Shown here: positions 1 through 64,000 of the stretch, in pieces
Position numbering within the stretch: the first letter of the stretch is position 1
Layout: every line of letters begins with the position of its first letter
Origin: Rhodobacterales bacterium HKCCA1288
Lineage (GTDB): Bacteria > Pseudomonadota > Alphaproteobacteria > Rhodobacterales > Rhodobacteraceae
Direction: 5' to 3'
Length of the DNA: 64,000 nt
Assembly: GCA_015693905.1 (NCBI GenBank)
Contig: CP065161.1
Coordinates: 930,001-994,000, forward strand
Program-made: the position numbers and the translations under genes
Notes under the pieces: model-generated
Told to the model about the DNA's origin: nothing
Databases searched by the model: none
What the model saw: the letters and a program-made list of their open reading frames with translations, nothing else

Positions 1-571
1 GCGCCACATAGATCACCGAAATACGCGCCGCAATTTCAGTTGCGCGGGGCAAGATTTTTCCCATTGTTTCAAATGCCTCGGAGCGGAAGATTTGCATCCC
101 CCCCACCCGCAATTCAGGCAAAAACACCATCGCGACCACGATGATACCCACCCCGCCAAACCATTGGATCATCGCCCGCCAAAGGTTCAGCCCGTGGGGT
201 AAATATTCCAAGCCTGTGAAAACAGTTGAGCCTGTTGTCGTCAGCCCTGACATCGCCTCAAACACTGCATCAACAATCCGTGCATCTGTTGCGCCGAACA
301 CAAAGGGAAGCGCCGCAAAGATCGGCAAAATCGCCCAAATTGCGGTTGTCAGAAGAAAGGTCTGTTGTAGGCTCAGGCCCTGCTGCACCCCATTGGCGCA
401 GGAAAACACCAAAGCAAGGCCGATAAACACCGAGATTGCGGCAGACTCGGCAAAGACACCCCATTCGCCATTGGCCAAGGCAAGATCCACCCCCATAGGC
501 ACAAGCATCGATACCCCAAGAAAGGTAACGATCAGGCCAATGACATATCCAACGGGGCGTATATCAAACAT
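1..571 (-). CDS. trkH: TrkH-type potassium uptake permease, N-terminal part (runs off the window)
   Basis: Reading the minus strand from the ATG at 571 gives an open frame to the window edge, about 190 of the roughly 480 residues usual for TrkH. TrkH is the inner-membrane pore of the Trk K+ uptake system and works with the cytoplasmic NAD-binding subunit TrkA. The visible part has three hydrophobic segments. It then has the pore-loop and selectivity-filter signature SGLTTTGSTV, followed by WFGGVGIIV, both highly characteristic of TrkH/KtrB proteins. The C-terminal two thirds lies outside the window, so completeness cannot be judged. The gene is read away from the neighbouring folE2, with a non-coding gap holding a hairpin terminator between them. 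Confidence 0.93.
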   Translation of the reverse strand, partial: MFDIRPVGYVIGLIVTFLGVSMLVPMGVDLALANGEWGVFAESAAISVFIGLALVFSCANGVQQGLSLQQTFLLTTAIWAILPIFAALPFVFGATDARIVDAVFEAMSGLTTTGSTVFTGLEYLPHGLNLWRAMIQWFGGVGIIVVAMVFLPELRVGGMQIFRSEAFETMGKILPRATEIAARISVIYVA

Positions 572-696
572 GAGGCAGAGCGTTGGCCCCTGACTTAGGC
601 AGTGTCAAGCGTGGAAGGGCCTAAAACCCCGCCAAAGCCTTGATCTGGGGCTTCATTTCATTTGCAAACACCACGCCCGCAGTTTACTGTGTTCGT

Positions 697-781
697 TAGA
701 ATACGACCGGACTGCTTCGTCAGACCGAGCAAAGCCTCAAGACAGCGTCACATCCGTGACCCGCGTCTTGGGGCTTTTTTC
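697..781 (+). ncRNA. Candidate small RNA ending in an intrinsic terminator
   Basis: No protein gene lies upstream on the plus strand, yet the plus strand carries a strong intrinsic terminator at 731-780. A second hairpin precedes it: 708-714 pairs with 721-727 around a CTTCGT loop, with one A-A mismatch. A weak promoter-like pair, TTGCAA at 662-667 and TACTGT at 685-690 (17-bp spacer), would start transcription near 697 and give an RNA of about 85 nt. The alternative is that the hairpin is only the terminator of folE2, which ends at 799 on the other strand. Against that, the minus-strand arm is followed by only three T residues. No known RNA family was recognised. Confidence 0.4.
731..780 (+). 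terminator. Strong intrinsic terminator between trkH and folE2
   Basis: GCC at 734-736 pairs with GGC at 772-774, CAAGAC at 738-743 with GTCTTG at 765-770, and GTCAC at 747-751 with GTGAC at 756-760. The apical loop is ATCC. The hairpin runs directly into six T residues on the plus strand. It may also act weakly for folE2 on the minus strand. Confidence 0.75.
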
Positions 782-798
782 GTATAGGGTCTTGGCCC

Positions 799-1896
799 TT
801 AGCCGATATGGAACAGGCTTTGGAAAAGGCGGGGGTCAAGGCTGGCCTGCTCAAACGTGGCGCCTTCGGTCAAGAGGCTAACTGCGTCATGACTGTGCAG
901 GCTTTCTTGGTGGCTTGCCAAAACACGGAAATCGCCCACCCGTGGATCGGCTTGCAACTCGCCTGCGAAAAGGCGGGCCGCATCTTCCACAAAGATCGGG
1001 TTTGCCGCGTTTAATTCTGCGAAGGCTTGTTCATCCTCGCGTTTCACCATGACCTGCGTTTCTGTTGGCACAGCGCGGCGCGCCATCTCAATCAGGTCTT
1101 CAAACCACAAACACCCTGCGTCAGGGGCAATCTCGACCGAAATCCGCGCAACAGATCGCTGCGAATGCGGGGTGGCCAATTGCCCACGCGTGGCGCGCGC
1201 ATGTTCGCTCAATTCAAGCGAGCAGGGGCAGGTCGAAGAATAAACGTAATCCAGATGCACCAATTTCTGGCGCACCCCATCGCGCTCGACCAGTTCCAGC
1301 GCAATGTCATAATATTGATACCCCGAAAGACCAGACCGCAGGCTCTGCACCTTCATTGGGAAGGAAAGGCGCATTTGGATACGCGCATCAAAACTTTCGA
1401 GGTCGGATTTGTAATCATCAAGCGCAGCTTCGATCACCTCAAAGCTGAACGTCTTTTCGGTATGGGCATAGAAGCTGCGCATGATGCGGCTCATATTGAT
1501 GCCCTTTTTGCCCGCCTCTAGGCTGACGGTGCCCGTCACCGAAGTTTCCAGCATCACATCGCCATTGTCGCGGGTGTGATAGCGGATAGGCAGGCGGAAA
1601 TTGGAAATCCCCACATGTTGGATTTGACGCTTGGCCCCTTTAATCAGCGAGGCAGGGCCATTTTGAAGATCAGGAAGACCCGCCTTATAGGCTGCATCCA
1701 CTGTAAAATCCTGCGGATAGCTGCGCGAAAATTCGGGGTAATCTTGGGAGGGGGTCAAAAGTTTGGAGACCGCAGGATCAAGGGCGGCACGCTCCGCCAT
1801 GCTTGCGCTTTCCGCCCACTGTTTCAAAAGCGCCAAGGCCGCACGGGCCTCGTCTTGGGTTGGTTCACTCGCAACTGCACCAATATGGACGTTCAT
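799..1896 (-). CDS. folE2: GTP cyclohydrolase FolE2 (type IB)
   Basis: Catalyses the first step of folate/tetrahydropterin synthesis, GTP to dihydroneopterin triphosphate. It is the metal-flexible alternative to FolE. The 365-residue product from the ATG at 1896 has the usual FolE2 length and start (MNVHIG...). That ATG follows a purine-rich AAGGGGTGATGAG, whereas the frame extends upstream without family similarity. The conserved metal-binding cysteine lies in STCPCSLE around residue 222, and the region around residues 85-110 (GPASLIKGAKRQIQHVGISN) is also typical. In many bacteria folE2 is switched on by zinc starvation through Zur, but I did not recognise a Zur box. Later folate genes (folP, folB) lie about 40 kb away. 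Confidence 0.93.
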   Translation of the reverse strand: MNVHIGAVASEPTQDEARAALALLKQWAESASMAERAALDPAVSKLLTPSQDYPEFSRSYPQDFTVDAAYKAGLPDLQNGPASLIKGAKRQIQHVGISNFRLPIRYHTRDNGDVMLETSVTGTVSLEAGKKGINMSRIMRSFYAHTEKTFSFEVIEAALDDYKSDLESFDARIQMRLSFPMKVQSLRSGLSGYQYYDIALELVERDGVRQKLVHLDYVYSSTCPCSLELSEHARATRGQLATPHSQRSVARISVEIAPDAGCLWFEDLIEMARRAVPTETQVMVKREDEQAFAELNAANPIFVEDAARLFAGELQADPRVGDFRVLASHQESLHSHDAVSLLTEGATFEQASLDPRLFQSLFHIG

Positions 1897-2064
1897 CTCA
1901 TCACCCCTTCGGCCACGCGACCTTACCATCATATGGGTGTTGGTGCGCGGAATCCAAACTTGTTTTGTGAATAGTTTACGATTGTGAACGCCCAACGGAT
2001 CAATATTGGCCCGACAAATATCGACCAATTCCTTGAGTTTCCGACAAAATCCCAAAAATAAGGG

Positions 2065-3303
2065 TTAATTTTCAGCACGCGCAGCACCGAGCGCGTGTTT
2101 CAAATCCCTTAACAGGTCGTTAACGTCCTCAAGCCCCACCGACAGGCGCACGAGACCAGATGTGATGCCCAGATGTTGCTTTTGATCCTCAGGCAAACGC
2201 TGGTGGGTCGTTGTGGCAGGATGGGTGATAATAGATTTTGCATCGCCCAAATTATTTGAGATTGTAATGATCTCTAACGCGTTGAGGAACCGAAACGCCG
2301 CATCGCGCCCGCCCTCCAGTTCAATCGCGATCACTGTGCCGCCTTTTTGCATTTGCGTGCGGGCAAGCATGGCTTGCGGGTGGCTGTCGAGATGAGGATA
2401 GAGCACCCGCGCCACACCCGCCTCCCCCTCTAGCCCTTGCGCAATGGCAAGAGCAGTGTCGGCTTGGGCGTTAACCCGCAGGTGGAGTGTTTCCAACCCC
2501 TTGAGCATAACCCATGCGTTAAACGGCGACATCGCCGCGCCTGTATGTTTCAGATAGGGTTCCACGGTCTTGCGAATGAACTCGCGGGTGCCACAAATCA
2601 CCCCGCCCAAACACCGCCCCTGCCCGTCAATATGCTTGGTCGTGGAATAGATCACGACATCAACGCCCAGTTTGCGGTTGTCTTGGAACAAGGGAGAGGC
2701 AAACACGTTATCGACCACCACCAAAGCGCCTGCATCATGGGCCAGACGCGCAACGGCGGCGATATCGACAACCTGCAACGTGGGGTTCGAAACACTTTCG
2801 AAGAATACAGCGCGGGTTTTGCCCTTGATGATTGCGGCTTCCCATTGGGTCAGGTCATCGCCATCCACAAACGTGACCTCAACCCCGTAACGGGTCAAAA
2901 TCTCCTCAAGAATGTAGAGACAAGACCCGAACAAGGCGCGCGCAGACACCACATGATCCCCCGCGCGCAACATGGACATCAGCGCGCCATTCACCGCCGC
3001 CATTCCAGAGGCGGTTGCAAAAGCATCTTCTGTGCCCTCAATCGCCGCGATCCGATCCTCGAACATTGCGACAGTCGGGTTGCCATAGCGGGCATAGATA
3101 AATTCCTCACGCCCCGCTTCGATAAAGCGGGCCTCGGCCGCCTCGGCGCTGTCATAGACAAAACCTTGGGTCATAAAGATTGCCTCAGACACTTCGCCAT
3201 ATTGGCTGCGGCGGGTGCCTGAATGCACTGCGCGTGTCTGCGCGGAAACAGTATCGGGCAAGGATTTCAAACCTACGGATTTCTTGGCGCCTGTGTCTGA
3301 CAT
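2065..3303 (-). CDS. metZ: O-succinylhomoserine sulfhydrylase MetZ
   Basis: A PLP enzyme of the Cys/Met-metabolism family that makes homocysteine by direct sulfhydrylation of an activated homoserine. The 412-residue protein from the ATG at 3303 follows an AAGGGA ribosome site. PLP-family hallmarks are present: YARYGNPT near the N-terminus, ATASGMAAV, the FESVSNPT loop, DNVFASP, and the Schiff-base lysine in STTKHIDGQG around residue 223. SAM-II control upstream fits a methionine-pathway gene. MetZ and O-acetylhomoserine enzymes are hard to separate by eye. The sequence looks like the MetZ branch and is clearly different from metY at 34823. Confidence in the family is very high, in the exact acyl donor moderate. 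Confidence 0.92.
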   Translation of the reverse strand: MSDTGAKKSVGLKSLPDTVSAQTRAVHSGTRRSQYGEVSEAIFMTQGFVYDSAEAAEARFIEAGREEFIYARYGNPTVAMFEDRIAAIEGTEDAFATASGMAAVNGALMSMLRAGDHVVSARALFGSCLYILEEILTRYGVEVTFVDGDDLTQWEAAIIKGKTRAVFFESVSNPTLQVVDIAAVARLAHDAGALVVVDNVFASPLFQDNRKLGVDVVIYSTTKHIDGQGRCLGGVICGTREFIRKTVEPYLKHTGAAMSPFNAWVMLKGLETLHLRVNAQADTALAIAQGLEGEAGVARVLYPHLDSHPQAMLARTQMQKGGTVIAIELEGGRDAAFRFLNALEIITISNNLGDAKSIITHPATTTHQRLPEDQKQHLGITSGLVRLSVGLEDVNDLLRDLKHALGAARAEN

Positions 3304-3356
3304 TTCATATCCCTTCCATCTGAACGGTCGGGCATCATGCGGCAAGCAGGCCTCGA

Positions 3357-3411
3357 CCTCTTTAGCGGCATTTTTTTTGTGGCCCGCAATCCGGTAAACA
3401 AATCGCCACGC
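3357..3411 (-). promoter_or_regulatory. SAM-II riboswitch upstream of metZ
   Basis: Read on the minus strand, the segment has the SAM-II layout. The P1 arm GTGGC (3409-3405) is followed at once by GATTTG (3404-3399) and then CCGGATTGC. The closing P1 arm GCCAC (3383-3379) comes next, then an A-rich stretch and the conserved GCTAAAGAGG (ending 3357), which forms the pseudoknot. It lies about 53 nt before the metZ start codon. SAM-II aptamers in alphaproteobacteria turn off methionine-pathway genes when S-adenosylmethionine is plentiful, usually at translation. The match was recognised by eye from conserved blocks, without a covariance search. Confidence 0.85.
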
Positions 3412-3417
3412 GACAGG

Positions 3418-3446
3418 GCATTACGCCTTGACCCTGATCGGGTCAA
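3418..3446 (-). promoter_or_regulatory. Probable promoter of metZ and its riboswitch
   Basis: On the minus strand TTGACC (3446-3441) is followed after 17 bp by a weak TAATGC (3423-3418). This would place the transcript start a few bases before the riboswitch, the usual position. The -35 lies inside a 9-bp perfect inverted repeat (3426-3434 with 3440-3448, loop TGATC), which could also be a repressor site. Confidence 0.4.
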
Positions 3447-3668
3447 GGGGCCGCAAGCCAAAGCACCGCGCCAAGCGGCGGGATTGCAACCCCGACAAAG
3501 ACACCCCACATCTTTGCCAGTCACACCACCGCAAAGCAGCCGCAGGGCGCAATATATGTATGAATTTTATGTTCTTTAGGTTGACACATTGGGCTGCTAA
3601 AGGTGAAACCTAAAACAGGGGTAAGGGAATGACCAATCCCATCTGTGGTATTGTAAAAGGATTTGGCC
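3447..3668 (+). other. Intergenic region between divergent metZ and the small-peptide/XpaC operon
   Basis: I see no credible protein gene here. Its left part carries the far arm of the 3426-3448 inverted repeat. The right part is AT-rich (around 3550-3580) and leads into a TTGACA element at 3581. The AAAGGA ribosome site for the small ORF at 3669 closes the region. Short open frames in it have no ribosome site or family resemblance. Confidence 0.6.
3581..3609 (+). promoter_or_regulatory. Probable promoter of the XpaC-TelA-SPFH operon
   Basis: A perfect TTGACA (3581-3586) follows an AT-rich tract that could be an UP element. A 17-bp spacer leads to a poor -10, TGAAAC (3604-3609). The expected leader to the first start codon at 3669 would be about 50 nt. 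The weak -10 hints at an activated or alternative-sigma promoter. Confidence 0.4.
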
Positions 3669-3758
3669 ATGTCGGCTAAACCCATCGGGGCAATTACATT
3701 TGCGATCTTGGTGATCGTCATCCTAACGGCCGCTTTTGGCGGCTTTGGGGAATTCTAG
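3669..3758 (+). CDS. 29-residue hydrophobic membrane peptide
   Basis: ATG at 3669 follows AAAAGGA with 7-nt spacing, and the frame ends at TAG 3756-3758, two bases before the next start codon at 3761. The peptide begins MSAKPIGAITFAIL and is almost wholly hydrophobic after residue 5, predicting one membrane-spanning helix with a short GGFGEF tail. The good ribosome site and tight coupling to the XpaC-like gene argue that it is translated. I do not recognise a family. It could be a small subunit of the membrane complex encoded downstream, or a leader peptide whose translation sets expression of the operon. Confidence 0.55.
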   Translation: MSAKPIGAITFAILVIVILTAAFGGFGEF

Positions 3759-3760
3759 AC

Positions 3761-4633
3761 ATGGCCACACGCTACACCGCTCAATTCAGCCCCAATGCCT
3801 CCTCTGGCACACGAGACGCCACCCTCCCCTTCAAGGGCCGCCGTCCCATGCGATTTGGGGCGCGCCTGAATATTTACGCGGCCTTGCCTGTCATCGCGGC
3901 CTTTCCCAGTTTCTTCCAGCCCGTCTCAACGATGTTGGTTGATATGGCAGGCGCGGCCCTGCTCGGCTTTGCTGCATGGTTGACGCGGGAGGGGATCAAG
4001 GCAGAAGACGCGTATTCCGTGCGCATTGTGGCGCGCCGCCCCATGATCCCGCGCAAAATTATGGCTGCCCTCATTTGCGGTCTGGCGGTGGGTCTGTTGG
4101 TTTGGGGCGGGACATGGGCCATCTTGAACGCTACTGCAATTGCGGTTTTTGCAGGGGTTTTGCACCTTGCGGCTTTCGGCATTGATCCGCTGCAGGATAA
4201 GGGCATTTCGGATATAGACAGCACCGCTGAGCGCCGCCTCGCCGATAAAATCGAAGCGGCCGAGGCCCTATTGCAGGAGATGCGCGATGCGGTCACCCAG
4301 ACGGGGCAGCGCGATCTAGAGGCGCGGGTTATCGCCTTCCAACAGACAGCGCAGGCGATGTTCCGCCAAATCGAAAGCGACCCGCGTGATCTGAATGCCG
4401 CGCGGCGCTTTTTGGGGGTTTACCTTGAAGGCGCGCGCGATGCCGCGGTTAAGTTCCAAAGCCTATATGCGGCACGTCCTGATGCGGCGCTTAAAACCCG
4501 CTTTGAGGGGCTTTTGAACGATCTTGAGCGCGACTTTGCCGCGCGCACCACCAAACTGGCCCAAAACGACACGGAAGACTTGGATCTAGATATCGAGCTT
4601 TTGCGCGAAAGATTGGCGCGCGAGGCTGTTTAA
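3761..4633 (+). CDS. XpaC-like (5-bromo-4-chloroindolyl phosphate hydrolysis family) membrane protein
   Basis: A 290-residue protein with two pairs of hydrophobic segments in its first half (about residues 37-75 and 105-140). A cytoplasmic helical, coiled-coil-like second half ends in the acidic, leucine-rich DLDIELLRERL typical of XpaC/YceC-type proteins. The family name comes from a Bacillus phenotype and does not establish an enzyme activity. XpaC genes usually sit next to telA, as here (TelA starts 39 bp downstream). Together they belong to the membrane-linked stress modules described around Ter and TelA proteins. I infer a membrane anchor or scaffold for TelA. The identification rests on overall layout and neighbourhood, so the family call is good and the function unknown. 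Confidence 0.8.
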   Translation: MATRYTAQFSPNASSGTRDATLPFKGRRPMRFGARLNIYAALPVIAAFPSFFQPVSTMLVDMAGAALLGFAAWLTREGIKAEDAYSVRIVARRPMIPRKIMAALICGLAVGLLVWGGTWAILNATAIAVFAGVLHLAAFGIDPLQDKGISDIDSTAERRLADKIEAAEALLQEMRDAVTQTGQRDLEARVIAFQQTAQAMFRQIESDPRDLNAARRFLGVYLEGARDAAVKFQSLYAARPDAALKTRFEGLLNDLERDFAARTTKLAQNDTEDLDLDIELLRERLAREAV

Positions 4634-4672
4634 AACCACCCCTCGGTGCAGGGGTTTACATTGGGGGATAGA

Positions 4673-5836
4673 ATGACCGACACAAAAACTGCCGCGCGTG
4701 ACGCAAGTAAATTGGTCGATGAAATTAACGCCGTGGTCTTGACTGACCCAAGCGACCTGCTGCCAGACCCGAAGGCCGCAGACAAACCGACCGCCGAGGC
4801 CATCGCCAAAGCAATTGCAGAAATTGATATGCATGACACAAATTCAATCGTGTCTTTCGGTTCCGCTGCGCAGGCAGAATTGCAGGTCATTTCACAGGCA
4901 ATGCTCGATGGCGTCCGCAACAAGGATGTCGGCCCCGCAGGTGCCTCGTTGCGCGATATTGTTGGCACGATCCGCGGCTTTTCCGTGGAGGAGCTTGACC
5001 CCACCCGCAAAATCAGTTGGTGGGATCGCCTGCTTGGCCGCGCCAAGCCCGTGCATGATTTCCTTGCGCGTTACGAAACCGTGCAAGGGCAAATCGACAA
5101 GATCACGGATGATCTGTTGCGGCATGAACATCAGCTCATGCGTGACATTAAGTCATTAGATCAACTTTATGAAAAGACGTTACAATTTTATGATGCACTT
5201 GCCATTTATATTGCCGCAGGCGAGGCCAAATTGGCTGCGTTGGACAATAATGACATCCCTGCAAAGGAGGCGGAGGTGGCCGCCGCACCCGAAGCCGATC
5301 AAGTGATCCGCGCGCAAGAATTGCGCGACCTGCGCGCTGCTCGCGATGATCTTGAGCGGCGTGTGCATGACCTTAAGCTGACACGCCAAGTCACCATGCA
5401 ATCTCTGCCCTCTATCCGCTTGGTGCAAGAGAATGACAAATCCTTGGTCACCAAGATCAACTCAACCTTGGTCAATACCGTGCCGCTGTGGGAAACCCAA
5501 TTGGCACAGGCCGTGACCATCCAACGCTCGACCGAAGCGGCCGAAGCGGTGCGCGCAGCCAAAGATCTGACCAATGAACTATTGGAAAAGAATGCCTCGA
5601 ATTTGCGCACATCCAATCGTATGATCCGCGAAGAAATGGAGCGTGGCGTTTTTGATATTGAGGCGGTGAAACGTGCCAATGCAGAATTGGTTGCAACCAT
5701 CGAAGATAGCCTTGCGATTGCAGATGAGGGGCGGATGCGCCGCGCCAAAGCAGAAGAAGACATGATCAAAATGGAGGCGGAATTGCGCGATACTCTGGCC
5801 GCCGCCAAGGCAAAATCCACAAGCACCGCGTCCTAA
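4673..5836 (+). CDS. telA: TelA family protein (toxic anion resistance)
   Basis: A 387-residue, largely helical cytoplasmic protein of the TelA/KlaA family, named for tellurite resistance on plasmids but widespread in chromosomal stress modules. Family features are the WWDRLLG segment around residue 116, long coiled-coil helices with QIDKITDDLLRHEHQLMRDI, and the SLPSIRLVQENDKSL and LVNTVPLWETQLAQAV blocks. The ATG at 4673 lies after a GGGGGATAGA ribosome site; the frame extends nine codons upstream without family similarity. It follows the XpaC-like gene and precedes a DUF2927 lipoprotein. The family assignment is firm, but whether it really protects against tellurite here is not shown. Confidence 0.92.
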   Translation: MTDTKTAARDASKLVDEINAVVLTDPSDLLPDPKAADKPTAEAIAKAIAEIDMHDTNSIVSFGSAAQAELQVISQAMLDGVRNKDVGPAGASLRDIVGTIRGFSVEELDPTRKISWWDRLLGRAKPVHDFLARYETVQGQIDKITDDLLRHEHQLMRDIKSLDQLYEKTLQFYDALAIYIAAGEAKLAALDNNDIPAKEAEVAAAPEADQVIRAQELRDLRAARDDLERRVHDLKLTRQVTMQSLPSIRLVQENDKSLVTKINSTLVNTVPLWETQLAQAVTIQRSTEAAEAVRAAKDLTNELLEKNASNLRTSNRMIREEMERGVFDIEAVKRANAELVATIEDSLAIADEGRMRRAKAEEDMIKMEAELRDTLAAAKAKSTSTAS

Positions 5837-5859
5837 GCGCGGAGAGATAAGGCGTCATT

Positions 5860-6825
5860 GTGCGGATTATGAGTAAAGTGAGGGGTTCGGGGCGGAAGGC
5901 TAGGCGCGGTCTATGGGTTGGGGCGGCGCTTGGCCTTTTGGCGGGGTGTCAGGCCCTCGGGCCTGGTGCCATGGGCCAGAACGGGGTGGCAAGCAGCATA
6001 GCTGCCACCACCCCTTCGGCTGAGAGCGCGCTTTACGCGCAATATTACGCCCAAACCGAGGCGCGGCTTCTGCGTGAGGGGTTATTGCGCCAATCCACCA
6101 CCCCCTCGGATGCCCCCGTCTCGCGCCGTGCTTTGGCGCGCAATTTCGAGGCCATTGCGCTTTATGATGAATATGCTCTGGAAAACGGGCGCTTTGTCGC
6201 CCGTCAAACCCCCTCGCGGCTAAGACGTTGGATTGATCCTGTCCGTATCGAAGCCCATTTTGGGCCAGCAACCGCCCCACAGAAAATGGCACGGGATCGC
6301 CAGATTCTGACCAATTACACCCGACAACTCAGCCGCGCCGCGCGGCATCCGATTGATTTGGTTGGATCGGGTGGAAATTTCCATGTGCTGTTCATCAGCC
6401 GCGATGAGCAAGCAGAAATCGGCCCCTATCTGCGCAGCATCGCGCCCAATATTGATGCCTCAATCATCCGCGAAATTGAGAACCTGCCGCGCTATACGTT
6501 CTGCTCTGTCTATGCTTTTGCGCGTTCAAATGCGCAGCCAGAATATCGCAGCGCCATTGCCGTAATCCGCACCGAGCATCCCGATTTGATGCGCACCTCC
6601 TGCATCCATGAGGAAATCGCCCAAGGGTTGGGATTGCCCAATGACAGCCCAACGGCGCGTCCCTCGATTTTTAATGATGATGAAGAATTTGCACTTTTGA
6701 CCGCGCATGACGAATTGCTTTTGCGCGTGCTGTATGACCCGCGCCTAGACATTGGCATGACCCCTGATGAAGCGCGCCCGATTGTCGAAGCGATTGCCGC
6801 AGAATTGATTGACGCGTCTAGCTAA
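5860..6825 (+). CDS. DUF2927 family lipoprotein
   Basis: A 321-residue exported lipoprotein. An arginine/lysine-rich start and hydrophobic stretch lead to the lipobox LLAGC, with the acylated cysteine at about residue 30. The C-terminal half is a DUF2927 domain with C-I-H-E-E-I-A-Q-G-L-G around residues 249-259 and the following FNDDEEFALL block. The HEExxQ pattern resembles a zinc-peptidase HExxH with the second histidine changed, so activity is uncertain. I chose the GTG at 5860 because AAGG lies 7 nt before it; an ATG at 5869 is possible. It is the envelope member of the TelA/SPFH operon. A second DUF2927 lipoprotein lies at 17106. Confidence 0.85.
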   Translation: MRIMSKVRGSGRKARRGLWVGAALGLLAGCQALGPGAMGQNGVASSIAATTPSAESALYAQYYAQTEARLLREGLLRQSTTPSDAPVSRRALARNFEAIALYDEYALENGRFVARQTPSRLRRWIDPVRIEAHFGPATAPQKMARDRQILTNYTRQLSRAARHPIDLVGSGGNFHVLFISRDEQAEIGPYLRSIAPNIDASIIREIENLPRYTFCSVYAFARSNAQPEYRSAIAVIRTEHPDLMRTSCIHEEIAQGLGLPNDSPTARPSIFNDDEEFALLTAHDELLLRVLYDPRLDIGMTPDEARPIVEAIAAELIDASS

Positions 6826-6837
6826 GGAAGGCTGCTC

Positions 6838-7953
6838 ATGCCCATTTTCGATTTCCTCTCAGGTCAATTCATTGATGTCATTGAATGGACGGACGACACC
6901 CGTGACACATTGGTTTATCGCTTTGAGCGCGAAGGGCATGAAATCAAATACGGGGCCAAGCTGACTGTGCGCGAAGGCCAAGTTGCGGTGTTCATCCATG
7001 AAGGCCAGTTGGCGGACGTCTTTACGCCCGGTCTCTACATGCTTGAAACCAACAATATGCCGATTATGACCAGCCTTCAGCATTGGGATCATGGGTTCAA
7101 ATCGCCTTTCAAATCCGAAATTTATTTCGTCTCGACACAGCGGTTCACCGATTTGAAATGGGGCACGAAAAACCCTGTGATGCTACGTGATCCCGAATTT
7201 GGGCCAATCCGCCTGCGTGCCTTTGGCACCTACACTATTCGCGTCAGCGATGCGGCACGGTTCATGACCGAAATCGTGGGAACAGATGGCGAGTTCACCA
7301 CGGATGAGATCAGCTTCCAAATCCGCAACATCATCGTGCAGCAATTCAGCCAAACTGTAGCCAATAGCGCCATTCCCGTTTTGGACATGGCCGCGAATAC
7401 GGCAGAATTCGCCAAGCTGATCGCCGCGCGGATTTCTGACACCATAACCCAATATGGCCTGAGCCTACCCGAGCTTTATATCGAGAATATATCGCTGCCC
7501 GAGGCGGTTGAAGCCGCACTTGATAAGCGGTCTTCGATGGGCATCTTGGGCGATATGAAGACCTATACCCAATTTGCCGCCGCGGAGGCCATGCAGGCGG
7601 CAGCACAAAACCCTCAGGGGGATGGCGGCATGGGCGCGGGTCTGGGTATGGGCTTGGGTATGGGGGCCGCACAGGCCGCGTTTCAAGCAGGGCCTTGGGG
7701 TGCAGCCCCTGTTGCACCTGCCGCACCACCCCCGCCACCAGTCGAACATGTGTGGCACATTGCCGAGAACGGCGCGACCAAAGGGCCATTTTCCAAGGCC
7801 AGCCTTGGCCGCATGGCGGCCGATGGCACCTTGACCCGCGACACGCTTGTATGGACGGCGGGGCAAGACGGGTGGATGCGCGCCGAGGATGTGCGCGAAT
7901 TGGCGCAGCTCTTCACCATCCTACCACCGCCACCGCCGCCACCCGCGCCCTAA
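6838..7953 (+). CDS. SPFH-domain protein with C-terminal GYF_2 (DUF4339) domain, YdjI-like
   Basis: A 371-residue protein. Residues about 1-260 form the SPFH/band-7-type region of the YdjI/'virion core protein' group (MPIFDFLSGQFIDVIEW start, VREGQVAVFIHEG, FTPGLYML, ENISLPEAVEAALD). A methionine/glycine/alanine-rich linker follows. Residues about 303-352 then form a GYF_2 domain (W-H-I-A-E-N-G...GPFS...W.AGQDGWM). Short polyproline runs flank the GYF_2 domain on both sides, and the last residues are a polyproline tail. SPFH proteins assemble into membrane-bound rings or scaffolds. Bacillus YdjI brings PspA to membranes, but no pspA is seen in this window. The start is 13 nt after the lipoprotein stop, with AAGGAAGG just upstream. 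Confidence 0.87.
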   Translation: MPIFDFLSGQFIDVIEWTDDTRDTLVYRFEREGHEIKYGAKLTVREGQVAVFIHEGQLADVFTPGLYMLETNNMPIMTSLQHWDHGFKSPFKSEIYFVSTQRFTDLKWGTKNPVMLRDPEFGPIRLRAFGTYTIRVSDAARFMTEIVGTDGEFTTDEISFQIRNIIVQQFSQTVANSAIPVLDMAANTAEFAKLIAARISDTITQYGLSLPELYIENISLPEAVEAALDKRSSMGILGDMKTYTQFAAAEAMQAAAQNPQGDGGMGAGLGMGLGMGAAQAAFQAGPWGAAPVAPAAPPPPPVEHVWHIAENGATKGPFSKASLGRMAADGTLTRDTLVWTAGQDGWMRAEDVRELAQLFTILPPPPPPPAP

Positions 7954-7959
7954 GTCGTG

Positions 7960-9066
7960 ATGCCAAAGGCAAAGACAGACCAACCCCATCGCCGCTTTCC
8001 CTGCACCGCCTGCGGGGGCGATATGCGTTGGACCCCTCAAGCAGGCGCGATGGTCTGCGCGCATTGCGGCGCGCAAAGCAGCGTGGAGATGCCCGCTCAA
8101 GGCCCTTGGGATGTCACGGCAATCCGCGAACAGGATTATCGCACCGCTTTACGCGCATCACGCGAGACAGCGCAGGAGGTTGAAACCCGCGTCTCAACCT
8201 GCCCAAATTGCGCTGCCCGTGTTGAAGTGTCAGACACAGATCACGCGCTAGAATGCCCGTTTTGCGCCACGCCTGTTGTGGTTGGATCTGGCGCCCACAG
8301 ACAGATCAAACCACAAGCCGTGCTTCCCTTTACCTTGACCGAGCGCGAAGCGCATCGCGCGATGGAACATTGGCTTAAGGGGCTGTGGTTCGCCCCCAAT
8401 GGCCTGAAGAAATACGCCAGCGCCTCGCGGCAGATGGAGGGGATATACACCCCCTATTGGACATATGACGCCAAAACCGCCAGCCAATATCGCGGGCAGC
8501 GCGGCACCGATCACACCACCAGCGTCTCGGATGGCAAGGGGGGCCGGCGCAGCAGCACCACAACAACTTGGCGCCGCGTCACGGGGCAGGTGCGATTGGC
8601 GTTTGACGATCTCTTGGTCTTAGCTTCAGAAAGCCTGCCCAAGCGATTTACCGACACGCTCGCACCGTGGGATTTGACCGCCCTTGCCCCCTATCAGCCA
8701 GAATTCCTGTCAGGTTTTCGGGCCGAAGCCTATAGCATCGACCTAGAGACGGGGATGGAGGAGGCCCGGGCGCGGATGGATCAAGCAATCCGTGCCGCAA
8801 TCCGCCGCGATATTGGCGGCGATCATCAGCGCATTGACCATGTCGACACGGAAATTTGGGATGTGACCTTCAAGCATATCCTGTTGCCTGTCTGGGTATC
8901 GGCCTATCGCTATGGCGGAAAGTCCTATCGCTTTGTTGTCAATGGGCAGACGGGCAAAGTAATGGGAGAGCGACCCTATTCCGCGATCAAAATCGCTATC
9001 GCGCTGATCCTGGCGGCTCTGTTGGCGCTTGGCCTTGGTTATGTCTATGACGGATACATCCGTTAA
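7960..9066 (+). CDS. Double zinc-ribbon, C-terminally anchored membrane protein (YdjG-like)
   Basis: A 368-residue protein with two zinc ribbons, C-x2-C...C-x2-C at about residues 15-40 and again at about 70-95. A globular middle follows, and a single membrane helix near the C-terminus (IALILAALLALGLGYVY) leaves only a few residues outside. Proteins like this are often mislabelled as primosomal protein N'/helicase, but there is no helicase motif. Bacillus YdjG has the same zinc-ribbon plus membrane-anchor layout and also pairs with the SPFH protein YdjI. I infer a partner of the preceding SPFH protein. The start is either GTG 7957 or ATG 7960, 3-6 nt after the upstream stop, so translation is probably coupled. 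Confidence 0.8.
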   Translation: MPKAKTDQPHRRFPCTACGGDMRWTPQAGAMVCAHCGAQSSVEMPAQGPWDVTAIREQDYRTALRASRETAQEVETRVSTCPNCAARVEVSDTDHALECPFCATPVVVGSGAHRQIKPQAVLPFTLTEREAHRAMEHWLKGLWFAPNGLKKYASASRQMEGIYTPYWTYDAKTASQYRGQRGTDHTTSVSDGKGGRRSSTTTTWRRVTGQVRLAFDDLLVLASESLPKRFTDTLAPWDLTALAPYQPEFLSGFRAEAYSIDLETGMEEARARMDQAIRAAIRRDIGGDHQRIDHVDTEIWDVTFKHILLPVWVSAYRYGGKSYRFVVNGQTGKVMGERPYSAIKIAIALILAALLALGLGYVYDGYIR

Positions 9067-9164
9067 GGCGCTGCATTCTTGTTTGCGCTAACATCAATCT
9101 CTTGCTAGACCACGCGGGCCGCAAAGCGCGGCGGGGATACGTCACATTTGGAAAGGCCTACGCC

Positions 9165-10088
9165 ATGCTGCTGTGCTGTGGTGAATCTTTGATTGATATG
9201 TTGCCACGCGAAACCAGTGCAGGCGAAGCCGCTTTTGCACCTTACTCAGGCGGCGCAGTTCTCAACACAGCGATTGCCGCAGCGCGCTTGGGACAAAAGA
9301 CTGCGATGCTGACGGGCCTATCCCGTGATCTTTTTGGGCAGATTTTAGAAGGGCATTTGGCGAGCAATCATGTGGACACAAGCCTGTGCTTGCGAAGCGA
9401 CCGCCCTACGACCTTGGCCTTTGTGACCCTGAAAGATGGCCACGCAACCTATGCGTTTTACGATGAAAACACTGCAGGGCGCATGATCTCTCCCGTTGAC
9501 CTGCCCGCCTCTTTGGAGGGGATCACGGCGCTGTTCTTTGGGGGCATATCCTTGGCCGTAGAGCCCTGCGCAGATACCTATGAGACACTCTGCCTCCGCG
9601 AGGCGACCCGTCTGCCTGTCATGATCGACCCAAATATTCGACCAAGCTTTATCACGGACGCGGCCCGCTATCGCGCGCGACTAGCGCGGATGTTGGCCGT
9701 GGCCGACATCATAAAGCTGTCAGATGAGGATCTTGCATGGCTGAGCAATAACAGCTCCGAGGCAGAGGCCGTGGGTGATCTTTTAACGGCGGGCGCGAAA
9801 CTTGTGCTGATCACAAAAGGGGCCGATGGGGTTACCGCTTATTCTGCAGATGGGCAGTTGACCCATCCCGTGATCCCCGCCACGGTTGTGGATACTGTGG
9901 GCGCGGGCGATACGTTTAACGCGGGCATCCTGACGGGCTTGGCCGAAGCAGGATATCTGAGCAAAGCGGCGCTTGCAGCCCCCTTGCCGCAAGATATTCT
10001 AAAAACCGCGCTTGATCTGGGCGTGCGGGCCGCCGCCGTAACTGTTGCACGGGCAGGCGCGAACCCGCCACTGCGCGCCGAGATTTAA
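9165..10088 (+). CDS. PfkB-family sugar kinase (fructokinase-like)
   Basis: A 307-residue ribokinase/PfkB kinase that phosphorylates a sugar with ATP. It has the N-terminal GESLIDMLP and SGGAVLNTAIAAARLG substrate-side motifs and the DTVGAGDTFNAG signature around residue 249, whose aspartate is the catalytic base. The sequence is closest in feel to fructokinases, but the substrate cannot be read from sequence. The ATG at 9165 follows GGAAAGG; the frame continues 21 codons upstream without similarity. Only 3 bp separate its stop from dtd, so the two are probably co-transcribed, although their roles are unrelated. Confidence 0.87.
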   Translation: MLLCCGESLIDMLPRETSAGEAAFAPYSGGAVLNTAIAAARLGQKTAMLTGLSRDLFGQILEGHLASNHVDTSLCLRSDRPTTLAFVTLKDGHATYAFYDENTAGRMISPVDLPASLEGITALFFGGISLAVEPCADTYETLCLREATRLPVMIDPNIRPSFITDAARYRARLARMLAVADIIKLSDEDLAWLSNNSSEAEAVGDLLTAGAKLVLITKGADGVTAYSADGQLTHPVIPATVVDTVGAGDTFNAGILTGLAEAGYLSKAALAAPLPQDILKTALDLGVRAAAVTVARAGANPPLRAEI

Positions 10089-10091
10089 CCG

Positions 10092-10550
10092 ATGCGCGCC
10101 TTGGTTCAACGGGTGAGTGAGGCTGCCGTCCGTGTGGATGGGGAAACGATTGGGCAATGTGGCGCAGGCCTTTTGATATTGATCTGCGCAATGCGCGGTG
10201 ACACGGCAGCGCAGGCCGAACATTTGGCCCAAAAGATCGCCAAAATGCGCATCTTCAAGGATGAGGCGGGCAAGATGAACCGCGCACTTTTGGACATAGG
10301 CGGCGAAGCACTGGTGGTGAGCCAATTTACCCTTGCCGCAGATACGCGCACAGGCAACAGGCCAGGGTTTTCGCAGGCCGCAGACCCTGAGACGGGGCGT
10401 GCCCTATACGAACATTTCGCGCAAAGCCTTGCCGCGCTTGGCCCCAAAGTTGAGACGGGACAGTTTGGTGCAGATATGAAAGTTTCGCTGATCAATGACG
10501 GCCCCGTTACCATTTGGCTCGATACTGAGGCATCTACGCCTAAAAATTAG
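10092..10550 (+). CDS. dtd: D-aminoacyl-tRNA deacylase
   Basis: A 152-residue cytoplasmic proofreading enzyme that removes D-amino acids (and glycine from mischarged tRNA-Ala) from tRNA. Length and motifs match Dtd: MRALVQRV at the start, the SQFTL motif around residue 76, and the C-terminal GPVT motif (N-D-G-P-V-T-I). These two motifs form the active site across the dimer interface. The start codon lies 3 bp after the sugar-kinase stop, suggesting translational coupling. Confidence 0.95.
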
Positions 10551-10659
10551 GCATTTGAGCCAAAGTTAACCATTGCCCCCCAAGCTGCAAGGCGATGCGC
10601 CCTAGCCCAGCCCCCGATATCGCGCCACCGATAGAGGAACTGGTATTGGGTAAGCGTAG

Positions 10660-12087
10660 ATGGAAAACCCCACCCCCTTTTTTGATGAAATGCTCGGCCC
10701 TGATAACGGGGCGCGCCCGCCTTACGAGGCCTATCATAGATGGTTCGAGGGCGAAGATCGCCGCGACCTAATCCGCAAATCGGGCGAGGCTGAGCGGTTC
10801 TTTCGCCGCACGGGCATCACCTTCAACGTTTATGGTGCCGCTGATGCAGATGAACGTCTGATCCCGTTTGACATCGTGCCGCGTATTATCTCTGGCCGAG
10901 AATGGGCCCGTCTGACGCGCGGCATCGAACAGCGCGTTCGCGCCATCAACGCCTTTTTGCACGATATTTATCATCGCCAGGAAATCATCCGCGCGGGCCG
11001 CATTCCGATTGAGCTGATTGCCAAAAACGATGCGTTCCTCAAGGCTATGATCGGGCTAGAACCACCGGGCGGCGTTTACACGCATATCGTGGGAATTGAT
11101 CTGGTGCGCGTGGCCGAGGATCAATTCTATGTGCTTGAGGACAATGCACGCACCCCATCGGGCGTGTCCTATATGCTCGAAAACCGCGAAACCATGCTCC
11201 AGATGTTCCCCGAACTGTTCGGGCGCATAAAGGTGCGCGGCGTTGGGGATTATCCACTTGCTTTGCGGCGCTCGCTTGGCGCTTCGATGCCGCGCCATGC
11301 CTCAGGCGATGGGGCTGTGGCCGTGCTGACACCGGGCATTCATAATTCCGCTTATTTTGAACATGCGTTTTTGGCCGACCATATGGGGGTCGAATTGGTC
11401 GAGGGCAGCGATTTGCGCGTTGTGGATGGTAAAATCGCCATGCGCACCACGCGCGGCTACAAACCGATTGATGTCCTTTATCGGCGTGTCGATGATGATT
11501 TCCTTGATCCGCTCAGCTTTAACCCTGACAGCTTGCTTGGTGTGCCAGGGATTATGGATGTCTATCGCGCAGGCGGCATCACTATTGCCAACGCGCCTGG
11601 AACAGGGATTGCCGATGATAAGGCGATCTATTCCTACATGCCCGAGATTGTCGAATTCTATACGGGCGAAAAGCCGCTTTTGGAAAATGTGCCGACTTGG
11701 CGGTGCTCTGAGGCGGACGCATTGGCCTATGTGCTAGACCATCTCGATGAATTGGTGGTCAAAGAGGTGCATGGGTCGGGCGGCTATGGAATGCTTGTTG
11801 GGCCTGCCGCCTCGAAAAAGGAATTGGCGGCGTTTCGGGCCAAGCTGAAATCACGGCCTGCGAATTACATCGCACAACCGACCTTGGCTCTTTCGACAGT
11901 GCCCATCCTGACCAAAGCGGGGCTTGCCCCTCGCCATGTCGATCTGCGCCCCTTCGTCTTGGTCAGCCCCAATGGCATCGAAATCACCCCCGGCGGACTG
12001 ACGCGCGTGGCGCTGAAGAAAGGCTCACTCGTGGTGAATTCCAGCCAAGGGGGCGGGACGAAAGACACATGGGTTCTGGAAGAATGA
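10660..12087 (+). CDS. Circularly permuted ATP-grasp type 2 protein (COG2308), Anbu operon
   Basis: A 475-residue protein of the DUF404/DUF407 circularly permuted ATP-grasp family. Such enzymes are predicted to form amide bonds using ATP. Recognisable blocks are the start with FFDEML and the YEAYHRWFEG segment, the VLEDNARTPSGVSYMLENR signature around residue 157, and a C-terminal half with KEVHGSGGYGM and RHVDLRPFV. It is the first gene of a four-gene operon with an alpha-E protein, a transglutaminase and the Anbu peptidase, the standard Anbu gene set. The product of this predicted ligase is not known. Confidence 0.93.
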   Translation: MENPTPFFDEMLGPDNGARPPYEAYHRWFEGEDRRDLIRKSGEAERFFRRTGITFNVYGAADADERLIPFDIVPRIISGREWARLTRGIEQRVRAINAFLHDIYHRQEIIRAGRIPIELIAKNDAFLKAMIGLEPPGGVYTHIVGIDLVRVAEDQFYVLEDNARTPSGVSYMLENRETMLQMFPELFGRIKVRGVGDYPLALRRSLGASMPRHASGDGAVAVLTPGIHNSAYFEHAFLADHMGVELVEGSDLRVVDGKIAMRTTRGYKPIDVLYRRVDDDFLDPLSFNPDSLLGVPGIMDVYRAGGITIANAPGTGIADDKAIYSYMPEIVEFYTGEKPLLENVPTWRCSEADALAYVLDHLDELVVKEVHGSGGYGMLVGPAASKKELAAFRAKLKSRPANYIAQPTLALSTVPILTKAGLAPRHVDLRPFVLVSPNGIEITPGGLTRVALKKGSLVVNSSQGGGTKDTWVLEE

Positions 12088-12109
12088 GCGCGCATAGGGG
12101 GCAAAGGCC

Positions 12110-13051
12110 ATGTTAGGCAAAACCGCGGGCGGATTGTTTTGGATGTTCCGCCATTTAGAGCGCGCCGAGAACACGACCCGTCTGATTGAGACGGGCCTGC
12201 GCATTGCGCTGACACGGCCAGATCGTTCCAATGACGAATGGCAAAGCCTGCTGAAAACAGCCGCCGCCGAGCAGTTGTTTTTCACCAAATACGAGACGGC
12301 TGATGCAGCCAATGTTGTGGATTTTCTATTGCGGGATGCGGCCAACCCGTCATCTGTGCAATCAAGCATGGCCCAAGCCCGCCAAAACGCCCGCATGGTG
12401 CGCACCGCCCTCACCCGCGAGGTCTGGGAAGCAGTCAATGACACCTATATGCAATTGCGCAGCACCCTTGCCCGCCCCGCCACAGATAAAAACCTACCCG
12501 ATACGATTGCCTTGGTGCGACAGCAATCCGCACTGGTGCGCGGCGCCTTGCACGGGTCGATGCTGCGCAATGATGTTTTCGATTTCGCGCGGCTTGGCAC
12601 ATTCCTAGAACGCGCCGATAACACCGCACGTATTTTGGATGTGAAATACTATGTCCTGCTGCCCTCTATCAGCCAGATCGGGTCAAACCTAGATAATGTG
12701 CAATGGGAAACGATCCTGCGCGCGGTGGCGGGTCAACGCGCCTATTCTTGGTTGACCCAAGGGGCGGTCACACCCAAAGGCATCGCAGACTTTCTCATCT
12801 TTGACGGGCGCATGCCCCGCAGCCTAAAATTCGCACTTGGTAAATTGCAAAGCAATCTGGGCTACCTTGAGGCGGAATATGGCAGCACCCTGCCCTGCCA
12901 CGCGATGGCAGCACGGCTCAATGCGCGGCTTTGCACAAGCAGCATCGACCAAGTCTTTGAGGAAGGATTGCATGAGTTCATCCTGACCTTTTTGCAGGAC
13001 TTAGCGGCGCTTGGCCGCCAGATCGAAACCGATTACCGTTTTATCGGATGA
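12110..13051 (+). CDS. Alpha-E domain protein (COG2307/DUF403), Anbu operon
   Basis: A 313-residue all-helical alpha-E protein. The FWMFRHLERAENTTRLIETG block near the start and the FARLGTFLERADNTARILDVKYY repeat-like block around residue 165 are family signatures. Glu and Arg residues in 'ERAENT/ERADNT' are conserved in both halves, pointing to an internal duplication. Alpha-E proteins always travel with the ATP-grasp gene that precedes this one by 22 bp, and in some genomes the two are fused. Function is unknown. A joint role in making or modifying a peptide is the published prediction for this gene set. Confidence 0.93.
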   Translation: MLGKTAGGLFWMFRHLERAENTTRLIETGLRIALTRPDRSNDEWQSLLKTAAAEQLFFTKYETADAANVVDFLLRDAANPSSVQSSMAQARQNARMVRTALTREVWEAVNDTYMQLRSTLARPATDKNLPDTIALVRQQSALVRGALHGSMLRNDVFDFARLGTFLERADNTARILDVKYYVLLPSISQIGSNLDNVQWETILRAVAGQRAYSWLTQGAVTPKGIADFLIFDGRMPRSLKFALGKLQSNLGYLEAEYGSTLPCHAMAARLNARLCTSSIDQVFEEGLHEFILTFLQDLAALGRQIETDYRFIG

Positions 13052-13058
13052 GGTGCTT

Positions 13059-13862
13059 ATGCGATTAAAACTGTCCCACCGCACAAGCTATGGTTTTGAC
13101 ACTGCGCCCTCTTACGGGCTTCAGCAATTGCGACTGACACCGCAAAACACGCCTGCGCAATCTGTGCAGGATTGGCAAATGCAGGTGACGGGTGGCACAG
13201 TGGAATGCAGCTATCTTGACCATAACCAAAACCTTGTAACGCTGATTTCTTTTGCCCCTGATGCACAGGCCGTTGAGGTCACTTGCACGGGCGAGATGGA
13301 AACAAACGAGGTTGCGGGCGTGCATGGGGCCCATCGTGGACTTGTCCCCCTATGGGTGTTTTTGCAGCCCTCCGATCTGACCCGTGCGGGCAATGGGACG
13401 CGCAAACTGACCGCGGGGCTTAGGGATGCCAAACTCAGCGATATTGAACGACTGCACACCCTGTCTGCCCGTATCCTAGAGGCTGTCCCCTATGCCATTG
13501 GCCCCACCCATGCAGGCAGCAGCGCCGAAGAAGCCATAGAGGCAGGCAGCGGTGTCTGTCAGGATCACGCCCATATTTTCATCTCAGCCGCCCGCCTTTT
13601 GGGATACCCTGCGCGCTATGTCTCAGGTTATTTGATGATGGAAGACCGCATCCACCAAGACGCAAGCCATGCTTGGGCAGAGGCCCATATTGAGGGGTTG
13701 GGATGGGTTGGTTTTGACGTCTCAAACGGCATTAGCCCAGATACGCGTTATGTGCGCGTGGCCTCGGGTGTAGATTACAGCGAAGCGGCCCCCATCATTG
13801 GCCTGCGCTACGGCGCGGGAGACGAGCGGCTTTCAGTAGATATTCAGGTTCAACAGCAATAA
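13059..13862 (+). CDS. Transglutaminase-like protein (COG1305), Anbu operon
   Basis: A 267-residue cytoplasmic transglutaminase/protease-fold protein. An N-terminal beta domain (RTSYGFDTAPSYGLQQLRLTP) is followed by the papain-like core. The core keeps a full catalytic set: Cys at about 167 in GSGVCQDHAH, His at about 204 in ASHAWAEAH, and Asp at about 220 in GFDVSNG. It could act as a thiol peptidase or amide-forming enzyme. The ATG at 13059 lies 7 bp after the alpha-E stop with GATGAGGTG upstream; the frame is open 16 codons further back but overlaps the alpha-E gene. Confidence 0.93.
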   Translation: MRLKLSHRTSYGFDTAPSYGLQQLRLTPQNTPAQSVQDWQMQVTGGTVECSYLDHNQNLVTLISFAPDAQAVEVTCTGEMETNEVAGVHGAHRGLVPLWVFLQPSDLTRAGNGTRKLTAGLRDAKLSDIERLHTLSARILEAVPYAIGPTHAGSSAEEAIEAGSGVCQDHAHIFISAARLLGYPARYVSGYLMMEDRIHQDASHAWAEAHIEGLGWVGFDVSNGISPDTRYVRVASGVDYSEAAPIIGLRYGAGDERLSVDIQVQQQ

Positions 13863-13922
13863 TAAAGACAAGGCGCGATTCTCGAGCTCGCGCAAAAATA
13901 CAGGTGAAAGACAGCCCCCGAT

Positions 13923-14666
13923 ATGACCTATTGCGTTGGTTTGAAACTGAATTCTGGCCTTGTGTTCATGTCAGACACGCGCACGAATGCGGGCGTGGAT
14001 AACATATCGACCTTCCGCAAAATGTTCACATGGGAAGGCCCGGGCGAGCGTAGCATCACCCTGATGACCGCGGGCAATTTGGCAACAACACAAGCGGTGA
14101 TCAGCCTCTTGAATGAACGCGCCAAACCCGCCGAAGATCGGGGGAACCCCTCGATCCTCGAAGCGCCTTCGATGTTTCAAGTCGCCAAATTGGTCGGGGA
14201 AACCTTGCGCGAGGTGATCAAAACACAATCAGGCCAAGATGGGCCTGAGGCAGAGGCAACCTTTTCCGCAACCATAATATTGGGCGGCCAGATCAAAGGC
14301 GCCCCCCCGCGCCTGTTCCTAATTTATCCTGAGGGCAATTTCATCGAGGCCAGCGATGACACGCCATTCTTTCAGATTGGCGAGACGAAATATGGCCGCC
14401 CCATTTTGGTGCGTGCCTTTGACCCCGAAATGAGTTTTGAGGATGCGGTCAAGCTTTTGATGGTGAGTTTTGACTCGACCATTAAGGCCAATCTTTCGGT
14501 CAACCTGCCGCTTGATCTTCATGTCTATACTGCAGACAGCTTGAAGCATGGAATAATGACAAGGATCGAAAAAGATGATCCGTATTTCAACGTAATTTCA
14601 ATGGGTTGGGGTGATGCGCTAAAGCATGCGTTTAACAGCCTCCCCCCCTATAGCTTTACGACTTAG
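13923..14666 (+). CDS. Anbu, bacterial proteasome-like peptidase
   Basis: A 247-residue Ntn-hydrolase-fold protein of the ancestral beta-subunit (Anbu, COG3484) family. Removal of Met1 exposes Thr2 (M-T-Y-C-V-G), the expected nucleophile. The family blocks GLVFMSDTRTNAG and ITLMTAGNLATTQAV follow. Anbu forms open helical or lock-washer rings instead of closed proteasome cylinders in the members studied. It ends the four-gene Anbu operon. A 60-bp gap before it carries a GCGCGA/TCGCGC hairpin (13873-13893) followed by AAAAA, which might tune expression relative to the upstream genes. Its 3' end overlaps the convergent monooxygenase gene by 11 bp. Confidence 0.94.
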   Translation: MTYCVGLKLNSGLVFMSDTRTNAGVDNISTFRKMFTWEGPGERSITLMTAGNLATTQAVISLLNERAKPAEDRGNPSILEAPSMFQVAKLVGETLREVIKTQSGQDGPEAEATFSATIILGGQIKGAPPRLFLIYPEGNFIEASDDTPFFQIGETKYGRPILVRAFDPEMSFEDAVKLLMVSFDSTIKANLSVNLPLDLHVYTADSLKHGIMTRIEKDDPYFNVISMGWGDALKHAFNSLPPYSFTT

Positions 14667-15813
14667 TCGGATCAAATCCGTAAATCCACTCAAAGCGTTG
14701 CGCCAGCAGATGCGGCGCGTAACGTGTTACCATCCGCAGCCCCGTATGCGCGGCCACCCGCAACAGGCTTGGCCGCATATGATAATGGTCTGCATTGTCC
14801 GAGGCCGCCTGAACAATCCGCGCGGTGCGGGGGCGGCGCAGCGCCTCATATTCAGCCAAAGCCCCGGTTAGATCATGCGTATCCGAAAGGCGCGCTGCCA
14901 AGATCCAAGCATCCTCTAACGCCATATTGGCCCCTTGCGCGAGGAAGGGAAGCGTTGGATGCGCTGCATCCCCCAAAAGAACCATCTGGCCATTTTGCCA
15001 GTTGCGCGCGACTGGATGGCGAAACAACCCCCATTGATAGCATTCCGTCACGCGGCCTAAATAGGCCCGCGCCTCGGGGCAAAAATCACCAAATCGGCCC
15101 GTCAGCTGTGCAGGATCGCCCCGCTCTGACCACGAGTCTTTCACCCATTGATCATGTTCCTCAACCGCCACGATATTGATCAATGTCCCACCTCGAAGCG
15201 GATAGATCACCATATGGCGGGCAGGCCCCATAAATACCTGCACATCGCGCAACGTATCGCCCTGCTGCGCATCAATCACCGCGCGCCACGCAACTTGGCC
15301 CGTGAAAAACGGATGCCCGCGCGGCTCAAGATGGGTGCGGATGCGGGAATGCAATCCATCTGCCCCGACAATCACATCCGCGCTTTGGCGCTGACCATCG
15401 GCCAAGATCACATCACACCCCTCGACCCCTGTCACAGCCGCGCCAAGGGTGATCTCAACCCCAAGATCACGGGCACGACTGGCCAAAATCTCGATCAAAT
15501 CCGCCCTATGAACATAGTGATAAGGGCGTGTTTGACGGGATAAGGGCACGCGCGCCACCGCCGCCCCTTTGCGAAAATCGCGCAGATATACGGCATTGGC
15601 GCGGGGGGATATCGCGCTGATCTCATCGGCCAGACCAAGGCCTGCTAACGTGGCCATCCCATTGGGGCTCAGTTGAAGCCCTGCCCCAAAGGCGCGGATT
15701 TCCTCAGCCTGTTCTAGCACGCGCACCGAAGCGCCGCGTTGCGCAAGGCAGCAGGCCGCAGCCAAGCCACCAATACCTGCCCCAACCACCAAAATATTGC
15801 GCCCGATCAGCAT
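14656..15813 (-). CDS. FAD-dependent monooxygenase (salicylate-hydroxylase-like)
   Basis: A 385-residue class A flavoprotein monooxygenase. It has the Rossmann FAD motif VVGAGIGGLAAA at residues 8-19, the middle DG motif (VGADGLHSRIR), and the C-terminal GDAAHP...QGANMALEDA ribityl-binding motif. Such enzymes hydroxylate aromatic rings with NAD(P)H and oxygen, and salicylate or 6-hydroxynicotinate are typical substrates. The real substrate here cannot be told. The ATG at 15813 follows GAGGCTGAGC; the frame extends seven codons upstream. It stands alone between the Anbu operon and dksA, separated from dksA by a bidirectional terminator. Confidence 0.9.
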   Translation of the reverse strand: MLIGRNILVVGAGIGGLAAACCLAQRGASVRVLEQAEEIRAFGAGLQLSPNGMATLAGLGLADEISAISPRANAVYLRDFRKGAAVARVPLSRQTRPYHYVHRADLIEILASRARDLGVEITLGAAVTGVEGCDVILADGQRQSADVIVGADGLHSRIRTHLEPRGHPFFTGQVAWRAVIDAQQGDTLRDVQVFMGPARHMVIYPLRGGTLINIVAVEEHDQWVKDSWSERGDPAQLTGRFGDFCPEARAYLGRVTECYQWGLFRHPVARNWQNGQMVLLGDAAHPTLPFLAQGANMALEDAWILAARLSDTHDLTGALAEYEALRRPRTARIVQAASDNADHYHMRPSLLRVAAHTGLRMVTRYAPHLLAQRFEWIYGFDPTKS

Positions 15814-15840
15814 GCTCAGCCTCGCACCCCTCAAAGAAAA

Positions 15841-15866
15841 AAGGCATCTGAAAAGATGCCTTTTTT
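15841..15866. terminator. Bidirectional intrinsic terminator upstream of the monooxygenase and downstream of dksA
   Basis: AAGGCATCT (15841-15849) pairs with AGATGCCTT (15854-15862) around a GAAA loop. It is flanked by A-tracts on the left and T-tracts on the right, so it can end transcription in both directions. It sits directly after the dksA stop on the minus strand. Confidence 0.88.
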
Positions 15867-15891
15867 AATCTTATAAACTCGCTTTGCGCAA

Positions 15892-16368
15892 TCAATCGTC
15901 CCGATGAACTTTTTCGCGGCGCTCATGGCGTTCTTGTGCTTCAAGCGTCATGGTCGCAATCGGGCGCGCATCCAGACGTTTAAGGCTGATCGGGTCACCT
16001 GTGACCTCGCAATAGCCATATTCGCCCTCTTCGATACGGCGCAAAGCAGCATCAATCTTGGTGATCAGCTTGCGCTGACGATCGCGGGTGCGCAATTCAA
16101 GCGCGCGGTCTGTTTCCTCACTTGCACGATCCGCAACATCAGGGATGCTGCGCGTGCCATCTTGCAGCGCGGTGACAGTGGTGCGGCTTTCATCAAGCAG
16201 ATCAGCTTTCCAGTTGAGCAGTTTCCTGCGGAAATACTCCAACTGTCGCTCATTCATAAACGGCTCGTCCTCGGCGGGACGATAGTCTTCTGGAAGAAAG
16301 GTCTCAGCTTTCATCTCGTTCCCCTCAGCGGCGGCTGACCCGATTTTTGATTTTGCATCAGACGTCAT
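15892..16368 (-). CDS. dksA: RNA polymerase-binding transcription factor DksA
   Basis: A 158-residue DksA, the partner of ppGpp in the stringent response that binds the RNA polymerase secondary channel. The coiled-coil region (RRKLLNWKADLLDESRTTV...DRASEETDRALELRTRDRQRKL) carries the DRAS tip with its aspartate. The C-terminal finger GYCEVTGDPI...ATMTLEAQERHERRE keeps only one of the four canonical cysteines, as in the Rhodobacter-type DksA, so zinc binding is probably lost. The ATG at 16368 has GAGGTGG 5 nt upstream. An inner ATG after GGGAACGAG, 18 codons later, is an alternative. Confidence 0.95.
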   Translation of the reverse strand: MTSDAKSKIGSAAAEGNEMKAETFLPEDYRPAEDEPFMNERQLEYFRRKLLNWKADLLDESRTTVTALQDGTRSIPDVADRASEETDRALELRTRDRQRKLITKIDAALRRIEEGEYGYCEVTGDPISLKRLDARPIATMTLEAQERHERREKVHRDD

Positions 16369-16669
16369 TTTACCACCTCGGGCTTCGCTTACAGGATGGC
16401 GTGGGTAATGTCACCCACCTAAAGACGGTTTTTCCGCTCAAAATCACCTGAACGGATCGGCGCGCCCCTAGGCCCTATTATGAAACCCGTTTCTAACTGC
16501 GCCTCAAATCGCTTTGGACTGGCGAATGGCCCCAATTCGGCTTGCCCGCGCAATTTGTCGCGGCTATAATGCCTCAGGGATTATCACCCAGAACAACACC
16601 AGTTTTCGCCAAATTTGCGACAGAATCTGTGGATACATCCGCAACAGCAATTGGTAGTCGGAGTAACAT
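16369..16669. other. Intergenic region between divergent dksA and the GNAT gene
   Basis: Contains a GTGGGT/ACCCAC hairpin near 16400-16418 in the probable dksA leader and a good sigma-70 promoter at 16542-16570 facing the GNAT gene. I see no protein gene in it. Confidence 0.6.
16542..16570 (+). promoter_or_regulatory. Sigma-70-type promoter for the GNAT/DUF2927 gene pair
   Basis: TTGCCC at 16542-16547, a 17-bp spacer, and a perfect TATAAT at 16565-16570. Transcription would start near 16577 and leave a leader of about 93 nt before the GNAT start codon at 16670. Confidence 0.65.
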
Positions 16670-17116
16670 ATGCCCAGTTCAATCGATATTTTGCCCTTAC
16701 GCCCAGAGGATCGGAGCGCGTGGGAGGGGCTGTGGAAGGCCTATCTCGCATTCTACGAAACCACCCTCGCCGAGGCGGCGATTGACCTCAGCTTTACCCG
16801 CTACAGCACCCCTGCGCATAGTGATATGATGGCATGGTTGGCATGGCAGGATGGGCGCGCGACTGGTTTGGTTCATGTCATCTCTCACGCTCACGGGTGG
16901 AAGGCCGAACCCGTAACATATCTGCAAGATCTGTTTGTCGCTCCTGATGCACGCGGGCAGGGTATCGGGGCCGCTTTGATTGACCATGTCTGCGCCGATG
17001 CCGCAGCGGCAGGGCGGCCTTCGGTGTATTGGCTGACAGAAAGCCACAATGCGACCGCGCGGCGGCTTTATGATCGCGTGGCAACGGATACGGGCTTTGT
17101 GAAATATGCGAAATAA
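16670..17116 (+). CDS. GNAT family N-acetyltransferase
   Basis: A 148-residue acetyltransferase. The acetyl-CoA-binding motif A is seen at about residues 85-105 as YLQDLFVAPDARGQGIGAAL, with the R/Q-x-x-G-x-G/A pattern. A late motif, ESHNATARRLYDR, is typical of the fold. The substrate is unknown. The ATG is preceded by CGGAGTAAC. The gene overlaps the following DUF2927 lipoprotein gene by 11 bp, so the two are likely translated together, although acetylation of that exported protein is not implied. Confidence 0.9.
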   Translation: MPSSIDILPLRPEDRSAWEGLWKAYLAFYETTLAEAAIDLSFTRYSTPAHSDMMAWLAWQDGRATGLVHVISHAHGWKAEPVTYLQDLFVAPDARGQGIGAALIDHVCADAAAAGRPSVYWLTESHNATARRLYDRVATDTGFVKYAK

Positions 17117-18509
17117 ATTAAACCGCGCTTTTGGCCTTTTGGCGCTGCTCACGCTGTGCGCCTGCATGGCCGATATGCCGCGCGATGATGCGGCGGCGCG
17201 TCTTGCGCCCGCATTGGACACATCCTCATCTGATCTGCCAAGTTTTGGTGCGCCAAACCCAATCCGTTTCTCGCGCAGCAACCAATCCTTAGCTGAAGAT
17301 TTCATGGCCCTCAGTTTTGTTTTGGAATCGGGGCGGCAAATCCCACGGATCAGCCGTTTTGAAGGGCCGATTACTGTGGCCCTTGCGCCCTCCGCCCCAC
17401 CTGCATTGGAGGGGGAGCTGTCGCGCCTGCTGACCCGTCTGCGCACCGAAGCGGGGATTGCGATCAGCGCAACCGCCTATCGCACGAACAGCCCCGCAAA
17501 AATCACAATCGAGGCCCTGCCCGCCGAACGCATTGCGGCAGCCGTGCCTCAAGCGGCCTGTTTTGTCGTGCCCAATGCCAGCACATGGCAAGAATTCATC
17601 CGCCAACGAGGGCGCGTCACCTCCGATTGGGCGAGCCTCACCACCCGAAACCGCGCGGCTATTTTCCTGCCCGCCGATGCCAGCCTGCAAGAAATGCGTG
17701 ATTGCCTCCACGAAGAATTGGGGCAGGCTTTGGGGCCATTGAACGACCTATATGACCTGACCGACAGTGTCTTTAACGATGACAATTTTCATGCGGTGCT
17801 CACCACGACCGATATGATGTTTCTGCGGATCTTCAACGACCCGTCCTTGCAAAGCGGCATGGGTCAGGCCGATGTCGCAGCGCGCCTGCCCGCGATTTTG
17901 GGGCGGATCAACCCGACAGGCGGTGTTGTGTCTAGCATCAATCTGGCCAACCGCGACAATCGGGCATGGTCAAATGCCATTGGTCGCGCGCTTGGCCCGA
18001 ATATGCCCGAAGGACAGCGCCTTGAACACGCGCAAGCGGCGCTCAACATTGCGCAACGCTCAAACATGCGCGATGCGCGTTTGGGATTTAGCTATTATGC
18101 CTTGGGTCGGATTGCCTTGGCCCGCGACCCTGATCGTGCCGCAGCGGCCTTTGCATCAGCGCAAGATATATATCAACGCCTGCCCAACACCGATGTGCAG
18201 CGCGCCCATATCGCGATGCAAATCGGGGCCTTGGCCCTCGCGCGCGGGGATATGACCGCAGCACTTTTGCAAAGCACAACCGCCCTTCCGATTGCGCGGC
18301 GCAGTGAAAATGCCCATCTCTTGGCAAGCCTTTCAATGCTGCGCGCAACAGCACTCGAAGGATTGGGGCGCGGGTCTGAGGCGCAGAGATCACGGCTTGA
18401 AGCCTACGCATGGGGCCGCTATGGGTTTGCGGATCGCAGCCTGATGCAAATTCGTTTGGGCGAAATCGCAAATCTCGCTCCAAACGCAACTCAAGCCGCG
18501 CGCAATTAA
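17106..18509 (+). CDS. DUF2927 lipoprotein with TPR-like C-terminal region
   Basis: A 467-residue exported lipoprotein with a signal peptide and lipobox (LTLCAC, acylated Cys around residue 20). A DUF2927 region covers about residues 55-275, with the C-L-H-E-E-L-G-Q-A-L-G motif around 199-209 and VFNDDNFHAVL. A helical C-terminal third (about 300-455) looks like tetratricopeptide-type repeats. It is longer than the operon paralogue at 5860, which has no such tail. The HEExxQ motif resembles a zincin site lacking the second His. Its start lies inside the end of the GNAT gene. It is followed by a 57-aa membrane protein and an M48 protease on the same strand. The function is unknown; an envelope location is clear. 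Confidence 0.85.
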   Translation: MRNKLNRAFGLLALLTLCACMADMPRDDAAARLAPALDTSSSDLPSFGAPNPIRFSRSNQSLAEDFMALSFVLESGRQIPRISRFEGPITVALAPSAPPALEGELSRLLTRLRTEAGIAISATAYRTNSPAKITIEALPAERIAAAVPQAACFVVPNASTWQEFIRQRGRVTSDWASLTTRNRAAIFLPADASLQEMRDCLHEELGQALGPLNDLYDLTDSVFNDDNFHAVLTTTDMMFLRIFNDPSLQSGMGQADVAARLPAILGRINPTGGVVSSINLANRDNRAWSNAIGRALGPNMPEGQRLEHAQAALNIAQRSNMRDARLGFSYYALGRIALARDPDRAAAAFASAQDIYQRLPNTDVQRAHIAMQIGALALARGDMTAALLQSTTALPIARRSENAHLLASLSMLRATALEGLGRGSEAQRSRLEAYAWGRYGFADRSLMQIRLGEIANLAPNATQAARN

Positions 18510-18531
18510 GACGAGAAAAGGACAGCTTCGC

Positions 18532-18705
18532 ATGATCCCCTTGCCCGCACTTCTTGGCCTTTTGGGCGGCATTGCCCTCGGCCTCTTTATGGCCTTTCGC
18601 AAAAAGGGCAATAAGCTAGACCTCTTGCATTATGGCGCGGTCTGCGGGCTGATCGGGTTCACTTTGGGCTATTTTGTGATGTTGGTCGTGCCTGCCCCCG
18701 TTTAG
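18532..18705 (+). CDS. 57-residue two-helix membrane protein
   Basis: ATG at 18532 follows AAAAGGA with 9-nt spacing, and the frame closes at TAG 18703-18705. The protein has two hydrophobic helices (LPALLGLLGGIALGLFMAF and YGAVCGLIGFTLGYFVMLVV) separated by a positively charged loop (RKKGNKLD), giving an in-loop-in hairpin topology by the positive-inside rule. It lies 22 bp after the DUF2927-TPR gene and 57 bp before the M48 protease gene on the same strand. No family recognised. The ribosome site, codon pattern and topology make it a likely real gene. Confidence 0.65.
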   Translation: MIPLPALLGLLGGIALGLFMAFRKKGNKLDLLHYGAVCGLIGFTLGYFVMLVVPAPV

Positions 18706-18762
18706 GCAACCCTTGCATAAGCACCCCTTGTCCGAGGCGCAGTGCCGCGCCATATCAGCCTT

Positions 18763-19461
18763 ATGTTGAAGCTGACCCCGATCCTTTTGGCCATTGGCTA
18801 CGCACTGCTCAGTTACCAGTTCTCAAGCTGGCGACTAAAGCGAGAGCTTGACGAACGCTCAACCCGTTTGGCCGATCCGCGACTGCGCGAAATCTCTAAG
18901 CGGATGGCCAAGGTGCTTGAGCTTGAGGATATTCCCGTCCATCTCTACGAGGTTGATGCCATCAATGGGCTTGCAGCACCAGATGGGCGCATTTTCATTA
19001 CCCGTGGTTTTTATCAAAAATATCGCGCGGGCGAAGTCACCGCCGAAGAGCTGGCCTCGGTGATCGCGCATGAATTGGGCCATGTCTCACTGGGTCACAC
19101 CAAGCGGCGGATGATTGATTTTTCGGGTCAAAATGCAATCCGTGTGGCCCTCAGCAGCCTTTTAGGGCGGTTGATCCCCGTTGCGGCGGTGGGGATTTGG
19201 GTCGCCAATATCCTCACCTCTCTTTTGGCCGCGCGCCTAAGCCGTGCCGATGAATACGAGGCGGATGCCTATGCCGCCTCATTATTGACGGCAAGCGGCA
19301 TCGGGACAGAGCCGCAAAAATCGCTCTTTCGGAAACTCGAAGCCCTGTCTGGCGGAGGATTGCGCGGGGGGGCGGCGTGGCTGATGAGCCATCCAAGCAC
19401 GGCTGATCGGATCAAAGCCATCGAAACCCTAGAAGATAAATGGCGCGGGCAAATCCGCTAA
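18763..19461 (+). CDS. M48 family metalloprotease
   Basis: A 232-residue zinc protease anchored by an N-terminal hydrophobic segment, with its active site HELGH at about residues 103-107. The third ligand glutamate lies in SRADEYEADAYA, about 60 residues later, the M48 (HtpX/Ste24/BepA) arrangement. A second hydrophobic stretch (LIPVAAVGIWVANILTSLLAA) lies between them. BepA-like relatives act in envelope quality control, HtpX-like ones at the inner membrane; this short form is nearer a membrane-bound peptidase. A GTG at 18742 with GAGG 4 nt upstream is an alternative start. The gene meets the convergent PIN gene with a 4-bp overlap. Confidence 0.88.
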   Translation: MLKLTPILLAIGYALLSYQFSSWRLKRELDERSTRLADPRLREISKRMAKVLELEDIPVHLYEVDAINGLAAPDGRIFITRGFYQKYRAGEVTAEELASVIAHELGHVSLGHTKRRMIDFSGQNAIRVALSSLLGRLIPVAAVGIWVANILTSLLAARLSRADEYEADAYAASLLTASGIGTEPQKSLFRKLEALSGGGLRGGAAWLMSHPSTADRIKAIETLEDKWRGQIR

Positions 19462-20003
19462 TCTGCAAGGCGTTTCGCCAATTTTGGCAGGCGCGCGCGC
19501 TTTAGCATTTTGCGCAGATCAGATGGCGCCTCGCGCAAATCATTCATGCGCGCCAGAACGCCCGCGCAAATTTTGGCCACTAAGTCAGGCTCCTGCGCCC
19601 AGATATCGCACAGATAACTGTCAGGATGCAGGGCCACGATATCATGGCCCGCCAACTCAGCCCGCGGAAAATCGCGCAGGTTAAAGGTCAAAATGGCTTC
19701 GGCCTTTCCCGCGATGGCGGTGGCCAACACATGAATATCAGCACGATCAGGCAGATAAAGCCGCGCTTCCATCTCAGGGTCCGCTTCGATGACGGCAGCG
19801 GGGAAATTGGCCCGCAGCAGCGCAATTTCGCCGCGTGCAATCATCCCCCCCTCAGGCCCAAGATTACGCTCTGCCGCACGGGCCCATTCCTCGAGAATGC
19901 GATCTGACCACAGGGGCGTCATCTGCCCTGCCTGCGCAAGCCCGATCAAACAGTCGCGCAGAACCGTAGGATAAAGCACACAGGCATCAAGACAGAGCCT
20001 CAT
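19458..20003 (-). CDS. PIN-domain protein
   Basis: A 181-residue PIN-fold putative ribonuclease. Acidic metal-binding positions are visible: the N-terminal Asp in RLCLDACVLYP, the central Glu in LEEWARAAE, and the late Asp residues in LPDRADIHVLATAI and FNLRDFP. It is longer than typical VapC toxins, and no antitoxin gene is next to it. Its start overlaps the stop of an RNA methyltransferase gene by 4 bp (ATGA). I recall the same PIN/methyltransferase pair as a conserved Rhodobacteraceae arrangement close to dksA. A role in RNA processing rather than toxin-antitoxin function is the better guess. Confidence 0.82.
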   Translation of the reverse strand: MRLCLDACVLYPTVLRDCLIGLAQAGQMTPLWSDRILEEWARAAERNLGPEGGMIARGEIALLRANFPAAVIEADPEMEARLYLPDRADIHVLATAIAGKAEAILTFNLRDFPRAELAGHDIVALHPDSYLCDIWAQEPDLVAKICAGVLARMNDLREAPSDLRKMLKRARLPKLAKRLAD

Positions 20004-21208
20004 GGCATTAGGCGGAAGGCCAAAGCCTTCAGATAGCCTGTTGCAGTCAAACTTGGATGTTGCGGATGATCAGGCCCCGCGAAGCCCGTATAGATCAATC
20101 GCGCCTCACGCCCCGCGCGCCCGATGCCGCGCAAACACGCGGCGCGGAATTTTTCCAGATCCGCCGCGTGCGAACAGGAGCATAGGATCAGAACACCCCC
20201 CTCAGCCACCAAGGGGGCTGACAAACGTGCAACGCGTTCATAGGCGCGCAGGCCTTTTTCCAAAGCGGGCTTGGACGGCGCAAATGCAGGTGGATCGGCC
20301 ACGACAAGATCAAACTGCGCAGCCTCGCCTGCCAAGGCCTCAAGAAGGTCAAAAGCATCCCCTTGGCGGGTGGAAAATCGCGCCTCGGCCCCCATGGCCT
20401 TGGCCCCTTGCGTTGCCAGATCAAGCGCCGCTTGCGAGGCATCAACCGACAGGGCCGATCGCGCACCCGCCGCCAGACTTGCCAAAGCAAACCCGCCGAC
20501 ATGCGAGAATACATCCAAAACCCTCGCATCCTTGGCCAATTGCGCAGCAAAGGCGTGGTTGGGGCGCTGGTCGTAAAAGAGACCCGTCTTTTGCCCCCCC
20601 ATCACATCGGCCATATAAGTGGCCCCGTTCATGACCACGGGCAATGGCCCAGAAATCGGCGCGCCAGAAAGCTGCACCATCTCCTCGGGTAGGTTTTCCG
20701 CGGCGCGCGCACGGGACGTGCCGTTCTTGATCAGCGTTTCAGCGCCCGTCACATGGCGCAAAGCGGTCGCGATCTCCTCAATCCGATCTTCTAGCCAAAT
20801 CGCATTGGGTTGGATCACCAAACAGTCGCCAAAGCGGTCAACGATCAAACCTGGCAACCCATCCCCCTCGGCATGGATCAGGCGGTAATAGGGGGCGGGA
20901 TAGATCTTATGGCGCAGGTCATGGGCCGCTTGGATTTTTGCCTGCAGCCACGCAGAATCTATCACGACATCCGCGCGGCGCTCCAAAACCCGAAAAGCAA
21001 TCTTCGCCTCAGGTGTCGCGATGCCAAGGGCCAGCGGATTGCGCTCGGCATCCTCTAAAATGGCAAGACTGCCTGCCGCAATCGCGCGGCTGCGGCGATC
21101 AAGCACCAGATCATCGGCCCAAGCCCAAGGGTGACCAAAGCGGATGGCACGCGCATCGGCCTTGGGACGCAGACGCAAAACGGGAAGGGGCGAAGGATTA
21201 TGTGTCAT
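20000..21208 (-). CDS. Class I SAM-dependent RNA methyltransferase (RlmI/RlmK-like)
   Basis: A 402-residue methyltransferase with an N-terminal PUA-like region (VLRLRPKADARAIRFGHPWAWADDL), a linker, and a C-terminal Rossmann domain. The Rossmann domain has the SAM site VLDVFSHVGGFAL, motif IV VADPPAFAPSK and a late SCSHAA motif. This architecture is that of the RlmI family, which makes 5-methylcytosine in 23S rRNA. The exact target base in this lineage is unproven. It is the first gene of a two-gene operon with the PIN protein. Confidence 0.9.
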   Translation of the reverse strand: MTHNPSPLPVLRLRPKADARAIRFGHPWAWADDLVLDRRSRAIAAGSLAILEDAERNPLALGIATPEAKIAFRVLERRADVVIDSAWLQAKIQAAHDLRHKIYPAPYYRLIHAEGDGLPGLIVDRFGDCLVIQPNAIWLEDRIEEIATALRHVTGAETLIKNGTSRARAAENLPEEMVQLSGAPISGPLPVVMNGATYMADVMGGQKTGLFYDQRPNHAFAAQLAKDARVLDVFSHVGGFALASLAAGARSALSVDASQAALDLATQGAKAMGAEARFSTRQGDAFDLLEALAGEAAQFDLVVADPPAFAPSKPALEKGLRAYERVARLSAPLVAEGGVLILCSCSHAADLEKFRAACLRGIGRAGREARLIYTGFAGPDHPQHPSLTATGYLKALAFRLMP

Positions 21209-21231
21209 GCCCCGCCTTTAGCTCAGAATAC

Positions 21232-21252
21232 CGCGCCCTGAAAGAGGGCGCG
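21232..21252. repeat. GC-rich inverted repeat after the RNA methyltransferase start region
   Basis: CGCGCCCT (21232-21239) pairs with AGGGCGCG (21245-21252) around GAAAG. It lies just beyond the lipoprotein stop (21256) in that gene's direction of transcription. It lacks a T-tract, so it may stabilise the 3' end of that mRNA instead of terminating it. Confidence 0.5.
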
Positions 21253-21255
21253 AGA

Positions 21256-21930
21256 TTAGAATATGACGCCCGATGGGGCCACAGGCAGTCGGAATTCGGA
21301 AATCATCCAATCATGCATCCGCGCCTCGATGCGCACACGCTGGGTCAGACCCATGGCTTCGGCTTCTACGGCGCGCCGCCCGCCATAAGCGGCAAAGGTC
21401 AAGTCACGCGATGCGGGGCCATAGACCAAGGCACCCGTTGTCGCGTCATAGAGCGAAAAGGTGAATTCGATCTCATGCTCACCGCCAAAGGTGCTGCGCA
21501 CCAAGGGTGTCTGGGCGTGAAAGAACGACACGTTGAGTTGCAAAACCACTTCACGGCTGCCCTCAAAGGCAGGCAGAAGCCCGCGCATAGGCCGCTCTAG
21601 AATGTCACGCACTTGGGCATAGCGATCCCCATAGGGCTCATCCTGCCACAAAAGTTCGACATTGGGTTTCATGGTATTTGCTTCAGAGGTACTAAGGCTG
21701 CGCGGCACATTCACGCGCACATCTGTGATCCTCCAGCCCCGCTCACGCATCAACGCCGCAAGGGTGGGTTGGGTTTGTGCCGATGGGTTTGAAACATTTC
21801 CGGCAACATCGAAAAAGGTGGATGTGTCAAAGGCGTTGGTCGCTTCGCGGGTTACTGTCCCGTTCGAGACACAGGCCGAAGCCGAGAGCGCCACGGCAAC
21901 AAGGCCTAATGCGGTTTTCAATCGTGACAT
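21256..21930 (-). CDS. Hypothetical lipoprotein (resembles DUF6778-type Rhodobacterales proteins)
   Basis: A 224-residue secreted lipoprotein. The signal peptide MSRLKTALGLVAVALSASAC ends in a lipobox with Cys at about residue 20. The mature part has no catalytic motif I recognise. It contains a conserved-looking DVRVNVPRSLSTSEAN segment and a hydrophobic FEFxFSLYDATTGALVYGP segment, consistent with a beta-rich envelope protein. The ATG at 21930 follows GGGGGAAGAT; upstream in-frame codons lack a ribosome site. It is monocistronic, on the minus strand. The DUF6778 label is from memory and should be treated as tentative. Confidence 0.75.
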   Translation of the reverse strand: MSRLKTALGLVAVALSASACVSNGTVTREATNAFDTSTFFDVAGNVSNPSAQTQPTLAALMRERGWRITDVRVNVPRSLSTSEANTMKPNVELLWQDEPYGDRYAQVRDILERPMRGLLPAFEGSREVVLQLNVSFFHAQTPLVRSTFGGEHEIEFTFSLYDATTGALVYGPASRDLTFAAYGGRRAVEAEAMGLTQRVRIEARMHDWMISEFRLPVAPSGVIF

Positions 21931-22047
21931 ATCTTCCCCCATTCTGGGTTTCTTCTCTATCGCAGTGGCCAAGATAGGCGCAGATGCGACTCAAGAATTG
22001 TGCTCGTTTTCAGCACCAATGACCCATAAATGAGGCGGAAATAAGAA

Positions 22048-22070
22048 AGCCTCGGCACATTGCCGAGGCT
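22048..22070 (-). terminator. Intrinsic terminator of the 57-aa gene
   Basis: AGCCTCGGCA (22048-22057) pairs perfectly with TGCCGAGGCT (22061-22070) around a 3-nt loop. On the minus strand the stem is followed by the T-rich TTCTTATTT. Confidence 0.72.
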
Positions 22071-22125
22071 ATTCTTGATCTCAAACCCCTGCGCGCAGAG
22101 GCCGCGCGAGGCGAGGGCCGTAAAA

Positions 22126-22299
22126 TTAGGCCAAATGCGCCGCTTGTTTGCCGCCCAATTTTGCAACAGCGCGGAAGGGGGCGCCAAGTGCGTTAAAGAG
22201 TGCGCCAAAGATTTCTTTCATCGCTTCAGCGCGCAAACGGCGGGCTTCAAGCTCTACACGGCGAACATCAGCGAAAGAATAAACAGAAGCAGTTGTCAT
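22126..22299 (-). CDS. 57-residue soluble protein of unknown function
   Basis: The minus-strand ATG at 22299 follows TAGGAGAAATGAA, an excellent ribosome site, and the frame ends with TAA at 22126. The product begins MTTASVYSFADVRRVELEAR and continues as a charged amphipathic helix (RRLRAEAMKEIFGALFNALG) with a basic tail ending GKQAAHLA. It has its own hairpin terminator (22048-22070), so it is a complete single-gene unit. The size, the FADVRR-type start and the arginine/alanine helix resemble small abundant Rhodobacterales proteins, some related to DUF1127. I cannot place it in a named family. An RNA-binding or regulatory role is only a guess. Confidence 0.7.
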   Translation of the reverse strand: MTTASVYSFADVRRVELEARRLRAEAMKEIFGALFNALGAPFRAVAKLGGKQAAHLA

Positions 22300-22399
22300 T
22301 TCATTTCTCCTATATGGCTGTCACATCAGCCTTTCTGCTATGCAGCATATGGGACAGCATGGGTGACTTACCACTGCCGATTTGATCATCCCGCCATGC

Positions 22400-22438
22400 G
22401 CCAGGCGCATAGCTCATTAAAAAGCCTATGCGCCTGGC
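22400..22438. repeat. 13-bp perfect inverted repeat spanning a stop codon
   Basis: GCCAGGCGCATAG (22400-22412) and CTATGCGCCTGGC (22426-22438) are perfect inverted copies around a 13-nt AT-rich loop. The TAG stop of the FliM-like gene (22426-22428, minus strand) is the end of one arm. There is no T-tract next to the stem, so it is not a standard intrinsic terminator. Confidence 0.7.
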
Positions 22439-23511
22439 GGCAAAGGTGCGGCTTCCATCGGAAGCGGTGTGGGCATCTCAGGCAGGTCAACCACAGGCGG
22501 TGCTGCTACAGGCGGCGGCGCAAGCCCTCCAGTCGCGCGCATCGTAATTTCTTTGCCAAGGCGCACGGCGCGCATGCCTGACTTTTGTCCCAACCGACCG
22601 CGCAACACGGCCCGCCCTGTCACATCCTCAAGCCGTATTTCGGTCAATGTTGCATCTGTAAACGGCAGCACAGTGCCGACAGACAGCCCCTCAACCTCAA
22701 CAAAAGGCAGTTTGCGGCGCATCAAAATGGCCTCAAGCGAAACGCTAGCCTCGCCAATTGCAGCGCCCCATGCCGCGCGCCATTTCTGCCGCTCTGCCTC
22801 GGTGAATTTGCGCATCTTTTTAGGCGCTTGGGCCACGGCATCGGCGCGCCCAATGACAGGCAGGATCAACGCGATCTGCCCCGATTTCACCCCGCCGCCC
22901 AACTCAAGGCTTAATTTCCACATGTGATAATCCCGCTCCTCCAAAATCAAAGGCAAGCGATGACGTTCTTCTACAGGTTCCCCCAAAGACAGACGCAACG
23001 GCCAATCGCGGGCTTGAAAATCGCCGAATTCCCGCGCGCAGCCGGCCAAAAGTAGGTCGATAAAATCGCGCACCAACACGATATCAACCCGCGTCACGGG
23101 GCGGGCGGGGCCTGTTTGTGCCTCAACCCGACCCGTTGTCTGAACCTCGACCATGGCATCGACAATGCCCGAGGACAGCGCCACCGCGCCGTAAATCATA
23201 GCTTCTCCTGCACCAGTTTGATCGGGCACTTGCCCCTCGAGAAGGGCGACAAACCCGTCTGTGGGCATGACCATGCCCAAATCCCCCAGATCGCGACCCC
23301 AATGAAAGGTCGAGTCTAATGCATTCGGGGAAAGTGTGCCGTAACTGTCACCTGCTGCAATCAAGGCCCGCTGCACCCCACGGATCACCCGCGCCTCTTG
23401 CCGCGGATCTGGCGGGGTCGTGGCACTGGCCTGCCGCGGCAGATCACGGCCCAGCATTTTGGACAGGATCCGCGTGTGATCGGATCGATTTTTTGAAATG
23501 CCTTCTGTCAT
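22426..23511 (-). CDS. FliM/FliN-family C-ring-like protein, outside a flagellar cluster
   Basis: A 361-residue protein. The C-terminal part (about residues 245-325) has the SpoA/FliN fold pattern with EAILMRRKLPFVEVEGLSVG and VLPFTDATLTEIRL, then RAVLRGRLGQKSGMRAVRLG. A proline-rich tail follows. The middle region resembles the CheC-like part of FliM without clear phosphatase or CheY-binding motifs. FliM and FliN form the rotor switch of flagella, and SpoA proteins also serve type III secretion sorting platforms. No flagellar or secretion gene is nearby; its neighbour is a histidine kinase gene 70 bp upstream on the same strand. It may be an accessory switch protein or an unrelated scaffold. 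Confidence 0.78.
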   Translation of the reverse strand: MTEGISKNRSDHTRILSKMLGRDLPRQASATTPPDPRQEARVIRGVQRALIAAGDSYGTLSPNALDSTFHWGRDLGDLGMVMPTDGFVALLEGQVPDQTGAGEAMIYGAVALSSGIVDAMVEVQTTGRVEAQTGPARPVTRVDIVLVRDFIDLLLAGCAREFGDFQARDWPLRLSLGEPVEERHRLPLILEERDYHMWKLSLELGGGVKSGQIALILPVIGRADAVAQAPKKMRKFTEAERQKWRAAWGAAIGEASVSLEAILMRRKLPFVEVEGLSVGTVLPFTDATLTEIRLEDVTGRAVLRGRLGQKSGMRAVRLGKEITMRATGGLAPPPVAAPPVVDLPEMPTPLPMEAAPLPPGA

Positions 23512-23581
23512 CCTGCGCGCTTTCTGCCCCCAAACTCATCGGCCTTTCGGGGATCATAGCCGCGCAAAGGTTGAGCAAAGT

Positions 23582-26266
23582 TTAAGCCGCGCGCGCCTCC
23601 GCTTTGGGAAGGCGCACCAAAAACACGGCTCCGCCTTCTGACGGCACATAGTGCAGCCCCCCGCCAAGGCGCTGCATGATCTCGCGGCTGATGGCCAGAC
23701 CCAACCCCGCGCCTTGTGCGGGGCGCGTGCCATCAAGGCGCACGAATTTCTCGAAAATCAAACTTCTCTGGCGCTCAGGAATGCCTGCACCATTATCGGC
23801 AAATTCCACCTCAAGATGTCGCGCTGTCTCGCGCAGGGTGATGGTGAGGCGCGGGGCCTCTGCCTCGCAATATTTCTGGGCGTTCGAAATCAAATTGATA
23901 AAGACCTGCGCCAAACGATCTGCGTCCGTGTTCAGACGAAAGCCCGCCTCCTCCGTCCCATTGTAAATGATCTCAAGGCGATGGCTTTCCTCAAGGGCGG
24001 CGGTGGCATTAATCGCCCGCTCTAACACCCGCGCGAGATGCACCTCACTGGGGTTCAGAGAGACATGGCCATTCTCGAGAACGGATAAATCCAGCAAATC
24101 ATCCAGAAGCCGTGTCAGACGGCGGCTTTCATCATGGATGATCTTCGAGAACCGCGCCCGCGCCGCGTCATCCAAACCGTCAGATTGCATCAGGATTTCA
24201 GAAAACGCGCGAATAGAGGTCATAGGCGTGCGCAATTCATGGCTGATCTGCGATAGAAACGCATCTTTTTGCACAGAGAGTTCCGTCAGCTTTTGGTTCA
24301 CCTCACGCAAGCGCGCCGCGGTGCGGGCCAATTCCGCCGATTGCGCCTCAAGTTTCGATGAATATTCCATGATCTGCGCGGTCTCATCGGCCACAGCCAG
24401 AAGGTCTTGCACCGACACGCCTGCGCCGCCCGTAATTTGCCCGACCATCGCATGGGCTGTTGCAGCACCGACAGACCCCGCCAGTTCCCGTTCAAGGCGC
24501 TCTAGAAAATCGGGGGTTGGATCGGGCAATTCACTGTCCCGCCCCTGCGCGCGGGCCGCCTGCCCAAACAGACGCGCCGCGCGCCCCGCCCCTAAAATAC
24601 GCCGCGCCATGATCAAAAGATCATCAGCCGTGCCCTGCGCCGCCTGCCACCCCGATGGGGCATGGGTGTAGTCAAACACTTTGACAAATTGCGCGCCCTG
24701 CAAGCGCTCTAGCGGGGACGGGAAGCTTGCCAAAGATACCACGATAAACACAACCGTGTTCAGCCCCAAAGACAGCACCATCGCCGTCAAGAGCGGGTCT
24801 GTTCCAGCCATGCCAAGGAAATTATTGGGGCGCAGCCATTGCACTCCCATTGGCCCCAAGGTCAGCACATCATGCAGCAATTCACCCGCAAAGGCATTTG
24901 GCAGCAATAGAAGCCACGCCCATACGGCAAAGCCCGTCAAAATGCCCGCCCCTGCCCCAAGCCGCGTGGCCCCGCGCCAGAATATGCCCCCTGCAAGCGC
25001 AGGCAAAACCTGCGCCACGCCCAAAAAGGCAATCAACCCCATTGCGGCCAAAGCCTCGGTTCCGCCAGAAAGGCGGTAATAGGCAAGGCCCAGCGCCATG
25101 ATCCCGAGGATCGAAAACCGCCGCGCCATCAGCGCCACGCGGCGCATATCGCCAGACATCGGATCATCGTGGCGCGTGGCGCGCAGCCAGACAGGCATAA
25201 TAATATGGTTCGACAACATCGTAGCCAAGGCCAAGGCCGCCACAATGACCATTGAGGTGGCAGCAGAAAACCCGCCCAAAAACGCAAGCAGGGCTAGGAA
25301 TTCGCGCCCTTGCGACAAAGGCAGGGTCAGAACGAACAAATCAGGGTTCGCGCCTTGCGGCATTTCTTGCAGGCCAGCCACAGCAATTGGCACCACGAAA
25401 ATCGAAATCAGCAGCATATAAAGCGGGAAGGCCCAAGCCGCCGTTGCCAGATGCCGCTCGTCAGAGTTTTCTACGACCAAGACCTGAAACATCCGCGGCA
25501 GGCACAAAATCGCGGCCCCCGATAACAGTGTTAAACCGACCCAACGCGCGCCATTGGACGAGATCGAGGCAAGCGGGCTTGCATCTATCCGCGCCAACAT
25601 ATCCATCGGGCCAGAAGCCACGCCCCAGACCACGAAGACGCCCACAGCGATCAGGGCGAATAACTTGACGATGGCCTCTAGGGCAATAGCGGAAACCAGA
25701 CCCGGGTGACGCTCGTTCACATCCAAAGAGCGCGTCCCAAACACGATGGTAAAGAGCGCAAGCCCCCCCGCAACCCATATGGCCATCAGGCCTGTATCCA
25801 TCTCGCGCCCTGAATTTGGCGTGATAAAGGCAGAGAAAGACAGCGTCACTGATTGCATCTGCAAGGCGATATAGGGCGTGGCCCCGATCACCATGAGGAT
25901 GGTCACGATCGCAGCCAATCCCCCCGATTTCCCATATCGAGACGAGATCATATCCGCGATAGATGTGATCCTTTGCGTGCGCCCAATGCGCACCAATTTT
26001 CGCAAGATCCAGAACCATCCGATGAAGACCAAGGTCGGGCCAAGATAGATCGTGATAAACTCAAGTCCTGATCGCGCGGCAGACCCGACCGCGCCGTAAA
26101 ATGTCCATGCGGTGGTGTAGATCGACAATGACAGCGTATAGGTCACAGGGGATTGCAGCCAACGTGCCTTGCCCTCGGCTGCGCGTTTCTCCGCCCAAAA
26201 AGCCGCGCCAAAAAGCCCCACCACATACAGAACCGCAACCGCGACCAACCCGTCAAAGGACAGCAT
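23582..26266 (-). CDS. Sodium/solute symporter-fused sensor histidine kinase (CbrA/NahK/CrbS type)
   Basis: An 894-residue hybrid. Residues about 1-560 are an SLC5-type sodium:solute symporter with about 12-13 membrane spans (early WTFYGAVGSAARSG and SRYGKSGG motifs). A short linker and a coiled coil follow, then a HisKA domain with the phospho-acceptor His at about 676 in SQISHELRTPMTSIRAF. The HATPase has N (NLISNAQKY), G1 (DNGAGIPE) and G2 (GAGLGLAISR) boxes. Relatives sense acetate, histidine or similar nutrients. The ATG at 26266 shares one base with the preceding gene's TGA stop, so expression is coupled to that gene and the receiver protein. Confidence 0.92.
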   Translation of the reverse strand: MLSFDGLVAVAVLYVVGLFGAAFWAEKRAAEGKARWLQSPVTYTLSLSIYTTAWTFYGAVGSAARSGLEFITIYLGPTLVFIGWFWILRKLVRIGRTQRITSIADMISSRYGKSGGLAAIVTILMVIGATPYIALQMQSVTLSFSAFITPNSGREMDTGLMAIWVAGGLALFTIVFGTRSLDVNERHPGLVSAIALEAIVKLFALIAVGVFVVWGVASGPMDMLARIDASPLASISSNGARWVGLTLLSGAAILCLPRMFQVLVVENSDERHLATAAWAFPLYMLLISIFVVPIAVAGLQEMPQGANPDLFVLTLPLSQGREFLALLAFLGGFSAATSMVIVAALALATMLSNHIIMPVWLRATRHDDPMSGDMRRVALMARRFSILGIMALGLAYYRLSGGTEALAAMGLIAFLGVAQVLPALAGGIFWRGATRLGAGAGILTGFAVWAWLLLLPNAFAGELLHDVLTLGPMGVQWLRPNNFLGMAGTDPLLTAMVLSLGLNTVVFIVVSLASFPSPLERLQGAQFVKVFDYTHAPSGWQAAQGTADDLLIMARRILGAGRAARLFGQAARAQGRDSELPDPTPDFLERLERELAGSVGAATAHAMVGQITGGAGVSVQDLLAVADETAQIMEYSSKLEAQSAELARTAARLREVNQKLTELSVQKDAFLSQISHELRTPMTSIRAFSEILMQSDGLDDAARARFSKIIHDESRRLTRLLDDLLDLSVLENGHVSLNPSEVHLARVLERAINATAALEESHRLEIIYNGTEEAGFRLNTDADRLAQVFINLISNAQKYCEAEAPRLTITLRETARHLEVEFADNGAGIPERQRSLIFEKFVRLDGTRPAQGAGLGLAISREIMQRLGGGLHYVPSEGGAVFLVRLPKAEARAA

Positions 26267-26601
26267 CACCCCTCCCCCGATGCTGGATCGGCCGCAGGGT
26301 CTGGGAGGTCTGCGGAGGCATCTTCGCGCTCAATCTGGCGCAGCGCGCGCGACAGAATATAGGTGATTACAATCAAGATTGTCCAAACCGCGAAAAAATA
26401 GACAAGCCAGAATGATATCCCCCCTGCCAGTTGCTCGCGCGGGGTGAGGATGAAGGCGGGGCCAAAGAACAACAATCCCCCAAAGACAGGCATCAAAGCA
26501 GCCGCATCACGCAGGCGATTCTTGCGATAGCTTTCGCGTTCAAGAAACAAATGCCTGCGCGCAGGTGGCGCCGCGCGAGACGTGTCGCGTGGGGGGCTCA
26601 T
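26266..26601 (-). CDS. Small two-span membrane protein between receiver and symporter-kinase
   Basis: A 111-residue protein with a basic N-terminus and two hydrophobic helices (about residues 33-52 and 62-85), then a charged, acidic tail (RQIEREDASADLPDP). Its start directly abuts the receiver gene stop and its stop overlaps the kinase start by one base. Symporters of this superfamily often have a small two-helix partner encoded just upstream (DUF485 or DUF4212 proteins). This gene holds that position and topology, but its sequence is not clearly one of them. I infer an accessory subunit of the symporter-like sensor. Confidence 0.75.
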   Translation of the reverse strand: MSPPRDTSRAAPPARRHLFLERESYRKNRLRDAAALMPVFGGLLFFGPAFILTPREQLAGGISFWLVYFFAVWTILIVITYILSRALRQIEREDASADLPDPAADPASGEG

Positions 26602-27006
26602 TTAGGCCGATCCTTTTTGCACGGCTGATTTTGCCCCGCGTTCGTCCAAAATTTGGGTCAAAAGTTGCAACATTTCGGAATTGGAAAAGGGTTTGGTCAA
26701 ATAGGCATCCGCCCCCAACCCAAGCGCCGTCTCGCGATCCTTGGCTTGACCCTTTGCGGTCAGCATGACCACAGGCAATGCCTCCGTGCTTGGATCAGCG
26801 CGCAGGTCACGCAGAATATCCAAGCCCGATCTGCCAGGCAGCATGACATCTAATACGATCAGATCAGGGCCATAGCGTTTGACCTCCTCCACGGCGGTGG
26901 CCCCATTGCCGTGGCTGCGCACCTCCATTCCAGCACGCGAGAGGATGAACGTGATGGCCTCAAGAATATTGGCCTCATCCTCAACCAGCAAAATGCGGTT
27001 CGTCAT
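26602..27006 (-). CDS. Single-domain response regulator
   Basis: A 134-residue CheY-like receiver. It has acidic pocket residues in LLVEDEANI, the phospho-acceptor Asp at about 53 in IVLDVMLPG, the Thr in VVMLTAKG and the Lys in YLTKPF. There is no output domain, so it must act through a protein partner. Being first in an operon with a symporter-fused kinase, it is the likely phosphate acceptor. The ATG at 27006 follows GGGGAGGG; an in-frame GTG five codons upstream is less likely. Confidence 0.9.
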   Translation of the reverse strand: MTNRILLVEDEANILEAITFILSRAGMEVRSHGNGATAVEEVKRYGPDLIVLDVMLPGRSGLDILRDLRADPSTEALPVVMLTAKGQAKDRETALGLGADAYLTKPFSNSEMLQLLTQILDERGAKSAVQKGSA

Positions 27007-27119
27007 GATGTCCCTCCCCACAGCAGATATGGGCTTGGCGTTTGCGCCTTCTGTCCCACGCTGCTTTTCCTATGGAATCCCCGCGACACCGCTTTTGTCA
27101 ATCTTTCTGCATCAAGACC

Positions 27120-28475
27120 CTAGGCCAGAACAGAAGGCACGCGGCGCGCGGCACAGGCGTCACGCGGGCAAACATGACAACCAGACCCAATGGGAAGCGC
27201 GGTTTGCGGCAGGGCATTCTCAGCGTTCTGCAAAGGACGTAGAAGCATCGTTGCATTCAAAATTGGCGCGGCTGCAAACCCCGCACCGCCGCGTGGTTGC
27301 GCCACTGCCCATGCATGATAGGCCAAACCGTTGGGCAATTCCAAAACCCCATCCGTTGGCATCATTGGGCGCGACAGCACGGTATATAGCGGCCATAAGG
27401 GGCAGCCCGCCCCAAAGCGCGGGATAGAAAACCCCGTAATACGTTTGCGGAACATCAGCGCGCCCGAAGCATCGCAAATCGCAAGTCCGAATTCAGGCAT
27501 ATCAGGGTCAGGCGGCAGCGTGGCCAAGCGGCGCAAGATCAAGGCCACATCCCCCTGCCCTAGATGCAGCAATTGAGACGGGCTATAGCCCACGGATTTG
27601 GCGGCAGATTGAAACTGCGCCAAGGGCAATCGCGCAGCATCTTGCGCATAGGCCTGCAACATAGCACGCGCCAAATCCCGCGCTGTGCGATCCTCCATCC
27701 CAGCGGCGCGCGCAATCACCGCGTCTATCGCGTCCACCCCATGCGTCTCAATCGCCGCAAAATGATGCCCTGCCGCGTCAAACATGGCCTCAACCGTTTC
27801 TTGCGCTGTTGAACTTGCGCCCTCATTTGTGTCGCCTTGTTGCTCAAAATGGCTGAGCATTTGCGTGGCCCGCAACGAGAGGCGTTCTGCTTCCTCGTTG
27901 AGGTTGCGATGAAAGCGGGCACGCCATTGCGTTTCGAGATCAGGCTCGCGCACCAAAATATCAGCGGTCGAACGGATTGCCGCAACGCTTGAGAGGATCT
28001 CATGCATGGCTTCAGCCAAAACAGGATCATTGGCCAAACGATCCTGCAAACTATCAATCATCGCCTCAAGCGCGGTGATCCTTTTCTGCTGCAAGGTCAA
28101 AACCCCCGACCATCCTGGAAAGCGGCCAGACAATTCATCAATGCGATCCAATTCTGGCTCAGCCAAAAGGTTCGGGCGCAAATCTGTCGCGGCCTTGTGC
28201 AGCGCGTCAAAAACCGTTGCGTCCGCGCCTGATGACAGGGCGGTCGGCTCGACCGATAGGGCGCGGGCAATATCGACCAATAATTTACCGCCAATTCGGC
28301 GGCGGCCATGCTCAATCAGATTGAGATAACTGGGCGAAATCTCGACCGCTTTCGCCAAATCAGCCTGCCGCATCCCCAAAGCACTGCGGCGTTGACGGAT
28401 ACGACTGCCTGTTAGCGCGCTGCTTGAAGGCAGGGCGGCGGTTTTCGTTGTAGGGGGCAGGTCAGCATGGCTCAT
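27120..28475 (-). CDS. ScfR/PccR-type transcriptional regulator (XRE HTH plus DUF2083)
   Basis: A 451-residue regulator. Residues about 24-80 form an XRE helix-turn-helix (IRQRRSALGMRQADLAKAVEISPSYLNLIE). A long helical middle follows. The C-terminal DUF2083 region has FSIPRFGAGCPLWPL and a closing cysteine cluster GCHVCPRDAC. This is the short-chain fatty acyl regulator family, whose members control propionyl-CoA, glyoxylate-cycle or acetate genes. It lies upstream of the receiver/symporter-kinase operon on the same strand (113 bp gap). Together these suggest control of small organic acid uptake and use. An inverted repeat 32 bp before its start codon may be its own operator. Confidence 0.87.
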   Translation of the reverse strand: MSHADLPPTTKTAALPSSSALTGSRIRQRRSALGMRQADLAKAVEISPSYLNLIEHGRRRIGGKLLVDIARALSVEPTALSSGADATVFDALHKAATDLRPNLLAEPELDRIDELSGRFPGWSGVLTLQQKRITALEAMIDSLQDRLANDPVLAEAMHEILSSVAAIRSTADILVREPDLETQWRARFHRNLNEEAERLSLRATQMLSHFEQQGDTNEGASSTAQETVEAMFDAAGHHFAAIETHGVDAIDAVIARAAGMEDRTARDLARAMLQAYAQDAARLPLAQFQSAAKSVGYSPSQLLHLGQGDVALILRRLATLPPDPDMPEFGLAICDASGALMFRKRITGFSIPRFGAGCPLWPLYTVLSRPMMPTDGVLELPNGLAYHAWAVAQPRGGAGFAAAPILNATMLLRPLQNAENALPQTALPIGSGCHVCPRDACAARRVPSVLA

Positions 28476-28506
28476 ACTCCCTGCTTATCGCAAGTTGGGC
28501 GGCCTT

Positions 28507-28520
28507 GTAAAAGAATTTAC
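28507..28520. promoter_or_regulatory. Inverted repeat, possible autoregulatory operator of the ScfR-type gene
   Basis: GTAAA (28507-28511), AGAA, TTTAC (28516-28520) is a perfect inverted repeat within TTGTAAAAGAATTTACTAA. Its spacing resembles the TTTGCAAA-N4-TTTGCAAA operators I recall for PccR-type regulators. It sits 32 bp upstream of the start codon at 28475. Confidence 0.4.
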
Positions 28521-28539
28521 TAACCGCCTCTCGCCTGCC

Positions 28540-28818
28540 CTACTGGTTGCAGATCATGCGCCCTTCCTCGGTGAGGATTGGCAGCAAAGTGGTTTCGACC
28601 ACGCCATTATAGAGATACCAGTAACAGTTATCTTCCATCAGGCGCACGCGGCCAATATCTTGCCCATCCGCTGCCAACTCGACCAAAGCCTCTGGCAATT
28701 CAACCAAATAGCCCTCGTCATCCACAGGCGGGCTTGTGACGCAACCCGTCAAAAACGCGGCCATCGCCACGGCCCCTGCTGCAAATCGCAGATTTGATCC
28801 AGTGAAGTTCAGTATCAT
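28540..28818 (-). CDS. Small hypothetical lipoprotein
   Basis: A 92-residue protein. A signal peptide with AAGAVAMAAFLTGC places the lipobox cysteine at about residue 26. The mature part (about 66 residues) is acidic, with two further cysteines (DNCYWYLYNG and the C-terminal MICNQ) that could form a disulphide in the periplasm. A GTG directly before the chosen ATG is an equally possible start. It is transcribed towards the ScfR-type regulator, but the possible operator between them suggests separate promoters. No family recognised. Confidence 0.68.
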   Translation of the reverse strand: MILNFTGSNLRFAAGAVAMAAFLTGCVTSPPVDDEGYLVELPEALVELAADGQDIGRVRLMEDNCYWYLYNGVVETTLLPILTEEGRMICNQ

Positions 28819-28898
28819 CACGACAGAGGCCCCCTATGGCGCATTTGGTTTTTATATGGGCAAGCACACAGCCGCACCCCGCTGTTCATCAAATCAGA

Positions 28899-30224
28899 TC
28901 AATGCAGTTTTTTCAACACATCTGCCAATGTTCCGATCAATTGATCAATATGCGATTTCTCAATGATCAACGGCGGGGACATGGCGATAATATCGCCCGT
29001 GGTGCGGATCAAGATGCCTTTTTCATAGGCGTCAAGGAAGGCTGCAAAGGCGCGCTTGGCTGGCTCGCCTGCAATCGGCTCCAGCTCGATCGCACCAATC
29101 AAACCCATATTGCGGATGTCTTTGACATGCGGCAGGCCTTTCAGGCTATGCAGCGCCTCTTGCCAATACGGGGCAAGTTGGGCTGCACGCTCGAAAAGGC
29201 CCTCTTCCGTATAGGTTTCGAGCGTAGCAATCCCTGCCGCAGAGGCAATCGGGCTGCCTGAATAGGTATAGCCGTGGAAGAGCTCAATCATATGTTCTGG
29301 GCCTTGCATAAAGGCATCGTGAATTTCCTTTGTGGCCAGAACCGCCCCCATGGGGATCACACCATTGGTCAAGCCTTTGGCACAGGTGATCAGATCAGGC
29401 ATGACCCCGAAATGTTCCGCAGCAAAGGACGAGCCCAGACGACCAAACCCTGTGATCACCTCGTCAAAAATCAGCAAAATGCCATGTTTCCGGGTGATCT
29501 CGCGCAGGCGCTCAAGATATCCTTTGGGCGGCAGAAGCACACCCGTTGAGCCCGCCATAGGCTCGACAATCACGGCGGCAATGGTTTCAGGCCCGTGCAG
29601 CGCCACGATCCGCTCGAGATCATCGGCAAGATGCGCGCCATGCTCAGGCTGACCTTTGCTATAAGCGTTTTCAGCCAGATGCGTATGTGGCAGGTGATCG
29701 ACACCTGTCAGCAAACTGCCGAAGAATTTGCGGTTATTGACGATGCCGCCCACAGAAATCCCGCCGAAATTTACACCATGATAGCCGCGCTCGCGTCCAA
29801 TCAGGCGGGTGCGGCTGCCTTGGCCGATGGCCCGCTGATAGGCCAGCGCAATTTTCAAAGCTGTTTCAACGGACTCAGAGCCCGAATTCGTAAAGAACAC
29901 ATGCTCAAAAGGCGCAGGCGCCATATCCCGCAGGCGAGAGGCCAATTCAAACGCCACAGGATGCCCCATCTGGAACGCAGGCGCATAATCCAATTCGCCT
30001 GCCTGTTTGCGGATGGCTTCGACAATTTTGGGTCGATTATGACCTGCATTGCAGCACCACAATCCCGCCGTCCCATCCAAAACATCGCGCCCATCCGCTG
30101 TTTTGTAGAACATCCCATCGGCTGAGACGAGCATCCGAGGCGCTTTCTTGAACTGCCGATTGGCGGTAAACGGCATCCAAAATGCCGAAAGATCATTGGG
30201 TGTGTTCGACCGATCCAAAGCCAT
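28899..30224 (-). CDS. Class III aminotransferase, omega-amino acid:pyruvate type
   Basis: A 441-residue PLP enzyme of the beta-alanine/omega-amino acid--pyruvate transaminase group. Signatures are FWMPFTANRQFK at the start, DGTAGLWCCNAGH, FTNSGSESVETALK, ERGYHGVNFGGISVGG, the FDEVITGFGR Asp motif, and the PLP lysine at about 283 in CAKGLTNG. It moves an amino group from an omega-amine such as beta-alanine to pyruvate, supplying malonate semialdehyde. Taurine or putrescine are other possible donors. The ATG at 30224 follows GGGAGAG. It stands alone, divergent from accB. Confidence 0.9.
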   Translation of the reverse strand: MALDRSNTPNDLSAFWMPFTANRQFKKAPRMLVSADGMFYKTADGRDVLDGTAGLWCCNAGHNRPKIVEAIRKQAGELDYAPAFQMGHPVAFELASRLRDMAPAPFEHVFFTNSGSESVETALKIALAYQRAIGQGSRTRLIGRERGYHGVNFGGISVGGIVNNRKFFGSLLTGVDHLPHTHLAENAYSKGQPEHGAHLADDLERIVALHGPETIAAVIVEPMAGSTGVLLPPKGYLERLREITRKHGILLIFDEVITGFGRLGSSFAAEHFGVMPDLITCAKGLTNGVIPMGAVLATKEIHDAFMQGPEHMIELFHGYTYSGSPIASAAGIATLETYTEEGLFERAAQLAPYWQEALHSLKGLPHVKDIRNMGLIGAIELEPIAGEPAKRAFAAFLDAYEKGILIRTTGDIIAMSPPLIIEKSHIDQLIGTLADVLKKLH

Positions 30225-30554
30225 GATGCATCTCTCCCGTGGCAAAAGCGCCCTAGTTCCGTTTCCAAGAATATGAACGCCTTTATTGGCTGTGGCGCAA
30301 GAGGGAACGGGGCAAATCTATGCGCATATCCTCAATCATTGCATGCGCAATCGTTCTGGCCTATCACAGAAGATGCAAATACAGATAAGGAAAGAAATGC
30401 GCATTCGTTGCAAAAGAAGCATAATTTTTTGACCATCTGGTGCTTTCCACTCTGGCCGAGGTGGCATATAGAACTTCTGATTTTGCGGCAATTTAGGGCG
30501 CAAACATAAGCGAAGGGCTCAGCCAAAGGCGGGCGAATAATCTGCGAGGGATCC
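30225..30554. other. Intergenic region between the aminotransferase and accB
   Basis: A 330-bp divergent control region. It holds a palindrome, ATTGC-ATGC-GCAAT at 30338-30351. An AT-rich tract follows around 30400-30430, as does a CATATAGA element near 30468 that could serve as the accB -10 without a clear -35 partner. GAGGGATCC just before 30555 is the accB ribosome site. No protein gene is evident. Confidence 0.55.
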
Positions 30555-31052
30555 ATGAGCAAGAATACGCATGACGGTGACGTTGGCTTTATCAAAGCCT
30601 TGGCGGAGTTGCTGCGCGAAAACGATCTGACCGAATTGGAAGTTATCCGCGAGTATGGCGAAGATGACAGCCTGAATGTGCGCGTGGCGCGGCAAATCCA
30701 TGCGGCCCCCGTTGCAATGGCCCCTGCCCCAGTTGCAGCAGCCCCATCTGCAGCGGCCCCCGTTGCCGCCGCCGCACCCGCAGCGGCCCCTGCCGCCGCC
30801 GAAGACCCAACCCAAAGCCCAAATGCGCTGACCTCTCCAATGGTGGGCACCGCATATCTCGCACCAGAACCTGGCGCGGCGGCCTTTGTCTCGGTGGGCG
30901 ATAAAGTCGCCGAAGGTCAGCCTGTCTTGATCATCGAAGCAATGAAAACCATGAACCAAATCCCAAGCCCGCGCGCAGGCACGGTGAAACGGATTTTGGT
31001 GGAAGATGGCTCACCCGTGGAATTCGGCGCGCCATTGATGATCATCGAATAA
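30555..31052 (+). CDS. accB: Biotin carboxyl carrier protein of acetyl-CoA carboxylase
   Basis: A 165-residue AccB. The N-terminal helix region ([19 protein letters not shown]) is followed by a long alanine/proline linker (about residues 50-90). The biotinyl domain has the modified lysine at about 131 in EAMKTM. It carries carboxyl groups from AccC to the AccAD transferase in malonyl-CoA synthesis, the first step of fatty acid synthesis. It is followed immediately by accC, the standard arrangement. GAGGGATCC gives the ribosome site. Confidence 0.97.
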
Positions 31053-31065
31053 GATGGCTGCCCGC

Positions 31066-32418
31066 ATGTTCAAAAAAATTCTCATCGCCAATCGCGGGGA
31101 AATCGCGCTGCGCGTGATCCGTGCCGCGCGCGAAATGGGTATTGAGACAGTCGCTGTGCATTCCACCGCCGATGCTGATGCGATGCATGTGCGCATGGCC
31201 GATGAAAGTGTGTGTATCGGCCCCCCCGCCAGCACCAACAGCTATCTGTCGATCCCCTCTATCATCTCGGCATGCGAGATCACGGGGGCCGAAGCGATTC
31301 ACCCTGGCTATGGGTTTCTCTCCGAGAACGCGAATTTCGTGCAAATCGTAGAGGATCACGGGATCAAATTCATTGGCCCCTCTGCCGAGCATATCCGCAT
31401 CATGGGCGATAAAATCACCGCGAAAGAAACGGCAAAGGCGCTTGGTATTCCTTGCGTCCCCGGCTCTGAGGGGGGCGTTCCCGATCTGGACGCGGCCAAG
31501 AAAGTCGCCGCCGATATGGGCTACCCCGTCATTATCAAAGCCACTGCAGGGGGCGGCGGTCGCGGCATGAAAGTGGCGCAAAGCGCCAAGGACTTGGAAA
31601 ACGCATTCCGCACGGCGCGCAGCGAGGCGAAATCTGCCTTTGGCAATGACGCAGTTTATATTGAGAAATACCTCACCACGCCGCGCCATATTGAGGTGCA
31701 GGTATTTGGCGATGGTAAGGGCAATGCGGTTCATTTGGGCGAGCGGGATTGTTCGCTGCAGCGCCGTCACCAAAAGGTCTTCGAAGAGGCCCCAGGCCCC
31801 TGCATAAGCGAAAAGGAACGCGCCGAGATCGGGGCGATCTGTGCCAATGCGATTGCCAAAATGGGATATGAGGGTGCTGGCACAATTGAATTTCTCTACG
31901 AGAAAGGCGCGTTTTATTTCATTGAAATGAACACCCGCTTGCAGGTGGAGCATCCCGTGACCGAAGGGATTTTCGGGGTGGATTTGGTGCGCGAGCAAAT
32001 TCGCGTGGCAGCGGGCCTGCCGCTCAGCTTTGCGCAGGAAGATTTGCAGATCAACGGCCATGCCATTGAGGTGCGGATCAACGCGGAAAAAGTGCCACAA
32101 TTCTCCCCCTGCCCCGGCAAGATCACGCAATATCACGCCCCAGGTGGCTTGGGTGTAAGGATGGATAGCGCGCTTTATGATGGCTACCGCATCCCGCCTT
32201 ATTATGACAGCTTGATTGCCAAGCTGATCGTTCATGGCCGTGACCGACCCGAGGCGCTTGCCCGCCTAAAGCGCGCCTTGTCGGAATTGATTGTGGATGG
32301 TGTCGACACCACGGTGCCCTTGTTCCACGATTTGCTCGACCAAGAGGCGGTGCAAACAGGCCAATATAACATCCACTGGCTGGAACATTGGCTGGAAGAA
32401 ACCTTCGGCAAGGCCTAA
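31066..32418 (+). CDS. accC: Biotin carboxylase subunit of acetyl-CoA carboxylase
   Basis: A 450-residue ATP-grasp biotin carboxylase that carboxylates the AccB biotin using ATP and bicarbonate. It opens with [20 protein letters not shown], has the glycine-rich ATP loop GGGGRGMK, the catalytic region [16 protein letters not shown] and RINAE. Length is normal. An in-frame ATG at 31054, one base after the accB stop, would add four residues; the family start favours 31066. A hairpin terminator follows at 32443-32471. Confidence 0.97.
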
Positions 32419-32442
32419 TTCTAGCACGAAATCAAAGATCAC

Positions 32443-32471
32443 AGGCCAAAATGCGTGCAGCATTTTGGCCT
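32443..32471 (+). terminator. Intrinsic terminator of accBC
   Basis: AGGCCAAAATGC (32443-32454) pairs perfectly with GCATTTTGGCCT (32460-32471) around GTGCA, and a short T/A-rich TTAT follows. It lies 24 bp after the accC stop and 22 bp before aat. Confidence 0.8.
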
Positions 32472-32492
32472 TTATCATGCTAAATTTCATTC

Positions 32493-33149
32493 ATGCCCGA
32501 CACCCAAGCCGCCCTTGAAATTACCCCGCAACTTCTGTTGCAAGCCTATGCAGCGGGCATATTTCCAATGTCCGAGGGCCGCGATGACCCAAACCTATTT
32601 TGGGTTGAGCCAAAACGGCGCGGGATCATTCCTCTAGATGGCTTTCACATATCCCGCAGCCTTGCGCGCAAGATCCGCCAAAACCCGTTTGAGATTAGGA
32701 TCAATAGTGATTTTGCAGGTGTTGTGGCGGCCTGTGCGGATCGGGATGAAACATGGATCAACGCAGAAATAACCGCTTTATACAGCGCGCTGCATGAGGA
32801 AGGCTTCGCCCATTCCCTTGAGCTGTGGCAAGGGCGTGATCTGGTGGGTGGTGTCTATGGGGTGGCGCTTGGGGCTGCGTTTTTTGGGGAAAGTATGTTT
32901 TCGCGGGTGCGTGATGCCTCGAAAATTGCGCTCGCCTATTTGGTCGCGCGCCTCAATGCAGGCGGGTTCACGCTCTTTGATGTGCAATTTACCACGCCCC
33001 ATTTGATCCGTTTAGGTGCTATCGAGATCTCGCGCATCGACTATCGCAAGCGGCTTGATGCGGCGCTTGAGAAACAGGCAGATTTCATGGCGGGCGGGGC
33101 CCTATTCACCCCTCAGGATGTGCTACAGCGCAACACCCATACATCATAG
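32493..33149 (+). CDS. aat: Leucyl/phenylalanyl-tRNA--protein transferase
   Basis: A 218-residue Aat, which attaches Leu or Phe to proteins with N-terminal Lys or Arg and marks them for ClpAP in the N-end rule pathway. It shows the classic [32 protein letters not shown]-terminal blocks (pieces seen in order), [18 protein letters not shown] and the GESMFSR motif, then [15 protein letters not shown]. No clear ribosome site precedes the ATG. Its end overlaps the convergent DUF2155 gene by 37 bp. Confidence 0.95.
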
Positions 33150-33790
33150 CGCGGGTGATCAAAGGCGATCAGCGCGGGGCTAGAGGCCACCATCCATCCA
33201 TCAAACAAGGCCCGCCCATCGGTGTCGGTGATGCGCATATGGGCGAAAGCATCTGAATTGGCGTCACCCTCAGGATAACGGCATTCAACCATTTCAACCG
33301 TGATACGGCCAAGCCGCGCCGCGGCCCCAGTCGCCAATTCCAAATCACGCGACTGCGCCAAGGTTTTGTCCAAGGCGCGCAACAGCGCCCCTGACCCCGT
33401 TTCTGTTGCGATTTCTGTGATAGACGTCACGCCGCCCAAATCAGGTTCAGCGGGGCTTGTTTCCAAGAGGACGCCCGATTGCCCCGCATCGCCATTATCG
33501 GTCAGGGTCACATCCCCGTTTTCCTCTTGCGGCACGATCACAGGCGCCACCTCCCCCATAGCGGGGGCAGGCGCGATAACTGTGCCGCTGCCAAGAGGAA
33601 GGCTGCCTTCACCAAAGGTTTGCGGGCGGCTTGTCTCTGCACCAGTATCAAGCGGCAAAGGATCAATCGGGATCACAACAATGCCATCGGCGGACACTTG
33701 CCCATTCAAACCCAAGGATTGATCTTGCGCGCTCACAGGGCCTACGCAAATGGCTGATATCAACGCCAATCCCGCCAGACGCGCCCGCAT
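33113..33790 (-). CDS. DUF2155 exported protein
   Basis: A 225-residue secreted protein. The signal peptide ends near VGPVSAQD. A long acidic, low-complexity middle follows. The C-terminal DUF2155 domain (from about residue 130) has [34 protein letters not shown] and the ending [25 protein letters not shown] in the usual order. Only two cysteines are seen, probably disulphide-bonded. The protein is periplasmic; its function is unknown. It lies 1 bp after the mlaD stop, in the widely conserved alphaproteobacterial order NDUFA12-mlaD-DUF2155-aat. Confidence 0.9.
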
Positions 33791-33791
33791 G

Positions 33792-34244
33792 TTACTGCCC
33801 AGATCCCGAGAAGGCGCGCATCAGCAAGGTCACAAGGCTGACCGAACTTTGTGTGTTTAACACCTCATCCCCAGCGGCCAAGTTAAACGGCGAACCACCC
33901 GGTTGGATGTCAACAAATGACCCACCCAAAAGCCCCTCTGAGGCGATGCTAACAATGCTGTCATCAGGCAAAAGAATATCGTCACGGATATTCAAGGTCG
34001 CTTCTGCGCGGAAGGTGGCAGGGTCAAGATTGAGGCTACTGACAGTGCCAACCCGAACGCCCGCAAGGCGCACATCTGTGCCAATCCCGATCCCTTCTGC
34101 AGAGCGGAACAGCGCCGATACCTCGTAGCTTGACCCCGTGCTGCGCCCGATCCCGCCGATTTCAGCGGCATAGAGCAGAAACCCCGCAGCTACGGCCAAG
34201 ACCGCACCGCCGACCAAAATTTCGCTCAATCTATTTTCGGCCAT
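33792..34244 (-). CDS. mlaD: MlaD family outer-membrane lipid asymmetry protein
   Basis: A 150-residue protein with an N-terminal membrane anchor (LVGGAVLAVAAGFLLYA). One MCE domain follows (YEVSALFRSAEGIGIGTDVRLAGVRVG...). MlaD binds phospholipids on the periplasmic side of the MlaFEDB transporter that returns misplaced phospholipid from the outer membrane. The permease and ATPase genes are not in this window. The ATG at 34244 follows GAGAGGGG; a GTG directly before it is possible. Confidence 0.93.
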   Translation of the reverse strand: MAENRLSEILVGGAVLAVAAGFLLYAAEIGGIGRSTGSSYEVSALFRSAEGIGIGTDVRLAGVRVGTVSSLNLDPATFRAEATLNIRDDILLPDDSIVSIASEGLLGGSFVDIQPGGSPFNLAAGDEVLNTQSSVSLVTLLMRAFSGSGQ

Positions 34245-34283
34245 CACGGAACCCCTCTCATGCTGCCAAAAAAGCGCACAGGC

Positions 34284-34661
34284 TTATTCGGGGCTCCATG
34301 CCTCGTAATCCTTGCGCGCGACTGGTGCGGCCTGACGCAACGAACCCGCAGGCGCATAGGCCGCTTCTGATCCCGTCAGGTTCATTTCGTGCTCTTTTTC
34401 CCACGCTTTACGCGCAAGCGGCGCATCGGCAGGGGATTTATCCCATGTGTGATGCAACCAGCCATGCCAATCAGGGCTGATGCGGCTGGCTTCGGCCTCG
34501 CCATTGAAAATCACCCAACGGCGTTTGCCATCGCGGGATTGGTAGAACACATTGCCCTGCGCATCCTCACCCACCTTCTGGCCCTTCCGCCAAGTGTAGA
34601 GTTGCGTTCCAACCGTCTGACCATTCCACCAAGTCACAAGGCGCAGCAGGAATGAGAGCAT
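34284..34661 (-). CDS. NDUFA12-family accessory subunit of NADH:ubiquinone oxidoreductase
   Basis: A 125-residue protein of the NDUFA12/B17.2 family, an accessory subunit of complex I shared by alphaproteobacteria and mitochondria. Signatures are [57 protein letters not shown] (pieces in order) and the C-terminal YEAWSPE. The ATG at 34661 is preceded by TTTGGAG. It lies apart from the nuo operon, at the head of the mlaD-DUF2155 group, as in many relatives. Confidence 0.95.
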
Positions 34662-34822
34662 GACAATCTCCAAACTAAATCGCGTGTCGTTTTGTCTTCT
34701 AATGCCGCAACACGCCGCTAAGGTCTAGGGGCAATGCCAATAACAACTGCGACAGATGTTGTTTTGCACACGCCAGCGCCCTAAACATAACCCTCAGGGA
34801 AACACGCGAGGAGAAAAACGCC

Positions 34823-36115
34823 ATGTCCGACCCCAAAAGCCTAAAATTTGACACGCTGCAGATCCATGCAGGTGCGCATCCAGACCCTGCAACCGGCGCA
34901 CGCCAAACGCCGATCTATCAAACCACGGCCTATGTGTTCAAAGATGCTGATCACGCGGCGCGTCTGTTTAACTTGCAAGAGGTCGGCTTTATTTACTCGC
35001 GCCTGACCAACCCCACAGTCGCTGTGCTACAAGAGCGGATCGCGACCCTAGAGGGAGGTGTTGGTGCGGTTTGTTGCTCGTCTGGTCATGCGGCGCAGAT
35101 CATGGCCCTGTTTCCGCTCATGGGCCCAGGCTGCAACATCGTGGCCTCTACGCGCCTTTATGGCGGCACAGTCACCCAATTCAGCCAGACCATCAAACGC
35201 TTTGGGTGGTCTGCAAAATTTGTTGATTTCGATGATCTTGACGCGGTGAAAGCGGCGATTGACGATAACACGCGCGCCGTGTTCTGCGAGGCCATCGCAA
35301 ACCCGGGTGGCTATATCACCGATCTGCGCAGCATTGCGAATATCGCAGATGGCGCAGGCATCCCCTTGATCGTGGATAACACCTCTGCAACCCCCTATCT
35401 CTGCCGCCCAATTGAACATGGCGCGACATTGGTTGTGCATTCCACCACAAAATATCTCACAGGCAATGGCACTGTCACAGGCGGCTGTGTGGTTGATAGC
35501 GGCAAATTTGACTGGTCAGCCAGTGATAAATTTCCTTCGCTCTCGGCACCGGAACCTGCCTATCATGGCCTAAAATTCCACGAGGCGTTGGGGCCGATGG
35601 CCTTTACCTTCCACTCAATCGCGATTGGCTTGCGCGATTTGGGGATGACCATGAACCCGCAAGCGGCGCATTACACGCTGATGGGGATTGAGACCTTGTC
35701 GCTGCGGATGCAGCGCCATGTTGAGAATGCCGCGAAAATCGCTGCATGGCTTGAAAAGGATCCCCGCGTTGATTTCGTGACCTATGCGGGTCTGCCATCC
35801 TCGCCATATCATGGGCGGGTCAAGGATATCTGCCCCAAAGGTGCGGGCGCATTATTCACCTTTGCCGTGAAAGGCGGATATGAGGCCTGTGTGAAACTGG
35901 TAGATAGTCTTGAGCTGTTCAGCCATGTCGCCAATTTGGGCGATACGCGTTCGCTGATCATTCATTCAGCATCAACCACCCACCGCCAGCTGACCCCAGA
36001 ACAGCAACAAGCAGCGGGGGCAGCACCTAATGTGGTGCGTGTCTCCATTGGGATTGAAGATGCAGATGATCTGATTGCCGATCTTGATCAGGCCTTGGCC
36101 AAAGCAACCGCGTAA
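34823..36115 (+). CDS. metY: O-acetylhomoserine aminocarboxypropyltransferase (sulfhydrylase)
   Basis: A 430-residue PLP enzyme that makes homocysteine (or methionine) from O-acetylhomoserine and sulfide or methanethiol. The long MetY form is recognised by TLQIHAGAHPDPATGARQTPIYQT, YSRLTNPTVAVLQERIA, the SSGHAAQ loop, and the Schiff-base lysine at about 210 in HSTTKYLTGNG. The MetY-specific insertion KFPSLSAPEPAYHGL follows. CGAGGAG precedes the ATG. No SAM riboswitch is visible upstream, only an AACAAC/GTTGTT hairpin near 34742-34763. A strong terminator follows. Confidence 0.94.
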   Translation: MSDPKSLKFDTLQIHAGAHPDPATGARQTPIYQTTAYVFKDADHAARLFNLQEVGFIYSRLTNPTVAVLQERIATLEGGVGAVCCSSGHAAQIMALFPLMGPGCNIVASTRLYGGTVTQFSQTIKRFGWSAKFVDFDDLDAVKAAIDDNTRAVFCEAIANPGGYITDLRSIANIADGAGIPLIVDNTSATPYLCRPIEHGATLVVHSTTKYLTGNGTVTGGCVVDSGKFDWSASDKFPSLSAPEPAYHGLKFHEALGPMAFTFHSIAIGLRDLGMTMNPQAAHYTLMGIETLSLRMQRHVENAAKIAAWLEKDPRVDFVTYAGLPSSPYHGRVKDICPKGAGALFTFAVKGGYEACVKLVDSLELFSHVANLGDTRSLIIHSASTTHRQLTPEQQQAAGAAPNVVRVSIGIEDADDLIADLDQALAKATA

Positions 36116-36135
36116 ACCTTGCGCCACTGAAAAAG

Positions 36136-36173
36136 AAAAACCCCCGTCCAAACAGATTTGGATGGGGGTTTTT
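36136..36173 (+). terminator. Strong intrinsic terminator of metY
   Basis: AAAAACCCCCGTCCAAA pairs with TTTGGATGGGGGTTTTT around a short CAGA-type loop, ending in five T residues. It lies 20 bp after the metY stop and is symmetric enough to work in both directions. Confidence 0.92.
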
Positions 36174-36182
36174 GATAGGTTC

Positions 36183-36297
36183 GGGCAGAGGCCAGTGTCG
36201 GCTGCTAAACTGGGGACTGGCCTCTGCCCCGGGCTACGATGGGGTTACGGAGTAGCCCGCACCCAACCTGCAAGATTGGCCAGCTGCAGGAGGGGTG
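36183..36297 (+). ncRNA. Three-hairpin structured segment, candidate non-coding RNA or leader
   Basis: Three stems follow one another with almost no spacing. A 14-bp perfect stem (36183-36196 with 36216-36229) has a 19-nt loop. GGGCTAC/GTAGCCC (36231-36237 with 36252-36258) has a 14-nt loop. A composite stem joins CACCC/GGGTG (36260-36264 with 36293-36297) and CCTGCA/TGCAGG (36267-36272 with 36285-36290). Two stems have GC-rich loops that could pair further. No protein frame explains this, and it follows a terminator, so it is not metY mRNA. It could be a stable small RNA, a long leader of the winged-helix gene at 36567, or a DNA-level cruciform or integration relic. No known family recognised. 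The strand is inferred from the downstream gene. Confidence 0.4.
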
Positions 36298-36566
36298 TTC
36301 GAATATCTGCGGAAAAGTCCCAAATTGATACACCCGACTAAGGTGCTTGCATCAAGAATTCAGGTCTGAGATTTCCCCGTGAATCGCATGTGACACATCG
36401 GGCGCTCGTTTTCAATCATTTTGATTATTTTTTATGAATTTCAATGCAGAGAAGGCGTTGCATTTGGGAAACATATATGAATTATAGTTACATATAGATA
36501 TGAGATATGAGCGGCTTAGCGGCGAGATTGGTATAACCGCGCGGTCAGTTATTACGGAGTTTAAGC
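36298..36566 (+). other. AT-rich upstream region of the winged-helix gene
   Basis: No gene is seen. The stretch 36405-36515 is markedly AT-rich for this genome and contains overlapping ATATGA/ACATATA elements (around 36468-36510). These could be promoter elements or repeated binding sites. CGGAG before the GTG at 36567 is the ribosome site. Confidence 0.5.
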
Positions 36567-36890
36567 GTGGATCAAAGCTCGCTCAATGTGTTGTCGCGCA
36601 TGCGCCAGCTTTTGGCGTCGCTTGAGCGGGACTTGGGTCTCGTCTCGCTGCCCAAAGTAGAACTTGATCTTCTATACGCGACCGACCTTTTAGCTGAAAA
36701 TCCGGACGAGATTTTAACATCTGCAGAAATCCACAATCATCCGTTGATGCGAGACGTCCCCACAGCCACATTCAATCGTGCGCTGAAATCTCTTATGAAA
36801 AAGGGGTTTATACAGTTGAATTCTGACAGTCGCGCCAAACATTATCGCAAGACAGAGCATTGGCCCCGTCTTTTGCAGCGTGACGATTGA
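36567..36890 (+). CDS. Winged-helix DNA-binding protein of unknown family
   Basis: A 107-residue protein starting at GTG 36567 after CGGAG. After an N-terminal helix (VLSRMRQLLASLERDLG) the sequence fits a winged helix-turn-helix of MarR/PadR character. Helices LLYATDLLAEN and SAEIHNHPLMRDV lead to a recognition helix TATFNRALKSLMKKGF, then a wing with basic DSRAKHYRKTEHW. It is probably a small transcription factor. Next on the same strand is a six-span membrane protein whose promoter region it might bind. The AT-rich upstream region and lack of operon partners suggest accessory origin. I did not recognise a named regulator. Confidence 0.72.
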   Translation: MDQSSLNVLSRMRQLLASLERDLGLVSLPKVELDLLYATDLLAENPDEILTSAEIHNHPLMRDVPTATFNRALKSLMKKGFIQLNSDSRAKHYRKTEHWPRLLQRDD

Positions 36891-36934
36891 CAACAGTCAA
36901 ATATAAGCACTTGCAATCTTTAGGCATGAGTAAT

Positions 36935-36958
36935 AGGTCTTGATTCACAACAAGACCT
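36935..36958. repeat. 8-bp inverted repeat in the leader of the six-span membrane gene
   Basis: AGGTCTTG (36935-36942) and CAAGACCT (36951-36958) are perfect inverted copies around ATTCACAA. There is no T-tract. It lies 56 bp before the GTG at 37014 and could be an operator for the adjacent winged-helix protein. Confidence 0.45.
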
Positions 36959-37013
36959 TAAGATTGATTATCGTAGTTCGGAGCGGGCTCTCACCTCCAA
37001 AGGAGTCAACCGC

Positions 37014-37607
37014 GTGGTTAAATGGTTTAAATGTCTTGCGGGACCTGCGTTCCTGCGCGCTGTTTCACATCTGAAAACCGCTTTTTTCGTGTCCTCAGCC
37101 CTGTTGGGTGCCGCGCTGATCAATCATGGCTTGATGAGCCAAACCAATGCGACCCTCCATTATGCCACGGGGTCCGTTTTGATCTTCTTTGGCTTTGCAA
37201 CCATCGCCAAAGTTCTGACCGCTTGGCTTTATTCACATTCTGGGCTTCTCTACGGCCTGCCAGGTATCGCGCTGACTGTATATATCTACGACACCGAAAA
37301 TGATGCCCATCTTTTCTTACTGGGCATGATCGGGCTCACGGTGCCCGTTCTCGCGTTCAAACTGCTGGCCTTCTTGGGGCACTATATCACAGTGGCACAG
37401 CGCCAGTCATGGCGGGTGTTACCACCCGTTACTATCGCAAGTAGTGCAATTTTGATGATCTGTGCATGGGTGATAGCGCCCAACGCAGAATTTGGGCTTT
37501 CAGCACTTTTTGAATTGGCGGCTGTCGCACTGTTTGATGCATGCCTGCTGATGAGTGTGCTGTTGATCGCCCTGGCCCTGACACGCGCCTACGAGCAATG
37601 GCGCTGA
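37014..37607 (+). CDS. Hypothetical six-span membrane protein
   Basis: A 197-residue inner-membrane protein starting at GTG 37014 after AAAGGAG. Six hydrophobic segments are visible at roughly residues 20-42, 47-72, 78-92, 99-126, 137-160 and 164-190. There is a conserved-looking histidine in the first loop (INHGLM) and another in LYSHSGLLYG. No transport or enzyme motif is recognised, and I cannot name a family. It lies behind a small winged-helix gene in a relatively AT-rich stretch, so a regulated membrane protein with accessory character is plausible. Confidence 0.7.
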   Translation: MVKWFKCLAGPAFLRAVSHLKTAFFVSSALLGAALINHGLMSQTNATLHYATGSVLIFFGFATIAKVLTAWLYSHSGLLYGLPGIALTVYIYDTENDAHLFLLGMIGLTVPVLAFKLLAFLGHYITVAQRQSWRVLPPVTIASSAILMICAWVIAPNAEFGLSALFELAAVALFDACLLMSVLLIALALTRAYEQWR

Positions 37608-37736
37608 TCTCGTTCAAATTTTTATAAATATAGCGCTTATCTGGTTTATGCCCCCTGCAACTATCGTATAGAGTTGGGCGCAAGGAGGGAAAAATACCTC
37701 CCCTTTGGCCCACTTAACGAGAAGCGCATCGGTATT

Positions 37737-39479
37737 TTGAGCACGGAGTTCACGCTACACCTGTCGCCCGAGGCCATTAGCCTTGCTTCACGCCGCTCTG
37801 ATGATGCGTGGGAGGTAGTCGTTCGCACCGCGCCAGATGCAGAGGATCTCAGCGCCGCTTTCGCGCAGATGAAATCTCTGATTGAGGCCAAAGACAACGC
37901 CCAAGTTTTGGTGATTGTCCCGCGCGAGCAAGTTCTGTTTACAAGCTGCGAAGCCCCTGATGAGGCCACCCCCGCCGCTGAGCGGCGCGCAGTCGAGGCT
38001 AAACTGGATGGCCTCACCCCCTATGAATTGTCGGAATTGCAATATGATTGGCTGCGCACGGATTCCGTGATCCAAATCGCCGCCATTGCAGCGGAAACCA
38101 TCCAAGCCGCGCAAGAGTTTATAAAATCCTACGGGATCACGGCTGTGGCATTGACCGTGGAAACACTGCCAGATGATTATGATGGAACGCCCATCTTTCG
38201 TTTGGCAAAGCGCCCCAAACCGACACCGCATGTGCAAAACCTTGCGACCATTCCTGCCCCCAAGCGCAAAATTCGCCTGGAGGACATCGCGCTCTTCGTG
38301 CCGCGTTTTCGCAAAGGAATGGCCCTTGGTCTTGGCGGGGGGCTTGCCGTGATTGTTGCGGCATTTCTCCTGATGCCTTCTGTCCCAGAGCAGGATGTGA
38401 CGCCTGAAGCCCCCGCTGTTGTCGCAGCAACGCCCACAGTTACCGAACCAGCCCCAAGCGCGCCTGCGGCAAGCGGCCTGCCTGCGCCCGATGTGGCACT
38501 TATGGCGACAGCGCCTACCCTGACTGCGCCAAGGCCACGGCGTGACGGCACCATCCTTGCCGCGATTGACCCGATCTTGACCCAACAAGATGCACTGGCC
38601 CTACGCCCCCCCTTGGGCGGTATCGGCGATGATGCCCCGCCGCCAATCCTCTCGCCGATCCCCTTTGGCGCGGGCAGCGTTTTGAACAGCGCGGGTCTTG
38701 TCGATCCAACCCCTGAGGGGGCGTTGAACCCCGATGGTGTATTGGTCTTTGATGCGGCGCCCCCCGTTGCGGCAATCCCGCGCCCCGATGCCATCCTAGA
38801 GGCGGCCCGTGCAGCACGGCTTGAACAAATCGAAACATTGGCAGCCACACTGCCGCGCCTCAGACCTGAGAATTTCGCAGAAATCCTTGAGCGCCAGCAA
38901 TTAAACGGCTTTACGCGCAGCGAATTAAGCAGCATCACGCCGCAACTGCGCCCTGCATCGCTTCAAGAAATTGCCGAAGCGGCCCGCGCCGCCGAGGCAG
39001 CAGCCCTCGCCGTCAGTGAAGGACGCAGCGCCAATCAGGCCTTGATCAGCAATTTGGCTGTCGCACGTTCGCTTTTGCCACAGGCCCGCCCCTCGGGCTT
39101 TGAGGCGGTGGTGGCCGCTGCAACACCTGCAAGCGCCGCTGCACCAAATGGTGTTGCTGCAGAGGCTGCGGCACAATCAGGCGCAGATGAGGAAATTGAG
39201 GCGGAAATTGCCGCCGTCAGCACCGACACCCCATCCGGCGAACGGGTGACCCGCGCCGCGACCAATCGCAATGCCATAAATTTGCGCGACACGAATTTGA
39301 TTGGTGTCACTGGCCCTTCGAGCAGCCGCCGCGCCTTGGTGCGCCTGCCATCGGGTCGGTTTGTTACGGTCGAAGTTGGAGATCGTCTTGACGGGGGGCG
39401 GGTCGCCGCGATTGGCGATGACAGCCTTCAATACATCAAGGACGGCGAAAACATCACGCTAGAGGTGCCAAACGGCTAA
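37737..39479 (+). CDS. Single-pass membrane protein with GspL/PilM-like N-terminus and PilP/GspC-like C-terminus
   Basis: About 580 residues. The cytoplasmic N-terminus (residues 1-150) has the alternating beta/alpha pattern of GspL/PilM-type proteins (TLHLSPEAISLASRR, VLVIVPREQVLFTS). A membrane span (GGGLAVIVAAFLLMP) lies at about 225-240. A 270-residue Ala/Pro-rich periplasmic segment follows. The C-terminus has RRALVRLPSGRFVTVEVGDRLDGGRVAAIGDDSL, seen in parts, which resembles the HR/PilP domain of type IV pili or type II secretion. No ATG or GTG start is available. I chose TTG 37737 because similarity begins there; TTG 37674 is possible. Its 3' end overlaps mgtE by 4 bp. Confidence 0.72.
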   Translation: MSTEFTLHLSPEAISLASRRSDDAWEVVVRTAPDAEDLSAAFAQMKSLIEAKDNAQVLVIVPREQVLFTSCEAPDEATPAAERRAVEAKLDGLTPYELSELQYDWLRTDSVIQIAAIAAETIQAAQEFIKSYGITAVALTVETLPDDYDGTPIFRLAKRPKPTPHVQNLATIPAPKRKIRLEDIALFVPRFRKGMALGLGGGLAVIVAAFLLMPSVPEQDVTPEAPAVVAATPTVTEPAPSAPAASGLPAPDVALMATAPTLTAPRPRRDGTILAAIDPILTQQDALALRPPLGGIGDDAPPPILSPIPFGAGSVLNSAGLVDPTPEGALNPDGVLVFDAAPPVAAIPRPDAILEAARAARLEQIETLAATLPRLRPENFAEILERQQLNGFTRSELSSITPQLRPASLQEIAEAARAAEAAALAVSEGRSANQALISNLAVARSLLPQARPSGFEAVVAAATPASAAAPNGVAAEAAAQSGADEEIEAEIAAVSTDTPSGERVTRAATNRNAINLRDTNLIGVTGPSSSRRALVRLPSGRFVTVEVGDRLDGGRVAAIGDDSLQYIKDGENITLEVPNG

Positions 39480-40864
39480 ATCAGGACAAGTGCTGCGAGG
39501 CCAAGAAAGGCGAAGAAGCCCACAACATCGGTGACCGTGGTCACGAATGTGCCAGAGGCGAGCGCAGGATCCGCGCCAAAGCGTTCTAACGCAACGGGGA
39601 TCAATATCCCCGCCAATCCCGCCACAACAAGATTAACCACCATTGCGCCTGCAATCACGCCGCCCAAGAGAACGGAATCGAACCAAACATAACCCACAAT
39701 GCCCATCACAAGGGCAAAGGCGAAACCGTTCAAAGCCCCCACGCCCGCCTCACGCATTACAACCCGCCACAGGTTGGCGGAGGTGAGGTCGCGTGTTGCA
39801 AGCCCACGCACAGCCAAGGCAAGGCTTTGCGTTCCGGCATTGCCGCCCATAGAGGCGACAATCGGCATCAACACGGCCAAGGCCACCAATTGCGCAATCA
39901 CCGCTTCGAATTGTGCAATCACCACCGAGGCCAAAATCGCCGTGCCCAAATTGACAAACAACCAAGGAAAACGTTGACGCACAGTTTCAAAGGTCGTGTC
40001 GCTAAGGCTTTCATCCACGCCCAAACCTGCAAGGCGGCGCAAATCCTCTTCATTGACCTCATCAAGAACGCTCATCGCGTCATCAATGGTGATCACGCCC
40101 ACCAATCGCCCATCATCATCGACAACGGGCGCAGAGATCAGGTGATACTGGTTAAAGGCGTAGGCGACATCATCCTCATCCTGCTTGGCAGGGATGGTGC
40201 GAAAGCTGTCTTCCAGAATGTCCTTCAATGATGTTGCCCGCGCACTCGACAACAACCGCCCAAGCGAGACATAACCCACAGGTTTCATCGCAGGGGTCAC
40301 GAGGATGATGTGATAGAATTGTTCGGGCAATTCCGCTTTTTCGGAACGCAGATAGTCAATCATCTGCCCGACATTCCAATGTTCGGGCGCGCGCACCACC
40401 TCGCGCTGCATAAGACGCCCAGCAGACCCTTCTGGAAAACTCAGCGCCTGTTCAACCGCGACCCGATCCGCATCGTCAAGCGCGCCAAGAATGGCCCCTT
40501 GCTGATCTTCTTCTAGGTCTTCGACCAGATCAACAACATCATCCGAGTCCAACTCGCGCACAGCATCGGCCAGAACATCGCTTGGCAAAAGCGGCAAAAT
40601 GTCTTCGCGGATTGACCAATCAAGTTCAGAGAGAACCTCACCATCAATCCCTCGCGACCAAAGCGCCAGAAGGGCTGCGCGCTCACCGCTGGAGATTTGT
40701 TCAAGAATATCAGCGATGTCAGCAGGGTGTAGCGGCTCCATCAACGCATCGATGGCGTCTACATCCTCGGCACTAACCGCACGCCGCAATTGCGCGCGCA
40801 AACTATCGTCCAACGCATAAGCGTCACGATCATCATCTAGATGGAGGTCTTGTTCGTCCAACAT
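39476..40864 (-). CDS. mgtE: Magnesium transporter MgtE
   Basis: A 462-residue MgtE. The acidic N domain (residues about 15-150, with LHPADIADILEQI repeats) is followed by two CBS domains (about 155-275, APVVDDDGRLVGVITIDDAM). Five C-terminal membrane helices carry the pore signature MPIVASMGGNAGTQ and the late GTFVTTVTDVVGFF. It is a Mg2+-gated channel of the inner membrane; cytosolic Mg2+ bound between N and CBS domains closes it. Its ATG is preceded by CGAGGTGGATC. No magnesium riboswitch is visible in the 108 bp upstream. Confidence 0.96.
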   Translation of the reverse strand: MLDEQDLHLDDDRDAYALDDSLRAQLRRAVSAEDVDAIDALMEPLHPADIADILEQISSGERAALLALWSRGIDGEVLSELDWSIREDILPLLPSDVLADAVRELDSDDVVDLVEDLEEDQQGAILGALDDADRVAVEQALSFPEGSAGRLMQREVVRAPEHWNVGQMIDYLRSEKAELPEQFYHIILVTPAMKPVGYVSLGRLLSSARATSLKDILEDSFRTIPAKQDEDDVAYAFNQYHLISAPVVDDDGRLVGVITIDDAMSVLDEVNEEDLRRLAGLGVDESLSDTTFETVRQRFPWLFVNLGTAILASVVIAQFEAVIAQLVALAVLMPIVASMGGNAGTQSLALAVRGLATRDLTSANLWRVVMREAGVGALNGFAFALVMGIVGYVWFDSVLLGGVIAGAMVVNLVVAGLAGILIPVALERFGADPALASGTFVTTVTDVVGFFAFLGLAALVLI

Positions 40865-40972
40865 GATCCACCTCGCGCAACAAGATCAGGCGTTGCGCGG
40901 GGTATGACATTGCAAAGCCGATCTGAAAAGGTGGTTTTGCGAAAAATCCCAAAAGGGACAGTCAGCGCGGGG

Positions 40973-42316
40973 TTACAGCTCGGCGCGAATGGCCGCTGCA
41001 ATATCCCCCACCACAGCCGCCATTAGCCCCTCATCCTCGGCTTCGGCCATAACGCGAATAAGGGGTTCTGTGCCTGATTTACGGATCAAAATACGCCCCG
41101 CCTGCCCCAATCGGGCTTCTGCCTCGGCGATGGCGGCCTTGACGGATGCTGCCTCTAACGGGGCTTTGTCGGGTGAAAAGCGCAGATTCTCTAACATCTG
41201 CGGAACGGGATCAAAGCTGCGGGCAAGCGCGCTTGCAGGTTTGTTCTGGCGCACCATTTCAGCCAAGAATTGCAAACCTGCCATCAACCCATCACCCGTG
41301 GTGGCATGGTCGCTCATGACGATATGGCCTGATTGCTCACCGCCAAGATTGTAGCCACCTGCGCGCATCGCCTCGACAACATAGCGATCCCCAACAGCCG
41401 TGCGGTGTAGGCCAATCCCGCGCCCGCCCAAAAACCGTTCCAATCCCAAATTTGACATCACAGTGCTCACCAATGCACCACCTTTGAGACGGTTCTCATC
41501 CGCCCATCGCGCCGCCAACAGCGCCATGATCTGATCCCCATCCGCAACTTGGCCCGCCTCATCAATGATCACAATGCGATCAGCATCGCCATCAAGGCAC
41601 AAGGCCACATCGGCCCCTGTTTCCTTGATCTTGGCAATCGCGGCTTGCGGCTTTGTTGACCCGACATTTTCGTTGATATTGAACCCATCAGGGCTCACGC
41701 CAATCGCCACGACTTCGGCGCCCAATTCCCAAAGCACTTCGGGGGCGGCGCGATATGCGGCACCATTGGCGCAGTCGATGACAACCTTCAAACCTTCAAG
41801 GCTTAGACCGTGGGGGAATGTGCCTTTGACGCGTTCGACATAGCGGAAACGACCATCATCAATGCGCCGCGCGCGCCCGATATTGCCCGCTTGTGCAGGT
41901 TGAATATCCCCAAACACAAGGGCTTCGATCTCGGCCTCTGCCTCGTCTGACAGTTTGAATCCATCAGGGCCAAAAAACTTAATCCCATTATCTGAGGCGG
42001 GGTTGTGGCTTGCGGATATCATCACACCAACATCCGCCCGCATGGAGGGGGTCAAAAGGCCCACAGCAGGGGTTGGCACAGGCCCCAGCAACAGAACATC
42101 CATGCCCGTGGAGGTGAAGCCCGCCGTCAGCGCATTTTCCAACATATAGCCCGACAGGCGCGTGTCTTTCCCGATCACAACACGATGGCCGCGCTCCATA
42201 TCGCGGCGGAAATAGCGCCCCGCCGCCGCCCCCAATTTCAGCGCCATATCGGCGGTCATGGGATAGCTGTTTGCCTGACCCCGCACCCCATCTGTGCCAA
42301 ATAATTTTCGTGCCAT
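40973..42316 (-). CDS. glmM: Phosphoglucosamine mutase
   Basis: A 447-residue alpha-D-phosphohexomutase that converts glucosamine-6-phosphate to glucosamine-1-phosphate for peptidoglycan and LPS. Start [13 protein letters not shown], phosphoserine loop ISASHNP with the active Ser at about 103, the metal loop CLDGDADR, the sugar loop GGEQSGH, and the phosphate site [12 protein letters not shown] are all intact. The ATG at 42316 lies 5 bp after the folP stop, so the two are co-translated. folP-glmM adjacency is common across bacteria. Confidence 0.97.
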
Positions 42317-42320
42317 TTTA

Positions 42321-43340
42321 TTACCCCTCCCCAAGGGTCAAACCGCTTGCTGCCATATAGGCAGAAATCATCGCTTGATGCACGGCTATATCATGGACAC
42401 GCAGCATCTGAACCCCCTGCGATATGGCCCATAGGCCGATTGCCGCCGATGCGGCATCACGCTGATCTGCCTGTTTGATCCCCGTCACATGGCCCACAAA
42501 CCCTTTGCGCGATACGCCCAAAAGCAACCCACAGCCAAGCCCGTGGAACAGGCTGATGTCACGCAACAACGCGCGGGTTTGCGCAAAGGTCTTGCCAAAG
42601 CCCGCCCCAATATCAAGCAGGATTTGGTCATGCGTCAGCCCCACAGAAAGCGCCTGATCGCGCATCGCAGCAAGCCCATCGTAGATATCGAGAACGACAT
42701 CTTGATAGGCATCGGGGGCCAAATCTTGCATGGTCTCAGGCGTGCCAAGCGAATGCATCAGGATCACGGGCGCGCGGCTCTCGCGCAGAACCTCAATCAT
42801 ATTTGTATCAAAGCGCAGCCCCGAAACATCGTTGATCACCTGCGCGCCCGCAGCAAGGCCCGCACGCGCCACATCGGCCTTGCGTGTGTCAAGCGAGATC
42901 ACGCCAGAGCCGCGCAAGGCCTCCAGCGCAGGCATCAGGCGCGCGATTTCTTGTTGTTGCGGCACTTCTTTGGCGCCTGGCCGGGTGCTTTCTGCGCCCA
43001 AATCCAAAATATCTGCGCCTTCCGCCACAAGACGATGGGCTTGCTCCAGCGCGGCTTGGATGTCCTCATGCCGCCCGCCATCGGAAAAGCTGTCTGGGGT
43101 GAGGTTCAAAATCCCCATAAGGCTTGGGCGCCCCATAGGCACAGTCGCAAAATCACCACGCGCTGCCGTCAAAGGCGCGCGCCATGCCGCGGGCAAGTCT
43201 GCGGCGGGCAAAATCTCGCGCGCGCCCGTGCGGTTTAACCGCTCAACATGCGTGAAATGGCACCAACCCCCTGCAAGGGGCACGGCCTCAGGCCCGATCG
43301 CGGGGCCCGTAACGGGTATGGGGCGATAATAATCAGTCAT
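42321..43340 (-). CDS. folP: Dihydropteroate synthase
   Basis: A 339-residue DHPS, which joins 7,8-dihydropterin pyrophosphate to p-aminobenzoate and is the target of sulfonamides. The TIM-barrel motifs are present: [62 protein letters not shown] and the late LRVHD. A Rhodobacterales-type N-terminal extension of about 85 residues precedes the barrel. The ATG at 43340 lies 50 bp after the folB stop. It belongs to the folB-folP-glmM operon. Confidence 0.96.
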
Positions 43341-43390
43341 AGGATTAGCCCTACCCTGTGGCTCAGCGTCCATCAAGGTCACCGCCCAGA

Positions 43391-44317
43391 TTAGAGATCA
43401 GGCATCACGTCAAACGGCCATGCCTGCACTGGGATAGACGATTTCAACGGCGGGTGGCCGCCCAAATAAACAATACGCTGCGCCTCAAATTGCTCGGCCA
43501 ACCACAGCGCCAATTGCTCCCCCGTCACTTTTGCCCCTTTGGGTGGTTCGGCACTGTCCAAAACCAGTTTTGAGGGGGCCCAAACCGAAATTTGCCCTTG
43601 CCGCATGGCCCAGTCTAATTCTGTGCGACTGTCCACCACCACACAGCGATCATCGCAAGAGGCCAAGACCCAAGCGTTCTTTTCCATATCCAACAGATCA
43701 ATCCGCCGCTGCGGCAGGCCGTGGCGGGCTTGAGGCTGCGCCAAGCCCGTGCTGCCCACGCACAGAATGACAGGGGCACCTGCCTGCTCAAGGTGATCCA
43801 GAAGCTGCGCCAAATCAGGGCGCGCAATTGCATCATTGGCCAAATACACGATCAAAGGATGCGGGCCATCATCCGCAAGAAGACTAAGGCGCTGATTGGC
43901 CTCTGCTTCGCGCATAATCTCGACCCCCAAAACATAGGGCCCGCGATCCAATTTCTCAATTCGCACGAAACAGCGCGCAGCCAATGGGTGGCTCAAGACC
44001 CGCTCTGCAATTCGCACCGAGAGCGTTTCCAGCAAATTGACACGGCCCTGCGCAAGCTCGGCATCAATCGCCTCGACAATGCGGTCATAGGACAAAATGC
44101 GATCCACATCATCCTCGGCGCTTTCCGCCTGAGAGCGCACCTCTACGACCACATTAAAACGGATACGCTGCAAAATCCCGCGCTCGGCCTGAAAGGCGCC
44201 GATTTCAACATCCCGCTCATGATTGGACATCGAAATACGATCAAGCGGGGCATCTGTGGCGGTCGCCTTGGCCCGCTCGGACGGGTGGGCAAAAGCAAGT
44301 CGAATATCATCCGTCAT
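43391..44317 (-). CDS. folB: Dihydroneopterin aldolase fused to an amino-acid-kinase-like domain
   Basis: A 308-residue protein. Residues about 20-140 are a FolB/tunnelling-fold domain (VEIGAFQAERGILQRIRFNVVVEVR, LSYDRIVEAIDAELAQGRVNLLETLSVRIAERVL, seen in parts). FolB cleaves dihydroneopterin to 6-hydroxymethyldihydropterin. The remaining 160 residues are not part of FolB. They run through PLIVYLANDAIARPDLAQLL, a central RCVVVDSRTELDWAM and ISVWAPSKLVL with GEQLALWLAEQF. That order recalls the C-terminal part of amino-acid-kinase-fold proteins linked to pterin cofactors. The start is taken at ATG 44317; ATG 44356 is possible. Function of the tail is unknown. Confidence 0.85.
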   Translation of the reverse strand: MTDDIRLAFAHPSERAKATATDAPLDRISMSNHERDVEIGAFQAERGILQRIRFNVVVEVRSQAESAEDDVDRILSYDRIVEAIDAELAQGRVNLLETLSVRIAERVLSHPLAARCFVRIEKLDRGPYVLGVEIMREAEANQRLSLLADDGPHPLIVYLANDAIARPDLAQLLDHLEQAGAPVILCVGSTGLAQPQARHGLPQRRIDLLDMEKNAWVLASCDDRCVVVDSRTELDWAMRQGQISVWAPSKLVLDSAEPPKGAKVTGEQLALWLAEQFEAQRIVYLGGHPPLKSSIPVQAWPFDVMPDL

Positions 44318-44432
44318 AGGCGTAGGCTTTCGTGATCGTCTTTTTGCAGGTTGCATAGCCCAAAACACAGCAAAAGACAGGCGTCAAAACCGCCGCAACC
44401 CGCGCTATCAGCGACCCGTTCTTGCGCTGCGA

Positions 44433-45137
44433 TTAATATTGCTGACGATAGAACAGATGCTGCCCAATCGTGGCAGTGCGCGGATAAACCCGCGCCCAGT
44501 CAGGATGGACATAATCCGCATGATAATGCGTAGCCCCCGAGGTGAGGGTGCGCGGCGCGCCATCCATCATCAAACGGGCGATGCGCGACAGGCGGTCCCA
44601 TGTGGCACGATCCGTCACATTTTCGGGGATGCCATCACAGGCATAGGTGAATTGGCAGGCCAAGTGCCGATGTGCGTTTTGATAGACGACATCGCAAATG
44701 TTATCTGGATAATTGTCGTTATCCACGCGGTTCAAAATCACTTCGGCCACGGCATATTGACCGCGGATCGGCTCGCCGCGCGCCTCGAAATAAAGCGCCT
44801 CGGTGAGGCATCGATGCTGCGCGTTACTGCGTGGACGGGGCAAGGACATCAATTGGGCTTCGTTATAAATCTGACGCGGCGCCCCATTTCGACCAAAGGG
44901 GGAGCGCACAGCCGCACCCAAACGGGCAACTTGTGAGGGGCTGATGCCGCGCAACGCAGCGCGCTCATCAAACATCAAAGACGATAGGCGCAATTCCATC
45001 GAACCCGCTTGCGGCTGCGAAGATGACATAACAACGGGATAATCCCCATCATAGATTGAGGACGTTTCCGCCAAGGCGGCATGTGACATAAATAACAAGG
45101 AGGCCGCAATCGCAGCGCATGCCTGTTTGAAACCCAT
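44433..45137 (-). CDS. SleB-type cell wall hydrolase
   Basis: A 234-residue secreted protein. A signal peptide (to about residue 24, SHAALAE) is followed by a C-terminal Hydrolase_2/SleB domain (from about 105). Its blocks are CLTEALYFEARGEPIRGQYAVAEVILNRV (in parts) with the catalytic glutamate in YFEARGE, CQFTYACDG, and the late THYHADYVHPDWA. SleB enzymes are lytic transglycosylases or amidases of peptidoglycan, here for growth or division and not for spore germination. The gene stands alone between folB and ppdK. Confidence 0.9.
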   Translation of the reverse strand: MGFKQACAAIAASLLFMSHAALAETSSIYDGDYPVVMSSSQPQAGSMELRLSSLMFDERAALRGISPSQVARLGAAVRSPFGRNGAPRQIYNEAQLMSLPRPRSNAQHRCLTEALYFEARGEPIRGQYAVAEVILNRVDNDNYPDNICDVVYQNAHRHLACQFTYACDGIPENVTDRATWDRLSRIARLMMDGAPRTLTSGATHYHADYVHPDWARVYPRTATIGQHLFYRQQY

Positions 45138-45316
45138 TACCTCTGCTCCTTGGGGTTGATCCCCAATGTCGCAATCCGTTGATCAGAATGCGACAGAGCC
45201 ATTAGCACGGTTTTCTAAAACCGACAACTTGACCCGCGTTTTTGTGTTTGACGCGCAGCACACCGCATCATTTAGACGTAGGCCTTGGCAAATCAGATGG
45301 CAGACTCAACGCAATA

Positions 45317-47848
45317 TCAACGCTTTGCGGGGAGAGTCTCATCCTCCAACACCCATTGTGCCGCCGACAGCTTGGCCAAGGGAACACGGAAAGGTGAACA
45401 AGACACATAGTCGAAACCAGCTATCCGCGAAAAGCGGATCGAATCTGGATCACCGCCATGCTCCCCACAGATGGAGAGGGTCACTTCGGGGCGGACAGCG
45501 CGCCCACGTTCTGCGCCGATGAGCAGCAATTCACCCACCCCTTCCGTGTCCAAGCGGGTGAACGGGTCTTCCACAAACACACCTTGCTGAACATAGGCCG
45601 ACATAAAGCGCCCCGCATCATCGCGCGACAAACCATAGGTCATTTGGGTTAAGTCGTTGGTTCCAAATGACAAAAAGGACGACGATTCCGCGATCTCACC
45701 CGCCCGCAACGCTGCGCGCGGCGTCTCAACCATCACCCCAAGGCGATAGGTGAAACTTTTGCCGTTTTGCGCGGCAACGGCGGCGGCGACCGCATCCACC
45801 CGTGATTTTACCAACTCAACCTCGCGCTTGGCCGAAACAAGCGGGATCATGATTTCGGGAACAACGGGGTTTTTCCCCTCGCTTGCAGCAATGGTTGCCT
45901 CAAAAATCGCACGGGCCTGCATGTCATAAATCTCAGGCACGGTGATCCCAAGACGCACGCCGCGCATCCCCAGCATTGGGTTATATTCTTGCAACGATTC
46001 AATGCGCGCGGCCACGCGGCTTACGGGCAAATCCAACGCTTCGGCCAAGGCGCGAATGCCATCGCGATCTGAGGGCAAGAATTCGTGCAAAGGCGGATCA
46101 AACAGTCGGATACACACGGGCTTGCCCTGCATCCGTTTAAACAGCTCGGTGAAATCGCCCCGTTGCATCGGCAATAATCGATCCAAGGCTGCCGCGCGGT
46201 CACTTTCGGTTTCGGCAAAAATCATTTCGCGCATCAAAGTCAGGCGATTTGGATCAAAGAACATATGCTCTGTGCGGCACAATCCGATCCCGTCAACACC
46301 GAATTGCTGCGCAGTTTCCACATCCTCAACTGTGTCCGCATTGACGCGAATGCCGATATCGCGAATTTCATCGGCCCATTGGATCAGCGTGGCAAAGGCC
46401 CCGCCAACAGCAGGCTCGATCATCTTGGCCGCCCCCACCAAAATATCACCAGAGGAGCCATCAACAGTAATCACATCCCCCTCATGGAACACGCGCCGCC
46501 CTGCGGTGGTGAGCGTTTTCTTGCGCATATCCAGTTGCAGGCTGCTTGCGCCTGTTACACAGGGCAAACCAAGCCCGCGTGCAATCACGGCGGCATGGCT
46601 GGTCATACCACCCCGCTCGGTCAAAACGGCCTGCGCGGCGTGCATCCCACGCACATCTTCGGAACTGGTTTCGCGCTTGACCAAAATTGTGGCTTCGCCT
46701 TGCGCGGCCAAGGCCTGGGCCGCGGTGGAGGAAAAGACAATCTTGCCGGTCGCAGCCCCAGGTGCGGCGGCAATACCACGCCCCAAAACATCACGCGGGG
46801 CCTCGGCATCCACCTGACGGTGCAACAATTGCCCCAAGGAAAAGGGCGGTATCCGCGACAAAGCCTCACCGCGCGAAATAACGCCATCATTGGCCAAATT
46901 GACCACCGTTGCGACTGCCGCGCGTGCAGACCGGGGCGCGCGCACCGCGTCAAGAATGTTCAGCTGACCATTCATCAAGGTGAATTCAATCTGCATTTCT
47001 TCGCGCAATTTCTCGCGCATCAAAGCGCCCGCAGCGATCAAATCATGATAGGCCTCTGGCGCCGCATCTTGAAGGGAATGGCCACGCGCATCACTGCGGA
47101 TGTAGAGCGCATCATCATCACGCAATGCCACCCGGCCCTGCGCCTGCGGCACGAAACGACCGATCACATCGGCGTCTCCCGTGTCGGGGTCAATCATCTG
47201 AACGATACCAGAGCCCGAAACGCCCTCACCGACACCCAGTGCCATACGCTGCACCACAAGACCAAGCCCCGCATCAGCAGGTGCGCCTTGCGCCTGCCGC
47301 AACAGCCGCGCGGTTGTCCCCTCCCACGCCCGCGCCATAGAGCGCAGAACCTCGCGCAACTGCACGGCGGGGTCTTGGGGAAAGGCCTCCTCCGCTTCAT
47401 CCTCGAAATGCTCTTTGGCAATCCGTGGGGTCAGCGGCCCCTCAAATTCATCGGCATCCAGACGCAAGACATCCACCGCATAGGCGCGGATGAAATTGAC
47501 ATAAAGCTGATCTGCCGCGCTGCGCCCATGAACCTTGGCCAAATGCTCAGCCAATTCGTCATTCATCCCGATATTTAGCACCGTGCCCGGCCCGCCCCAA
47601 TCCGCAGCTTGGCTGCTGGAGCGCACAGAAACCAAGGCATGAGGGCCAAACTCGGCCCAAAGCGGGGCCAGATCAGGAACCACCCCTTGCGCGATTTGGC
47701 GCACAGCATCAAAGGACAAGGCCGCTGTCAAAGGCACGGGCAAACCCAAGCGCACCAAACGCTGCAAGCATTTGGCGCGATTGCCATGAGTGGCTGTGTG
47801 CATATCCGCCGTGGCGGTGATCAGCGTATAGTCGGGGCGATTTTTCAT
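45317..47848 (-). CDS. ppdK: Pyruvate, phosphate dikinase
   Basis: An 843-residue PEP-synthesising enzyme that interconverts pyruvate + ATP + Pi with PEP + AMP + PPi. Three parts are visible. The N-terminal ATP-grasp part has SVRSSS. The swivelling His domain has the phospho-His in ERGGMTSHAAVIARG. The C-terminal PEP barrel has GIGLCRTEHMFF, NPMLGMRGVRL, FGTNDLTQMTYGLSRDDAG and the catalytic Cys in SICGEHGGDP. The N-terminal domain looks shorter than in some PpdK. It lies 84 bp downstream of glyS on the same strand, a recurring neighbourhood in this group. The ATG at 47848 is preferred over an upstream TTG. Confidence 0.9.
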   Translation of the reverse strand: MKNRPDYTLITATADMHTATHGNRAKCLQRLVRLGLPVPLTAALSFDAVRQIAQGVVPDLAPLWAEFGPHALVSVRSSSQAADWGGPGTVLNIGMNDELAEHLAKVHGRSAADQLYVNFIRAYAVDVLRLDADEFEGPLTPRIAKEHFEDEAEEAFPQDPAVQLREVLRSMARAWEGTTARLLRQAQGAPADAGLGLVVQRMALGVGEGVSGSGIVQMIDPDTGDADVIGRFVPQAQGRVALRDDDALYIRSDARGHSLQDAAPEAYHDLIAAGALMREKLREEMQIEFTLMNGQLNILDAVRAPRSARAAVATVVNLANDGVISRGEALSRIPPFSLGQLLHRQVDAEAPRDVLGRGIAAAPGAATGKIVFSSTAAQALAAQGEATILVKRETSSEDVRGMHAAQAVLTERGGMTSHAAVIARGLGLPCVTGASSLQLDMRKKTLTTAGRRVFHEGDVITVDGSSGDILVGAAKMIEPAVGGAFATLIQWADEIRDIGIRVNADTVEDVETAQQFGVDGIGLCRTEHMFFDPNRLTLMREMIFAETESDRAAALDRLLPMQRGDFTELFKRMQGKPVCIRLFDPPLHEFLPSDRDGIRALAEALDLPVSRVAARIESLQEYNPMLGMRGVRLGITVPEIYDMQARAIFEATIAASEGKNPVVPEIMIPLVSAKREVELVKSRVDAVAAAVAAQNGKSFTYRLGVMVETPRAALRAGEIAESSSFLSFGTNDLTQMTYGLSRDDAGRFMSAYVQQGVFVEDPFTRLDTEGVGELLLIGAERGRAVRPEVTLSICGEHGGDPDSIRFSRIAGFDYVSCSPFRVPLAKLSAAQWVLEDETLPAKR

Positions 47849-47931
47849 TTGCAATTCTTACTCTTAGCCGAAACTGGCCAAGACACTAAGATACAATCAT
47901 AACGCGATCTGTAAAGCGCCGCGATGCAGCA

Positions 47932-50010
47932 TTACCCCTCGATGCGCGACAAATCGGCGACCTTGCCACAAGTTTCCACGATTTCATGCAGCAAGTTCAG
48001 ACGATTGCGCCGCACTATTTCACTATCCGCATTGACCTGCACCTTTTCAAAGAAGGCATCAATCGGGCCGCGCAGCGCGGCCAAAGCGGCCATGGCGGTC
48101 GCAAAATCCTCAGAAGCTAGGGCGGGGTTGGCCGCGTCCCGCGCCGCGGCAAGGGCCGCGAAAAGCGCGCGTTCTTCCTCGGTTTCTGCAAATTTCATAT
48201 CTGCACCAAACCGATATTCCACCCCATCCTTAGCCTCTGCTTGCGTCAGGATGTTGTTGGCACGGCGATAGCCTTGGATCAGATTTTCACCATCATCGGT
48301 CGACAGCACCGCCTGCACCGCGCGCGCCCGCGCCACGACCAAGGCCAAATCATCATTGCCCGCCATCGACAGGCAGGCATCAATCACATCATGGCGAATG
48401 CCCTCATCGCGCAAATGCACCTTGAGGCGGTCGTGGAAGAACGAAAGGAGGTCTGCGGCCGCAGCCTCAGGTGCATCAGACCCAAAACCCGCACCACGCG
48501 AAACGAAGGGGACGGATAGGTTCAAGCGCACACCATTGTCCAAGATCAGGCGGATCACCCCCAAGGCCGCTCGGCGCAGCGCGTAGGGGTCTTTGCTGCC
48601 TGTTGGTTTCTCATCAATCGCCCAGAAGCCCGTCAGCGTGTCGATCTTATCGGCCAAGGCCACGGCAACGGACAAAGGCGCGTTTGGCACATCATCTGAC
48701 GGGCCAAGGGGTTGGTAATGTTCCTGCGCAACCGCTGCAATTTCAGGCGCACAGCCTGCCTCAGCGGCGTAATAGCGCCCCATCAGACCTTGCAATTCAG
48801 GGAATTCGTAGACCATCTCAGAGGACAAATCCGCTTTGGCGATTTTGGCCGCTTGGCGCGCCTGATCTGCGTCCGCCCCCACAATTGGCGCCAGCTCCGC
48901 CGCCAACTCCGCAATCCGTTCGATCCGCGCGGCCTGCGAACCAAGTTTCGCCTGAAAGGTCACATTCTCAAGGCTTTGCGTCCATTGGGTGATATCCGAT
49001 TTGGCAACGCGCAAATCATTTTCCCAAAAGAATTTCGCATCTGACAAACGCGCAGAAAGCACCTTTTGATTGCCCGCCAAAATGGTCGCACCCTCATCTG
49101 CGGTGATGCGGTTGGCCACAGTCACAAAGCGCTCAATCCGCCCTGTTTTGGGGTTCTTCACAGAAAAGAATTTCTGATGCTCTTTCATCGAGGTCTGCAA
49201 AACCTCTGGTGGCAGGTTCAAGAAATCCGCGCCAATCTCGCCCATCAAAACAACGGGCCATTCCACAAGGCCCGCCACCTCGGCCAAAAGACCGCGATCT
49301 TCGACCAATTCCAACCCCGCGGCGAAGGCCATTTGACTGGCCTCGTGCCAAATGGCATCTGCGCGTTCATTAGCGCGCAAGATCACATGGGCACGTTTCA
49401 GCTTGGCTTCATAATCCTCAAAACTGCTGACAGCAAAGGCATCAGGGGCCATGAAGCGATGGCCGCGTGTTTTGTCACCCGCCACAATATCATCAACCTC
49501 GAAGGGCACAACGCCTGCGCCCGCCTCATCGGTCAAGAGGCATAGGATAGAATGCAAAGGCCGCACCCACCGCAAAGACCCTGCCCCCCAGCGCATGGAT
49601 TTCGGCCATGGGAAATTGCGAATGACTGATGGCACCAATTCCGAAATAATATCCGCAGCGTCACGCCCCTGATGGGTGATACGGGCGACATAAATCTCGC
49701 CCTTTTTATCTTCGCGTGTCTCAAGCGCATCGCGTGACACGCCTGCGCCGCGCAAGAACCCTTCGATCGCGGCCTCTGGCGCATCCACGCGCGGGCCTTT
49801 GCGTTCTTCTGTTGTGGTTGGGGAATTGGCGCTCAGCCCGTCCACCACCAAACACAGGCGGCGGGGGGTCGCGAAACTAGCCGCGGACGCATAGGTCAGC
49901 CCCGCCTCAACCAGACCATTGGTGACAAGCGATTTCAAATCCTCGGCCGCTTTGGCTTGCATACGGGCAGGGATTTCTTCGGAAAACAGTTCCAGCAGAA
50001 GATCGGGCAT
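47932..50010 (-). CDS. glyS: Glycyl-tRNA synthetase beta subunit
   Basis: A 692-residue GlyS, which binds tRNA-Gly and works with GlyQ in the bacterial alpha2beta2 enzyme. Family features are LLLELFSEEIPARM at the start, FATPRRLCLVV, KGPRVDAP, FVTVANRI, LSARLSDAKFFWENDL and the late LADKIDTLTGFWAIDEKPTGSKDPYALRRAALG (seen in parts). It is encoded after an FkbM-type methyltransferase gene inserted between glyQ and glyS, 24 bp downstream of it. Confidence 0.97.
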   Translation of the reverse strand: MPDLLLELFSEEIPARMQAKAAEDLKSLVTNGLVEAGLTYASAASFATPRRLCLVVDGLSANSPTTTEERKGPRVDAPEAAIEGFLRGAGVSRDALETREDKKGEIYVARITHQGRDAADIISELVPSVIRNFPWPKSMRWGAGSLRWVRPLHSILCLLTDEAGAGVVPFEVDDIVAGDKTRGHRFMAPDAFAVSSFEDYEAKLKRAHVILRANERADAIWHEASQMAFAAGLELVEDRGLLAEVAGLVEWPVVLMGEIGADFLNLPPEVLQTSMKEHQKFFSVKNPKTGRIERFVTVANRITADEGATILAGNQKVLSARLSDAKFFWENDLRVAKSDITQWTQSLENVTFQAKLGSQAARIERIAELAAELAPIVGADADQARQAAKIAKADLSSEMVYEFPELQGLMGRYYAAEAGCAPEIAAVAQEHYQPLGPSDDVPNAPLSVAVALADKIDTLTGFWAIDEKPTGSKDPYALRRAALGVIRLILDNGVRLNLSVPFVSRGAGFGSDAPEAAAADLLSFFHDRLKVHLRDEGIRHDVIDACLSMAGNDDLALVVARARAVQAVLSTDDGENLIQGYRRANNILTQAEAKDGVEYRFGADMKFAETEEERALFAALAAARDAANPALASEDFATAMAALAALRGPIDAFFEKVQVNADSEIVRRNRLNLLHEIVETCGKVADLSRIEG

Positions 50011-50034
50011 AGATTTCGTCCTATTGCGGTCGCG

Positions 50035-50727
50035 TTAGATCCAATCAAGGTTGACGCGGGTGATCGGATAGGCCTCGCTCAGGCGTTCGCGCAAAGCGCG
50101 GAAACGGGGGCGAAGCTCTTTGAATTTATTTTCATGGGTTTCAGCCACGGTCAGGCGGATTTTGTCAAACAGGCCCGCCGCCTCCATCGCTTCGAGAAGG
50201 TCAAGCTCAGCGCCCTCGACATCCATTTTGACAAAGGCAATTTCGCCATGCTCTGCGATGAGATCACGCAAAAAGGCCGGGAAATCCAACAGGCGCACAT
50301 CTATCGCGTGCCCCAGATCCTGATCAATCATCCGCCCGCCCTCCAAGACAGTGGATTTAACGGATGCACCTTTTGGGTTTTCGTCAAAATTGACAGCCCG
50401 CATCAATTGGATCGTGCCTTCGCGCGTGCCGAGTGCCGCTTCGTGAATGTTTACGTTTGGCGCATCGGCAAAGCGTTTCTTCAACATATCAATACAATAG
50501 GGGTCAGGATCAAATGCGTGGACATGGGCGCCTGACGCGGCAAGCTGTGCGGTCACATCCCCAACATTCGCCCCACAATCGCAGACCACATCACGCGGGG
50601 TCAGCATCGACACAACCCCCATCAACAGCCCATCCGCCTGCGTCTTGCGCGCATTACGGCGCGCGCGGCGGCGGAACCGATCAAACTCGGCTTGCAGCTG
50701 TTCAAGTTCGGTGAGGGTTTCGGTCAT
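50035..50727 (-). CDS. FkbM family SAM-dependent methyltransferase inside the gly operon
   Basis: A 230-residue Rossmann-fold methyltransferase. The SAM site VVCDCGANVGDVTAQLAASG follows at about residues 47-66, with the acidic FDPDP after it, then the FkbM hallmark FVKMDVEGAELDLLEAM near 166-182. FkbM enzymes methylate hydroxyl groups of small molecules or sugars; the target here is unknown. Its start overlaps the preceding gene's stop by 4 bp. Translation is therefore coupled within the glyQ-glyS unit, with no obvious chemical link to tRNA charging. Confidence 0.9.
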   Translation of the reverse strand: MTETLTELEQLQAEFDRFRRRARRNARKTQADGLLMGVVSMLTPRDVVCDCGANVGDVTAQLAASGAHVHAFDPDPYCIDMLKKRFADAPNVNIHEAALGTREGTIQLMRAVNFDENPKGASVKSTVLEGGRMIDQDLGHAIDVRLLDFPAFLRDLIAEHGEIAFVKMDVEGAELDLLEAMEAAGLFDKIRLTVAETHENKFKELRPRFRALRERLSEAYPITRVNLDWI

Positions 50728-51263
50728 TGCATCCCCTCAGGGACAGGGGGGCACCCTTCTGGCACAGGATCCCCGTTAAAGGCCGCTTCGCCGCACGGGT
50801 TGATCTGCCGCCAAGCATGGCCCTGCCCTACGTCATCCAAGGCAACCACGATATCGACCCCATAGACAAAATCGCGCGCGCCCAAATAGGCGGTTGCGCG
50901 TCCCGCCTCTAAGGCGGCACCAATCGCCTCGGCGTCAAAACATTGGAACCAAGATGGCGCGATCAAGGGCGTTGCCCCCTCGTAAGGTTCCGCTGCCGAA
51001 ATCAGCGCCTCTTGGCCTGTCTCAAGATCAAAACAAGCGCGGAACCGAATGGGCGAGCTGTTGCTGTCAATGCCATCGAAGTTGGAAATAGCCAAAGACA
51101 TGGGCGTGCCATCAACGCTGAGCGTGATCTGCCCGCGCGGATCATCGGGCATGACAGGGGCATAATAGGCGCGGGTCTGCGCATACCACATTCCCGCCCC
51201 TGCCGCCAAAGCGGACAGGGCAATCGCCGCCACCACAAAACGACCCACACGTTTATTGCTCAT
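50724..51263 (-). CDS. DUF6446-type membrane-anchored protein inside the gly operon
   Basis: A 179-residue protein with an N-terminal membrane anchor ([20 protein letters not shown]). A periplasmic domain rich in aspartate and cysteine follows, with segments [48 protein letters not shown] and CPPVPEGM. Four cysteines would suit two disulphides. It overlaps glyQ and the FkbM gene by 4 bp on each side. Members of this family are sometimes labelled histidine kinase, but no kinase motif is present. The DUF6446 name is from memory. Function unknown. Confidence 0.8.
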
Positions 51264-52198
51264 GCGTGCTGCCCCGCCTCAAATCCGCCCGCCTCAGTTT
51301 GCACGAAAGCGTCAGCGCAAAGTTTCGCCAATGCACGCACGCGACCGATGTAACCTTGCCGCTCCGTCACCGAAATGACCCCACGGGCATCCAACAGGTT
51401 GAACATGTGGCTTGCCTTGATGCATTGATCATAGGCAGGATGCGCCATGATGATCCGCTTGCCTGTTTTGGGATCAATATTTTCTGCGGCAAGGATGCGC
51501 TGGCATTCCGCTTCGGCCTCTTCGAACTGACGCAAAAGAATTTCTGTATTGGCCGTGTCAAAGTTAAAACGGGAATATTCTTCCTCGGTCTGACGGAACA
51601 CATCCCCATATTTCAACGCAATCGGTGCATCTGGATCATTAAACGGCATCTCCATCACATGATCCACGCCCAGAACATACATCGCCAGACGCTCAAGACC
51701 ATAGGTCAACTCGCCCGACACAGGGTGGCAATCATGCCCGCCCACCTGTTGGAAATAGGTGAATTGGCTGACCTCCATGCCATCACACCAAACTTCCCAA
51801 CCAAGGCCCCAAGCGCCCAAAGTCGGACTTTCCCAGTCGTCTTCCACAAAGCGAATGTCATGCATCGCCATATCAATCCCAATGGCCTCGAGGCTACCAA
51901 GATAGAGATCTTGCAAATTGGGCGGGCTTGGTTTGATCAGCACCTGATACTGGTAATAATGCTGCAAGCGGTTAGGGTTCTCCCCATACCGGCCATCGGT
52001 GGGGCGGCGCGAGGGCTGCACATAAGCTGCCGCCCAAGGCCGCGAACCTAAGCTGCGCAAGGTTGTGGCAGGGTGAAAGGTTCCCGCCCCGACCTCCATG
52101 TCATAGGGCTGCATCACGGCACAGCCTTTCTGCGCCCAGTAGGTTTGAAGACGCAGGATGATCTCTTGGAAACTGCGGGGCTTTTCCATGCGCGACAT
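51260..52198 (-). CDS. glyQ: Glycyl-tRNA synthetase alpha subunit
   Basis: A 312-residue GlyQ, the catalytic class II subunit that activates glycine. It shows [40 protein letters not shown] and [37 protein letters not shown] (pieces in order), then [24 protein letters not shown]. The ATG at 52198 has AAGGAACGATCA upstream; the frame is open 21 codons further without similarity. It is the first gene of glyQ-DUF6446-fkbM-glyS-ppdK. Confidence 0.97.
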
Positions 52199-52382
52199 TG
52201 ATCGTTCCTTGGGCTTAACGAAAGTTGTCGTCCACATAGGACGCAGGATGCCGAGGGTCAATCACAGCTTATGAGCTGCGCGATGGGAAATTTAAGAAAT
52301 TATTGATGAAAACGGGGTGCATCCCGTCCGTTTCGCGGATAACCTGAACAAAATCACCCTTAAGGTTACGGATTAGGGCAGT

Positions 52383-54161
52383 ATGCAAAATCACGGGGTT
52401 CGGGCAGGTCAGACTGCGCGGTTGCGGGCGGCAATTGTGATCTCTTTGGCCATTCTATGCGCCGGTCTGATTGGCCATGCGCCACAGGCCCAAGCGCAGG
52501 CCCAAACAGATTTGGTTTGGGTGCAAATCGAAGCGCATCCTGATCTGGTTACGGCGCAATCGCGTCTGCGCGTCTATGAAAGCCGCAGCGCCACCATGGG
52601 GGTGGCAGGGTTCATGATGCGCACGGGCCTATATGCACTGGCCCTCGGCCCCTATCCGCGCGAGGTCGCACAGGAACGCCTGCGCGATCTAAGGGCCTCG
52701 GGTCAAATCCCTAGCGACAGCTATATGCAAACGCCGCAAAATTATACGCGCCAATTCTGGCCTATTGCGGCCCAAGCGACAGCACCGCAGGTGATCGCAA
52801 TTGAACCTTTGCCCGAGATCGCGCCACAAGACGCGCCTGAAAAACCATCACAAACACCCGTGGAACCAAAAGCCGCCCCCGTAACCACGCCCCAAACAGA
52901 TGCGCCACCGCGAGAAACCCTTGCCCAAGCGCGCGCAGGCGAAGCAGATCTTGATCCCGCCGCGCGCGATGATTTGCAGCGCGCGCTGCAATGGTTCGGG
53001 TTTTATGATGGGGCGATTGATGGGGTATTTGGCGCGGGCACGCGGGCGGCCATGGCGGCATGGCAGCGCAGGAATGACTGGCCCGAAACGGGGGTATTAA
53101 CCACCGCCGAACGGTCAGATTTGATCGCGCAATGGCAAGCAGATTTGGGGGAACTTGGGCTAGAGCGGATCACGGACACCCGCGCGGGCATCGCAGCACT
53201 CTTGCCCATGGGATATGTGGAATTCGCGGCCTATGCCCCCCCTTTCGCGGTCTTTGCCCCGACAGATGCGCGCGGGGTCGAGGTCGTGCTGATCTCCGCC
53301 GAGGGGGATCAGGCGCGGCTGCAGTCTTTGTTCGAGATTGTAACGAATGCCGACATCATGCCCGAAGGGGGCTTGCGCGATATGCTGCGGGGCCGTTTTG
53401 ATATTGCCGCCAGTGATGCAGCACGCTTTACCACAGGTTTTGCCCGCTTAGAGGGCGGCGCGATTAAGGGTTTAATCATCCGTGGCCCCGCTGCTGAATA
53501 TACCCCCATCGCACGGCTGATGCCGCAGATTGAGGAAAATTTCTTGGCATTAGAGGGCGTGTTAGAGCGTGACACCGCACCAAGCGGCACATCACCCGCG
53601 CTGAATACATCGGAAACAGAGCCAAGCCCCCTTGCGCAACGCTCAGGCGTTTTTGTGACGGACACTGGCCATGTCCTAACCGATGCAAGCCTGCCGCAAA
53701 CCTGCTCCAGCCTGCGCCTCAATGATGCGATTGCCGCGCGGGAGATTTACCGCGACAGCGCCCTTGGGATTGTGGTGATTGCGCCAGACACCCCGCTGAC
53801 CCCACCAGATTTGGCTGAATTTACCGCAGCCTCGCGGATGGGATCGGCGCAATATATCGCTGGATTTGCCTATGAGGGCAGGCTTTCAGCGGCCACCTTG
53901 CGACCCTTGGAGGACGCAGGCCCCGCCTATCCAACCCCCTCGCAAACCGAGTTGGGCGGGCCCGTCCTTGATGCCACAGGCGGGCTTTTGGGGCTTTATC
54001 GCGGGGGGGCTGTCACGCCTGCTGCCGATATCACCACAACGCTTGCGGCGGCAGGGCTGCCTGCCCTGCCCCGTGTGGTCCGAGAGGAACCGCTGCGCGG
54101 CGAGAGCTTAGCGCGGCTTGCGCAGGCGATTACAGCAAAGGTGACCTGTCTTTCGCGTTAA
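52383..54161 (+). CDS. SPOR/peptidoglycan-binding protein with a degenerate trypsin-like domain
   Basis: A 592-residue exported protein with a signal peptide to about residue 41. A SPOR-like region follows (about 42-120, LVWVQIEAHPDLVTAQSRL). A proline-rich linker leads to a PG_binding_1 domain (about 190-250, LQRALQWFGFYDGAIDGVFGAGTRAAM...). A middle region of unknown type comes next. The last 170 residues match the chymotrypsin fold (GVFVTDTGHVLTDASL, DSALGIVVIAPD, TELGGPVLDATGGLLGL). Where active enzymes have NAHV and NSGGP, this protein has DASL and ELGGP, so catalytic His and Ser are missing; the Asp may remain. It is likely a peptidoglycan-associated pseudo-protease. The ATG follows no strong ribosome site. 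Confidence 0.85.
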   Translation: MQNHGVRAGQTARLRAAIVISLAILCAGLIGHAPQAQAQAQTDLVWVQIEAHPDLVTAQSRLRVYESRSATMGVAGFMMRTGLYALALGPYPREVAQERLRDLRASGQIPSDSYMQTPQNYTRQFWPIAAQATAPQVIAIEPLPEIAPQDAPEKPSQTPVEPKAAPVTTPQTDAPPRETLAQARAGEADLDPAARDDLQRALQWFGFYDGAIDGVFGAGTRAAMAAWQRRNDWPETGVLTTAERSDLIAQWQADLGELGLERITDTRAGIAALLPMGYVEFAAYAPPFAVFAPTDARGVEVVLISAEGDQARLQSLFEIVTNADIMPEGGLRDMLRGRFDIAASDAARFTTGFARLEGGAIKGLIIRGPAAEYTPIARLMPQIEENFLALEGVLERDTAPSGTSPALNTSETEPSPLAQRSGVFVTDTGHVLTDASLPQTCSSLRLNDAIAAREIYRDSALGIVVIAPDTPLTPPDLAEFTAASRMGSAQYIAGFAYEGRLSAATLRPLEDAGPAYPTPSQTELGGPVLDATGGLLGLYRGGAVTPAADITTTLAAAGLPALPRVVREEPLRGESLARLAQAITAKVTCLSR

Positions 54162-54289
54162 GCGTGTAATTTGGCGGAAATCACCCCCAAATCGGAGACA
54201 AAATTCCTACGCCCCTTCCCCTTGCGGCGCGGCGCGATATGTTGCACCACCACAGGTGACGCATTTTAACTCCCCCGAGGTTTTACGAT

Positions 54290-55276
54290 ATGGCAGATGG
54301 CAGCTTGGCAATGGATGCAAAACCGACCGAAGAAATTTCGGTGCGGGATGTCTTTGGCATCGACAGTGATATGAAGGTTAAAGGCTTTGCTGACGCGACT
54401 GATCGTGTGCCTGAGATCGACTCGACCTATAAATTTGATCGCGACACGACATTGGCGATTTTGGCGGGGTTTTCTCATAATCGCCGCGTGATGATCCAAG
54501 GCTATCACGGCACAGGGAAATCGACCCATATCGAACAGGTCGCCGCCCGCCTGAACTGGCCCGCCGTGCGCGTGAACCTCGACAGCCATATTAGCCGTAT
54601 TGACCTCATCGGCAAAGACGCCATCAAACTACGCGATGGTAAGCAGGTGACCGAATTCCACGAGGGTATCCTTCCTTGGGCTTTGCGCAATCCTGTCGCC
54701 ATCGTATTTGACGAATATGATGCGGGCCGCGCTGATGTGATGTTCGTGATCCAGCGCGTGCTCGAGCATGATGGACAGCTCACCCTGCTTGATCAAAACG
54801 AGATCATTCAGCCGCATAAATATTTCCGTCTTTTCGCAACGGCAAACACAGTCGGTCTGGGCGACACCACAGGTCTTTATCACGGCACGCAGCAGATCAA
54901 CCAAGCGCAGATGGACCGTTGGAGCCTAGTGGCGACCTTGAACTATCTCAGCCATGATGCCGAAGCCGCAATCGTTCTGTCAAAGGCCCCCCATTACAAC
55001 ACGGCAGAGGGGCGCAAAACGGTCAGCCAGATGGTCACAGTTGCAGATCTCACGCGCACGGCCTTTATGAACGGCGAATTGTCGACTGTGATGAGCCCGC
55101 GCACCGTCATCAATTGGGCGCAGAATGCCGAGATTTTCCGCGATACGGGCTATGCGTTCCGTTTGTCCTTCCTCAACAAATGTGACGAGCTCGAGCGCCA
55201 GACAGTGGCGGAGTTTTATCAGCGCTGCTTTGATGAAGAATTGCCAGAAAGTGCTGCAAGCGTCAGCCTTGGCTAA
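54290..55276 (+). CDS. cobS: Cobaltochelatase CobS subunit
   Basis: A 328-residue AAA+ protein of aerobic cobalamin synthesis. CobS and CobT form a chaperone-like complex that, with CobN and ATP, inserts cobalt into hydrogenobyrinic acid a,c-diamide. The Walker A motif is GYHGTGKST (about residue 71), Walker B is [11 protein letters not shown], and sensor 1 is in [19 protein letters not shown]. The ATG has GAGG 9 nt upstream. It is followed 17 bp later by cobT. The large CobN subunit is not in the window. Confidence 0.95.
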
Positions 55277-55293
55277 GGAAAGACCGACACCCA

Positions 55294-57204
55294 ATGGGCA
55301 AGCCCACCGATAACCCAGCCGATCCGTTCAAAAAGGCGCTTGCCGATGCGACACGGGTTTTGGCCAATGACCCCGATCTTGGGGTCAGCTATTCGGTTGA
55401 CCCGCCCGGCGCCAGCAATGACACGATCCGCCTGCCGCAAATCAGCCGCCGCATGAGCCGCGATGAGGTTCTGCTTGCGCGCGGCACGGCTGATGCGTTT
55501 GCACTGCGTCATCGCTTTCACAACCCCCGCATTGCCGCGAAATATGAACCCACGGGGCCTATTGCGCGCGATTTGATGACGGCGATTGAAACCGCACGTT
55601 GCGAAGCCATTGGTGCCCGCGTCATGCCTGGCACAGCTGGGAATATTGACGCAAAAATCGGCGCAGAGGCGCGGCGCAAGGCCTATGGTGAAATCACCGA
55701 GCGCAGCGATGCGCCGCTGTCGACCGCGGCGGGATATATGCTGCGCCAAATTGCAACAGGCCGCCCCCTGCCCCCTGAGGCGCAAAATATCGTAGAGCTG
55801 TGGCGCCCCTTTATTGAAGAACGCTGCGGCGAAAGCCTAGATGCCCTCAAAGGGTCACTGGACGATCAAGCCGCCTTTTCGCGCGTTGCACGGCAATTCA
55901 TCTCTGATCTGGGATATGCTGACCAACTGGGCGATGACCCCGACCAATTGGACGACCAAGAGGACGAGGACAGCGCCGATCAAGATCAGGAGCAAGAAGA
56001 AACACCAGACAGCACAGGCGATAGCGAAAGTCAGGAAGATGACAGCGCCGATGCCGACCCAGAGCGTTCGCAAGAAGAACAGCAGGACGCCTCTCAGGCA
56101 CAGGTGCAAATGGATGAGAACGGCGATGCCGAGGAGGGCGAGGAACAAGAGCTGCCCGATGGGGATGCGCCCGTTGAACCGCCCCAAGCGCCCCCTCATT
56201 CGGATGCTGATCCAGATTACACCGTATTCTCAACCGCCCATGACGAGGAAATTGCCGCCGAAGATTTGGCCGAAGCGCAAGAGCTTGAACGCCTGCGCGC
56301 CTATCTTGATCAGCAGTTGGAACCTTTGAAAGGCGCGGTCAGCCGCTTGGCAAATAAACTCCAGCGCCGCCTTCAGGCACAGCAAAACCGCTCGTGGGAG
56401 TTTGACCGCGAAGAAGGAATATTGGATGCAGGCCGCCTTGCGCGGGTTGTAGCAAATCCTACAACGCCTTTGTCCTTTAAGGTGGAAAAGGATACCGAAT
56501 TCCGCGACACGGTGGTCACGCTTCTTTTGGACAATTCAGGCTCGATGCGCGGGCGGCCCATTTCCATCGCGGCAATCTGCGCCGATGTTCTGGCGCGCAC
56601 GCTCGAGCGCTGCGATGTAAAGGTCGAAATCTTGGGCTTTACCACGCGGGCGTGGAAAGGTGGCCGCGCGCGCGAGGAATGGCTTGCACAAGGCCGCGCG
56701 CAGCAACCTGGTCGTCTGAATGATCTGCGCCACATCATCTATAAATCAGCCGATGCCCCATGGCGGCGGGTGCGCGACAATTTGGGCCTGATGATGAAAG
56801 AAGGCCTTTTGAAAGAAAACATCGATGGCGAGGCGCTGGAATGGGCGCATAAGCGGATGTTGGCCCGTACCGAAGCCCGCAAAATTTTGATGGTCATCTC
56901 GGATGGTGCGCCTGTCGATGACAGCACCTTATCCGTGAACCCCGCAAATTACCTCGAAAAGCACCTGCGCGATGTGATCAGCATGGTTGAACGCCGCCGT
57001 GCCGTTGAATTGCTGGCGATTGGGATTGGTCATGATGTAACCCGCTATTACGAGCGCGCCGTGACGATCACTGATGCCGAACAATTGGCAGGGGCAATCA
57101 CCGAACAATTGGCGGCCCTCTTTGACAATGACCCACGGGCCCGCGCCCGCGTTATGGGACTGCGCAGCGGGGGCGCAAAATCAGGGTTATATCGGTTTGG
57201 ATAA
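55294..57204 (+). CDS. cobT: Cobaltochelatase CobT subunit
   Basis: A 636-residue CobT, the second subunit of the CobST chaperone complex. The N-terminal CobT domain is followed by the very acidic segment typical of CobT (about residues 208-310, rich in Asp, Glu, Gln). The C-terminal von Willebrand A domain has the MIDAS motif [11 protein letters not shown] at about 408-418 and late [13 protein letters not shown]. The acidic stretch is low in complexity at the DNA level, which is normal here. Its last 8 nt overlap the aminopeptidase P start. Confidence 0.95.
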
Positions 57205-59020
57205 GCGGGCAGAGTTTCAAAGTTTTGATGCTGCCTCCCGCCCCGACCAAGGCGCCCCACGCGTGGCCGCTTTGCGTGATTGTTTCCCAAAACTTGGGGT
57301 CGATGGTGTTCTAGTGCCGCGCGCCGATGCCCATCAAGGCGAATATGTTGCGCCTTGTGATGCACGGCTTTTGTGGTTGAGCGGATTTTCAGGCTCGGCG
57401 GGGTTCTGTGCCGTTCTTAAAGATCAGGTTGGTATCTTTATTGATGGCCGTTACCGCCTGCAGGTGCGCGATGAGGTCGATTTGGACATCTTCACCCCTG
57501 TAGACTGGCCCAAAACCAAACTTGAAACATGGCTGCCCACAGCATTGCCGAAGGGCGGCGTGATCGGGTTTGATCCATGGCTGCACACAATGGCCGAGAT
57601 TGATCGCTTGGCCGAGGCCGTTGCCGACCATCAGATCACCTTGCGCCCTCTTGCTGAAAACCCAATTGACGCGCTTTGGTCTGACCGCCCGCCGCCGCCT
57701 GATGGGAAGGCGAGCGCCTATCCGCTGCGCTATGCGGGCCGCAGCGCCGTTGAAAAATGTAGCGAAGTGGGGCTTGATCTCGCCGCCCAAGGCGTGAGCG
57801 CCGCTGTGCTCAGCCTGCCTGACTCCATCTGCTGGCTTTTAAACATTCGCGGCGCCGACCTGCCGCATCTTCCCGTGGTTCAGGCCTTCGCCACTCTCTC
57901 AAGCACAGGCAGCATCAGCGTATTTGCCGACCCTGCGAAATTCGCGGATGTTGATCTGCCCGATCGGGTCACGCTTTACCCGCTTGACCGCTTTGAGGAG
58001 CGGTTGCGCCAAGAGGCAAACTCTGGCCCCATCCGCCTTGATCCTAAGACAGCCCCCCATAAGCTGCGGATGATTTTGGCCGAGGCAGGGGCAGAAATTG
58101 ACGAAGGCCCCGAGCCTTGCACCCTGCCCAAAGCGCGCAAACATCCCGCCGAGATTAACGCAACCCGTGCCGCACATCTGCGCGATGGGGCCGCCATGGT
58201 GCGGTTTTTGCATTGGTTTGATGACCGCGCCCTTCAAGGCGGGTTGACTGAAATTGAGTGCGTCTGTGCGCTTGAACGCTTTCGCCGCGAGACAGGCGCG
58301 CTGCAAGATATCAGTTTTGATACAATCGCAGGCGCAGGCGCACATGGCGCGATTGTGCATTATCGCGTGAGCGAGGCCACCAATGCGCCACTTGCGCCAA
58401 ACACGCTGTTTTTGATCGACTCAGGCGGGCAATATCTTGATGGCACCACCGACATCACCCGCACCCTGCCCGTGGGGGATGTGGGGCCTGAGGAAAAACA
58501 GGCCTTTACCCAAGTGTTGCGCGGCATGATTGCGCTGTCGCGCGCGCGCTTCCCCAAAGGATTGGAAGGGCGGGATTTGGATGCTTTGGCCCGCGCGCCC
58601 CTCTGGGCCGCTGGACGCGATTATGACCACGGAACAGGTCACGGTGTCGGGGTCTATCTCAGCGTGCATGAGGCCCCACAACGGATCAGTCGCGCCTCGG
58701 ATGTGCCCCTTGAGGTTGGGATGATTTTATCAAATGAGCCAGGCTTCTACAAAGAGGGGGCTTATGGGATCCGCATTGAAAACCTGATTGTCGTCCAAGA
58801 GGCCGCCCCAATTGCGGGGGGGGATGCACGGGCGATGTTGGAATTTGAAACTTTGACCCTTGCCCCCATTGATCGGCGCTTGGTGGTCAGTCATGACATG
58901 ACGGCGGCGGATATCGCATGGCTGAACGAATATCACGCCCGCGTGGCCGAAGCCCTGATGCCGCTTGTGCCGCCTGAGACGCAAGCATGGCTGCGGCAGG
59001 CCACTGCGCCCATCGCGTAG
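57197..59020 (+). CDS. Aminopeptidase P family protein (M24B)
   Basis: A 607-residue manganese-dependent aminopeptidase that cuts X-Pro bonds. It is the long, two-creatinase-domain form: creatinase-like N domains (about 1-300) and a C-terminal pita-bread domain. The metal ligands are in [17 protein letters not shown] (two Asp), DHGTGHGVG (His), NEPGFY and RIENL (Glu). No ATG or GTG start suits the N-terminal similarity. TTG 57197 ([10 protein letters not shown]) overlaps the cobT stop by 8 bp and lies 10-12 nt after an AGGG, so it is the likely start. The frame is open further upstream but only inside cobT. Confidence 0.9.
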
Positions 59021-59090
59021 TCTTTCCGTTACCTTCCCTAGCTATTCTCCGACCAAGCCTGTATGAGAGGCCCAAGAAGGAGATCTATTC

Positions 59091-59435
59091 ATGACCAACA
59101 CAATGTCGATTCGCCCTGCATCGGGGAAATATGTTGTGCGCGCAGGTGGCGCGATCGTAGCGGAGTCTGCTGCGGCATTGGAATTGAGCGAGGGCGATCT
59201 GCCCGCTGTGATCTACTTTCCGCGCGCAGATATCGCCATGGCGCTTTTGGAAAAGACCCAAAGCACCACCAAATGCCCCAAGAAGGGAATGGCCAGCTAC
59301 TATGCCATTTCAACGGCATCAGGGCAGATTGATGATGCGGCGTGGTCTTATGAAGACCCAAAAACGGACGAAGCCCGAGCCATTAAGGGCCATATCGCTT
59401 TCTTTACCGACCGCGTCACAGTCGAGCGTATTTAA
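59091..59435 (+). CDS. DUF427 domain protein
   Basis: A 114-residue DUF427 protein, a small beta-barrel-like fold of unknown activity. Signatures are the VVRAGGAIVAES start, VIYFPRADIAMALLEKT, TKCPKKGMASYYAI, and the C-terminal DEARAIKGHIAFF. AAGGAG lies 8 nt before the ATG. It sits 70 bp after the aminopeptidase P gene, likely with its own or a read-through promoter, and converges with the ClC gene. Confidence 0.92.
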   Translation: MTNTMSIRPASGKYVVRAGGAIVAESAAALELSEGDLPAVIYFPRADIAMALLEKTQSTTKCPKKGMASYYAISTASGQIDDAAWSYEDPKTDEARAIKGHIAFFTDRVTVERI

Positions 59436-59446
59436 CAGCGCGTCCG

Positions 59447-61159
59447 TCAGCTGTGCTCTTCAGCGGCAGTGTCCGCCATCGCACGGGTATAGGCTTTGAG
59501 CGCATCAATATGGAACACCGCCCCCTCTAGCGCGGGCGGGCCGTCCTGTGGATTTTCTTTGATCACGGGAATGTAATCCGCTTCGGTTTTTTCAAAAATC
59601 GGCATGATGGTTTCAAGCGTATCCTCAAGCGTCACGAACACCCCTTCCGCAACCTGCGCCAAGAGGGCATCAGCCGGCGCGGCACGCGGATCGGTCATGG
59701 GCCGCATGATCCGCCCTGCCCCCACCATGGCCAAAAGATAGGCCTGTGGCCCTGCCGCCAAATGGATGTTTCGCCGTTCAAGTTGGGTCAAAAAGAACGA
59801 GCGATCCACAAGGCGGCTGGCAAGCGCCGTGGAAAGGGACACGGAAACCATCACCGCAAGGCCCGTTTGCCAGTCGCCTGTCAGTTCAAACACGATCAAC
59901 GTAGTTGAGATGGGCGCGCCCAAAACAGCGGCGGCAACCGCCCCCATCCCTGCCAAAGCGTAGAGCGTCACCGACCCTGACATTTCAGGCAGGATTGCGG
60001 TCGCGATCAAACCAAAGGCAAGCCCCGTCAGCGCGCCAATCATCAATGAGGGCGAAAACACCCCGCCCCCCATACGCCCCGCAACCGTGATTGCCACGGC
60101 AACCGTCTTGAGAATGGCGAAGATAATCGCCTCATGCAGCACCAATTGCCCCGTCAGAGCGGCGCTTGTGGTTTCATAGCCCACGCCAATGATATGGGGG
60201 AAGAAAATCGCCAAACCGCCCAGTAACGCCCCCGCAATCGCAGGGCGCAGGAATCGCGGCAAGCGTAAGAGATTTTGCACCCGAGTGCCTTGGTCATCGG
60301 CCCAAAAGGCCGCGCGGATAAACACCACCGCAACAAGCCCACAGATCAATCCCAACATAAGATAGGCGGGCAGTTCCGCGTAAAAGCCCAAGGCGCTTTC
60401 ACGACCCAATGTGAACTCGGTCACATCGCCCAAGGTAAGGCGACTGATCACTGTGCCTGCCACACTGGCAATGACAATGGGCGCAAATGCATGCACCGCG
60501 AAATGGCGCAAGATCACCTCAAGCGCGAAAAGCGCCCCTGCAATCGGTGCATTGAACGAGGCGGAAACAGCCGCAGCCACCGCGCAGCCCAACAAATCCC
60601 GCCCCGTGATCCCATCGGCGCGAATAAGCGCGGAGATTTTACTAGAGATTACGGCAGCCAAATGCACCACAGGCCCCTCTCGACCCGTAGAGCCGCCTGA
60701 GCCAAGCGTGATCAAGGACGCCGCAGCCGAGGCAAGGCCCGCGCGGATCTCAACACGGCCTTCATTCAGCGCGGCCCCCTCAATCACATCCGCCACAGAG
60801 CGCACCCGCCCATCAGGCGTAAAGCGATGCAGGATCAGCCCCACCGAAAGCCCCCCTAAAATGGGGATCAGCAAAATCAGATACCACGGCAAACTTTCGG
60901 CGTAGCTGTGCAAATGACGGATATCTTCGGTGCCATAAAGCGTGGCTTGCAAGCGATCCACACCAAGGCGGAACAAAACCGCCGCACTGCCTGCTGCCCC
61001 CCCAAGCACAAGCGCGATAAACCAAAACTGAATTTGGCTTGGGCCTTTGCGGCGCAGGATAAACCATGCCTCCGACAACAAGGCGCGCTGCTGGCGCCAT
61101 GTTGCTGCCAACATCGCCTTAAGGGGGTGTTGCCCAGATCGGGACGGGTCTTTATCCAA
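59447..61159 (-). CDS. ClC-family chloride channel/antiporter with CBS domains
   Basis: A 570-residue ClC protein. Ion-path motifs are GSGGSTGREGPVVHL (external gating Glu in REGP), FNAPIAGALFALEVIL with the second Glu used by proton-coupled members, GRMGGGVFSPSLMIG, and a late GAPISTTLIVFELTGD. About ten hydrophobic helices come first. The C-terminal 110 residues look like a CBS pair (MRPMTDPRAAPADALLAQV, DYIPVIKENPQ). Both glutamates suggest a Cl-/H+ exchanger. Function could be acid resistance or anion balance. Confidence 0.92.
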   Translation of the reverse strand: MDKDPSRSGQHPLKAMLAATWRQQRALLSEAWFILRRKGPSQIQFWFIALVLGGAAGSAAVLFRLGVDRLQATLYGTEDIRHLHSYAESLPWYLILLIPILGGLSVGLILHRFTPDGRVRSVADVIEGAALNEGRVEIRAGLASAAASLITLGSGGSTGREGPVVHLAAVISSKISALIRADGITGRDLLGCAVAAAVSASFNAPIAGALFALEVILRHFAVHAFAPIVIASVAGTVISRLTLGDVTEFTLGRESALGFYAELPAYLMLGLICGLVAVVFIRAAFWADDQGTRVQNLLRLPRFLRPAIAGALLGGLAIFFPHIIGVGYETTSAALTGQLVLHEAIIFAILKTVAVAITVAGRMGGGVFSPSLMIGALTGLAFGLIATAILPEMSGSVTLYALAGMGAVAAAVLGAPISTTLIVFELTGDWQTGLAVMVSVSLSTALASRLVDRSFFLTQLERRNIHLAAGPQAYLLAMVGAGRIMRPMTDPRAAPADALLAQVAEGVFVTLEDTLETIMPIFEKTEADYIPVIKENPQDGPPALEGAVFHIDALKAYTRAMADTAAEEHS

Positions 61160-61227
61160 CTTACCAGCCTTTGCGCCGCGCCTCTATCACCACCAAAGGC
61201 CCAAAGAGGTTGAAATTCAACCCTCTA

Positions 61228-62940
61228 TCAGCTGCGCACCCCCGCAAAGCGGGCTTGCCATTCTTCGCGCTGCTCGTCACTGATCTTTGCGAAAAGAACC
61301 TCAGGCACAGTGAAGCTCTGCCCCGCTGGCAGCCGCGAGAGGCCTTCTGCGACATCTTCGGGCCATGCGTAATCTTTGCACCCCATCGCATCCAACATTG
61401 CCTGTGCGGCATCTGGGATGAACGGCGCGGACAAGAGCGCATAAAACGGGATGAGGTTCAGAGAAAACCGCGTGATGGCCGCGGCGCGATCTGGATCTTC
61501 CTTGAACACAGTCCAAGGGGCTGCAGATTGCAAATATTCATTCCCCAAAACCCAAATTGCGCGCAACTCGGCGGCGGCTTTGCGAATTTCAATCGCCTCC
61601 ATATGCGCCTGATAGGCCGCAAGGCGGGCCTGTAAATCAGCCATCAATTGGGCCTCTTGTGCGCTGTAGTCGCCCGCCTCAGGGATCACTTCACCGAATT
61701 TCGAGCGGCAGAATTTGGTGATCCGACTGACAAAATTGCCCAGAACATCGGCCAAATCCTTGTTCACGCCTGCTTGGAAATTCTCCCAAGTGAATTCGCT
61801 ATCCGAGGTTTCTGGCGCATGGCTCAGCAACCACCACCGCCAATAATCCGAAGGCAGGATCGACAAAGCCTGATCCATGAACACGCCACGCCCTTGGCTG
61901 GTCGAGAATTGGCCACCATCATAATTGAGATAGTTGAAGGATTTGATGTAATCCACCAGCTTCCATGGCTCGCCAGAGCCTAAGATCGTTGCAGGAAAGC
62001 TCAAGGTGTGGAAGGGCACGTTATCCTTGCCCATGAACTGGACGTAACGCACATCTTGGGCGCCCTTGTCAGTACGCCACCACCGCTCCCAATCATCTCC
62101 CTTGCCTGCGTCAACCCATTCTGCGGCGCAGGCGATATATTCAATCGGGGCATCGAACCAAACATAGAAGACCTTGCCCTCCATCCCTGGCCATTCATCC
62201 TTGCCCTTTTTAACAGGAATGCCCCAATCCAAATCGCGCGTGATGCCGCGATCTTGCAACCCGTCCCCGTCATTGAGCCATTTTTTGGCGATAGAGGTGG
62301 TCAGAATTGGCCAATCTGTCTTGCTGTCGATCCACGTGTTCAATTGATCCCGCATAGAGGATTGGCGCAGATAGAGATGCTTGGTTTCACGCGCCTCCAA
62401 ATCTGTTGAGCCAGAAATCGCGCTGCGCGGATCAATCAAATCGGTCGGGTCAAGCTGCTTGGTGCAGTTCTCGCATTGATCCCCACGGGCCTTGTCATAG
62501 CCGCAATTGGGGCATGTGCCCTCAATGTAGCGATCAGGCAAAAAGCGGCCATCGGCGTTGGAATAGACCTGCCGCTCGCTCACCTCAGAGATCAGCCCTG
62601 CCTCGGCCAAACGGCCTGCGAAATGCTGGGTCAATTCGTGGTTCTGCGGGCTAGAAGACCGGCCAAAGTGATCGAAACTCAGGCGAAAACCCTGTGCAAT
62701 CTCAGCCTGAACTGCGTGCATTTTTGCGCAATATTCCGCGACATCCATGCCCGCTTTGGCGGCGGCTAATTCGGCGGGCGTGCCATGCTCATCCGTGGCA
62801 CAGAGAAATAAAACCTCACGGCCCCGACCGCGGTTGTAACGGGCGAAAAGATCAGCAGGCAATTGGCTGCCTACGAGATTTCCCAAATGCTTGATCCCAT
62901 TGATATATGGGATCGCCGAAGTGATCAGAACACGCTCCAT
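61228..62940 (-). CDS. metG: Methionyl-tRNA synthetase
   Basis: A 570-residue class I MetRS. The HIGH-equivalent lies in [18 protein letters not shown], and the zinc knuckle in [17 protein letters not shown]. The catalytic SAM-like region holds [18 protein letters not shown]. The KMSKS-equivalent is [13 protein letters not shown], a variant with Gln instead of the first Lys and Thr-Ser-Gln after. No C-terminal tRNA-binding (EMAP-like) domain is fused. A GTG precedes the chosen ATG at 62940. The stop lies 69 bp before the ClC start codon, so the ClC gene may be co-transcribed. Confidence 0.95.
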
Positions 62941-63022
62941 CACGCCCGCCTTGTCTTAGATGATTTCCTTCGCTCTCGCGTCTAACCCAAAGCAAAGCGG
63001 ATGGCTAGACGGTGCAAAGATG

Positions 63023-63682
63023 TCAAACAAAACTGGGCGCTATGGATTTCGCACAAAGGCCTGAGGATGCGCGCGTCACGCGCCATGCGGCGGGCGGGGC
63101 AAGGCGCGCGCGCAAACGCTGCATATGCCATGCGCGCCCCTCCAGACCTGCGGGCAGATTTCCTGCAAGCGCCCCTTGCATGGATAAGGCCCCATGATTG
63201 GCCGCCAAGGAAAAGCGCGTCTCAACCCCAGCCGCGCCCCCATGATGCGGTGTTAAAATCGCGGCGAAAGGCTGCTTTCCCGCATGTTCAGCCGCCAGAT
63301 GCAAACGGCGGATCGCGGTCAGGTTGGGTGGCTCTAGAACTTCGGCCACCACGGTTTCACAGGCCCCGCTGCGCAAAGCCTCCTCCATGCACCATAACAG
63401 GTCTTCGCGCCGCTCAGGCGCGACAAAGATCATGCGGGCGGGGTCAATTTCCTCCGCCACGGCTTGCATATGCAGATGATCAGGGTGCCACGCAGGGCGG
63501 ATCCAAAGCACCGCCCCCTCCATCCGCGCCGCCGCCCAAAGCGCCAGACGCCGCCGTGCGGGGCCGCAAAACTCATGCACCCGCCCAAGCCGCAAATCAC
63601 ACCCCTCGAAAAGGCGCAAAGACGGGTTTGCGCGCGCCACAGAGGCCGTAATGTGATCAAAAGAGGCATGGGTGATTTGCAT
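63023..63682 (-). CDS. ImuA-like RecA/SulA-fold protein
   Basis: A 219-residue protein that fits the ImuA family: RLGRVHEFCGPARRRLALWAAARMEGAVLWI, AEEIDPARMIFVAPERREDLLWCMEEALRSG and TAIRRLHLAAEHAGKQPFAAIL, all seen in parts. There is no Walker A motif, so no ATPase is expected. ImuA accompanies ImuB and DnaE2 in SOS mutagenesis. Here neither partner is adjacent: metG lies downstream, and an aldo/keto reductase is divergent. The start lies 16 bp downstream of a perfect SOS box, which strongly supports DNA-damage regulation. The family call is by pattern and position. Confidence 0.75.
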   Translation of the reverse strand: MQITHASFDHITASVARANPSLRLFEGCDLRLGRVHEFCGPARRRLALWAAARMEGAVLWIRPAWHPDHLHMQAVAEEIDPARMIFVAPERREDLLWCMEEALRSGACETVVAEVLEPPNLTAIRRLHLAAEHAGKQPFAAILTPHHGGAAGVETRFSLAANHGALSMQGALAGNLPAGLEGRAWHMQRLRARLAPPAAWRVTRASSGLCAKSIAPSFV

Positions 63683-63697
63683 AAGGCGAGACTAAGT

Positions 63698-63712
63698 GTT
63701 CTTCTTTTGTTC
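63698..63712. promoter_or_regulatory. Alphaproteobacterial SOS (LexA) box
   Basis: GTTC-TTCTTTT-GTTC, a perfect GTTC-N7-GTTC direct repeat. This is the LexA operator of alphaproteobacteria. It lies between divergent genes, 16 bp before the ImuA-like start codon and 86 bp before the aldo/keto reductase start. It most likely represses the former. Confidence 0.75.
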
Positions 63713-63797
63713 TGCAAGAAATTTTCGCACTCCCCTTGCCCTTCTTGGGCATCTCGCTACCAATAACGCCGAAGATAGCAGCGAAGGATAGGATGGG

Positions 63798-64000
63798 ATG
63801 CGCAAAATTCAGCTTGGCACCACAGACACAATGATCACCGATTACTGCCTCGGCACGATGACATGGGGCAACCAAACCCCAGAGGCAGACGCACATCGTC
63901 AAATGGATATGGCGCTTGCGGCGGGGATCAATATTGTCGACACCGCCGAGATGTATCCCGTTAACCCTGTGCGGGCGGAAACAGTCGGCAATACCGAAAC
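63798..64000 (+). CDS. Aldo/keto reductase, N-terminal part (runs off the window)
   Basis: The ATG at 63798 opens a frame to the window end, about 67 residues. The product starts MRKIQLGTTDTMITDYCLGTMTWG, followed by EADAHRQMDMALAAGINIVDTAEMYPVNP, including the catalytic Asp and Tyr of the TIM-barrel aldo/keto reductases (D-T-A-E-M-Y). The start and MYPV variant resemble the Tas-type branch. Substrate unknown; NADP dependence cannot be seen in this part. Confidence 0.88.
   Translation, partial: MRKIQLGTTDTMITDYCLGTMTWGNQTPEADAHRQMDMALAAGINIVDTAEMYPVNPVRAETVGNTE

Follow-up and report, generated by a model that had tools for sequence, protein, structure and literature searches.

The six plus-strand genes described here, located in a 64,000-nucleotide stretch (the window) of a 2.66 Mb genome, may form a conserved alphaproteobacterial cell-envelope stress operon, with products acting together at the inner membrane. 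We infer this joint function from gene order and domain content, and put the probability of such a reading slightly below one half (about 0.48). The earlier note on this DNA had placed six open reading frames here, and a check of their coordinates and Pfam matches bore this out:

3575-3614 (arms 3575-3582 and 3607-3614), no strand assigned: inverted repeat TTTAGGTT...AACCTAAA upstream of the peptide gene; possible operator
3669-3758, plus strand: single-helix membrane peptide gene, 29 codons, two bases before XpaC; helix at residues 6-24
3761-4633, plus strand: XpaC membrane protein (Halogen_Hydrol PF10112, Pfam E 1.3e-20); two clear membrane helices by hydropathy
4646-5836, plus strand: TelA (PF05816, Pfam E 3.5e-108), a long helical cytoplasmic protein
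5860-6825, plus strand: DUF2927 lipoprotein (Pfam E 5.1e-62) with a predicted metzincin fold and a changed zinc motif
6610-6645, plus strand: DUF2927 codons 251-262, EEIAQGLGLPND, occupying the place of the metzincin HExxHxxGxxH
6838-7953, plus strand: SPFH-GYF protein without a membrane helix (Band_7_1 E 8.3e-101; GYF_2 E 9.6e-21)
7957-9066, plus strand: double zinc-ribbon protein (Zn_ribbon_RRN7 E 9.8e-07) with a C-terminal membrane helix at residues 343-361

The Pfam matches for XpaC, TelA, DUF2927, Band_7_1/GYF_2 and Zn_ribbon_RRN7 all exceed the curated cut-offs. With the listed starts, the gaps along the six-gene order are 2, 12, 23, 12 and 3 bases, so that the genes are tightly spaced in the window, as had been claimed, but not in general: in some relatives the SPFH/zinc-ribbon pair is split by other genes, e.g., of the cytochrome b561 type. 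The ATG at 4673 is more likely to be the TelA start than the listed 4646, since Met10 is invariant in 43 sequences.

Conserved order and modular make-up

A survey of gene neighbourhoods, proposed earlier as a check, was run and showed that the families do co-occur in other genomes. XpaC, TelA, DUF2927, SPFH and zinc ribbon were all present in this order in 67 of the 80 named loci from Rhodobacteraceae, a mostly marine bacterial family. Furthermore, even sampling of the relatives gave 149 genomes, of which 145 had both XpaC and SPFH; the two lay within 6 kb of each other in 136 of these. The results allow us to conclude that the gene order is not due to chance. Displaced clusters were seen in six genomes (G022, G048, G092, G110, G113 and G130).

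Four alphaproteobacterial families besides Rhodobacteraceae have the XpaC-TelA-SPFH-zinc ribbon core as a contiguous cluster lacking DUF2927, and DUF2927 is also missing from some Rhodobacteraceae clusters, thus indicating that it is an addition to a four-gene core. The earlier operon reading stands as regards a conserved unit in which XpaC/TelA is joined to a YdjI/YdjG-like pair, with the correction that DUF2927 lies outside that core. In one genome (L121), DUF2927 is kept alone beside the kinase gene. XpaC lies far from the remaining cluster genes in L123/L124 and L128/L129, with the relocated copy retaining its peptide in L123 and L129, and SPFH plus zinc-ribbon pairs were also found without TelA. 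The parts act as modules: peptide plus XpaC, TelA, DUF2927, and SPFH plus zinc ribbon. Further XpaC places are present in genomes G211, G264 and G295.

The independent relocation, duplication and disappearance of modules would also be expected if peptide-XpaC-TelA, the lipoprotein and SPFH-zinc ribbon were functionally separate and shared a transcript for no other reason than that envelope stress calls for all of them. SPFH-zinc ribbon pairs encoded on plasmids of Vibrio, Comamonas, Tsukamurella and Enterococcus, where no gene annotated as TelA, XpaC or PspA lies closer than 6 kb, speak for this explanation, as do the Bacillus counterparts, which PMC3498285 gives as separate operons of one regulon. 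We nevertheless consider it unlikely, because an order kept across most Rhodobacteraceae and a four-gene core across other families go beyond the usual needs of shared regulation.

As for the regulatory region, a sigma-70 scan upstream of the peptide gene found no promoter, no conserved promoter was found in the window, and the exact 8-base arms of the inverted repeat are not kept in the two nearest relatives (L031 and L032). Upstream of XpaC, 41 of the 99 scanned loci carry the motif TTCCCCCTAG and a further block near CCTAAGTTT. Of eight genomes searched, three contain the strict form of this motif, exactly once each and some 0.5 kb upstream of that genome's XpaC match; the other five, including that of the window, lack it. 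A second motif, TGGTTTTT, occurs in 12 of 100 upstream regions; the window contains neither motif.

Membrane partners and the place of PspA

In 75 of the 79 XpaC genes from named loci, a membrane ORF of the peptide type ends at the XpaC start, compared with none at the starts of 298 other cluster genes. Together with a peptide dN/dS of about 0.14, this positional conservation indicates that the 29 codons make up a genuine gene under purifying selection. XpaC lacks the upstream peptide in 4 of 99 scanned Rhodobacteraceae loci (L010, L040, L045 and L084), and outside the family no candidate was found upstream of XpaC in L111-L114. The family libraries searched hold no name for this conserved micropeptide gene.

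The SPFH protein has a poly-proline tail as well as a C-terminal GYF domain, with tail and linker present in 76/76 orthologues. Its neighbour has eight fully conserved cysteines and one membrane helix, and is homologous to an Enterococcus zinc-ribbon protein encoded next to an SPFH gene (E 3e-23). The two adjoining genes thus make up a pair of the YdjI/YdjG type, namely a Band_7_1 SPFH protein with a membrane-anchored zinc-ribbon partner, as in pspA-ydjGHI of B. subtilis, where the Band_7_1 profile (PF13421) also matches; YdjG is likened here by description. A YdjH-like TPM gene is present in Enterococcus and not in the window's operon. In Bacillus, YdjI with YdjG/H recruits PspA to the membrane (PMC8581546), whereas here PspA is absent, and TelA, XpaC, the peptide and DUF2927 are found instead. 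The PspA_IM30 profile matched nothing across all 2.66 Mb of the genome (control matches in 9/14), which by this measure lacks the PspA/IM30 protein of the Psp system. The description of the operon as PspA-less is therefore correct for the source genome, but fails as a defining trait, since a PspA match is present elsewhere in the genome in 48 of the 149 relatives.

The adjoining PF10112 and PF05816 genes form an XpaC-TelA operon. The order XpaC then TelA is that of xpaC-yaaN in B. subtilis and lmo1966-lmo1967 in Listeria; unlike those, the genes here stand together with a dedicated peptide gene, a lipoprotein gene and the SPFH-zinc ribbon pair. According to PMC3498285, the sigma-W regulon lists pspA-ydjGHI, xpaC-yaaN and yceC-yceH. 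In Listeria, a bacteriocin induces the XpaC/TelA genes, and disruption of TelA is cited as a cause of fourfold higher sensitivity to nisin (PMC12791056).

The name of the TelA family, and a PHROGs match of TelA to 'tellurite resistance', would suit an operon for resistance to tellurite or other toxic ions, possibly through export of charged molecules. PMC12791056 also cites TelA disruption in Listeria as doubling tellurite sensitivity, and its authors speculate on export; the cited mutant was, however, hit harder by nisin than by tellurite. No transporter or metal enzyme is found in the operon by Pfam, and near-universal chromosomal presence in Rhodobacteraceae fits housekeeping stress better than resistance. 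A role in resistance thus appears very improbable. Phage defence was rejected, PADLOC models matching none of the six proteins at E 0.01, and so was a phage origin; PHROGs gave a tellurite-family match for TelA and a weak match for the zinc-ribbon protein.

The TelA structure model is all-helical (pLDDT 70.2, pTM 0.52). Against solved structures its best E was 0.009, with nothing below E 0.001; the 50 matches listed were assorted long-helix proteins (pore-forming toxin subunits, BAR domains, axonemal and designed bundles). None of the 50 is a PspA or ESCRT-III chain, and the comparison counts neither for nor against TelA being a hidden PspA. A phmmer search of TelA against solved structures gave no match at E 1.

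In the literature searches made, TelA, XpaC and SPFH never appeared together in one paper. Most papers holding both TelA and XpaC use those letters in other senses, judged by title, and the titles found for XpaC with a small membrane protein or Rhodobacter contained nothing on the operon described here.

The DUF2927 lipoprotein

The presence of an exported lipoprotein in mid-operon was supported, with the lipoprotein Cys30 invariant across 62 DUF2927 sequences. In the predicted model (pLDDT 87.7), residues about 98-295 are folded like a matrix metalloprotease (VIA comparison: Z 11.4, with 152 residues superposed at rmsd 3.0), and all 50 matches listed were of the MMP type, with Z at least 10.5. 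This metzincin fold, which resembles karilysin and MMP domains, was found via structure comparison only: a sequence search against solved structures gave no match, and a profile search gave only chance-level matches to unrelated chains (best E 0.036).

Unlike metzincins with HExxHxxGxxH/D, the operon DUF2927 reads EExxQxxGxxND. E251, E252, Q255, G258 and D262 are invariant in the 62 sequences, EExxQ is shared by 30 of the 39 rows in an alignment of the wider family, and distant relatives retain HExxH. Because EExxQ replaces HExxH, classical zinc catalysis is not expected; the family likely arose from a metzincin whose zinc site was converted. Such invariance, together with the 30/39 rows, exceeds what a plain binding fold needs, and the glutamate of HExxH is still there, which would favour an enzyme using another metal or other chemistry at the converted site. 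We find this improbable: both histidines have been replaced, as the family's HExxH members show. To our knowledge, no metzincin uses Glu or Gln as a zinc ligand. The literature searches made found no paper naming DUF2927, and titles on metzincin pseudoproteases gave nothing on the present operon.

Proposed joint function

Returning to a joint envelope-stress operon, we propose that the SPFH-GYF protein, which lacks a membrane helix, forms polymers on the membrane, where its GYF domain may grip the proline-rich tails of adjoining SPFH subunits. The zinc-ribbon protein would anchor this scaffold, as YdjG does for YdjI, TelA would fill the effector place held by PspA in Bacillus, and XpaC with its partner peptide would serve as a base in the membrane. 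DUF2927, lacking the zinc histidines and keeping the glutamate, may bind or sense a periplasmic protein or peptidoglycan without cutting it. Envelope damage would lead to assembly of the complex and local membrane stabilisation.

For a joint machine we counted the conserved order, the four-gene core, purifying selection on the peptide and its retention beside relocated XpaC, the helix distribution, the metzincin fold with HExxH in distant members, and the Bacillus and Listeria findings cited above; against it, DUF2927 outside the core, relocated XpaC, SPFH/zinc ribbon without TelA, PspA coexisting in 48/149, a TelA model without a useful structure match, and no conserved promoter for the window. 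The boldest version, a PspA-independent repair system acting across the envelope and near-universal in Rhodobacteraceae, is doubtful; in it, TelA would take over from PspA as effector of SPFH-recruited membrane repair, a pseudo-metzincin lipoprotein would gate the machine from outside, and XpaC with its micropeptide would be the base in the membrane.

Through the operon, XpaC/TelA and SPFH/zinc ribbon, two stress families of which little is understood, become parts of one testable machine. Moreover, the DUF2927 family gains a predicted fold and a likely origin, and a conserved micropeptide gene is added. The question raised is what does the job of PspA where PspA is missing.

Composition and conservation of the operon

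The six genes that the earlier note grouped as a PspA-less operon, possibly for a cross-envelope sensor or repair complex, all lie on the plus strand at the coordinates proposed for them, and the five large ones were confirmed by Pfam. The features of the window discussed here are as follows.

2065-3345, minus strand: gene that, judged by eye, looks like a methionine-biosynthesis sulfhydrylase
3341-3419, minus strand: SAM-alpha riboswitch (52.5 bits), directly upstream of the preceding gene
3669-9066, plus strand: 29-codon membrane peptide, XpaC (PF10112), TelA (PF05816), DUF2927 lipoprotein, SPFH-GYF protein (Band_7_1, PF13421) and zinc-ribbon protein
10660-14666, plus strand: circularly permuted ATP-grasp, Alpha-E, transglutaminase and proteasome-like genes in a run, similar to loci of the proteasome-like protein Anbu
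17106-18509, plus strand: second DUF2927 gene, lipoprotein-like, with a weak C-terminal TPR match

The genome is a single contig of 2.66 Mb, and the nearest named locus belongs to Rhodobacteraceae bacterium XHP0102 (TelA identity 90%, best segment). With the listed starts, the intergenic gaps are 2, 12, 23, 12 and 3 bases; ATG 4673 is a more probable TelA start than GTG 4646, because Met10 is invariant in 43 sequences. Separate promoters would divide the unit, but the scan showed nothing that splits the six genes: the terminator-like sites were of chance number (10 vs. 7.6 expected; one of them on the plus strand), and there was just one promoter-like site (at 8227) against 3.3 expected.

The co-occurrence of the families in other genomes was borne out. 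A TelA scan gave the 80 named loci closest to the window's TelA, and 67 of them carry XpaC, TelA, DUF2927, SPFH and zinc ribbon in the same order and on the same strand; at least one of the five is missing within the fetched stretch in the other 13, for several of which a contig end is the explanation. Because these loci were the closest ones, we added 149 genomes evenly drawn from the order, all belonging to the Rhodobacteraceae. XpaC was found in 146, DUF2927 in 148 and Band_7_1 in 146 (145 over cut-off); XpaC and SPFH lie at most 6 kb apart in 136 of the 145 genomes having both. With the single best DUF2927 place per genome, DUF2927 is within 6 kb of both in 129 of the 137 genomes with all three among the matches listed; that listing does not extend to weak DUF2927 places, so that a further 8 SPFH-bearing genomes show none in it.

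In a class-wide draw of 190 genomes, XpaC was present in 12 and Band_7_1 matched in 62 (22 over cut-off, nine with E < 1e-70). Three of these nine belong to the Rhodobacteraceae; among the 6 others, four loci (L111-L114) have a contiguous XpaC-TelA-SPFH-zinc ribbon cluster lacking DUF2927, L115 has SPFH-zinc ribbon only, and L116 SPFH alone. Around the XpaC places of this draw, TelA lies about 2 kb or less away in L117, L119 and L120, with no SPFH or zinc-ribbon match, and L118 gave no match. The observation of six genes holds and the case for an operon is stronger, with a revised make-up: the peptide is real, and DUF2927, with its modelled metzincin fold, is an addition.

The peptide upstream of XpaC

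An ORF of 20-110 aa with a membrane-like stretch and a stop at most 12 bases from the XpaC start precedes 75 of the 79 named XpaC genes having enough upstream sequence, vs. 0/298 other cluster genes (TelA 77, DUF2927 78, SPFH 76, zinc ribbon 67) and 11/626 other long ORFs of these loci. A looser threshold finds it in 95 of 99 loci, where the last base of the stop is 0 to 6 positions ahead of the XpaC start, with overlap in 37; this abutting or overlapping arrangement suggests that the two are translationally coupled. Peptide differences by codon position are 0.265, 0.149 and 0.448; averaged over 98 related, non-independent pairs, dN is 0.112 against 0.789 for dS, and dN is the lower of the two in each pair. 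The peptide is a real gene, shorter than 40 aa in 66/95 cases; some genomes have a longer form, of roughly 67 aa, that contains a second hydrophobic stretch. A candidate precedes the relocated XpaC in both cases examined (L123 and L129), and by a looser rule an upstream membrane ORF of its own accompanies 11 of 13 extra tandem XpaC copies. No candidate was found upstream of XpaC in L111-L114, and a PHROGs search with the peptide gave no match.

Tandem divergent XpaC copies were seen in L057, L066, L083, L090, L105 and others. Upstream of XpaC, 41 of 99 loci (e.g., L012, L013, L064) carry the conserved motif TTCCCCCTAG and a second block resembling CCTAAGTTT, a pattern that the window lacks and that may represent a promoter or operator of uncharacterised type.

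The DUF2927 lipoprotein

The view of DUF2927 as an exported lipoprotein stood (Cys30 invariant in 62 sequences, lipobox pattern in 71/77 orthologues); the gene is lacking in the four-gene clusters of L111-L114. AlphaFold2 gave a good model (pLDDT 87.7, pTM 0.83). Matrix metalloproteases (MMPs) rank first in Foldseek (best E 1.1e-3, none < 1e-3), and VIA-align matched the model to karilysin (Z 11.4, rmsd 3.0, 152 residues), its best 50 entries all being MMP-type with Z of at least 10.5, where models without a clear match typically reach a best Z of 7 to 8. The alignment matches residue 295 with karilysin 199; without gaps, residue 251 would fall near karilysin 155, where the HExxH of karilysin begins. 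The sequence at 251-262 is EEIAQGLGLPND.

Comparison within the family is a stronger test than this pairing. We aligned 39 loci with second copies, two operon copies (L148, L149) and members from other families; the motif region is present in 39 rows from 37 loci, 4 fragments lacking it being left out. EExxQ occurs in 30/39 rows (L135 = L171 counted twice), HExxH in 6/39 (L163 twice, L165, L167, L170, L175) and other residues in 3/39; the HExxH-bearing members exceed the Pfam DUF2927 cut-off. Such members inside the family, together with the MMP-type matches, indicate that DUF2927, as modelled, forms a family with the metzincin fold, and that both HExxH histidines have been exchanged, and the glutamate kept, in most members seen, including that of the operon. 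The lipoprotein may well serve in binding; altered catalysis is a less likely alternative. The second DUF2927 gene of the window has the same EExxQ replacement (HEELGQALGPLND).

Modules, PspA and possible function

The genes also travel in parts. SPFH and zinc ribbon are displaced yet still together in L125; in L122, XpaC-TelA-DUF2927 remain, SPFH is missing from the whole genome and the stretch shows no zinc ribbon. XpaC is distant from TelA-DUF2927-SPFH-zinc ribbon in two genomes (L123/L124 and L128/L129) and on a Paracoccus plasmid. DUF2927 is absent from the cluster in L127 and solitary in L121, adjoining a downstream kinase gene. On Vibrio, Comamonas, Tsukamurella and Enterococcus plasmids, an SPFH gene adjoins a zinc-ribbon gene relative (followed by a TPM-domain gene in Enterococcus); the annotation within 6 kb shows no TelA, XpaC or PspA, so that the pair looks older than the operon. 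Cytochrome b561-type genes lie between SPFH and zinc ribbon in L045 (10357-10884), L035 (10310-11209) and L040 (12297-12896). L078, titled Enemella evansiae, an actinobacterium, has a typical Rhodobacteraceae cluster, and the record is therefore probably mislabelled or contaminated.

No membrane helix was found in the SPFH protein; its GYF domain lies between a proline-rich linker and a poly-proline tail in 76/76 orthologues. Since proline-rich sequences are ligands of GYF domains, it is natural to infer that neighbouring subunits of an SPFH assembly dock onto one another. In the zinc-ribbon protein, eight cysteines are fully conserved and there is a single C-terminal helix.

A genome-wide search confirmed that PspA is lacking here. 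A PspA match in 48/149 relatives (47 over cut-off) shows that PspA and XpaC can coexist; the nearest distance is 22 kb among 22 relatives with both on one contig. In Listeria, a modest rise of XpaC/TelA genes under bacteriocin is described, disruption of TelA is cited as making cells four times as sensitive to nisin and twice as sensitive to tellurite, and the authors term the two genes a cation efflux system, with speculation about export (PMC12791056). In B. subtilis, PspA is described as brought to the membrane by YdjI (SPFH) with YdjG/H (PMC8581546), and the sigma-W regulon as including pspA-ydjGHI, xpaC-yaaN and yceC-yceH (PMC3498285). What belongs to one regulon in Bacillus is physically joined here in one operon, whose six products may act jointly; in the bold part of the proposal, TelA would stand in PspA's place.
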